Shown: positions 1 to 40,226 of the stretch, piece by piece
How positions within the stretch are numbered: position 1 is the first letter of the stretch
How the letters are laid out: each line of letters begins with the position of its first letter
Virus record (IMG/VR): IMGVR_UViG_3300037260_000016
Location: 1 to 40,226 of that record
Direction: 5' to 3' (one strand)
DNA length: 40,226 nt
Source of the DNA: a virus
Notes under the pieces: generated by a model
Seen by the model: the letters and a program-made list of their open reading frames with translations, nothing else
What the model was told of the DNA's origin: nothing
Databases searched by the model: none
Translations under genes and position numbers: made by a program

Positions 1-6750: not shown

Positions 6751-6796
6751 GTGTGCAAGTTGTGCCTCCGCCTCGGGGTATGCACAACTTGCACAC
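6751..6796 (+). repeat. 15-bp perfect inverted repeat after the replication genes
   Basis: GTGTGCAAGTTGTGC (6751-6765) and its exact reverse complement (6782-6796) flank 16 bases. It begins two bases after the primase-helicase stop. No T-tract follows, so it is not a typical intrinsic terminator. A protein binding site, replication origin element or strong message-end hairpin are all possible. Confidence 0.9.
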
Positions 6797-6850
6797 GTCA
6801 CTCGGAGAATGATCAGCTGAGGAATAAACTAAAAAGGTAATACCAAAAAA

Positions 6851-7135
6851 ATGCCTCGCCGAACCAAACAACCTAACCAGGCGGATCGGCTCGCTGATCT
6901 CATCCAGGACGCCTACCTGTCCGCCTATGTGGCCTGGAATCCGTTCCACGACAACCCCGAATTCAAAACTGCTCTCAAAGGTGGCCAGTGCGTCTATCGC
7001 CTGGTTGCCCTCAACCTGCTTGAGGCTGGTGTTACTTTGCCAGCTTCCACGGATGCAACGAAGAAAAAAAAGGCTTCCAAGAAGGCCAACGCGCCCTCTC
7101 TCTTTGGCACCGATCATAATGAGGAGAAGAGGTGA
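6851..7135 (+). CDS. small basic protein, unknown function
   Basis: A 94-residue protein: a helical, soluble first two thirds with several Trp/Tyr/Phe residues (A-Y-V-A-W-N-P-F), then a lysine cluster (K-K-K-K-A-S-K-K) and a polar tail. An AAAGG sequence lies about 13 bases upstream of the ATG. The end overlaps the next start (GTGA, 7132-7135), placing it in an operon with the nuclease. The Lys-rich tail suggests nucleic acid contact, but this is inference; no family is recognised. Confidence 0.65.
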   Translation: MPRRTKQPNQADRLADLIQDAYLSAYVAWNPFHDNPEFKTALKGGQCVYRLVALNLLEAGVTLPASTDATKKKKASKKANAPSLFGTDHNEEKR

Positions 7136-7443
7136 AAATACCCCTCCCGACTCAGATTCGATCTATCGGCCTGCCCGATCCTGTTCCGGAGTACCGTTTC
7201 CACCCCGAACGGCGATTCCGCTGGGATTGGTGCTGGCCGGACCATCTGCTCGCCGTGGAGGTGCAGGGAGGCATCTGGACGGGCGGTAGGCACGTTCGGG
7301 GCAAAGGCTACCATTTGGACTGCCTGAAGCTTTGCGAGGGCGTCTTGCTCGGCTGGCGCGTGCTGTGGGTCGTGACGGCCCACGTTGAAGATGGGACCGC
7401 AATCAAACTGATCGAGAGGGCTTTTCATGGCACGAATAAATAA
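7132..7443 (+). CDS. PD-(D/E)XK-type phage endonuclease
   Basis: A 103-residue protein starting at GTG within the stop of the preceding gene (GTGA). The segment P-E-Y-R-F-H-P-E-R-R-F-R-W-D-W (19-33), then L-A-V-E-V-Q-G-G (40-47) with W-T-G-G-R-H (49-54) and G-W-R-V-L (74-78) matches a small nuclease-fold protein common in phage genomes. Candidate catalytic residues are Glu20, Asp32, Glu43 and Gln45 (in place of the usual Lys). Such proteins are thought to cut branched or damaged DNA during replication and recombination; the exact substrate is unknown. GAGGAGAAGAG just upstream serves as ribosome binding site. Confidence 0.75.
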   Translation: MKIPLPTQIRSIGLPDPVPEYRFHPERRFRWDWCWPDHLLAVEVQGGIWTGGRHVRGKGYHLDCLKLCEGVLLGWRVLWVVTAHVEDGTAIKLIERAFHGTNK

Positions 7444-7472
7444 TCCTCCTCCCACATCATCAGCGCGTCCTT

Positions 7473-7622
7473 GTGCGCCCTGGCGATACCTGCCGCGTGT
7501 GCAAGGAGCCGATCAAGGCTGTTGGGGTGTGGATGAAGTTGCGCGGAGATAGTCATCTTCGGTGCCTATCGTGCTATCACAACTGGAAAAAGAACAGTTG
7601 GAACACCAAAAAGGAGGATTGA
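7473..7622 (+). CDS. small zinc-finger protein, start uncertain
   Basis: A 49-residue reading frame containing D-T-C-R-V-C-K-E ... H-L-R-C-L-S-C-Y-H-N-W: two CxxC pairs spaced like a zinc finger, then a Lys-rich tail. It is coding-like but its start is unclear. GTG at 7473 has no good ribosome binding site. An ATG at 7427 in the neighbouring frame (M-A-R-I-N-N-P-P-P-T-S-S-A-R) looks like the natural beginning, and a one-base shift near 7466-7475 would join the two, so a frameshift or sequencing error is possible. It runs into the AAGGAGG that serves the next gene. Confidence 0.5.
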   Translation: MRPGDTCRVCKEPIKAVGVWMKLRGDSHLRCLSCYHNWKKNSWNTKKED

Positions 7623-7624
7623 TT

Positions 7625-7849
7625 TTGCCTACAACTGCGAAGCCAAGCCCACGCACCAAGGGCAACACGGTGCTGTGTCGCTATACCGTTACATTCGAGT
7701 GCTCGCAAGCGCTGTCGGATGACCTCGCGACAGATCTACTATCCCGCATCGACGAATTGGTGATGAGAGTGAAGATTGAGAGCGCCGTTCGCGGTCTGAT
7801 CAGCGGGCAGCAGGAGTTGTTGCCGGTGGTGGTCAGGGTGGAGGGATAG
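7625..7849 (+). CDS. small protein, TTG start, unknown function
   Basis: A 74-residue protein. TTG at 7625 is preferred because a perfect AAGGAGG (7611-7617) lies 7 bases upstream; a longer frame from 7562 would overlap the zinc-finger frame. Content: a strand-like stretch (V-L-C-R-Y-T-V-T-F-E-C) and an amphipathic helix (L-A-T-D-L-L-S-R-I-D-E-L-V-M-R-V). The stop is four bases before the next start. No family recognised. Confidence 0.6.
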   Translation: MPTTAKPSPRTKGNTVLCRYTVTFECSQALSDDLATDLLSRIDELVMRVKIESAVRGLISGQQELLPVVVRVEG

Positions 7850-7853
7850 CGCT

Positions 7854-8057
7854 ATGTACTGCGACTATTGCGGAGGCAGTGGCCAGATCTATTGTCGTCG
7901 CCAAGGGCGCAGCCTGAACGATCCGCCCTACGTCCAGTGTTGCGCCTACTGCAAAGGTACTGGTGTTGAGACGAACGAGTCCAAGTACGCCCGTCGCGCG
8001 CGAGTCGATGGCCAAGAGGAGGCCGATCGATGGTACGGTGAGACGGATGATGGCTAG
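7854..8057 (+). CDS. small DnaJ-type zinc-finger protein
   Basis: A 67-residue protein with C-D-Y-C-G-G-S-G (3-10) and, after about 20 residues, C-A-Y-C-K-G-T-G: two CxxCxGxG units like those of the DnaJ zinc domain, which in isolation bind one zinc and may contact unfolded protein or nucleic acid. No J domain is present. GGAGGG about 10 bases upstream supports the ATG. Its TAG stop lies inside the 18-bp motif shared with two other sites. It closes the early block of small genes. Confidence 0.7.
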   Translation: MYCDYCGGSGQIYCRRQGRSLNDPPYVQCCAYCKGTGVETNESKYARRARVDGQEEADRWYGETDDG

Positions 8058-8071
8058 AACTGGGTAACACT
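8054..8071 (+). promoter_or_regulatory. shared motif CTAGAACYRRGTAACACT, site A
   Basis: CTAGAACTGGGTAACACT. Near-identical copies occur at 14698-14715 and 34717-34734 in the same orientation, each right after the last gene of a block. Here the next gene is the small terminase, 170 bases on. The leader 8058-8240 also holds two short hairpins (GGGTG/CACCC near 8127-8146 and CCCGTC/GACGGG near 8177-8194) and no gene. Late promoter or RNA-processing site are the main readings. Confidence 0.6.
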
Positions 8072-8240
8072 CCGTGTGTACCATCGTCTTGTTTGCCAGG
8101 TAAGCTATGAGTGCCTTGGGAAGTTGGGTGCGTTGAACAACACCCATGCGTGCAGAGATGCGCGATCCGATATTCCCGTCCGCTCCGACGGGTAGCCCGA
8201 ACCATAGCTGGAGCATTTTTCACTGTTTGAGGTTCTCCCG

Positions 8241-8708
8241 ATGGCCAAGAAGAAGCAACCTAATCCCCCCGGCGATCCTCTTACTCCCCGAAAGAGGAGC
8301 AAGCCCGACTGGGCTCCCGCGTTCTTGCAGCGCCTGAGTGAGTGCGCCAACATCCGCGCTGCCTGTATCGCTGTCGGGACGTCACGGACTGCGGTCTACC
8401 ATCGCCGCAATACCGACGAAAAGTTCGCCCAGGCCATGGCGCTCGCGCTAGAGGATGCCGTCGATGATCTGGAGCTGGAAGCGCGTCGCAGGGCATATGA
8501 GGGCTGCGAGAAGCCTATTTTCCACCAGGGCGAGGAATGCGGGCGGATCAAAGAGTACTCGGACACCCTGATGATTTTCTTGCTGAAGGCACATAGGCCG
8601 GAGAAGTACAGGGAGAGGTACGAAGTGAAGCAGACGGGGGCAGTGGTGAGTTTGACGGCGGCGGATTTGAGTGACGACGAGTTGGCGCGAGTCGTGAAGG
8701 GTGAGTAA
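8241..8708 (+). CDS. terS: terminase small subunit
   Basis: A 155-residue DNA-packaging protein that would recognise phage DNA and hand it to the large terminase. Seen: a basic N-terminus (K-K-K, R-K-R-S-K), a helix-turn-helix-like stretch (C-A-N-I-R-A-A-C-I-A-V-G-T-S-R-T-A-V-Y), a helical middle (A-R-R-R-A-Y-E-G) and 'Y-S-D-T-L-M-I-F-L-L-K-A-H-R-P-E-K-Y', a signature I recall from many phage small terminases. GAGG (8230-8233) lies 7 bases before the ATG. The large subunit follows one gene later. The end overlaps the methyltransferase start by one base (TAATG). Confidence 0.88.
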   Translation: MAKKKQPNPPGDPLTPRKRSKPDWAPAFLQRLSECANIRAACIAVGTSRTAVYHRRNTDEKFAQAMALALEDAVDDLELEARRRAYEGCEKPIFHQGEECGRIKEYSDTLMIFLLKAHRPEKYRERYEVKQTGAVVSLTAADLSDDELARVVKGE

Positions 8709-9460
8709 TGCCGAAGCGTAGGCCACTGCTGCTTGATCTGTTTTGCGGAGCTGGCGGATGTGCAATGGGCTACCATCGAGCAGGATTTGACGTTGTCGGC
8801 GTAGATATAAAACCACAGAAAAACTACCTATGCAGTGGAGCGATAGGTTTCATACAAGCGGACGCTATCGATATACTGAACCACCTAGTTCTCTATCCAC
8901 ATGATGGCCTGTATGACAATAATAATCGTGGTTATGTCTTGGACTGCTTCGATCTAATCCATGCTTCGCCACCATGTCAAGCTTACAGTCGATGCAGGCG
9001 CATCGGAAACAGTCGGCCAACCCAGGATCTCGTTGCACCCATTCGCCGCCTTCTGAAGAAGGCGGCGAAGCCCTATGTCATCGAAAACGTGGAAGGTTCG
9101 CCTTTACATTTTCCGACTCTTTTGTGTGGGAAGATGCTCGGTTTGAAAACCCGCCGGCATCGTTTATTTGAGTCGTCCATCCTCTTGCTCGCTCCTAAAG
9201 CATGCAATCATCAGCCCGGAGATATTATCGTCTTTGGCCATTCCGTTGAGCTTATAGGTTCAAAAACAACTCCCTACAAAGATGCATCTGGGCGAATCCA
9301 TTATCGACGCCAGCGATTGCCGCTTTCAAGCGGCAATAAAGCAATGGGAATCGACTGGATGAATCGAGCCGAGATTAGCCAGGCCATCCCTCCTGCCTAC
9401 ACCGAGTATCTGGGTCGTCAGTTGATTCGAGCGATCGAACAGGGCAAAGCATCATGCTGA
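8708..9460 (+). CDS. DNA (cytosine-5) methyltransferase, short form
   Basis: A 250-residue enzyme transferring methyl from S-adenosylmethionine to cytosine in DNA. Motif I L-F-C-G-A-G-G (11-17), catalytic P-P-C-Q (88-91, Cys90), E-N-V-E-G-S (126-131) and R-R-H-R-L-F (149-154) are present; the C-terminal 'A-I-P-P-A-Y' is also familiar. It is shorter than restriction-type enzymes (330-420), so its target-recognition region must be small. No restriction partner is nearby, so self-protection of phage DNA is likely. It sits between the two terminase genes and its DNA is visibly AT-richer than the terminases, suggesting later insertion. A 13-bp perfect palindrome lies at 9042-9069. Confidence 0.88.
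   Translation: MPKRRPLLLDLFCGAGGCAMGYHRAGFDVVGVDIKPQKNYLCSGAIGFIQADAIDILNHLVLYPHDGLYDNNNRGYVLDCFDLIHASPPCQAYSRCRRIGNSRPTQDLVAPIRRLLKKAAKPYVIENVEGSPLHFPTLLCGKMLGLKTRRHRLFESSILLLAPKACNHQPGDIIVFGHSVELIGSKTTPYKDASGRIHYRRQRLPLSSGNKAMGIDWMNRAEISQAIPPAYTEYLGRQLIRAIEQGKASC
9042..9069 (+). repeat. 13-bp perfect palindrome in the methyltransferase gene
   Basis: TTCGCCGCCTTCT (9042-9054) and its exact reverse complement (9057-9069) around a two-base centre. It encodes R-R-L-L-K-K-A-A between motifs IV and VI, where a family alignment would show whether it is an insertion. Confidence 0.85.
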
Positions 9461-10941
9461 CATGCTCGCCACTACAGGCCGCAGAAGAACTCCTGCGCCG
9501 TCGTCTGGCCAGGTCCTCCCTTCTCGACTTCACTCGTTACACCTTCGAGGGATACCGCGACAACTGGCACCATCGCCTACTCTGCACCAGGCTGGACGAC
9601 TTCGCCGCTGGCAAGATTCGCCGCCTGATCGTGAACATGCCACCCCAGCACGGCAAATCAGAACTGGTAAGCCGCCGACTTCCGGCTTACATCCTCGGTC
9701 GTGATCCCGATACTCCCCTCATCTGCTGCTCTCACACAACCCAGTTAGCCGAGGAGATGTGTCTCGATGTCCAGCGCATTATGGAAGACGATTCGTACAA
9801 ACGACTCTTCCCTGGCACTCGATTACCAGAGCGTGGAGAAGGAAAGAAGACGAGTGAACTATTCGAGGTAGTTGGCCACCGAGGGCGTTACTTCGCCGCC
9901 GGCGTGGGCAAGGCGATCGTTGGCCGGGGCTTTAGACTGGGTATCATTGACGACCCGACCAAGGGCCGAGAAGCGGCAGACAGCCCCACCCAGCGCGAGG
10001 GTGTCCGAAAATGGTACAGCGGGGACTTCATGACGCGCCGGCGCAAGGATGCCGGCATCTTGATCACGGCGACACGTTGGCACGTCGAGGACCTGGTGGG
10101 TTGGCTGCGGACACTGTCGGAGGATGACCCGCATGCGGACAAGTGGGAGGTGCTGAGTCTACCGGCGGTCGCAGAGGAGGTGCGGTGCGAAGGCGATCCG
10201 CGCGAGCCAGGAGAGGCGCTTTGGCCCGACGAACACCCCTTCGCGGAACTGGAGACGACCAAAGCCGCGAGCGTGTACGATTGGTGGTCCCAGTACCAAC
10301 AGAAGCCCCGCGCGCCAGGTAGCACCGAATGGCCCGATGAGCATTTCAGCTGGGATGGATTCTGGTTTGACCGGTGGCCCGAGAACGCCACTTTCAAGGT
10401 GATGTCATTGGACCCGAGCAAAGGCAATACGGACAAGGCGGGCGACTACCAGGCTATTGTGGTGTGGGGACGGACACCAGATAGCACGGAGTGGGTCGAG
10501 GCCGACATGGGGAAGAGGCCAATGGTCGCGGCCCGTCTGGCGGATGGAACGGCGATTACAGATGGCATGGTTGAAAGGTGCATGGAGATTTACGATGCGC
10601 ATAGGCCGGAACGGCTCGTGATTGAGAGTAACACGTTCCAGCAATTGCTGACTATTCCGATGAGACTGGTCGCTAAAATCATGGGGGTTGATCCGTTTCT
10701 AAGGATGATGGAAGTGACGAATAAGGTCAACAAGGAAGTGCGAATACGAAGGTTAGGCGATCCGTTGAGTCGTAGGAAGATGCGGTTCAGGCGAACGCCA
10801 GGGACGCGGTTGTTAGTGGAACAGCTGAGGCAGTTTCCGGTTGCGGACCACGATGACGGGCCGGATGCGTTGGAGATGGCGCGGAGGATTGCCATCGAAC
10901 TATGGAATGGAAAGGCCGAGGCCAAGAAAGGACAGAGGTGA
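9454..10941 (+). CDS. terL: terminase large subunit
   Basis: A 495-residue packaging motor: an ATPase that pumps DNA into the prohead and a nuclease that cuts it. ATPase part: Walker A P-P-Q-H-G-K-S (63-69), Walker B L-G-I-I-D-D-P (162-168) and coupling motif T-A-T-R-W (205-209). RNase H-like nuclease part: Asp320 in M-S-L-D-P-S-K, Glu391 in L-V-I-E-S-N, and the Asp cluster in D-H-D-D-G-P-D-A-L-E (465-474). Length is normal. The start overlaps the methyltransferase end by seven bases. It anchors the whole + strand block as a phage late region. Confidence 0.95.
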   Translation: MLTCSPLQAAEELLRRRLARSSLLDFTRYTFEGYRDNWHHRLLCTRLDDFAAGKIRRLIVNMPPQHGKSELVSRRLPAYILGRDPDTPLICCSHTTQLAEEMCLDVQRIMEDDSYKRLFPGTRLPERGEGKKTSELFEVVGHRGRYFAAGVGKAIVGRGFRLGIIDDPTKGREAADSPTQREGVRKWYSGDFMTRRRKDAGILITATRWHVEDLVGWLRTLSEDDPHADKWEVLSLPAVAEEVRCEGDPREPGEALWPDEHPFAELETTKAASVYDWWSQYQQKPRAPGSTEWPDEHFSWDGFWFDRWPENATFKVMSLDPSKGNTDKAGDYQAIVVWGRTPDSTEWVEADMGKRPMVAARLADGTAITDGMVERCMEIYDAHRPERLVIESNTFQQLLTIPMRLVAKIMGVDPFLRMMEVTNKVNKEVRIRRLGDPLSRRKMRFRRTPGTRLLVEQLRQFPVADHDDGPDALEMARRIAIELWNGKAEAKKGQR

Positions 10942-10944
10942 AGC

Positions 10945-11199
10945 ATGCCAGAGAACGATATGCAAAGGTTTCTTGATCGTAGGATAATGCAACGATTACT
11001 TGATGATGGGGATGAGACCCTCGTCGGACGAGTGCGCGACGTTACTCCAACGATCTATAGCCATTTGATTCCGACTGTCACTATGCTCGAACAGCTAGAT
11101 TTTTCTGACGTGCGGGAGACCGCCATAAGTCTCGAACAGGCCAAAGCGTTATACGGCGAAGCGTGGGAGGTTGGCGGAAAGGTTTACGTGAAGAAATGA
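10945..11199 (+). CDS. small protein between terminase and portal
   Basis: An 84-residue acidic protein: a helical N-terminal half (R-F-L-D-R-R-I-M-Q-R-L-L), a hydrophobic middle and a C-terminus W-E-V-G-G-K-V-Y-V-K-K that looks like a small beta element. AGAGGTGAAG upstream gives a binding site. It overlaps the portal start (ATGA). The position suggests a packaging or connector accessory, but nothing in the sequence proves this. Confidence 0.65.
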   Translation: MPENDMQRFLDRRIMQRLLDDGDETLVGRVRDVTPTIYSHLIPTVTMLEQLDFSDVRETAISLEQAKALYGEAWEVGGKVYVKK

Positions 11200-14100
11200 C
11201 CACGAGCAACGGCCATTCCAACGGCCACCCATCCCCAGAACAACCGACTCGCAACGTCCTGGAGTTGCTCGAACAGAAGCGCGCGCAAATCGAACTCGCG
11301 AAGGCGGAGAGGCAGCTCGCCCAGCTCGAGCGCGGCACGAAGCGACTTGTCGAATCAAACCTGATGTGGGGCTGGATGGACGGCTGGTCGGCCCTCATCG
11401 ACCGCATGCGCGGGGTTGAAGGCCAGCTGCTCATGGCCCCTTCGACGGTCAACGACCGGAAGTATGGGGCTAATTGGCCGTTCTGGCGGACCTGGTCTGA
11501 GCACAGTATCCTTCGGGCGCAATCCCGACTAATCACAAAGACGAACGACCTCGCGGAGGGAGCGCTCGAGGGACTGTGTTCCTACACCATCGCAGACGGC
11601 TTCAAGTACCGCATTGCGGCGAAAAAAAAGAAAAGTCCCCCTCCTTCTCTACTCGATACGATCCAGTTCATCGTCGATGACTTTGGCGAGCGAAATCAGC
11701 TGCCCGAGATGGAACAGGAGATGTTCATCCGCTCGCGCAAGGATGGGGAGTACGCCGTCCGTGACTTTGTGCACAACGGGCTGACGAATCTTCGCTTTAT
11801 CGAGCCAACCCAGATCATGGACGCGGTCGGGATGACCGGCAATGATTCCGACCGGATGCACCCGTGGACCCAGGGAGAAGGGTCGTTCGGGGTTATTACG
11901 CCAGAAGACGATATGGAGCGAACGCTCGCGTTATGGGTCTGTTACGACGGCGATATTTCCTCTGGAGAGGAAGTCCCCATCTCGGAGTGTCAGCACTTCA
12001 AAATCGGGGTTGAGCGGTGCATCAAGCGCGGGTTTCCCGACTTCGTCTATGCGACCAATGACGGGTTAAAAGCCTCGGGGCAGTGCATCCAGAACATGGT
12101 TGAGAGCGCGGCGATCCAGGCCAGTGTCGTCGAGATCAGGGAGCACGACGTCGCCACCGAGGACGTCGTGAAAGATTTTGTCGCAACGGAAGCCCAATGG
12201 CAAGAGCCAGAGCCCTGGAATGGGGCTCCGATCAACACTCGGATAGCTCGTAGTGGTGAGGTTCGGGACATCCCGAAGGGGTTGAAGTACATCCCACCCC
12301 CGTTCTCGAATGGGCTACCTGCGTGGGCACAAGCGACTCAGGCAGCATTGAGGCGCTGTGGGGTGAAGTGGAACGCGCCGGAATGGCTCGTATCGGGAGA
12401 TGCGAGCAACAACAACTATGCGAGTAGCTTGACGGCGGAATCGCCGTTCGTGCGGCGGTGCACGAGGTGGCAGGGCAGTTACAAACGGGCGTTTCGGCAG
12501 AACGTGGAGCGGGCGATCAAGAACGCCTGCGATGCGGGGATTATCAGGGCAGAGGGGCGGACGTGGTCGTGGCAGGAAGTGTGCGAAGTGTGCGAGTTAC
12601 AGGTTGAAGCGCCATCGCTGGTAACGCGCGACGAGATGAAAGAGGCACAATCGAATGAGATCCGGATGCAGGCGGGGGTGTTGTCGCCGCAGACGTGGTG
12701 CGCGCAGGATGGGCTGGACTATGACGAGCAACAAACGAATTTGGCGGAGCACGCGCAGAAGCAACAAGAGATGACGCCACAAGGGCAGCCAGGACAGGCG
12801 GGACAGGCACAGCAGCTGCAACAGCAGTCGCTCCCGGCTGCTGGGGGGCAGCAACAGCCGCAGGAACAACAGCAGAGTCCGGCGTTGTCTGCGCTACTCG
12901 GCGAGAGCGTAGAAATGGACTGGCTGGAAGAACTCATCGAAATGAATTTCATGGAGGCTTACAAACCCACGAAGGAAGTGGGCGCGGTGTGGCGTGGTCC
13001 GAGCGGTCGATTGACTACCAAGTTGGCATCCGGCCGAGTCGTCCCATACAGAGACCCGAATGCGCCCAAACCCGTGAAGAAGCCACGAGGGGGGCAACCG
13101 CCCGCCCCTCCCGTTGGCAGTGCGGGTACTGGCGCTGGCGACGGGGGTGGAGAAAAAGAACCGCCTGGTCCAACGCCACAAGGTGGACCGCCCGCACCTG
13201 CCGGGCCGGCTAGTCCGGCCCCACCAGCCCCACCTAAAGCCCCACGCGGCAACGCGAAGGTAACAGCAGGCCACGTCCATTCCGTGATCGCCCAACATGT
13301 CCAGGCTGGAAAGATCAGCGCAGAGGATACTGCGCACCTCGGTGATCTAATCCTGTCCATGACTGTCGAAAATATGAATGGGTTGGCGACGAAGTTGGGG
13401 GAGATCAAAGGGAAAGAGGCGAAGATTGAGAAGGGGAAGAGGATAGCGGCGGCGGCGATCGCCAAGGTGACGGGTGGGGTTGCTGCTGGCGCGGGCGGTC
13501 CAACGGCAACACCGACAGCGGCACCCACACCTAAAGCCACTCCCAAAGCAGAACCGAAAGCACCGCCGAAGGAGCAAGAGCCATCCACGGATGCGGAGTT
13601 TGACGCGGCGCGAGAGGCGAGAATCTTGGCGTATCAGTCGAGGGCGGCGAATAAGCAGCCGCTTTTCAAAGAGCCTGCTTCAGCTCAGCCAGCTGAGACG
13701 AAGCAAGAGAAGCCAAAAGGGTCAGAGTCAAAGGCGGCGCAGCCCGCAGCCCCGAAAGCCTCTCCCGCCGCATCCAACCACGTCCAGGCCGCGACGCAGC
13801 ACGCGCTCGCGACGGTGGACAAGCTGAAGTCGATGCCCCTCTCGCAGCTCGTGAAGGTGCCCGACCATGAGATCCAGGCCGACATCGACAAACTACACCT
13901 CGACAAGCTCAAAAAGCCCGAGTTGACCGCCCTCGCCAAACAGTTGGGCGTACACTCAAGCGAGCTGGGTAAGACCCAGGCAGCCCTACGCGACAACATC
14001 TCCGATGTGTTCTTCCGAGACATACGCGGCCGCGCTGGGATGGCGATTGGCGATCATGGCAGTTTCGACGACGAGCAGACGATGCATGATGTGGAGAGGG

Positions 14101-14537
14101 GAGCGAAAGCGGACCAGGACAAAGCAGCACAATACCGAAAGGACAACCCGGTTCCAACTCCGGCATCACGTCCCAAGACACCCCCCAAGCCCAAAGAGAA
14201 GGCCGCGCGCGGGCCGGCCAAGGCAACAGAAAAAGCCAACGCGGCCGTTGCTACGGGGCAAGCCCATATCGACGCGGTCCACAAAGCGGTTGCAGCCGAC
14301 CATGCGACTCGCACTATCAGTGATCGCGGCGGCGAACTCGGCAAGATCACTCGCCAACACGCCCTGGACGCCGTCAAGGACATGAACCTCGACAGTCACT
14401 CCGATGGCGAGCTGAAACACATCGCCACCCAGTTCAAGGCCGATGTACCGCGCGGAGCCAGCCGCGCGGATATTATCAATGAGATCGAGCGGGCCGTCCT
14501 GGGCGCTCGCGAGTTGGCCTACAGTGGAGTCAGCTAA
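11196..14537 (+). CDS. portal protein with very long C-terminal extension
   Basis: 1113 residues, about twice a usual portal. Residues 1-530 have portal-like content: a coiled-coil start, R-A-Q-S-R-L-I-T-K-T-N-D, and W-L-V-S-G-D-A-S-N-N-N-Y-A-S; the place after terminase fits the ring through which DNA enters. A Gln-rich linker (Q-Q-Q repeats, ~535-575) follows, then W-R-G-P-S-G-R, then Pro/Ala/Lys-rich linkers separating three or more small helical modules that resemble SAP/Rho-N-like helix-extension-helix units (e.g. L-T-A-L-A-K-Q-L-G-V; L-K-H-I-A-T-Q-F-K). These modules often bind DNA or protein. The start at 11196 uses ATGA coupling; an in-frame start at 11163 would overlap more. The low-complexity part is a likely site of recombination. 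Confidence 0.75.
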   Translation: MTTSNGHSNGHPSPEQPTRNVLELLEQKRAQIELAKAERQLAQLERGTKRLVESNLMWGWMDGWSALIDRMRGVEGQLLMAPSTVNDRKYGANWPFWRTWSEHSILRAQSRLITKTNDLAEGALEGLCSYTIADGFKYRIAAKKKKSPPPSLLDTIQFIVDDFGERNQLPEMEQEMFIRSRKDGEYAVRDFVHNGLTNLRFIEPTQIMDAVGMTGNDSDRMHPWTQGEGSFGVITPEDDMERTLALWVCYDGDISSGEEVPISECQHFKIGVERCIKRGFPDFVYATNDGLKASGQCIQNMVESAAIQASVVEIREHDVATEDVVKDFVATEAQWQEPEPWNGAPINTRIARSGEVRDIPKGLKYIPPPFSNGLPAWAQATQAALRRCGVKWNAPEWLVSGDASNNNYASSLTAESPFVRRCTRWQGSYKRAFRQNVERAIKNACDAGIIRAEGRTWSWQEVCEVCELQVEAPSLVTRDEMKEAQSNEIRMQAGVLSPQTWCAQDGLDYDEQQTNLAEHAQKQQEMTPQGQPGQAGQAQQLQQQSLPAAGGQQQPQEQQQSPALSALLGESVEMDWLEELIEMNFMEAYKPTKEVGAVWRGPSGRLTTKLASGRVVPYRDPNAPKPVKKPRGGQPPAPPVGSAGTGAGDGGGEKEPPGPTPQGGPPAPAGPASPAPPAPPKAPRGNAKVTAGHVHSVIAQHVQAGKISAEDTAHLGDLILSMTVENMNGLATKLGEIKGKEAKIEKGKRIAAAAIAKVTGGVAAGAGGPTATPTAAPTPKATPKAEPKAPPKEQEPSTDAEFDAAREARILAYQSRAANKQPLFKEPASAQPAETKQEKPKGSESKAAQPAAPKASPAASNHVQAATQHALATVDKLKSMPLSQLVKVPDHEIQADIDKLHLDKLKKPELTALAKQLGVHSSELGKTQAALRDNISDVFFRDIRGRAGMAIGDHGSFDDEQTMHDVERGAKADQDKAAQYRKDNPVPTPASRPKTPPKPKEKAARGPAKATEKANAAVATGQAHIDAVHKAVAADHATRTISDRGGELGKITRQHALDAVKDMNLDSHSDGELKHIATQFKADVPRGASRADIINEIERAVLGARELAYSGVS

Positions 14538-14701
14538 TGGACCCCCTCGAAATCACCTTCGCCCAACTCGAAGTCCGTCGCCAACTCGAAGCCGGCGAGA
14601 TTGACATGGCCACAGCTGAGAAAGCGATGCGGGCTATCGCGGAGCAAGCCGGTAGTGACGATCCCACTTCTTCTCAAAATAATTCTCCCAACTCGGACTA
14701 G
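14537..14701 (+). CDS. very small helical protein after the portal
   Basis: A 54-residue gene starting at the ATG that overlaps the portal stop (TAATG). It encodes an amphipathic helix pair (E-V-R-R-Q-L-E-A-G-E-I-D-M-A-T-A-E-K-A-M) and a polar Ser/Asn-rich tail. The tight coupling and coherent composition argue it is real. Its TAG stop (14699-14701) falls within the shared regulatory motif. Function unknown. Confidence 0.6.
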   Translation: MDPLEITFAQLEVRRQLEAGEIDMATAEKAMRAIAEQAGSDDPTSSQNNSPNSD

Positions 14702-14715
14702 AACCGAGTAACACT
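14698..14715 (+). promoter_or_regulatory. shared motif CTAGAACYRRGTAACACT, site B
   Basis: CTAGAACCGAGTAACACT. The 23 bases 14694-14716 are identical to 34713-34735. It stands 20 bases before the ATG of the protease-scaffold gene, which has no clear Shine-Dalgarno sequence, so if this is a promoter the message would have a very short leader. Confidence 0.65.
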
Positions 14716-14735
14716 TTCGTGCGACCTTCTTTTCT

Positions 14736-16133
14736 ATGGTCGCAAAAGCCCGGTCTGCCCGGAACCGCAAATACTCTGGTTTGGCCACTAGAACAGTCAC
14801 CCTGCTGGAAAGGGTGATTCAGGACCGTATTTCCTCCGACCGCGTTGACCGCGAAGCAAAGCGTATCCGCGGAGTCAAAATACTCGGGACTGAGTCACCG
14901 AATGGCCCTGCGGGCCGTCGCTACACAATGGAGGCGATCCGCAAAGCCTACGCCGCGAAGCTGTACGAGGGCCGAAAAGTCCGCTGTAATCACCCCGATA
15001 AACCATCGGACCATCGCGACGTCGATGATACTCTCGGGTGGCTGGAACACATCGAGGTTCGCGACGACGGACTTTACGGCGACCTATGTTACCTCGAAAG
15101 TCATCCCATGTCAGCCCGGTTGGTCGAGGCCGCGGAGCGAAACCCAAACCTATTCGGCTTGAGTCACAATGCGAACGGGGATGTGGGATCGGGGGATGAT
15201 GGCGTCCAGTACGTCAAGGAAATTTTCGAGGTGCGGAGCGTCGATTTGGTGGATCGGCCGGCGACCACGTTTGGGCTATTTGAATCCGTTCAAAACCAGG
15301 GGGCTGGAGCGGGGGAGAAACCAATGCCAGTAAAGTTGAAGGATCTGATTGAACGGATCACAAACAAGCCCAAGCGAAAGATCCTCGACGACCTGGTCGA
15401 GATGGGCGCGATGGACCCGAGTATGGACGTGGACATGTCCGGGGATCTACCCGAGGGGGACGCCCCGATGGCGGACCACGAGATGGCCCTCAAGGATGGT
15501 TTTTCTCAGTCCATCTCCGCCATTGTGGAAGACTGCTTGAGCGGAGGCGGTCTGAGTGCGGACGATGGGATGAAGAAGATCCGGCAGTTACTGAAAGCCC
15601 ACGAGAAGCTTACGGCAAAAAAGGACGAGAGCGGGTCGGGGGACGGCACCGACAAAGAGGTAGAAGAAGACGACGAAGCTGGCGCTGGAGACAGCGGCGG
15701 GGACACAGGCGAGGACAGTGAGGACAGCGAGGACGTTGAAGAGGGTGCCGGATGTGATCCGGATGACAAGGGCGACAAGAGCAAGAAGGGGAAAGGGAAG
15801 GACAGTATGGAGTCCCGAGAACAGAAATTGGCGAAGCGCGAGAAGGCGCACGAACTGCTCGAACAGGCCGGGATTCCGATTGAGTCGATCCTGGTGAAAT
15901 CCCTGATGGGATTAGAAACAGAAGCGGACATGAACGCCATGATCGCGCGTGAGAAGAAGATGCGTGCTGGGGGTAACGGCAACGGGAAGCCCCCCGCAAC
16001 GCCAGCGACGAAGGCACCGCGAAGCGGATCGGGCGGAGGGGGTAACGGCAGGCTGAACCTGACGGAGCACGAAAAGAACCGCCTGGCGGTCGAGGATGAA
16101 GTGGTCGAGACGATTAGTTTTCTCCGGAACTGA
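14736..16133 (+). CDS. prohead protease fused to scaffold
   Basis: 465 residues. Residues 45-185 match prohead maturation proteases: G-V-K-I-L-G-T-E-S-P-N-G-R-R-Y-T, an N-H-P (85-87) with candidate catalytic His86, G-L-Y-G-D-L, N-P-N-L-F-G-L-S-H-N-A with candidate Ser143, and R-S-V-D-L-V-D-R-P-A-T-T (167-178). The rest (about 200-465) is acidic and low complexity, then coiled-coil-like, as expected of a scaffold that guides capsid assembly and is then removed. It lies between portal and capsid genes. The ATG lacks an obvious binding site; site B is just upstream. A long reverse-strand frame over the acidic part is a shadow. Confidence 0.82.
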   Translation: MVAKARSARNRKYSGLATRTVTLLERVIQDRISSDRVDREAKRIRGVKILGTESPNGPAGRRYTMEAIRKAYAAKLYEGRKVRCNHPDKPSDHRDVDDTLGWLEHIEVRDDGLYGDLCYLESHPMSARLVEAAERNPNLFGLSHNANGDVGSGDDGVQYVKEIFEVRSVDLVDRPATTFGLFESVQNQGAGAGEKPMPVKLKDLIERITNKPKRKILDDLVEMGAMDPSMDVDMSGDLPEGDAPMADHEMALKDGFSQSISAIVEDCLSGGGLSADDGMKKIRQLLKAHEKLTAKKDESGSGDGTDKEVEEDDEAGAGDSGGDTGEDSEDSEDVEEGAGCDPDDKGDKSKKGKGKDSMESREQKLAKREKAHELLEQAGIPIESILVKSLMGLETEADMNAMIAREKKMRAGGNGNGKPPATPATKAPRSGSGGGGNGRLNLTEHEKNRLAVEDEVVETISFLRN

Positions 16134-16145
16134 GGGTAACATAAC

Positions 16146-16958
16146 GTGATCACTGAAGTCCTATCCGACATCCGCACAGTCCGCCGGGCAACTCCCGCCT
16201 CGACGGCGATCGCCATTGGCAACTTGCTCTGGTACAACTCCGGGTCAGCTGTCGTCGAACCCGCCTCGGCCCGGGCCGACCAGGGCAGCCTATTGGCCAA
16301 CCAGGCCGACTTTGCCGCGATCTTCGCTGGCGTTAGCCAGGACATGCGGTTAGTCAGCGAAACCTCGACAACGCCCGCATCCGATCGCACCATCATTACG
16401 GATGGCATTTTTGATTGCTCTTGCACGTCCGCGATTTTCACTCCGGGGCAGCTCGTCGGTATTGACCGAAATGCCACGACGCCGGCGAACTGGGACACGC
16501 AGGTCATCGCGGTCAGCAATCTGGCGCTCGCTATCGGCTTTGCGGTTAATTCGGGCAGCGCGGGCCTGCTCAGTGGCAGTGCGATCACGACCGTGAGGTG
16601 CCGGCTTACCTCTCGACTGTGGAACACCCTGGCGATGATCTATGGGATTGGGATGGGTTGCTCGCAGGGTACGGGGTCGAAGGTGATCGCGGATGGGGCT
16701 TACACGGTCCTGTTGAGCGATCCTCCGATTCTGTCGATGGTCCCCACCGCGGCCCGGAACATCACGTTGCCCAGCGAGGCATTGGCGGGGGCTGCTGGCC
16801 TCGAATATGTGTTCACGAACAATTCGGGCGGGGCGAACTCTGTTACGTTCCTGGGGTCGGCGAGTGGCTCGATCAAGGGGAACGGCGTTGTGCCGCAGAA
16901 CAAGACGGGGTTGTTCTGGAGTGATGGGACGCACTGGAATGGCATGGTGAGCGCGTAA
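16146..16958 (+). CDS. putative head decoration protein
   Basis: 270 residues, GTG start with GAGGG (16132-16136) 9 bases upstream. The N-terminal half resembles capsid decoration proteins recalled from other phages (G-N-L-L-W-Y-N-S-G-S-A-V-V-E-P-A-S, then N-Q-A-D-F-A-A-I-F-A-G-V-S). The C-terminal ~90 residues look like a separate beta-rich surface domain ending F-W-S-D-G-T-H-W-N-G-M-V, a form seen at the tips of phage fibre-like proteins. Its place between protease and capsid genes fits an outer capsid ornament. Confidence 0.65.
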   Translation: MITEVLSDIRTVRRATPASTAIAIGNLLWYNSGSAVVEPASARADQGSLLANQADFAAIFAGVSQDMRLVSETSTTPASDRTIITDGIFDCSCTSAIFTPGQLVGIDRNATTPANWDTQVIAVSNLALAIGFAVNSGSAGLLSGSAITTVRCRLTSRLWNTLAMIYGIGMGCSQGTGSKVIADGAYTVLLSDPPILSMVPTAARNITLPSEALAGAAGLEYVFTNNSGGANSVTFLGSASGSIKGNGVVPQNKTGLFWSDGTHWNGMVSA

Positions 16959-16965
16959 CTACAAC

Positions 16966-16989
16966 CTCTGTCCGGCCGGCCGGACAGAG
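16966..16989 (+). terminator. 24-bp perfect palindrome before the capsid gene
   Basis: CTCTGTCCGGCC followed directly by its reverse complement, in the 68-base gap between decoration and capsid genes. As RNA it is a very stable hairpin without a T-tract, so it may end or trim the upstream message or stabilise the capsid message; labelled terminator only for its position. Confidence 0.5.
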
Positions 16990-17026
16990 TCACGATAAGT
17001 CTTCAGAGAAGTAAGGTGGAACGACC

Positions 17027-18373
17027 ATGATCAGGGGTGAAAGCCTACGCGAACTGTACCGCTCCAAAGGGCCAGCGGGGTTCGTCCGAACGATCAAGCA
17101 GAGCATGGGGTTGCTCGACGAGCGGTGCCGACCCTATCGTGACGTCGCCGGCAATATTATTTACAAACCGACCAGGAACCGGCACGGTAACCTGATCGAG
17201 AATTTGAGGCCGGAAGAGTTCAACACGCGCGAGTTGGCGGACGTGATCTTCGGAGATAGCCAGGAGGACAAAGACCGCAAGTTGCGGCCCGACAATCTCC
17301 AGCGGGCGCTGGAGATTGAGAGGCAGTACCCTCTCGTAGAGCAGCGGGTCAACTTCCTCGAAGAGGGGCAGGGGTCGATCTCAGCGAGCGCTTTCGCAGA
17401 CATTAACGCCTGGACGGGCGTCGTCTCGGGACTGCTCGAAATCTCCCTGATGGATGGCTGGCAAATGCCGGGATTCATCGCGGATGAGCTAATGCCGGTT
17501 GAGAACACCCGAATGTTCGAGGGTCGGAAGGTAATTGGAACCACCCGTCTTGGCGACGTCGCCGAAGAGCGACTGCCCGGCATGCCCACGAAAAGGGCGC
17601 AAGTTGGCGAGCGCTGGATTACGCAACCCAGGACGGTTGAAAACGCCCTCGCCGTCGAAGTCCAGAATGAAGCGGCCTACCTGGACTTGACCGGGACGCT
17701 GTTGGAGGACGCAAAAGCCGTCGGAGAATGGCTTCGGTATCGCAAAGAAATCAGGGTAATCAACGCCTTCATCGGGGTCTATAACACGTACCAATACAAG
17801 GGGGTGGGGTACAACACTTATTTGACCTCTGGTTACTTCATCAACTCGATCACGGGCAATGAGTTGTTACATGAAGGCAACATCGAGAACATCGAGATTC
17901 TCTTCCGGAACATGACCGATCCAGAAACGAACACTCTGGTCACCATCGTTCCGGACATGATCTTATTGAACCGTGAAAAGATCAGGACTGCGAACGCTAT
18001 TTTCGGTCCCACCGCAGTGCAGTACCAATACCGCGATATCCCAGGCTCGACCTCGAGCCCGCAGTCGATCAACGTCTCGGACCCGGCGTACAAGGGCAAG
18101 TATCGCGTGCTGGAAAGTCCGTTGGTGTGGCAGCAATGCGTCAGCCCACAGGGGCTGAATCTGTCCTCCACGGCGGCGGGAAAAATGATGTGGGTGTGGA
18201 AGAAGGGGAAGCCCTTCCGTTACGCCCAGAACTGGCCCCTGAAGACCGAGACGGCCGCGGCGGCGAACTCGGTGGAAATGCTCGATCGTGGCATCATGTT
18301 ATACATGAAGGCGCATGAGCGCGGCATCCCGATGGTCAGGGAGCCCAGGTATATTGTCCAGTCATCAAGCTGA
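17027..18373 (+). CDS. major capsid protein
   Basis: 448 residues; forms the icosahedral shell. Assignment is mainly by position (portal, protease-scaffold, decoration, then this gene) and by overall form: a charged N-terminal arm (~1-110) that could be cut by the protease, then a mixed alpha/beta body with W-Q-M-P-G-F-I-A-D-E-L-M-P, R-W-I-T-Q-P-R-T and T-V-E-N-A-L-A-V-E-V, typical of HK97-fold capsids. GGTGGA lies about 10 bases before the ATG. A strong palindrome upstream may adjust its expression. Confidence 0.78.
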   Translation: MIRGESLRELYRSKGPAGFVRTIKQSMGLLDERCRPYRDVAGNIIYKPTRNRHGNLIENLRPEEFNTRELADVIFGDSQEDKDRKLRPDNLQRALEIERQYPLVEQRVNFLEEGQGSISASAFADINAWTGVVSGLLEISLMDGWQMPGFIADELMPVENTRMFEGRKVIGTTRLGDVAEERLPGMPTKRAQVGERWITQPRTVENALAVEVQNEAAYLDLTGTLLEDAKAVGEWLRYRKEIRVINAFIGVYNTYQYKGVGYNTYLTSGYFINSITGNELLHEGNIENIEILFRNMTDPETNTLVTIVPDMILLNREKIRTANAIFGPTAVQYQYRDIPGSTSSPQSINVSDPAYKGKYRVLESPLVWQQCVSPQGLNLSSTAAGKMMWVWKKGKPFRYAQNWPLKTETAAAANSVEMLDRGIMLYMKAHERGIPMVREPRYIVQSSS

Positions 18374-18385
18374 GGGATGTAAGTA

Positions 18386-18853
18386 ATGGCGAAGCGAGTT
18401 CAAACTGATTTCGTGGACGATGATTTCCCTGAGCCAGGGGAACCATCGTTGCCCCCCGTCCCTCCTCCTCCCCCGGCAGCCGAGGCAGAGGATTCCGCCG
18501 CCCTCAAAGCCAGAATCGCCGAACTGGAACGGATCGTCGAGCAGCAGAAATCCCAGCTGACCGATACTCCCCCAGGAGCAAAGGGGGAATACTGGCAAGT
18601 CGAAGTATTTAACGCTCCGTGGCCCCACGTGGTCCAGTCGCGCGATGCAGCCAATGCGATCGACGTTTACATGAAGGAAATGGGGGTCGTGTCGTGGGAA
18701 GGGCCACGACCGAAAGTGTTCCCGACGGATGTAACAGCGTTCCATCGGGCACAGGCCCGGCGGTTCGGGGTCAAGCCAGAAGACTACACGCATCCGGGGT
18801 TGCCGTCGCCGCCCAATCCAGGGCCGAAGATTGCAAAGGCAGAGGGCGGGTGA
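18386..18853 (+). CDS. coiled-coil head protein, unknown role
   Basis: 155 residues. An acidic start, a Pro-rich stretch (P-P-P-P-P-A-A), a short coiled coil (L-K-A-R-I-A-E-L-E-R-I-V-E-Q-Q-K), then a compact region with Y-W-Q-V-E-V and a C-terminal 'G-V-K-P-E-D-Y'. It is in the head-connector block between capsid and tail-completion genes. No family recognised. Confidence 0.65.
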   Translation: MAKRVQTDFVDDDFPEPGEPSLPPVPPPPPAAEAEDSAALKARIAELERIVEQQKSQLTDTPPGAKGEYWQVEVFNAPWPHVVQSRDAANAIDVYMKEMGVVSWEGPRPKVFPTDVTAFHRAQARRFGVKPEDYTHPGLPSPPNPGPKIAKAEGG

Positions 18854-18857
18854 GGAA

Positions 18858-19094
18858 GTGTCGCCAACCAATCTCGCGAACCTGCAAGCGATTCAGGCCA
18901 ATTGGATCGCCGAACTGGCTCTCGAAGCGGCATCGACCCTCGTCAATGGCCCAAAGCCGAGTTACTCCCTCGACGGTGAGTCCGTGCAGTGGGAACAGTA
19001 CCGCGATGCGATGCAAAAGCGGATCGACAATCTGTATCCGTTGATCCAACGTGCCGGCGGTCCGTTCATCGTCCATTCGCGAGTGAGGTTGTAG
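18858..19094 (+). CDS. small conserved head-region protein
   Basis: 78 residues, GTG start at 18858 just after GAGGAA; an upstream TTG at 18831 would overlap the preceding gene. The pattern N-L-x-x-I-x-A-N-W-I-A-E-L ... K-P-S-Y-S-L-D-G-E-S-V-Q-W-E-Q-Y-R-D-A-M, ending P-F-I-V-H-S-R, matches small proteins I recall in phages of this kind next to capsid genes. It is probably a helical bundle; the role may be in head completion. Confidence 0.65.
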   Translation: MSPTNLANLQAIQANWIAELALEAASTLVNGPKPSYSLDGESVQWEQYRDAMQKRIDNLYPLIQRAGGPFIVHSRVRL

Positions 19095-19098
19095 CACA

Positions 19099-19416
19099 AT
19101 GTCATCCGCCGCGATCAACTTGACCGCCTCCGCGACCGTCATTCAAGCCCCAGTTCCGACCAAACGGATTCGGGTAACGGGGTGGTCCCTGAACTGGGCT
19201 GGCACCCAAACGGCGACCTGGCAAGACACGGCGGGTTCTCCCGGAACTTACGCGGGACCATACCCCTCCGGCCTGGTGGTCCCGATGGCTCCAAAGCACC
19301 CACTGACGGGCGTTTCAGATAGCCAGTTCGACGTCGCGGAGGGGTTGGGGCTGGTGTTGACGTTGACGACCAGTGTCCAGGTTGGGGGGCACGTCACTTA
19401 TGAGATTGTGAGTTGA
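19099..19416 (+). CDS. small beta-rich virion protein
   Basis: 105 residues, Thr/Val/Gly-rich, mostly predicted strand: S-A-A-I-N-L-T-A-S-A-T-V, W-S-L-N-W-A-G-T, then F-D-V-A-E-G-L-G-L-V-L-T-L and V-G-G-H-V-T-Y-E near the end. Similar small barrel proteins lie after capsid genes in other phages and may decorate the shell. ATG lies four bases after the preceding stop. Function inferred from position only. Confidence 0.6.
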   Translation: MSSAAINLTASATVIQAPVPTKRIRVTGWSLNWAGTQTATWQDTAGSPGTYAGPYPSGLVVPMAPKHPLTGVSDSQFDVAEGLGLVLTLTTSVQVGGHVTYEIVS

Positions 19417-19444
19417 GGAACGAGGGAAAGGAGGATCGGCAGTT

Positions 19445-19780
19445 GTGCCTCTGAACTTCGGACAACCCTGGCTGCTAGTCGATGGCACGGAGCCCATTAC
19501 GTATTACCGTCGCACCACGGGGGACAACTACGACGACGGCACCTCAGTAGCGAACGCGAAGCGGAGGGTGACTCAGCAGACGATAGCGCAGACGATGGGA
19601 CAGATGACCAGCCAGCAATTGGTGTGGCATATCTGGGCGGGGCAGTTAGGAGGGGCAGCGCCGAAGATTGGAGATGTAATTGAGGATGGGGCGGGTGTGA
19701 CCTGGAACGTGGTGGATAGGAATGTGGAGACGCAGGGGACGCGGTTTCGTTTGACGACGGTTCGGGAGGTGGGGACGTGA
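19445..19780 (+). CDS. putative head-tail connector protein
   Basis: 111 residues, GTG start with AGGAGGA about 9 bases upstream. Beta-rich ends (P-I-T-Y-Y-R-R; F-R-L-T-T-V-R-E) and P-K-I-G-D-V-I-E-D-G-A-G-V-T-W-N-V-V-D resemble head-closure proteins, which seal the portal after packaging. It overlaps the tail-completion gene by four bases (GTGA). Confidence 0.5.
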   Translation: MPLNFGQPWLLVDGTEPITYYRRTTGDNYDDGTSVANAKRRVTQQTIAQTMGQMTSQQLVWHIWAGQLGGAAPKIGDVIEDGAGVTWNVVDRNVETQGTRFRLTTVREVGT

Positions 19781-20262
19781 CACTCGATGATCTCTCCCAT
19801 TTCCTCGACCAGGTCGCCATCGACCTCGCCAATGGCTCTCCCCCTCCCGGCTTAGCCGGGAAACTGCAACACACCATCGGCCAAATTGCGAGCCGGGACA
19901 TTGCTCGTTGTTTCCACGAGTCGCGATCCCCCGAGGGCAAGCCGTGGGCTCCCCTCAAACGACCCGATCGGGGTCGGACGAAGCCATTGGTCAAGACGGG
20001 GGAATTGCTCGACTCAGCTATCCAGATGGGACAGAACATCGGGGTGGAGGCGTTCTCGGGCGGGATTAGGTTGGAGTGGGCGACAGACTCGCTCGTGGAA
20101 TACGCGATGTTCCAGGACCAGGGGACGAGGGTAATACCGGCCCGGCCATTTGTGGGGTTGAGCGAAGAGGCGTTGCTGGCGGTGAGTGATGTGGCGGCGG
20201 AACAGTGGGGGTTGGAGTTTGTGCGTGGGGTTAGGGCGAAGCTTGAGGGTGGGGCAGCATGA
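19777..20262 (+). CDS. tail-completion / virion morphogenesis protein (Mu gpG-like)
   Basis: 161 residues. Key pattern: F-H-E-S-R-S-P-E-G-K-P-W-A-P-L (about 46-60), L-V-K-T-G-E-L-L-D-S (about 70-79), and Y-A-M-F-Q-D-Q-G-T, then I-P-A-R-P-F-V-G-L-S (about 109-130), the signature of the phage virion morphogenesis family that finishes the head-tail joint. Start GTG overlaps the previous stop. The end overlaps the next gene by four bases. Confidence 0.8.
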   Translation: MTLDDLSHFLDQVAIDLANGSPPPGLAGKLQHTIGQIASRDIARCFHESRSPEGKPWAPLKRPDRGRTKPLVKTGELLDSAIQMGQNIGVEAFSGGIRLEWATDSLVEYAMFQDQGTRVIPARPFVGLSEEALLAVSDVAAEQWGLEFVRGVRAKLEGGAA

Positions 20263-21809
20263 GTTTTGTCAACGATCCACTGACCGAGATTGGAACTGGC
20301 GACTCCATCACCACATCGACGGACGCCACCTGGGCGGGCAGCCAGACGGCCGACATTATCGGCGGCGACACGGGCAATGGGGTCTACAGTACCTATGCGC
20401 AGCACGCCTGGGCGACTGCGTCTGCCTCTTCGGGCTCCGGCAACGTCACAGTCTCTGCTGATGTCGAGGTCTTCACCGATCTAGGCTATGCTGGCGTCGT
20501 CGTCGCGAACGAGGCGGGCACGCACGCGTATGGACTTTCGAGTGACAATTCCGATACGGGATCGGCCGGCTCGTGGATACTGCTCAAGTTCGGCAGCGGA
20601 CTCAGCGCCAACTCTACCACCCTGGCGGGCTATGGCACCGGCGACATCACGGCCGGCGCTCACACGATCGAGCTGGAGTATTCGGTCTCGGGCGCGAATG
20701 TGACTCTCACGGCCATTATTGATGGCACGCCCCAAACACCTTACACGGACGATGGCGGTTTCACCGATTGCGCCTATGCCGGTGTGCATTTCTATGGCAC
20801 TGCCACCAATTCGACGGGCTGTTCCCTCAGCAATTTCCTCGCCGTCGATCCGGGCGCGTCGGCACTCGCCGCGGGAGCGATTTCGGACCTGGGCGGCACT
20901 CCGACCACGCTGACCGGGTCGTGCTCAAGCCCGACGGGAGGGGCAACACCCTACTCGGAACAGTGGTTCACGGACAACAGCACCAATGCCTTTTCGGAGG
21001 GGGATGGAACGGCGATCCCCGGGGCAACCTCGCTGACGCTCGACTCAACGGTAACGATTCCCGGACTGTTCGCTATCCGCGTGGTGACGACAGACTCCAA
21101 CTCCGATACCGTCCAAACGCCCTACCAGCTCTACAAGCAACCGCTGGCCCCGCTCAATGATTATCTACTGGGCGACTCCATCATCGGAGCGTACAACCTC
21201 AGCTCGCCCAACCGCTGGTACGACTACTATGTGCCGGCCATGCAACTCGCCCTCGGTCCGCGTGAAGTCACCATCACCAACGGATTCGTGTCTGGCAGCA
21301 CCGTTGCCGACTGGGGACCAGATGGTGGGGAGATGGCCCCATTCCTTGCCTCGATCAGCAACCCGGCGACGGCAACCGTCCACATGATGCTGGGGGATAG
21401 CGATTCCAAAGACCAAGGCGATGGGCCGACACCTCCTTCGACCTTTGGCCCTGCCTACCTGGCGATCGCCCAGGTTCTCCTCGCCGCCGGCGTGGGAAAG
21501 GTCATCTGCCACATGGGGTCAATCCCGCAGATCGGGGGCTTGTCCGGGGCATTCACGCAGAACTCCGTCGAGGCCCTGCTCGGCTATCGTCAGCAGTGGC
21601 TCAACTTCCCGTTTAACGGAACCTCGTTCTGCCAAGGGATCGATGACTTAATGTGGTTTAGCTATGACAACCCAGGACTCCTCCAGGATGACGACACGCA
21701 CCCTGCGGCCGGCATGAGTCCCTACTACGGCGCTATGATGGTCGCTAACAGAATCAAGTCTATGATCCCCAGCAATAGCAACGCGCTCCTCCTGCTTGGA
21801 GCCGGCTAA
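20259..21809 (+). CDS. tail-associated protein with SGNH-hydrolase (esterase) domain
   Basis: 516 residues in three parts. 1-200: beta-sandwich of lectin/laminin-G type by composition. 205-295: Ig/PKD-like domain. 300-510: SGNH hydrolase with block I G-D-S (305-307, Ser307), block II G-S-T-V-A-D-W (346-352), block III G-D-S-D-S-K (379-384, Asn of the usual GxND replaced) and block V D-x-x-H (478-481). Such enzymes remove acetyl or similar groups from sugars. Placed among connector and tail genes with ATGA coupling, it is probably a virion part that trims host surface glycan. The altered block III could lower activity. Confidence 0.72.
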   Translation: MSFVNDPLTEIGTGDSITTSTDATWAGSQTADIIGGDTGNGVYSTYAQHAWATASASSGSGNVTVSADVEVFTDLGYAGVVVANEAGTHAYGLSSDNSDTGSAGSWILLKFGSGLSANSTTLAGYGTGDITAGAHTIELEYSVSGANVTLTAIIDGTPQTPYTDDGGFTDCAYAGVHFYGTATNSTGCSLSNFLAVDPGASALAAGAISDLGGTPTTLTGSCSSPTGGATPYSEQWFTDNSTNAFSEGDGTAIPGATSLTLDSTVTIPGLFAIRVVTTDSNSDTVQTPYQLYKQPLAPLNDYLLGDSIIGAYNLSSPNRWYDYYVPAMQLALGPREVTITNGFVSGSTVADWGPDGGEMAPFLASISNPATATVHMMLGDSDSKDQGDGPTPPSTFGPAYLAIAQVLLAAGVGKVICHMGSIPQIGGLSGAFTQNSVEALLGYRQQWLNFPFNGTSFCQGIDDLMWFSYDNPGLLQDDDTHPAAGMSPYYGAMMVANRIKSMIPSNSNALLLLGAG

Positions 21810-21811
21810 CC

Positions 21812-22540
21812 ATGACCCTCTCTCTCGCCATCACCGACAACGCAGACGGCTCCGGTGGAATCGCCACCCTCGCCGGCACCTCCGGCGCTACTGTCGCCCT
21901 TTACGCCACCCCGTTTACCGGCACCTTCGGCCCTCTGGCCTGGTCGCTCATCGCCTCGCGAACGGGGGATGGATCTATCAATGTCGATCCAGCGCCAGGG
22001 ATTGGCTATTACCTCTGGTACGCCCAGCTCACGAGCAACCCCAACAATGTCTCAAACATCGTCTACCAGGCACTCACGAGCGGTACACAGTCCGTCCACT
22101 ATCGCTGCCTCACCGCGGTTGCGGCGCAAATCACCGCACTATCCCTCGCAGGAATACCGTCCTCCCAAATCGCGGTTCGCTGGTTGCCTCGGACGTTCGA
22201 CGGCGTTGAGACTCTACCGCTCATCGCGGTTGTTCCCCTCGGGAAAGAGGGTCAGCCCGGAGTCCTCACGGGGGTCGATGACATCGAGTATCCGGTGGTC
22301 GTGGCGATCGTGGACGCAGGCCAGCAGGCATTCCAGGCTAGTTTGGCGGGACGCCTGTTATGGCGACAGAGTATCTTCCGGACGTTCCGTCACCAGAGAC
22401 TGACGGGAGTTCCGGAGATCATTACGACGGATGTGGACCCGGACTTCGTGGTGAGTCCGGAGTTGTTCGCGAAGAATTACTTCGTGAGTGCGATCAAGTT
22501 TATGTTCCGGTCCCGCGAGGCCCGGGGATTTGCAGCCTAG
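21812..22540 (+). CDS. putative tail terminator with N-terminal Ig-like domain
   Basis: 242 residues. Residues 1-92 are beta-rich and Ig-like. From about 95 on, Y-R-C-L-T-A-V-A-A-Q-I-T ... Y-P-V-V-V-A-I-V-D-A ... R-L-L-W-R-Q-S-I has the helix-strand pattern of tail terminator proteins, which cap the tail tube. It lies just before the tail tube gene, the usual order. The fusion of an Ig-like domain to a terminator is inference from composition. Confidence 0.5.
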   Translation: MTLSLAITDNADGSGGIATLAGTSGATVALYATPFTGTFGPLAWSLIASRTGDGSINVDPAPGIGYYLWYAQLTSNPNNVSNIVYQALTSGTQSVHYRCLTAVAAQITALSLAGIPSSQIAVRWLPRTFDGVETLPLIAVVPLGKEGQPGVLTGVDDIEYPVVVAIVDAGQQAFQASLAGRLLWRQSIFRTFRHQRLTGVPEIITTDVDPDFVVSPELFAKNYFVSAIKFMFRSREARGFAA

Positions 22541-22563
22541 CCAGGGACAAAGGAGCGTAACCA

Positions 22564-23454
22564 ATGACAGCACCCGTATACGGCTATCAGGCACAACTCG
22601 GTATCGACACCGCCAACCCCGTTACCGTCCGTTACGACTTCCAGACCGAGAATTTGGCGCTGGACGAACACTTCGTCGATACCAACGGTCTGCGTGGCAC
22701 GCGCGCTCGATCGATCGAGCGTATTCGTGCTGGCAACCGCTATGTCCACGGCCAGCTCCACATGCAGCCGACCGCCGTTGAGCTGGCCGGCTTACTCCCG
22801 TGGATCTTGTACGGCGCCCCTTCAGGGTCCGGGACGGTGACCTATCCCCTCGCGGATGCGATGCCAACGGCGCGGTATATCGCCGTTGATTTGGGCGAAA
22901 GTGTAAACACTTACAATGGGTGTCAGGTCGATCGCTGCACGATCCGGGGCAGTCAGGGCCAGCCTATGGACTTCATGATCGACGTGGTTGGCATTGATGA
23001 AACGGTCGGGGCAAATGGGACATTCCCAGCGCTGAGTCTCGACACAACGACAGGGCCGTTCATGTTCACGGACCTGGTGCTGTCCGTGAATTCGACCACG
23101 TACATTGCGAAAGACTTCGAGCTGATCATCGACAACGCCATTGATAAGGAGCGATTCTACAACAGCCAGACGTTGACGGCGGCGATCGCGATGGATCGGC
23201 ACATCACGCTCCAAACGCACCTTCCGGCAGGGATTGCGGAGGCAGTGTATGGGGTGGGGCCGGGAGGGATGCCGGTGGTGGCAACCTTTACCGGGGGTGG
23301 GACGTCGGTGCTGACGCTGACGTTTGTCAAAGTGGCGTTTCCGCGAAAAAGTCCGACGTATGTGGCGGGAAGGAATGAGGAGTTGTTACCGATGATGGGG
23401 ACTGCGTATAAGAGTGGGGCAACGTTGGAGTTGGTTACGACGCTACATGAGTAG
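22564..23454 (+). CDS. major tail tube protein
   Basis: 296 residues; forms the hollow tail. The N-terminal pattern (Q-L-G-I-D ... F-Q-T-E-N-L-A-L-D ... N-G-L-R-G-T-R, then P-T-A-V-E-L-A-G-L-L-P-W-I-L) matches phage tube proteins of the Phage_tube_2 type as I recall them; the C-terminal part is beta-rich. It lies two genes before the tape measure, and no sheath gene is present, which argues for a non-contractile tail. Confidence 0.75.
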   Translation: MTAPVYGYQAQLGIDTANPVTVRYDFQTENLALDEHFVDTNGLRGTRARSIERIRAGNRYVHGQLHMQPTAVELAGLLPWILYGAPSGSGTVTYPLADAMPTARYIAVDLGESVNTYNGCQVDRCTIRGSQGQPMDFMIDVVGIDETVGANGTFPALSLDTTTGPFMFTDLVLSVNSTTYIAKDFELIIDNAIDKERFYNSQTLTAAIAMDRHITLQTHLPAGIAEAVYGVGPGGMPVVATFTGGGTSVLTLTFVKVAFPRKSPTYVAGRNEELLPMMGTAYKSGATLELVTTLHE

Positions 23455-23489
23455 CAGGGATAGGAATAGGGACAGGAGAAGCCAAGCAA

Positions 23490-23843
23490 ATGGGGACAAC
23501 GTCCGTTCTGATCTTCGACGGCTATAACCTCGACGGGAAAATTCCAGCCCGGCCGGGACACTGGCCCGAAATTAAGTTTCGTTACCGTCCAGCCCTCGCC
23601 GAAGAGTTGTGGGAATTCCACCGCACGGAAGAAGCCAGCGGCGAACAGCGCATGAAGGCGACTGCGAAGTTTCTGATGGACCATCTGATCAGCTGGGACA
23701 TCACTGTTGCCGGGGGTAACGAAACGGTACCCATCACGGCCGCGAACCTCCGTCGCGTGCCAGCGCAAATCCTCGCCCGGTTCATCGACCATGTCGCCGG
23801 CTATGTGGAGAGAGGCGAAGCGGAGACTGACGCAAAAAATTAG
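23490..23843 (+). CDS. tail assembly chaperone, first frame (gpG-like)
   Basis: 117 residues between tail tube and tape measure, the place of tail chaperones that hold the tape measure during assembly. Content: a short beta start, then helices (A-L-A-E-E-L-W-E-F-H-R; I-L-A-R-F-I-D-H-V-A-G-Y-V). The frame ends in A-K-N at A-AAA-AAT-TAG, a slippery sequence right at the stop, and the next frame is in -1 register. A small share of ribosomes may therefore make a fused G-GT product. Confidence 0.65.
   Translation: MGTTSVLIFDGYNLDGKIPARPGHWPEIKFRYRPALAEELWEFHRTEEASGEQRMKATAKFLMDHLISWDITVAGGNETVPITAANLRRVPAQILARFIDHVAGYVERGEAETDAKN
23834..23840 (+). promoter_or_regulatory. candidate -1 ribosomal frameshift site A-AAA-AAT
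   Basis: The heptamer fits X-XXY-YYZ in the zero frame and abuts the TAG stop (23841-23843). Slipping back one base leads straight into the frame of the next gene (TTA-GTG-GCG). G/GT chaperone pairs in many long-tailed phages are joined this way. A weak stem (GTGG with CCAC and the palindrome GCAGCTGC) lies downstream. Confidence 0.55.
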
Positions 23844-24232
23844 TGGCGGGTGTGCAGCTGCGGTACGCCCACCCAAACATGTACACCCTTTCCTGTGACG
23901 ACTGTGCCAAATACATGCACACCGATGGCGTTTTGTCGAAGCGGGCCGGCTTGCCAGTGCTACGTCCGCCAGGGGTGGTAACGCCGTGTTGGAAGTGCCC
24001 AAAGATCCCAGCGGATGTCCCGACGAGGACTCGCCAATACGCACAGGAGATGAGTTCGCGCAACCGTCAGGCGTTGCGGTACCACCTTGAATGTGACGCG
24101 GTTGGGCGGTTCCCGGACGACCCAATCGTGAGGCGAAACGCAAGGCTGATCAAGGGAGTGCTGGACGCACACAAAGAGGCAAAACTGGATTTGATTGCGG
24201 CATTGTTGGGGGCGAAGAGCGATGGCGGTTAA
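23843..24232 (+). CDS. tail assembly chaperone, second frame (gpT-like), Cys-containing
   Basis: 129 residues if started at GTG 23843, which overlaps the previous stop by one base; it may be made mainly as a -1 frameshift fusion. It contains C-D-D-C (about 18-21) and C-W-K-C (49-52), a possible zinc site, then a charged helical C-terminus (R-L-I-K-G-V-L-D-A-H-K-E-A-K-L-D). It overlaps the tape measure start by 11 bases. The role is inferred from position. Confidence 0.6.
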   Translation: MAGVQLRYAHPNMYTLSCDDCAKYMHTDGVLSKRAGLPVLRPPGVVTPCWKCPKIPADVPTRTRQYAQEMSSRNRQALRYHLECDAVGRFPDDPIVRRNARLIKGVLDAHKEAKLDLIAALLGAKSDGG

Positions 24233-25832
24233 CCCGATTATTTTGCCGATTACTGTTCCGGATGGCACGGTCGCCGAATTGCAGAGGATGAGTGCAGCGC
24301 TGCGCGACCTGGACCGACAGGCAGCGCGAGTGGCAGTTGAGTTTGGCGGGATGGGTGACGCGGCAAAGTCGCAAGCGCGGAAGATTGCGGTTGAGGCAGA
24401 GGCACGCAAGCGGATCGAGTCGCAGCGATTTCGGGATGAGGTGAAGAGTCGGGCGGAGAAGCTTGGAGGTGATGGGGGCGGGGGCGGCTGGGGAAGTCGG
24501 AAGATTGGAACACTGTGGCGCACCGCAGCGTCCACGGGGTTTAGTCCGTACTCGATGGCGACGATAGCGGGGATGGGAGCGCCTGTCGCGGCGGGGGCGG
24601 CGGCGATTTACGGCGGTCAGCTGGGCGTCAACAAAACAGCTCAGGCTATGGAGATTCTAAGCGATTCAACTTTGAGCGGAGCCAGGCAGACCCAGAAGTT
24701 GGTGGAGCAATTACCGATCTTCGGCGGGTTCGCGAAGTCGCTCGACAACCTGTCGAAAGCGATGGTTGGCCTCAGCGAAACCTTACGCCGCAACGAACGT
24801 CAAACCAGTGTGTTTCGAGCAGTCCATTCCATCGAATCCGCTGCGCAGATCCGGATTAACGCGAGCCAGGCGGAACTGGCTACCTCCCAATCCAAATTCC
24901 AAGGGCTCCGCGATTTGCCTGGGCTGGCCCAAGGACCAACGGCTCGATCGACCGTTGCCGAGCAGCGCGAGTATGAACGGTTCTTGCGGTTTGCTCCGCT
25001 CGAAACGAAGCAGCGACTGGCCGGGGTGGATATCGTTGCGGCAAGGCGAGGTAGAAATGAGACAGGGCGACAGTTGGAAGCAGCCGAGATGAGTCGGCAG
25101 GAAATCGAAGAACGCCGAACGGGGATTTTTCAGCAAATCAGTCGGGTGAAGGCCCGGGATTACAGGGTCGAAGGGTCAGCTGATCGACAGCGAAAACTCG
25201 ACGACCTGTATACCCGGCTCGCCCGGGCCGACACCGAACTGGAGAGCAAAGGCAAAGAGATCGAGGCCATTCGGCTGCGCTACAAAGAGCAGAGCGTAGC
25301 CCTGGGCGAAAAGGAATCCGCACAGCGGAAAGTCGGGATTGAGTACGCCCGGACCGAACTGGAGATTCTGCGACAGCGCGAGCAAATAGCGACCAGCCAG
25401 GCTCGGACGCTCGGGGGCATGTCGGTTGTTGAGCGTGAGATGGCGTTGGCGTCAGCCAAGTTGGTGAAACGGCACGGACTCGAACGGCTCCCGCCCGATG
25501 TGCGAGCGCGAGCGAAGTCACTCTTCCCCGGCACCATCGGGAAGATGGAAGAAGAGTTGGGGCAGCGTTTTATAGGGAGGGCAAGAGCTGTGGGAGGAGA
25601 ATTCGCGAAGGAATACGAAGATGAAATCCCAACTATTCGAGCCAAGGTGGACAGGTCAGAGTTGACCGTCCGCAACATCATCGAGGTGGACGAAAAGAAG
25701 TTGGCGCAGGCGATCCGTGACGCAATGCAAGATTGGGTCAAGAGTGTGGTAACAGAGGCGACGAAGGCGGCGGACAACGAGAGACGGAAGCGGGAAGCGG
25801 CACAGCAACAGCAACACAACGCCCAGAAGTAA
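24222..25832 (+). CDS. putative tape measure protein (short)
   Basis: 536 residues, mostly helical: long charged coiled-coil stretches (380-530), a hydrophobic patch with Gly/Ala (about 105-135: A-T-I-A-G-M-G-A-P-V-A-A-G-A-A-A), and alternating Glu/Arg/Gln. Tape measures set tail length and sit after the chaperone genes, as here. It is short for the family, so a short tail (roughly 80 nm by the usual 0.15 nm per residue rule) would follow. ATG 24222 is preferred over an upstream start at 24195 because the latter would overlap more. Confidence 0.62.
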   Translation: MAVNPIILPITVPDGTVAELQRMSAALRDLDRQAARVAVEFGGMGDAAKSQARKIAVEAEARKRIESQRFRDEVKSRAEKLGGDGGGGGWGSRKIGTLWRTAASTGFSPYSMATIAGMGAPVAAGAAAIYGGQLGVNKTAQAMEILSDSTLSGARQTQKLVEQLPIFGGFAKSLDNLSKAMVGLSETLRRNERQTSVFRAVHSIESAAQIRINASQAELATSQSKFQGLRDLPGLAQGPTARSTVAEQREYERFLRFAPLETKQRLAGVDIVAARRGRNETGRQLEAAEMSRQEIEERRTGIFQQISRVKARDYRVEGSADRQRKLDDLYTRLARADTELESKGKEIEAIRLRYKEQSVALGEKESAQRKVGIEYARTELEILRQREQIATSQARTLGGMSVVEREMALASAKLVKRHGLERLPPDVRARAKSLFPGTIGKMEEELGQRFIGRARAVGGEFAKEYEDEIPTIRAKVDRSELTVRNIIEVDEKKLAQAIRDAMQDWVKSVVTEATKAADNERRKREAAQQQQHNAQK

Positions 25833-25857
25833 CCACCAGAACCATAGCCATAACCAA

Positions 25858-26577
25858 ATGCAACTCGGCTACGGCAACTACCTGTTCCCAGTCAACGCGA
25901 CGCTACTTACCTCGTCGCTCGAAACCCTCGTCAACACAGGTGGCCAGTTCTACGCCCAGCGTCGTTCGTTCCACGTTACCGGCTACCTGTCCGGTTCCGG
26001 ACAGGACCAGATCACTCAGGCGGAAAACGCTCTCAAAACCGCCCTCTCAGTCCCATACCGTGATTTGATCTTCCGCAATGACGACGGCTCTCGCTCCTCG
26101 GAAGTCTTGCTCAACGCCGGTTCGATCACGGGGGTGCTGATTAAAAATCTGTCCTTCCCAGAGACGAAAGGGCCAGAGTACGCGACGATTCGCTCCTTCT
26201 CGTTTACCGCGGAGGCGGAATACCCACTTCCAGGAACGGGGGACTACTTACTCGAATTCCACGAGACCCTGTCGTTTTCGGGAGGCGGGCAACTGTATGT
26301 GTGCCGGCCGGCCATCAACGGGCCAGCACAACGCCAGCTCGTGTATCCCCTGATGCCGTTTTCGTGTGTCCAGTCGGGGGTCGTGGTGGGGTATCAGAGC
26401 TATCCCCCAGCTCCTGCCCAGAAATTCCCGTCGTGTTTGAAGCAGGCTCCACGGACCACGCAGGAAAGCCCCACAAGACGAGGGAAAGGGTATCAGGGAT
26501 ATAAATTGACGTACGAGTATCATTTTGAGTCACCGTTTCCGCTGACGGGGGCGTCCCCGACTATGTGGATAAGTTGA
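25858..26577 (+). CDS. putative distal tail protein
   Basis: 239 residues, beta-rich. N-terminal Y-G-N-Y-L-F-P-V-N-A-T-L, then S-F-H-V-T-G-Y-L-S-G-S-G, and repeated strand patterns. The position directly after the tape measure is where distal tail proteins lie. No signature fixes the family, so this is inference from order. A 9-bp inverted repeat (25986-26005) lies in it. Confidence 0.45.
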   Translation: MQLGYGNYLFPVNATLLTSSLETLVNTGGQFYAQRRSFHVTGYLSGSGQDQITQAENALKTALSVPYRDLIFRNDDGSRSSEVLLNAGSITGVLIKNLSFPETKGPEYATIRSFSFTAEAEYPLPGTGDYLLEFHETLSFSGGGQLYVCRPAINGPAQRQLVYPLMPFSCVQSGVVVGYQSYPPAPAQKFPSCLKQAPRTTQESPTRRGKGYQGYKLTYEYHFESPFPLTGASPTMWIS

Positions 26578-26586
26578 GGCAAAAAA

Positions 26587-26832
26587 ATGCAATTGAAAAC
26601 CGACTATCTTTGGGTCTACGCCGCCATCTTCGTGGGCAGCTTCTCTGTCGGCGCTAGCCGTTTTCTGGTGCCGACCCACGGACTCAGCTTTGCTGGCAGC
26701 TACGAAGCATTTGCTCATATCTGGGTTGGTATTTTGATAGCGCTGTTGTTTGTGAAGCCATTTCGGTTGTCGGCAGGCGTGGCGCTGGCGATTATCACCA
26801 CCCTTGAAATAGTCATGTTCTTGAAGGGTTGA
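26587..26832 (+). CDS. small three-span membrane protein
   Basis: 81 residues with three hydrophobic segments (about 9-26, 44-57 and 62-79), e.g. A-H-I-W-V-G-I-L-I-A-L-L-F-V and A-G-V-A-L-A-I-I-T-T-L. It lies among tail genes, an unusual place for a membrane protein. It could be a holin or a superinfection factor, but there is no direct evidence. Confidence 0.6.
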   Translation: MQLKTDYLWVYAAIFVGSFSVGASRFLVPTHGLSFAGSYEAFAHIWVGILIALLFVKPFRLSAGVALAIITTLEIVMFLKG

Positions 26833-26850
26833 GGGGAGGGATAAACGACA

Positions 26851-28065
26851 ATGGCGACCCAAGTTTGGCGTGGTGATGCCGTTCCTGTCGCGCAAGTCTC
26901 GTCCGCGACTGTTACCGCCGATGACCCCACTACGACCTACCTCGTGATCATCAACGGAAAATCCGTCTCAACCCTTGGGACTGGGTCGGGGACGACCGCG
27001 ACCGCGGCGGCGATCGTCGCCAACCTGGTCGCCAGTTCCATCCCGGAGTTCCTCGAAGTTACCTGGACGAGCGTTGGCGCTGCTGTAATCGGCACTGCTT
27101 CTACCCCCGGAGTGCCCTTCACCTGCGCATCATCCGCCACGGGTGGGGCGGGAACGTTCGGGGCATTCTCGACGACAGCCGGGGCTGGCCCCAATGACTG
27201 GTCCGTGCCGAGCAATTGGGTCAGCGGTTCCGTCCCCGTCACGGGGGACGATGTTTACCTCACAAACAGCGCGAGCAGCATCTTGTACGGGCTGTCGCAG
27301 AGTGCGGTTACGCTCGACTCAATCAACTCGGACCCAACTTTCACGGGGTACGTTGGGTTGCCGAGAAACAACACCAACGGGTATTTGGAGTATCGGCCGA
27401 CCTATTTGGCGATATCGGCGACGACGTGCAATCTGAACGGGCAAGCCCGGTTCAAGATCAACCTGGGTTCAGTGGCGAGCACTATCAACGTCTTTGGGAT
27501 GTCCTCGCCGGCGGACCAGGGATTGCCGGCGTGCCTATTTGAGGGAACGAATGCCGCAAACGTCCTGAACGTGCAGCAAGGGCAAGTTGGGGTAGCCATC
27601 GAGCCAGGGCAAACATCTACACTGGCGACGGTGCGGATCGGCTATCAGCAATCCCAGCAAACGGATGTCACCCTCACCCTGGGGGTGGGGTGTACGCTCA
27701 CCACGATCGACCAGTACGGCGGGACGTGCTACGTCAACAGTGCCGTGGCAACCCTGAATAATTACGATGGCACCACCTACATCCAGGGGACCGCGACAGT
27801 GACCACTCTCGATGTGGAAGAGGGTGGCACGGTCTATTATTTGAGCAATGGAACGCTCACGACAGGGACGGTGGGGGAGGGTTCGACGTTGGATTATAGC
27901 CGTGATCCACGGGCCAAGACGGTTACCAATCTCACGGTTTACGGCACCCTGGTCGATTCAAACAAGGTCGTGACTTACACGAACCCGGTGTCGTTCCCGC
28001 TCGGGATTGGGACGAGCGGAGCGACGTTGAATTGGGGGGCGGCGTTCCATTTGCAGCGATCTTGA
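26851..28065 (+). CDS. beta-repeat tail protein
   Basis: 404 residues, Thr/Ser/Gly-rich. Residues 30-92 resemble a segment of the next protein (near its 280-360), both ending G-V-P-F. From about 140 on there are repeated strand turns (T-T-I-D-Q-Y-G-G-T-C-Y-V-N; T-V-T-T-L-D-V-E-E-G-G-T-V-Y-Y) like a right-handed beta-helix, common in receptor-binding tail parts. GGAGGGA upstream supports the ATG. The specific target is unknown. Confidence 0.6.
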   Translation: MATQVWRGDAVPVAQVSSATVTADDPTTTYLVIINGKSVSTLGTGSGTTATAAAIVANLVASSIPEFLEVTWTSVGAAVIGTASTPGVPFTCASSATGGAGTFGAFSTTAGAGPNDWSVPSNWVSGSVPVTGDDVYLTNSASSILYGLSQSAVTLDSINSDPTFTGYVGLPRNNTNGYLEYRPTYLAISATTCNLNGQARFKINLGSVASTINVFGMSSPADQGLPACLFEGTNAANVLNVQQGQVGVAIEPGQTSTLATVRIGYQQSQQTDVTLTLGVGCTLTTIDQYGGTCYVNSAVATLNNYDGTTYIQGTATVTTLDVEEGGTVYYLSNGTLTTGTVGEGSTLDYSRDPRAKTVTNLTVYGTLVDSNKVVTYTNPVSFPLGIGTSGATLNWGAAFHLQRS

Positions 28066-28080
28066 AGCGGAGATGATTAA

Positions 28081-30234
28081 ATGGCAGACATCCACGGCGA
28101 CGTAGGCTGGAACGGAGCGATAGCGGTTGAGTCGCTATCCTACACGATCAGCCACGGGATTTCCCCGGGGACCGCCGTTCTCCAGATTCAGCCCCAGTCC
28201 ACCTTCCCCGATGAACAGGGTGATCTCACGATCACCGATGGCAATGAAGTAGTTGTGATCCCCAATTGCAAGATCGACAATTACCACGTTGATCAGGACC
28301 AGTCAGGCCAGATCGTGTCTCTCACTATCGTGGATCGGCGCTGGAAGTGGCGCGATCTCGGCATTATCAACGGGATGTTTAACCAACTCGACCCGCATGG
28401 GAAGCTACTGCCCTGGACGATCCAATCTCCCACCGAACTCGCGATTCGTTGCCTGCAAGCGATGGGGGAAGTCGGTTATGACATCGACATGCCAGCAGGC
28501 ATCAACTACCCCGGGCCGTACACCAGCACCCCAATCATAAACACGAGTGGGACGAACCCGCCGGTGAACTGGGTCGCGAAACCTCCCGCGCAGGCGCTGC
28601 AAGAACTGTGTGACCAGTATGGTCGCCGGCTGGTATACCAGTTCTCGACCGATTCCGTTGTGATCGCCCAGATAGGCGATGGGGGACCGTTGCCGCTCAA
28701 TGGCTCTATCTACAAGCAGGGGCCGAGCATCAAGTCACCTGAGACACCGGACGCCATTGGCGTCGTTGGAGCGCCAACGCGGTACCAGATGTTGCTATTG
28801 CTCGAAGCAGTGGGGCTGGAATGGGATGGGAGCTATCGGCCCATCGCGGAACTGAGCTATGCCCCCCGCCGGGGGGCATTACCGCAGATCAGCACGGCGA
28901 CGGTCGTTTATGACGGCGAAACATCTGGATTGACGTATGAAATCTACCTGGGAGCCGGGGCCAACGAGGATACCGTGAGCGGGGTTCTGTTCTCCTTCTC
29001 GCCTTCCACTTCAGATACTTCCGCTTCGATAGCGTCCGATCTTGCAGCGGCGATAAATGGCAGTGACGACCTCCGAATTTCAGGGAAGATGACCGCGATG
29101 GCGTCAGGTGGGAAAATCACCATCACGGCGACCAAGACGGGAGTTCCATTCCAGTTTCTATCGCTGCTCGTCTATGGAGTGGATGTGTCGCTCACCGGCA
29201 AGGACAGTTTTAATTCTGCGCTCGATCAAGCCGCCGTAGTAGGTGGAAAGAAGGGAGATTGGACCCAGTCCCCACCGGGCGAATTCCCGGACGTCCAGTC
29301 AACCAATCGACTCACCTACTGGCAGGCCCGCGAACTGGCGAAAAAGTCCGTGTGGAGGTGCTACCAGGTTGTCAACGTTGACGCCTCCGGCAAAGGGGGA
29401 ATCAACGTTCCCGGCTATGCCGAAAACCCGTTGACCCGTCGGCAACAACTGCTGATCAGTGGTTACCAGGTCACGCAGATTGTCCCCCAGCCACTTGACG
29501 CTACTCTGCTCGGGCCGGACGGTCGGCCGACGACAGTAGACTTCTACGCCGCTTACAGCAAAGATAAACCCGCTGCCGTATACGGCAGCGTCGCGTTTCA
29601 AATCTTCAACCCAAACTTCGTCACCGTTCCTCCGCCTCCCCTGAACACGAACGTCGATTCCCAGGTAATTATCCCCTTCAGTGTGGACCCCGATTACCAG
29701 GTCATCACGTTCAGCCAACCCGTCTACCAGAACGGCGGTGTCTGGGGAAGCGACCTGTACGTTGACCCGGGATTGGTGTTGCTCTGCGCAGTGCAAGTCC
29801 GCGATGCGGATACGAACCAGTTCGACGCCTACACCAAGGTTGTTCCGCTGCCCGGACAGGCTTCTCTCACGAACCCCAAGTTCGAGTTACACACGGACGT
29901 GCAGCTCAACGTCGTGGGGCAATACGACGTCAACAACAACATCGTGGGTGTGCAAATTCTCGAAGCGGACCCCATCGTGCGGGCGGACTATTATCTCCAG
30001 GGGATGGCGCTACAGTACAACCTGAGCGGGGGGCAAACGATACAGTACAACGGGATTCGCGCCATCGACCTGGATGGGGCCATCCAGCAGGTAAGCTGGA
30101 GTGTCGGGCCGGGCGGTTGTTCAACGACGGCCTCGTTGAACACGGAGCACAATTGGTATATCCCGCCCTACCCAGCGCGGAGGAGAGCGGAGTATTTGCC
30201 GCCGTTTTTGTCGCCGCGACAGAATTTGCCGTGA
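28081..30234 (+). CDS. large tail/baseplate hub-like protein
   Basis: 717 residues. N-terminal (1-250) mixed domain (V-E-S-L-S-Y-T-I-S-H-G; V-S-L-T-I-V-D-R-R-W-K-W-R-D; L-C-D-Q-Y-G-R-R-L-V-Y) resembles hub proteins at the tail tip. An inserted repeat module (about 280-360) resembles residues 30-92 of the preceding protein. The C-terminal third is beta-rich. It lies between tail-tip and fibre genes, which fits a hub. A 20-bp palindrome (29571-29590) and a C-run hairpin (28859-28879) are inside. Confidence 0.52.
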   Translation: MADIHGDVGWNGAIAVESLSYTISHGISPGTAVLQIQPQSTFPDEQGDLTITDGNEVVVIPNCKIDNYHVDQDQSGQIVSLTIVDRRWKWRDLGIINGMFNQLDPHGKLLPWTIQSPTELAIRCLQAMGEVGYDIDMPAGINYPGPYTSTPIINTSGTNPPVNWVAKPPAQALQELCDQYGRRLVYQFSTDSVVIAQIGDGGPLPLNGSIYKQGPSIKSPETPDAIGVVGAPTRYQMLLLLEAVGLEWDGSYRPIAELSYAPRRGALPQISTATVVYDGETSGLTYEIYLGAGANEDTVSGVLFSFSPSTSDTSASIASDLAAAINGSDDLRISGKMTAMASGGKITITATKTGVPFQFLSLLVYGVDVSLTGKDSFNSALDQAAVVGGKKGDWTQSPPGEFPDVQSTNRLTYWQARELAKKSVWRCYQVVNVDASGKGGINVPGYAENPLTRRQQLLISGYQVTQIVPQPLDATLLGPDGRPTTVDFYAAYSKDKPAAVYGSVAFQIFNPNFVTVPPPPLNTNVDSQVIIPFSVDPDYQVITFSQPVYQNGGVWGSDLYVDPGLVLLCAVQVRDADTNQFDAYTKVVPLPGQASLTNPKFELHTDVQLNVVGQYDVNNNIVGVQILEADPIVRADYYLQGMALQYNLSGGQTIQYNGIRAIDLDGAIQQVSWSVGPGGCSTTASLNTEHNWYIPPYPARRRAEYLPPFLSPRQNLP
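29571..29590 (+). repeat. 20-bp perfect palindrome in the hub gene
   Basis: CGCTGCCGTA directly followed by its reverse complement. One of several unrelated perfect palindromes in genes of this window. Confidence 0.8.
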
Positions 30235-30249
30235 GGGAAATGGAAAGTA

Positions 30250-32193
30250 ATGGACCCTAACGGCGATTTCTCAACCAACACCTACCGTCCTTCGATCCGT
30301 TGGGTTCCCGTCCAGAACACCGATCCCACCCCCGCGCCCCCCTATGCCATCATGGCTGTCGTTGGCCTCACCACAATCAACGGAGTCGCCGTCGTCCAGG
30401 TCGCCTGCCCCTCGTCTCAGCAGACCGCCTATCTTCTCAATGGCGGGACTCCCATCCCCCCTGGCTGGATCGGCCAAGGGCACGAGACTTTTCCCGCTAT
30501 CGCGGGGTACAACGCCGATGAAGATGAAACTCCCGTCGTCGGCGAAATGTGGGGACCAGAGGCGGGGACGTGGTTGTTGTCGCGCCACCGAGTCGGCTAT
30601 TTAGTGCTGGGCGGTGCGACCTCACAACTGGTCAACGTCACCAAGCAGGACGACGGGTGCCGAGATGTCCAGATTTTGCAGGGGGATGGCACTGGTCGGT
30701 ATTCCTGGCGGGAGATGTTGGCCATCCCTGGCGGGGACTATGTGGTCCGCCCCAGCGGGATGACGGGCAATTACCAGGACAATCCAGCCTGGGAACGGAA
30801 TTTAGTCACCGATGTCCCGGCGGGATCTATCGTCCGCATTTGTCCTGGGGCTGGATCGAGTAGCACGGTCGGGTTGCCGACAACTACCACAACGACGACT
30901 ACAACGACGACTTCCTCGCCACCCACGACCGCGTACCCCCTCTGCCACCCCGGCACCACAACGCCCGCCCCAACCACAACGACGACCACAACGCTCCCGC
31001 CCCACCCTCTGCCCGACTGGCGCTTCAGTTATTGCTGTGGCACCAGCGAAACCACAACGACTACAGCTGGCCCTGCTATCGCGAACTCTTGCGTGGGGAA
31101 TTGTCAGTGGACGTGGGATAGTTCGAGCAGCACTTGGACATTGTATTGCTCGGATTGTCAGACTCAGCCGGGATGCGTTTGCCAGCAGCCGACGTACTGC
31201 GGTAGCACCAATGGGGAGATCACCAATACAGGGTGTGTCCCATACGAAAATGCAGCCCCGTGTTGCTCGACTACGACCACGACGGAGCCGGCAACGACGA
31301 CTACGACGATCCCACCAGGGTGCGGGGGTACTTGCACCTGGATCTACCAAAACACCGGCCGATCCGATGGCGGCTCCTCCCCTCAATACTGGCTGTCCAT
31401 CAACGGCTGTAGTGCGATCTGCCCCTGCGCCTATCCCCCCATCACCGGCGAGGAGGAATGCGGCGATACCTACGTCACCAACTGCGTGGTGCCAGAGCCG
31501 ACGACCACGGAAGCGCCGCCCGGCTGCTCGGGGAGCTGTACTTGGCAATGGGTACCGACAGGCAACGAAGACGGCACGTTTGACTGGGCCCTCTACGGAT
31601 ATACGTGCGGCGATGGCTGCACTTGCTACCCACCCGATTATGACGGCGACCCGTGCAACCCCAACGGGGTTACGTCCTGCCTCTCGGTTGATGGCGGACC
31701 CGGAGGAGGGTACACCACCTCCAATCCCTGCTCGCCAACCACATGTGCCCCATCAGCGTGCTGTGGGCAGTGCATCTTCTCGGGGGATGGAAGCGGTGGA
31801 TGGGATTTAGTACGGGGAAACTGTACCCCGGATATGCTGTGCGGTTGTGTCGCTCCAAGTTACTCGTCCAGCTCAAGTAGTCAGACCCAGTCGGTCCTCT
31901 GCGCTCCGGGCGTTGCGACTACGACAACCACCACAACGACCATAACGACGAGCACGACAACGACAACCGCGGGACCGTGCTCGGGAACCTGTATCTACCA
32001 ATGTGAAGGCGATTTCAACGCCCATCTCATCAGCTCCGCGTGCAGCACGGGCTGTTCCTGCCCCCTTGAGCTCGAAGACATCGTCTTCTGCGAGAACGCG
32101 GGCACTTATTTCAACTATTCGGCGTGCAACACGACGACCACGGCTGCCCCTGGCACCTCAACTAGCAACGGACCCAGCACACTACCACCATGA
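30250..32193 (+). CDS. tail fibre with five Cys-rich modules on poly-Thr linkers
   Basis: About 647 residues. 1-205: a globular domain (W-V-P-V-Q-N; T-T-I-N-G-V-A-V-V-Q-V). The rest is poly-Thr linkers (211-221, 242-248, 341-355, 557-572) and five Cys-rich modules at about 281-329, 358-412, 426-477, 504-551 and 576-625. Each has the plan C-x-G-x-C-x-aromatic ... W-x-L ... C ... C-x-C ... C ... C, six to eight Cys per module, so disulfides or metal binding are likely. Mucin-like Thr linkers could be glycosylated; two glycosyltransferase genes follow directly. The end overlaps the next start (ATGA). The repetitive DNA is prone to module gain and loss. I do not recognise the module as a named family. 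Confidence 0.72.
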   Translation: MDPNGDFSTNTYRPSIRWVPVQNTDPTPAPPYAIMAVVGLTTINGVAVVQVACPSSQQTAYLLNGGTPIPPGWIGQGHETFPAIAGYNADEDETPVVGEMWGPEAGTWLLSRHRVGYLVLGGATSQLVNVTKQDDGCRDVQILQGDGTGRYSWREMLAIPGGDYVVRPSGMTGNYQDNPAWERNLVTDVPAGSIVRICPGAGSSSTVGLPTTTTTTTTTTTSSPPTTAYPLCHPGTTTPAPTTTTTTTLPPHPLPDWRFSYCCGTSETTTTTAGPAIANSCVGNCQWTWDSSSSTWTLYCSDCQTQPGCVCQQPTYCGSTNGEITNTGCVPYENAAPCCSTTTTTEPATTTTTIPPGCGGTCTWIYQNTGRSDGGSSPQYWLSINGCSAICPCAYPPITGEEECGDTYVTNCVVPEPTTTEAPPGCSGSCTWQWVPTGNEDGTFDWALYGYTCGDGCTCYPPDYDGDPCNPNGVTSCLSVDGGPGGGYTTSNPCSPTTCAPSACCGQCIFSGDGSGGWDLVRGNCTPDMLCGCVAPSYSSSSSSQTQSVLCAPGVATTTTTTTTITTSTTTTTAGPCSGTCIYQCEGDFNAHLISSACSTGCSCPLELEDIVFCENAGTYFNYSACNTTTTAAPGTSTSNGPSTLPP

Positions 32194-33965
32194 AAAAACC
32201 AACACTTACGATCGGGATGGCACACCACGACGATTTCAGTGGGGTCTACTTCTCCGTACAGGCACTACGCCTGTATCACGCGGAGGTTATGCCCCAAATT
32301 GAAATCGTCGTGGTGGACAGCTCTCCCGAATCAGCTGACGGAAAAGCAGTCCGCGTTTTTCTGGAGGAGTGGGTCAAAGGTGATGTGGCGGGGGTGAAAT
32401 ACATCCCGATGCTGGAGCCGAAAGGGACGGCTCCTCCGCGCAACAGGGTATTCCAAGAAGCCTCGGGTGAGTATGTGTTGTGCATGGATTGCCATGTGCT
32501 CATCCCGCCCTTTCGCATCGATCAACTGTTGGAGTATTATCGAGCCAATCCCCAAGCCCGTGATCTACTCTCCGGCCCCATGATCTACGACGATCTCCGC
32601 AACCGCGCAACCCACTTCGCGGATGAGTGGCGCGGCGAAATGTGGGGAACGTGGAACACCGACCTACGCGGCGATCCCTATTTGCCCGGCTATACGGGGG
32701 AGCCGTTTGAGATCCCCGCACAGGGTTTGGGGCTGTTCACATGCCGCAAAGACGCCTGGTTGGGGTTTAACCCGAACTTCCGGGGATTCGGCGGGGAGGA
32801 GTGGTACATACACGAGAAGTTCCGTCGAGCTGGCCACAAATGTCTGTGCCTGCCCTGGCTGGGGTGGGTGCATCGGTTCGGCCGGCCGGGCGGGGCGAAG
32901 TATCCGCTGACGCGGTTCGACAAAGTCCGGAACTATGTCATTGGGCATCGGGAGTTAGGGTTGCCGCTCGATCGGGTGCATGAGCACTTCGTGAAGTCGG
33001 GACTGATGAAACAGGGGGAGTGGGACGCGATTCTGGCGGGGGGCGAAGCGTTGCCACTGGGAGGTTGTGTTGGGTGTGGTGGGACGTCAGGTCAGCCAGC
33101 GGCGAGTGACCCCTATTTGTCGGCGAAACCAAATACGCTGGAAGAGTGGTACACGCACGCGCTTAAAAACCAGGGGATTGGGAAGCACTTGCCGAAGCTG
33201 CGAGAACTGGCGAGCCAGGCGGATTTTGTGACAGAACTGGGTGGGGATCGTTCCGCGTCAACGGTGGCGTTGGCGGTGAGTGGTAAGGAGGTGTTGGTTG
33301 TCGATCCTCGCGAGTGGCGGGAGGATGTTTGGTTGGCCGAAATGACGAGCCGAAAGGTGCAGTTCGTTCGCAAACGAAGCGAACAATGCGAAGAGGCGTT
33401 CAGCCTCCATTCAGACTCTGGGGAAGGACTTCTATTTATCGACACGGTTCACACGGCGAACCAGGCGTACGCGGAACTGGTGCGCTTTGCACCGTACCAC
33501 TCTCGGATCGTCTTCCACGATACGGCGACCTATGGAGAGACGGGCCAAGACAAAGGACCGGGGCTACTCCCAGCCCTGCGACGATACATGCGCGAGCATC
33601 CGGAATGGTCCGTGATCTACCACACTCAGGAACAGTATGGGCTCACCGTAATCTCACGTAATCCAGCCGACAAAAAGCCCCTTCCCTCGGTCATTACAAT
33701 GGGGTGGAACTACGCCAAATCACTCACAAAACATGCCGCAACTGGGGCGAAGGTGTTGCCGGCGAAACAGGTCGAGGCGAGACTGGCAATCTGTCTGACG
33801 TGTGAGCAGCGAACGGGGAATCGATGTGCCGTGTGCGGGTGTTTCCTCGATGAGGCTCCGCCGCCGATGCAGCCCAAAGCGTTGTGGGCCGAGGCGGAAT
33901 GCCCGCTCGGGAAATGGCCGTTACCGATGGTGGAAGCAAAAGAAGCGAAGGAGGCGAAGAAATAA
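32190..33965 (+). CDS. three-domain enzyme: GT-A glycosyltransferase, methyltransferase-like, zinc ribbon
   Basis: 591 residues. 1-260: family 2-type glycosyltransferase (I-E-I-V-V-V-D-S-S, L-C-M-D-C-H with a DxH metal site at 100-102, G-G-E-E at 201-204, W-V-H-R-F). 315-480: a Rossmann-like domain (E-L-G-G-D-R-S-A-S-T, V-L-V-V-D-P-R, L-L-F-I-D-T-V-H-T, I-V-F-H-D-T) like CmcI-type methyltransferases. 529-575: a zinc ribbon (Cys535, 538, 546, 549, 551, 571). Likely adds a sugar, possibly methylated, to a protein or glycan. It follows the Thr-rich fibre by a 4-bp overlap, so the fibre is a possible target; this is inference. Confidence 0.75.
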   Translation: MKKPTLTIGMAHHDDFSGVYFSVQALRLYHAEVMPQIEIVVVDSSPESADGKAVRVFLEEWVKGDVAGVKYIPMLEPKGTAPPRNRVFQEASGEYVLCMDCHVLIPPFRIDQLLEYYRANPQARDLLSGPMIYDDLRNRATHFADEWRGEMWGTWNTDLRGDPYLPGYTGEPFEIPAQGLGLFTCRKDAWLGFNPNFRGFGGEEWYIHEKFRRAGHKCLCLPWLGWVHRFGRPGGAKYPLTRFDKVRNYVIGHRELGLPLDRVHEHFVKSGLMKQGEWDAILAGGEALPLGGCVGCGGTSGQPAASDPYLSAKPNTLEEWYTHALKNQGIGKHLPKLRELASQADFVTELGGDRSASTVALAVSGKEVLVVDPREWREDVWLAEMTSRKVQFVRKRSEQCEEAFSLHSDSGEGLLFIDTVHTANQAYAELVRFAPYHSRIVFHDTATYGETGQDKGPGLLPALRRYMREHPEWSVIYHTQEQYGLTVISRNPADKKPLPSVITMGWNYAKSLTKHAATGAKVLPAKQVEARLAICLTCEQRTGNRCAVCGCFLDEAPPPMQPKALWAEAECPLGKWPLPMVEAKEAKEAKK

Positions 33966-33967
33966 TC

Positions 33968-34711
33968 ATGTCCCTGCCATTGGCGAGCTGTCTCTGTCCC
34001 ACTTATGGCCGAGCACCAAATCAACTGTGGCTCCTCGGGGAAGCTGTCGAGTGCTTCCTTCGCCAGGATTACCCCGGGCCAAAGGAGTTGATCATCCTGA
34101 ACGACACCCCAGGCCAGTGGTTGGAGTGCGACGTCAAAGAAGTCCGCATCCTCAACGTCCAACAACGCCTCAGTTCGATCGGCGCGAAGCGTAACATGCT
34201 GACGCATGCCGCGCGGGCCGATTCCGTGTGCCTGGTCTGGGACGACGATGATATTTCACTTCCCGGCCGGATTAGCCAGACGGTCGTTAAACTTCTCTAC
34301 GCCAATCCGACCGGGCAAGCTGACTACTTTAACCCCGGCTGTTCGTTCTGGCTCGATCGCGACACGCTCCACAGCGACCACAAACACCAATGCACCCACA
34401 ACGCTTCCGCGTACACGGTCGAGGGGTGGAAGAGCGTGGGGGGGTATCCGGATCTTAGTATGGGCGAGGACCAGGAGATGGATAAGCGGATGAAACTGCT
34501 GTGCAGAACAGCATCGAGCGTTTCGGCGCGAGATCCATCCGAGTGGCAGTACGTGTATCGGTGGGGATGGTCCGATTTCCATATCTCCGCTTGTCCAACT
34601 CCCGAAAGTGCCTATGCCGTTCGAGGAATTCGCCTGCCACAGCAGGGAACCTTCGAGATCACCCCGGGGTACACGGAGCGTACTCGAAAAATTCTCGGGC
34701 ACTTACTCTAA
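33968..34711 (+). CDS. family 2-type glycosyltransferase
   Basis: 247 residues with the GT-A pattern: S-C-L-C-P-T-Y-G-R (7-15), L-I-I-L-N-D-T (41-47), R-N-M-L (75-78), the acidic metal site W-D-D-D-D-I-S (91-97), and a later G-E-D-Q-E-M. It transfers a sugar from a nucleotide donor. Start 33968 avoids overlap with the previous gene; AAGGAGG (33948-33954) lies 13 bases upstream. It is the last gene of the tail block; motif site C follows six bases after its stop. Confidence 0.82.
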   Translation: MSLPLASCLCPTYGRAPNQLWLLGEAVECFLRQDYPGPKELIILNDTPGQWLECDVKEVRILNVQQRLSSIGAKRNMLTHAARADSVCLVWDDDDISLPGRISQTVVKLLYANPTGQADYFNPGCSFWLDRDTLHSDHKHQCTHNASAYTVEGWKSVGGYPDLSMGEDQEMDKRMKLLCRTASSVSARDPSEWQYVYRWGWSDFHISACPTPESAYAVRGIRLPQQGTFEITPGYTERTRKILGHLL

Positions 34712-34716
34712 CCGGA

Positions 34717-34734
34717 CTAGAACCGAGTAACACT
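34717..34734 (+). promoter_or_regulatory. shared motif CTAGAACYRRGTAACACT, site C
   Basis: CTAGAACCGAGTAACACT, same as site B over 23 bases (34713-34735). It lies 62 bases before the first gene of the lysis-like block. All three sites open a late block, which favours a promoter. Confidence 0.65.
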
Positions 34735-34795
34735 TCTCGGTCACAATTCGCGGATGCGAGTTTTGTTCTGCATTTCCCGCAAGGAGTTGTGAATT

Positions 34796-34960
34796 GTGGC
34801 GAACGCATCCCCTTTCAGCAAAAACGGTTTGTCGCCACCCATGAAGCCCCACCGCCAGCGCTGGCGGTGGGAGTGGTGTTGGCAGCGCGTTGTCGCGCTG
34901 ATTGTGTGGGCTGCTCTGTCGCTGTATTGCCTCGCGATGTTGGCAGGGTTTTTTGAGTAG
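34796..34960 (+). CDS. small single-span membrane protein
   Basis: 54 residues, GTG start with AAGGAG (34781-34786) 9 bases upstream. A polar, basic, Trp-rich N-terminus is followed by one hydrophobic helix (R-V-V-A-L-I-V-W-A-A-L-S-L-Y-C-L-A-M-L) and F-F-E at the end. It opens the lysis-like block, so a small holin, antiholin or spanin part is possible. A 24-bp perfect palindrome (34848-34871) lies in its centre. Confidence 0.6.
   Translation: MANASPFSKNGLSPPMKPHRQRWRWEWCWQRVVALIVWAALSLYCLAMLAGFFE
34848..34871 (+). repeat. 24-bp perfect palindrome in a small membrane-protein gene
   Basis: CCCACCGCCAGC directly followed by its reverse complement. It encodes the Trp/Arg-rich part before the membrane helix. 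It is unrelated in sequence to the other palindromes. Confidence 0.85.
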
Positions 34961-34986
34961 TTATGGGGGTGTGAAAGGGGGTACCA

Positions 34987-35295
34987 ATGAGCGACGAGAC
35001 GACAAGAACCATCGCACTGGCCATCGTCGGCGTATGTTCGCTGCTCATCAAGGAATACTTCGACATGCGCCGGGGTCAGATCGCGGCGCAAAAGGCCGAA
35101 GAAGTCAAGCGCGTACTCGCGGTCAACACGATCGCATCGAACGAGAAATTGGAGGTTGTGGCGAACAAAGTGGAGGAAGTCCACAAAGCAACCAACTCAA
35201 TGAAGGACCAATTGGTTGCCACAACCGAGGCCGAAGCTTTGGCGAGAGGAGTCCTGAAAGAGAAGACGAGAGCAGACGAGGAAAGAAAAGTCTGA
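34987..35295 (+). CDS. membrane-anchored coiled-coil protein, spanin-like
   Basis: 102 residues: one N-terminal membrane helix (T-I-A-L-A-I-V-G-V-C-S-L-L-I) and a long charged coiled coil (A-Q-K-A-E-E-V-K-R-V-L; L-E-V-V-A-N-K-V-E-E-V). This plan is typical of inner-membrane spanins, which join the two membranes at lysis, and of other phage membrane proteins. GGGGGTACC upstream is a weak binding site. The assignment is by form and place. Confidence 0.55.
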   Translation: MSDETTRTIALAIVGVCSLLIKEYFDMRRGQIAAQKAEEVKRVLAVNTIASNEKLEVVANKVEEVHKATNSMKDQLVATTEAEALARGVLKEKTRADEERKV

Positions 35296-35320
35296 AGTAA
35301 GCGAAAAGTAAGGGGGCAGT

Positions 35321-35710
35321 GTGGAACCGTTACCCCCCATTAACGTGGGGCTCTTGATCGCTTCTCTCAGTGGCTCGATGGTCTACTGTTTCGTTCGCCC
35401 AGACCGAGAAAATGCGTGGCGATCATTGGGGGCTATCGCGTCTGGTGCCGCGGTGGGATTCTGGCTGGCAGGACCGACGTGCGATTACTTGCACTGGGAT
35501 TCCCAGCGAACGCTTTACGCTGTGGGATTTGGAGAGGGATTACTCGGCATTACGCTGGCGAAAAGCGTGCTGTTCGTCGCTGAGAAGAGCGTGACGCAGG
35601 TGTTTTCGGGTGTGGCACAGAAGTGGCTCGGGAAGCCCCCGGAGTTGCCGGGACCACCAGGTCCGCCGGGACCGGTTGGCCCAACTGGCCCCCATGAACC
35701 GCCCAGGTGA
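35321..35710 (+). CDS. holin-like membrane protein with collagen-like tail
   Basis: 129 residues, GTG start after AAGGGGG. Three hydrophobic segments (about 8-25, 32-52 and 66-85; e.g. V-G-L-L-I-A-S-L-S-G-S-M-V and G-L-L-G-I-T-L-A-K-S-V-L-F-V) suit a holin that makes holes in the inner membrane. The C-terminus carries five or six Gly-Pro-Pro-type triplets (G-P-P-G-P-P-G-P-V-G-P-T-G-P), which is unusual for a holin and could form a triple helix. Confidence 0.55.
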   Translation: MEPLPPINVGLLIASLSGSMVYCFVRPDRENAWRSLGAIASGAAVGFWLAGPTCDYLHWDSQRTLYAVGFGEGLLGITLAKSVLFVAEKSVTQVFSGVAQKWLGKPPELPGPPGPPGPVGPTGPHEPPR

Positions 35711-35733
35711 TTTTTCTGATGAAAGGGAGAGTA

Positions 35734-37002
35734 ATGGCAGAGAAAGTAAAGGCGATTTCGACGATCAAAAAGCGCGTGGCCAAACGAGGCCACGACGCCT
35801 TTTTCATCCACCGCGACAGGATGCGGTATGGCCATCCCACCCGGAGTTTCCGACTTCCGTCCGGCTTTAGTGTGCCGGTTACCACCCTGCCGGTGGATTC
35901 AACCGGCAATGCCGCTGTCTCGTGTCCGATGGATGGCAACGACACGCTCGGCGACTGCGGCGAGGCAATGGTGTGCCACGCGGATAACATCCTGACCTTC
36001 GGTCAAGGAAAGACCGGGTTCACGGAGAGTACCTTTGATCTGACGGCGCTCGAGAATCAGTACGAGCAGGTTTCCGGGGGTGACAATGGCCTCGACGAGG
36101 ACATGGTCATCAACCAAATCTGGATGGTCGGCATTGCTGGCAACACCAAAGCCATCATCCTCGACTCGCTCGATTTTGACGTCACCAACATCCCGCTGAC
36201 CCAGTTCATCATCGATCAGTTTTATGTGTTTCAGATGGCGTGGAGTGTTCCGGATGCGTTCCTGGACGGGTTCGACACGGGGACTGTGTGGTCTGGAACG
36301 GGCATTCCCGATCCCAACAATGGCCATTTCGTGACGGTCGGCGACGTTGGCGGACCCAACACGACAGCACCAAATGGGACCAACGTAAACGGGGCGTATC
36401 GGCCGTTCACGTGGGGGGCGTGGTGCTGGATGTTTCCCAGTTATGTCGCGAGCGTGCAGCCGGCCTGCTTTGTCGTGTTCTCCCCACGCCAGTTCAACGC
36501 CCAGGGCTATGACAGCAAGGGCCGACACGTCTCCACTCAAGCCCAAGTATGGGTCGCTTGTGGCGGCGACTCCACGAAGGCAGCTGCAGTCGTCGCGATG
36601 TTCCCGCCGGCTACCAACACGACGACTACTCCAGCGCCCTCGCCAGTGCCGACGACCACGACTCAACCACCCTCTCCTGCTCCGCCCATTCCGCCAACGC
36701 CGTCGCCGGCGAGCAGCGTCATCACGATTGACACCAATGGACTGACGGTATACGTCCCGCCGTCTTGGGCTGTCGTCCAGGGTAGCTTGGTTGGCCCGGC
36801 TCCATCCGCCGTCAACCCGTTGATCTTCATTCAGGTGATCGAAGTCATCGTCACAGATATGGCGGCTGGCAAGTCGATCACGCAGGTGATCGAGGACGTC
36901 GTCGCTCTGTTCACGGCGACAAAAACGCCGATCCCACATGTGGTCGCGACCAGGATCGTCCAGGAGGTGGTGTACAAACTCGAAAGGCTGAGGGTGAAAT
37001 GA
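35734..37002 (+). CDS. papain-like-fold protein with GDC motif
   Basis: 422 residues. N-terminal part has G-N-D-T-L-G-D-C-G-E-A (68-78; Cys75) and G-H-F-V-T-V-G-D (197-204; His198), a Cys/His pair in the order of papain-like enzymes; it resembles a hypothetical family with 'NDxxGDC' I recall in bacteria and phages. A Thr/Pro linker (about 295-330) leads to a C-terminal domain (about 335-422). ATG 35734 with GGGAGA upstream is preferred over GTG 35707. Place in the lysis block suggests a wall or surface hydrolase, but activity is unproven. Confidence 0.55.
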   Translation: MAEKVKAISTIKKRVAKRGHDAFFIHRDRMRYGHPTRSFRLPSGFSVPVTTLPVDSTGNAAVSCPMDGNDTLGDCGEAMVCHADNILTFGQGKTGFTESTFDLTALENQYEQVSGGDNGLDEDMVINQIWMVGIAGNTKAIILDSLDFDVTNIPLTQFIIDQFYVFQMAWSVPDAFLDGFDTGTVWSGTGIPDPNNGHFVTVGDVGGPNTTAPNGTNVNGAYRPFTWGAWCWMFPSYVASVQPACFVVFSPRQFNAQGYDSKGRHVSTQAQVWVACGGDSTKAAAVVAMFPPATNTTTTPAPSPVPTTTTQPPSPAPPIPPTPSPASSVITIDTNGLTVYVPPSWAVVQGSLVGPAPSAVNPLIFIQVIEVIVTDMAAGKSITQVIEDVVALFTATKTPIPHVVATRIVQEVVYKLERLRVK

Positions 37003-37721
37003 GGCACGCGCTAGCGTTTTGTTTACTCTTCCTCTCGGCTGGCCTGGGGCTGGCCGAGCTGAAGATTACGGGACCGAACAAGGTGGAACCAAACCACCTT
37101 GTTCGGTTGTCCGCTGATGGGGCCGCGGCGGATGCCGCGTTGATCTGGGACTGTGACAGAGAGGACCAGATTGACGTTGAGGAAGTAAATGGTAGGTACT
37201 TATTTGCCGGGCCAGCCGGGACGTACAAGATCAAGCTGCGGTCGATCCGGCTGGATGCCGGAAAAACAAAAGTCGAGACGGCGCGGATAACGGTCGTAAT
37301 TGGGGAGCCTGTTCCGCCAGTTCCACCAACGCCTCCGAATCCACCGGTCCCACCAACACCCCCGGCCCCGCCAGCTCCAATTCCGACCGCTGGCTTTCGC
37401 GTCTTGATCATCTACAAGGAAAGCGACGTGGGGAAACTCACTCCGGGCCAAATGGCGGCGATCTACGGGAAGGACACTCGTGATTACCTCAATTCTAAGT
37501 GTGCGGTCGGCCCTGACTCGAAAACGAAGGAGTGGAGGATTTACGACGCGGGAGTAGATGTCTCGGGGGAATCGGAGGTGTGGAGGGGGGCCATGAAGTT
37601 GGAGAGAAAAACACTTCCGTGGATCGTGGTGTCTGATGGAAAGGCGGGGTTTTCAGGTCCGCTCCCGGACAAGATCGAGGACACAAAAGCCCTGCTCTCG
37701 AAGTACGGGGAGGGAAAATAA
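36999..37721 (+). CDS. secreted protein: beta domain, Pro linker, thioredoxin-like domain
   Basis: 240 residues. A signal peptide (A-L-A-F-C-L-L-F-L-S-A-G-L-G-L-A, cut near 19), an Ig-like domain (20-102), a Pro-rich linker (104-128), and a C-terminal domain with G-F-R-V-L-I-I-Y-K-E-S-D-V and L-P-W-I-V-V-S-D-G, a thioredoxin-like form I recall in planctomycete proteins. A redox CxxC is absent. It overlaps the neighbours by 4 and 1 bases. A 13-bp perfect inverted repeat (37074-37106) lies near its start. Confidence 0.7.
   Translation: MRHALAFCLLFLSAGLGLAELKITGPNKVEPNHLVRLSADGAAADAALIWDCDREDQIDVEEVNGRYLFAGPAGTYKIKLRSIRLDAGKTKVETARITVVIGEPVPPVPPTPPNPPVPPTPPAPPAPIPTAGFRVLIIYKESDVGKLTPGQMAAIYGKDTRDYLNSKCAVGPDSKTKEWRIYDAGVDVSGESEVWRGAMKLERKTLPWIVVSDGKAGFSGPLPDKIEDTKALLSKYGEGK
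37074..37106 (+). repeat. 13-bp perfect inverted repeat in a secreted-protein gene
   Basis: CCGAACAAGGTGG (37074-37086) and its reverse complement (37094-37106) around a 7-base loop. It encodes the first strand after the signal peptide. Confidence 0.85.
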
Positions 37722-38533
37722 TGGGCCAGATGGTTACGATAACGGATAACAATTACCTCAGTCATTTCCACCCCACCGTTGACGGAGAATTCAAGCGACA
37801 CGGCCTGATGCCGCGCAACTTCAAAACAAAGCCGACCGGTTACTGCGCCTTTGCTCCCAAGTTCGATATCCCGTTGATCCCTGAGAGCGAATGGCAGGGG
37901 AGGCTCGATGCTCAAAAAGCCGCCAGGGCGAGGTTGTCCGACATCCGGGAAACAGGGATGTTTGGCTCTCGAATTCCGTCCCGCGACCAGGATGGGAAGG
38001 GGTATTGCTGGGCTCACAGTTCCACGGGAGCCGCCCTACTTCTGCGCGCTCGCGATAATCAGCCCTACGCGGATCTCAGTGCCTTCGCCGTGGCTTGCAT
38101 GATCAAGGGATTCCGCGACGAGGGGGGTTGCGGGATCGACAGCACGGAGTTCATAGCGACCAAGGGTATTCCCACTGCGGAGTTCTGGCCACAGCAGTCG
38201 ATGCGTCGGGATTGCGACAACCCACAGACGTGGGAAAACGCAGCGCAGAACAAGTTCATTGAGTGGATGGACTTCGGCAATCCCGGATCGGACCAAATGT
38301 GGGCCATGCAAGTCACTTGTGCACTGCTCGCCATCCCCGTAGTGATCGACCTGAACTGGTGGGGGCATAGCGTGTGTCAGATGGACGTCACATCGCTGAA
38401 GCCCCGCAAGATCCTGATTCTGAATTCGTGGGGCGATAGTTGGTCCGAGAATGGAGCTGGCGAACTCGAAGAATCCAGAGCGATAGCGGATAGCGCCGTC
38501 GCTCCGCGCGTGATACTGGCGTCCCTCGTCTAG
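37721..38533 (+). CDS. papain-family (C1-like) cysteine protease
   Basis: 270 residues. The C1 order is clear: Gln90 and Cys96 in Q-D-G-K-G-Y-C-W-A-H-S (90-100), His216 in N-W-W-G-H-S-V-C (212-219), Asn235 in I-L-N-S-W-G-D-S-W-S-E-N-G-A-G (233-247). No signal peptide is visible; the first 60 residues may be a propeptide or docking part. Planctomycete envelopes have much protein and little peptidoglycan, so a protease in the lysis block could help release the phage; it might also be in the virion. The start overlaps the previous stop. Confidence 0.85.
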   Translation: MGQMVTITDNNYLSHFHPTVDGEFKRHGLMPRNFKTKPTGYCAFAPKFDIPLIPESEWQGRLDAQKAARARLSDIRETGMFGSRIPSRDQDGKGYCWAHSSTGAALLLRARDNQPYADLSAFAVACMIKGFRDEGGCGIDSTEFIATKGIPTAEFWPQQSMRRDCDNPQTWENAAQNKFIEWMDFGNPGSDQMWAMQVTCALLAIPVVIDLNWWGHSVCQMDVTSLKPRKILILNSWGDSWSENGAGELEESRAIADSAVAPRVILASLV

Positions 38534-38537
38534 GGCC

Positions 38538-38565
38538 GGGCGAAATAAGCATGCTTTTTTCGCCC
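38538..38565 (+). terminator. hairpin with T-run after the protease gene
   Basis: GGGCGAAA (38538-38545) pairs with TTTCGCCC (38558-38565), and AAGC/GCTT inside extends the stem past one T-T mismatch. A T-run is on the 3' arm and an A-run on the 5' arm, as in two-way terminators. It covers the ATG at 38551, which supports GTG 38587 as the next start. A related small hairpin with the same AAGCATGCTT core lies at 39512-39534. Confidence 0.5.
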
Positions 38566-38586
38566 CCACTTGAAGGAGATCTATCC

Positions 38587-39081
38587 GTGTTCACTTTGAT
38601 CCTCGCCTCCCTGACTGTTGGGCTCCCCCCGCAAGCCCCTACGCCGCCCCAGGCCCCGGCTATTACCGTAGGGGTCATCGCCAAGGCGCCTGCTGTCCTG
38701 ACGTGCGATCCGTCCTGTCCGTGTCCCTGTTCGACGGGTGGGGCGTGTGAATGCGTTCGGCCGACAAAGTTCGAGTACACGGGCTGTCCTGGTGGTGTTT
38801 GTAGCGCCCAACCAACGTCGGTGTATTCTCCAGGAGTTACGGTCTATGGTGGAACACCTGTTTACTCGGCTGGTGTCTGCCCTAATGGTAGCTGCGGCGT
38901 TCCTTCTTACGGCAACGGTGGTTATCCTGGAGGCGGTGTTTATCCAGCGCAGGGTTACTACCAGCCGGTCCAACCAGCCCCGACGTATTACTCAGGCGGA
39001 GTGACGAGCGGTGGGGGTTGCTCCGGTGGTAACTGCGGTAGCTCATCACGCGGACTACTCCGCGGTCGGCGTTGTCGGTAA
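38587..39081 (+). CDS. secreted Cys/Gly-rich protein
   Basis: 164 residues, GTG start with GAAGGAGAT just upstream. The N-terminus (F-T-L-I-L-A-S-L-T-V-G-L) is a short signal peptide. Then come a Cys cluster (C-D-P-S-C-P-C-P-C-S, C-E-C) and a Gly/Tyr/Pro-rich half (S-Y-G-N-G-G-Y-P-G-G-G-V-Y), ending C-S-G-G-N-C-G with a basic tail. Such proteins are common in planctomycetes; the role may be at the cell surface. An ATG at 38551 would add 12 residues without a binding site. Confidence 0.6.
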   Translation: MFTLILASLTVGLPPQAPTPPQAPAITVGVIAKAPAVLTCDPSCPCPCSTGGACECVRPTKFEYTGCPGGVCSAQPTSVYSPGVTVYGGTPVYSAGVCPNGSCGVPSYGNGGYPGGGVYPAQGYYQPVQPAPTYYSGGVTSGGGCSGGNCGSSSRGLLRGRRCR

Positions 39082-39083
39082 TA

Positions 39084-39119
39084 TGAAGGCAGGAGGCGCT
39101 ACAACGCCTCCTGCCTTCA
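39084..39119 (+). terminator. 15-bp perfect hairpin ending the late block
   Basis: TGAAGGCAGGAGGCG (39084-39098), loop CTACAA (39099-39104), then the exact reverse complement (39105-39119). It starts two bases after the previous stop. No long T-run follows, but position and strength fit a transcript end. Confidence 0.65.
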
Positions 39120-39135
39120 AGTTCCGCGTGCTCCC

Positions 39136-39519
39136 ATGAGTCGGCGACGTCCTCGACACCCCACCCAATTGCCGGAACTCGGCCAACCTACCGCCGCCAA
39201 ACGTGGTTCCCAGGGGAAAATTGAGGCTATGCGCCAGCGCTGCGCAAGAGGCGAAGCGCTGTTCCACGCTGGCGACGAGCCGACTTTTGAGCGCGTGCCG
39301 CGCGAGAGTGTCGGCGGCGGAAAAGATCCGGCCGTGAGGGAGGCGCTGCGGGCGAGGCCAAAGGGTGTCACGCTGTTGAAACGGAAGGGAAATCGGAAGG
39401 AGAAATGGCGGGCGATCCTGCGCGAAAAGGGAAAGAAGCCGGTGTATATCGGGGTTTTCAGCACGGAGGGGGAGGCGGTTGCGGCGCTCGAGAGGGCGAG
39501 AGAAGAGGGCGGAAGATAA
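39136..39519 (+). CDS. AP2-like DNA-binding protein
   Basis: 127 residues, very basic. The C-terminal ~55 residues (K-W-R-A-I-L-R-E-K-G-K-K-P-V-Y-I-G-V-F-S, then E-A-V-A-A-L-E-R-A) have the strand-strand-strand-helix pattern of AP2-type domains, which bind DNA, often in homing nucleases or phage regulators. N-terminal K-I-E-A-M-R-Q-R-C-A-R-G-E-A-L-F-H resembles a motif in planctomycete small proteins. No nuclease part is visible. It is the last + strand gene and faces the reverse genes across 8 bases. Confidence 0.65.
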   Translation: MSRRRPRHPTQLPELGQPTAAKRGSQGKIEAMRQRCARGEALFHAGDEPTFERVPRESVGGGKDPAVREALRARPKGVTLLKRKGNRKEKWRAILREKGKKPVYIGVFSTEGEAVAALERAREEGGR

Positions 39520-39534
39520 GCATGCTTTTACTTC
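39512..39534. terminator. small hairpin between converging genes
   Basis: GAAG/CTTC outer and AAGC/GCTT inner pairs around AT, covering the stops of both converging genes (39517-39519 and 39528-39530). It shares the AAGCATGCTTTT core with 38547-38558, and may act as a two-way terminator. Confidence 0.4.
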
Positions 39535-40043
39535 AGGCCAAGCAGCAAGTCAAGCGCCCAGCAGCCGCGAACGTGTGGCTGCAACCCCCGAAGGTGGCCC
39601 ATAATTTCCCGATTGTCGCACCCAGCCTCTTCCAGGGCGTCGGCGAGAATGGGAAGCCGGTCGAAGTCCTGGTCGTCGTAGGTGGCTTGTGCGAGTTCGC
39701 GGGCGGTAGATGTGAGCCAGTCGGAAATCTCGCCTATACGATGATGTGTACCGTAACCGTAGCCTTTAGGAACATCGCCAAGCATAAGGCCGCCACCACC
39801 AGTCCGCCATAATGGACGAAACGGATTGCCCACGATCTCACGGAGAAGGTGAGCGCGAGTTGTGGCCGAATCGAGTTTAAGCCCCCATACGGTTTCTGTG
39901 GTGGCGATCAGATTTCGCATCGCTTCTACCCAGAGTTTCGCCTTCCGACTGCTCAGGACATAGGGAGCGGTGCAGTGCCCAGGCTGGAGCCATCGATACA
40001 TTTCAGCCGGCTTCTCACATGCCAGCCATTCCGCTTCTGTCAT
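39528..40043 (-). CDS. planctomycete expanded-family protein
   Basis: 171 residues on the reverse strand; start at 40043 (M-T-E-A-E-W-L-A-C) with GGGGTGAG upstream and ATGA coupling to the regulator; a longer frame up to 40139 is less likely. The opening M-T-E-A-E-W and the end (Y-D-D-Q-D-F-D-R-L-P-I-L-A-D-A-L-E-E-A-G-C, then H-V-R-G-C-W-A-L-D-L-L-L-G) match a paralogous family I recall as very numerous in Gemmata relatives. In host copies the family has no known function. A copy in a phage suggests capture from the host or an anti-host role. Confidence 0.75.
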   Translation of the reverse strand: MTEAEWLACEKPAEMYRWLQPGHCTAPYVLSSRKAKLWVEAMRNLIATTETVWGLKLDSATTRAHLLREIVGNPFRPLWRTGGGGLMLGDVPKGYGYGTHHRIGEISDWLTSTARELAQATYDDQDFDRLPILADALEEAGCDNREIMGHLRGLQPHVRGCWALDLLLGLK

Positions 40044-40226
40044 GTGCTCACCCCTCCCCCGCTTCTTCGCCGCTTCGGCTCCCGAAACTCCTCCGTGCTG
40101 ACCCCGAAATAGTCCGCCAGCGCCTGCACTACCAACCACGATGGATTCGGCACAGTACCGGCTTCCAGCCGATTGTAGTAGCTGTGGGCCAACCGTGTCG
40201 CTTTTGCGACGTCGAAGCGAGTCAAT
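40040..40226 (-). CDS. XRE-type regulator (N-terminus beyond window)
   Basis: Reverse strand, cut by the right edge; about 62 residues seen. L-T-R-F-D-V-A-K-A-T-R-L-A-H-S-Y-Y-N-R-L-E-A-G is a helix-turn-helix of the Cro/CI type (turn near A-H-S-Y), followed by A-L-A-D-Y-F-G-V-S, typical of the family. It binds operator DNA as a dimer. It is transcribed toward the late block and shares an operon with the preceding reverse gene. A lysogeny repressor or toxin-antitoxin-like regulator is possible. Confidence 0.75.
   Translation of the reverse strand, partial: LTRFDVAKATRLAHSYYNRLEAGTVPNPSWLVVQALADYFGVSTEEFREPKRRRSGGGVST

Follow-up and report, generated by a model that had tools for sequence, protein, structure and literature searches.

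A putative poly-threonine adhesin of uncultivated tailed phages and its polypeptide GalNAc-transferase-like neighbour

The serine-rich-repeat systems of streptococci pair a Ser/Thr-rich adhesin with transferases of its own that are encoded beside it; there, the enzymes GtfA/GtfB are cytosolic and of the GT4 type, and the adhesin is exported by an accessory Sec pathway. To our knowledge, only a very small number of phage systems have been shown to glycosylate virion proteins, and the initiation of mucin-type glycosylation is considered a eukaryotic trait. Mucin-type initiation by GT27 polypeptide GalNAc-transferases has been described for animals (PMC4202792), and O-GalNAc on Ser/Thr is stated in PMC5504323 not to occur in bacteria. 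Virion glycosylation is known in the mycobacteriophages Che8 and Rita (Freeman et al. 2023, as cited in PMC11256854 and PMC12619734). Our own literature search found no paper joining poly-threonine, phage and glycosylation.

Here we describe a gene pair from an IMG/VR virus record, taken whole (40,226 bases; hereafter the window). We propose, with a probability of about 0.68, that the first gene specifies a tail adhesin, that an enzyme of the phage itself O-glycosylates the poly-Thr linkers of this adhesin, and that the two genes constitute a cassette of uncultivated tailed phages.

A family of cysteine-rich modules strung on threonine runs

The array gene is an ORF that is open throughout and that encodes an N-terminal domain, poly-Thr linkers and five Cys-rich modules (Table 1). 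An earlier note on this DNA had described five modules beginning CxGxC, and this description was borne out. In particular, the protein contains five CxGxC starts and no more (at aa 281, 358, 426, 504 and 577), and the plan C.G.C-x(9-24)-C-x(3-5)-C.C-x(8-25)-C matches it five times; among 20,000 composition-preserving shuffles of aa 275-640 the plan was absent from 19,646, matched once in 351 and twice in 3, and never matched more than twice. The W-x-L that had been written into the plan is present only in modules 1, 3 and 4, its place being taken by Y-W-L in module 2 and by A-H-L in module 5. Likewise, the statement that Thr runs of up to eleven join the modules holds only in part: an 11-Thr run exists, but it precedes module 1, where it separates the N-terminal domain from the Cys-rich part of the protein, and modules 3 and 4 are joined without any run. 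Between the other modules lie runs of 5 and 5 Thr (modules 1 and 2), of 3 (modules 2 and 3) and of 8 and 5 (modules 4 and 5), such that runs of 3 to 11 Thr occur before, between and after the modules with the exception of that single junction. The codons within the runs are mixed (25 ACG, 12 ACA, 12 ACC and 7 ACT) and identical neighbouring codons are rarer than expected (0.17 versus 0.31), so the runs look as though they have been kept for their amino acid. A fresh DNA slippage repeat was considered as the origin of the runs and ruled out by the mixed codons.

Table 1 Features of the array locus and its surroundings, in window coordinates
Feature	Position	Strand	Extent or composition	Evidence or remark
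Minor tail protein (PHROG 290)	22564..23454	+		E 7.6e-12; marks tail gene region
Upstream protein	28081..30234	+	717 aa	No strong family match; hub/tail-tip-like by position only
Module-array gene	30250..32193	+	647 aa, 47 Cys, 110 Thr	ORF, composition, homologous arrays in other phages
N-terminal domain	30250..30864	+	about aa 1-205	
Longest Thr run	30880..30912	+	11 Thr, aa 211-221	Ahead of module 1
Further Thr runs	30955..31065	+	3, 7 and 5 Thr, within aa 236-272	
Module 1	31084..31242	+	aa 279-331	HMM 42.9 bits
Linker, modules 1-2	31270..31308	+	TTTTTEPATTTTT	
Module 2	31315..31491	+	aa 356-414	HMM 29.9 bits
Module 3	31519..31686	+	aa 424-479	HMM 36.7 bits; module used for AlphaFold2, pLDDT 92
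Module 4	31750..31908	+	aa 501-553	HMM 32.4 bits
Linker, modules 4-5	31918..31968	+	TTTTTTTTITTSTTTTT	
Module 5	31972..32130	+	aa 575-627	HMM 26.3 bits
Glycosyltransferase	32190..33965	+	591 aa	PF00535, 3e-8; pp-GalNAc-T-like catalytic domain about aa 1-270
Methyltransferase-like domain in transferase	33282-33521	+	aa 365-444	Methyltransf_24 (PF13578), weak, 0.002
Second GT2-type glycosyltransferase	33884..34711	+		PF00535, 7.8e-5

We found no close relative of the whole array protein in IMG/VR viral contigs or in 50,697 phage records, and searches with peptide patterns of modules 2 and 3, back-translated into DNA, yielded no confirmed relative. Homologues were found only by means of DNA patterns of fixed Cys/Gly/Trp spacing, most of whose matches were due to chance and served as controls, and then with an HMM built on the window's own five modules, a search that the earlier note had suggested. 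Upon iteration this HMM identified 153 modules in 30 IMG/VR records (the window included) and in four metagenome-assembled bacterial genomes, planctomycete genomes among them; the modules are not confined to one phage and are widespread among uncultivated phages. Their consensus is PPCTGTCTWQWDGTGGWVLVSNTCSGGCSCDPPTGPGTSDGETATTPCVT, in which six Cys are near-invariant. Two further, optional Cys columns (16 and 107) are occupied together in 22 of 132 modules and alone in 9 and 3, respectively (Fisher p=5.8e-15; non-redundant modules cut at 75% identity, with the caveat that related sequences are not independent). Co-occurrence of this kind is a mark of a disulfide and lends support to the view of the modules as disulfide modules; module 5 of the window has both members of the pair. 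Two tandem modules in a Chloroflexota-binned contig (L219, aa 219-345) are nearly identical, and this recent duplication implies that module copy number is still changing.

Structure prediction of a single module, likewise suggested beforehand, gave a confident fold: the AlphaFold2 model of module 3, computed with 58 modules, has three strands and a pLDDT of 92.2. Among the chains examined, Foldseek returned nothing for this fold at E<=0.001 in the PDB or in BFVD, and the best VIA re-alignment reached a Z of 2.9. Note that the domain is just 56 residues long and that the missing match to this predicted fold does not show the fold to be new. No model of Pfam, PHROGs or NCBIfam matched the array protein of the window, no significant sequence match was found in the PDB, and the 58 modules gave a single match in Pfam (Myb), which was spurious. 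A clear match to a known repeat family would have refuted the earlier description; one was looked for and not found, and the module could not be placed at the time because it is absent from every library searched. As far as sequence evidence goes, the module is a real and undescribed family.

Several candidate matches were rejected. The tick complement inhibitor RaCI3 (PDB 5hcc) matched weakly, in sequence with an E of 0.004 and in structure with a Z of 2.9 over 44 residues, which we took as chance; the sequence match disappears once the Thr linkers are left out of the module 5 query, and the profile of the module family does not find RaCI3. Matches to a thrombospondin repeat (7r84, E 0.055) and to a squash trypsin inhibitor (E 0.14) were also judged to be chance.

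The adjoining transferase and its predicted fold

The stop codon of the array gene overlaps the start codon of the transferase gene (ATGA). Beyond the domains given in Table 1, the 591-aa transferase is closed by a small C-terminal domain. A Pfam scan of the protein gave, besides Glycos_transf_2 and the weak Methyltransf_24 match, only a weak match to DUF6171, and no ricin-type lectin domain. The methyltransferase-like domain might O-methylate a glycan. A homologue of the second GT2-type gene comes after the first transferase in four other loci, and a possible role for its product is that of glycan extender.

An AlphaFold2 model of the transferase, computed with 19 homologues, has a pLDDT of 91.3 and a pTM of 0.91. 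When this model was compared with the PDB using Foldseek, the best 50 matches were all polypeptide GalNAc-transferases (pp-GalNAc-Ts), with a best E of 1.8e-14 and TMq values of 0.59-0.75. VIA-align gave Z scores of 20-24 for 29 pp-GalNAc-T entries over about 250 residues, the next family being represented by a chondroitin polymerase (Z 19.4); identity to the pp-GalNAc-Ts over the structural matches is about 16-20%. The sequence profile of the transferase points to the same enzymes: bacterial GT2 enzymes in the PDB aligned with its first half only (best 6h1j, E 3.8e-7), and only pp-GalNAc-Ts (GalNAc-T10, E 3e-5; GalNAc-T4, E 9e-5) spanned both halves. The alignment with GalNAc-T10 pairs DCH with DSH, GFGGEE with WGGEQ and VHRF with GHIY (the later His; RVGH in T10). 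The DxH, GGE and HxF motifs of pp-GalNAc-Ts are retained, and residues D100, H102, G202, E203, E204 and H228 are invariant in the 19 homologues.

On the strength of the model, the transferase fold appears nearest to that of the mucin-type initiators, with the reservation that GT-A folds resemble each other and that the donor sugar cannot be read from a model. We take the transferase to work like a GT27 enzyme; its membership of that family is not shown, and both the use of UDP-GalNAc and activity on Ser/Thr peptides are inferred from genetic linkage only. The earlier characterization of the linkers as mucin-like, which dealt with the array gene alone, is strengthened by the presence of a pp-GalNAc-T-like enzyme next door. 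When two members of the transferase family were used as tblastn queries, none of 50,697 sequenced phage records gave a match; a terminase control worked in this search.

Association of the transferase with threonine-rich genes

We examined the linkage from both sides. Beginning with the arrays, 21 of the 30 module-bearing IMG/VR records contain a PF00535 domain downstream of the array, on the same strand and within about 1.3 kb, and most of these domains begin within 150 bases of the array; in three of the nine records without one, the contig ends at the array. Anywhere in the record, PF00535 was found in 23 of 30 module-bearing records versus 3 of 50 control records. Homologues of the window transferase itself adjoin arrays in other loci (phmmer E 1e-34 to 1e-176), and one lies downstream of the array in 11 of the 12 module loci from bacterial genomes, with an E of about 1e-96 or better.

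Beginning instead with the transferase, whose alignment was the only query, we scanned IMG/VR and obtained at least 556 relatives, the best 80 of which were scored for an upstream ORF with a T6 or [TS]8 run. Such a run was present in the adjacent upstream ORF of 43 of these 80 loci. Among the other ORFs on that strand in these loci, 19 of 687 had one (Fisher p=2e-33), and among the ORFs of 254 control loci, 14 of 5264 (Fisher p=2e-72); when the transferases were clustered at 80% identity, 21 of 38 clusters had an upstream Thr/Ser run. Cys modules were present in about 20 of the 80 loci, and in many others, on contigs of up to about 200 kb, poly-Thr occurred without the module, suggesting that the transferase goes with poly-Thr as such. 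The pairing of array and transferase is seen repeatedly, in phages of many kinds, and suggests that phage fibres are given a coat of sugar by the phages themselves.

In the remaining 37 of the 80 loci the adjacent upstream ORF has no Thr/Ser run, so other substrates are possible for the transferase family. Close homologues of the window transferase in L362, L363, L364, L367 and L396 come after a 506-aa gene without Thr runs, and these enzymes may have another substrate. Within the window, two parts of the protein encoded at 35707-37002 are joined by a Thr/Pro-rich linker (NTTTTPAPSPVPTTTTQPPSPAP), and the transferase could act on this protein as a second substrate. Conversely, L126 has poly-Thr arrays, yet no GT2 is found in its 31.9 kb contig.

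These associations bear on whether the Thr runs are simply unmodified flexible spacers, with no more meaning than the linkers of other multidomain proteins. Secreted modular enzymes often have Thr/Pro-rich linkers, and the linkers of the modules do differ in length and composition, as plain spacers might. However, plain spacers would not be expected to be strongly associated with one transferase family, as the runs are when tested from either side, and we consider this explanation unlikely.

Some arrays depart from the poly-Thr pattern. Those in L217:1-1626, L424:9338-12476, L150:12929-14653 and L169 have poly-Ser linkers and no GT2 partner. In L424, the 12th of the bacterial-genome loci, a GT25 (PF01755) gene lies close by, and in L217, an array from a Gemmata metagenome-assembled genome (MAG), a GT25 (PF01755) domain lies in the same frame; the linker residue and the type of transferase thus seem to change together. 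The sole array gene without any Thr/Ser run (L237/L310; L310:14958-16490) has a single module, and is followed by a gene for a fused mannosyltransferase-like (PF11051) and methyltransferase protein.

Alternatively, the transferase might alter the host surface, in the manner of serotype conversion, thereby blocking superinfection or changing the receptor and so being linked to a receptor-binding gene. Serotype-converting transferases are present in temperate phages (according to PMC12619734), and many module loci lie in bacterial chromosomes. A host-surface target nevertheless leaves unexplained both the poly-Thr partner in phages whose upstream proteins are quite different and the switch to GT25 where linkers are poly-Ser. 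Moreover, the partner transferases look like cytosolic GT-A enzymes, a judgement made without a dedicated membrane-helix tool. For these reasons we regard modification of the host surface as improbable.

Tail context, host and proposed role

Besides the minor tail protein, the window encodes a terminase, a portal and a tail-completion protein. The window genes that adjoin the array gave no strong tail match, and the assignment of the window array to the tail rests on its relatives and on the minor tail protein 6.8 kb upstream. In other loci, 9 of 10 proteins tested that are encoded one or a few genes upstream of arrays matched tape-measure PHROGs, with E values from 1e-43 down to a weak 1e-3-1e-4; L301:8166 and L302:3961 were blank in this test, and a neighbouring gene covers each. 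The tape-measure neighbours of the relatives, together with the tail genes of the window, place the array in the distal tail region, an inference made without virion data. The distal tail region is the usual place of tail-tip and fibre genes. The earlier designation of the protein as a fibre is supported to the extent of this tail-region location; its presence in the virion is not shown. The N-terminal domain is weakly similar to the N-termini of the module proteins of L269, L240 and L009 (phmmer E 6e-7, 5e-4 and 7e-4, respectively), and we infer that it is the virion anchor.

Two other genes of the window may be mentioned. Downstream of the array, at 37721-38533, lies a Peptidase_C1 (papain-like) gene, as also at L308:139-966 and L310:17445-18344, whose product is perhaps a maturation or lysis enzyme. 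Between the genes for the small and large terminase subunits, an ORF at 8708-9460 appears by eye to be DNA cytosine methyltransferase-like.

When searched with the module HMM, 8 of 95 genomes matched in the family of the Gemmata MAG (several of them on multi-megabase contigs, one with four loci), as did 1 of 294 genomes sampled across the phylum of a Planctomycetaceae MAG; none of 299 genomes matched in the Acidovorax phylum, a group for which there was no positive control. Given the occurrence of modules in planctomycete genomes, the family likely has a planctomycete host, as by extension does the window, and many module-bearing tailed phages probably infect Gemmataceae-like planctomycetes; the relatives in this way support the planctomycete-phage context that had been suspected.

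The same loci in bacterial chromosomes raise the possibility that the lysogen displays the array protein on its surface or secretes it, and that it is not a part of the virion. Cys-rich, mucin-like proteins are indeed typical of cell surfaces. Against such a role, the modules are rare in planctomycete genomes at the frequencies just given, head, portal or tape-measure genes are found in several of the bacterial-genome loci, the array gene comes after tail genes in relatives, and inspection of the window protein by eye reveals no evident signal peptide; we think a lysogen protein quite improbable. Least credible is that the transferase modifies phage DNA to give hypermodified bases and lies beside a fibre gene by accident: DNA-modifying phage glycosyltransferases are well known (as cited in PMC12619734), but homologues of this transferase directly follow the array in many divergent phages and in all but one of the bacterial-genome loci, poly-Thr genes lie upstream even where the module is missing, the predicted fold is nearest to peptide-modifying enzymes, and no base-hypermodification genes were identified in the window, for which no specific search was made.

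If, as we favour, the pair is an adhesin with its own glycosylating enzyme, gene 1 would encode a tail-region adhesin, built of an N-terminal anchor and, after it, five three-stranded beta modules that are stapled by disulfides and carried on poly-Thr linkers. Gene 2, whose translation is coupled to that of gene 1 via the ATGA overlap, would encode a cytoplasmic GT-A glycosyltransferase that acts like a polypeptide GalNAc-transferase and adds sugar to the hydroxyls of the Thr runs ahead of assembly, a catalysis that we infer and have not observed. The second transferase may then extend the glycan, and the methyltransferase-like domain may cap it. Glycans of this kind would stiffen and protect the linkers as a mucin-like bottlebrush, and the stiffened linkers would hold the knobs out, allowing multivalent binding to the host cell surface at the tail tip; the adhesin role and its binding are likewise inferred. 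The disulfides of the modules could form only once the cell has lysed or in a compartment that is oxidising, and we have counted this against the cassette.

A broader reading, which we hold only tentatively and think somewhat more apt to fail than to stand, is that uncultivated phages possess a prokaryotic mucin system, in which a pp-GalNAc-T-like family serves the poly-Thr tracts of several kinds of tail protein, the module arrays among them, and may be related to whatever gave rise to the animal enzymes. With acceptor and pp-GalNAc-T-like enzyme in one gene pair, O-glycosylation of a phage virion becomes directly testable, and the transferase family provides a rule by which poly-Thr glycoproteins can be predicted. 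With the pair come, in addition, a new disulfide module for receptor binding and a handle on attachment in planctomycete phages, which are almost unstudied; if active, the transferase would be a compact enzyme of prokaryotic origin with which bacteria could be made to produce mucin-type glycopeptides.

Though there are no glycan or virion data, the pair would represent phage virion glycosylation in a new form. Its transferase resembles the GT27 enzymes in having a predicted GT-A fold over the whole catalytic domain, the DxH and GGE motifs and the later His, and a presumed acceptor that is dense in Thr/Ser and repetitive; it differs from them in being encoded by a phage and in having a methyltransferase-like domain where they have a ricin-type lectin domain, and its donor and acceptor are unproven. 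As the sources on mycobacteriophages describe them, those phages are alike in encoding transferases for their own structural proteins (the structural role of the array being inferred from its tail context), but their glycans are on capsid and tail-tube subunits near the C-termini, whereas the presumed target here is a tail-region, poly-Thr array of Cys modules, and both the transferase and the gene order are different. The likeness of the window pair to the streptococcal serine-rich-repeat adhesins is one of function: both window transferases match GT2 (PF00535) and none GT4, and the first is phage-borne and has a fold that is predicted to be GT27-like.
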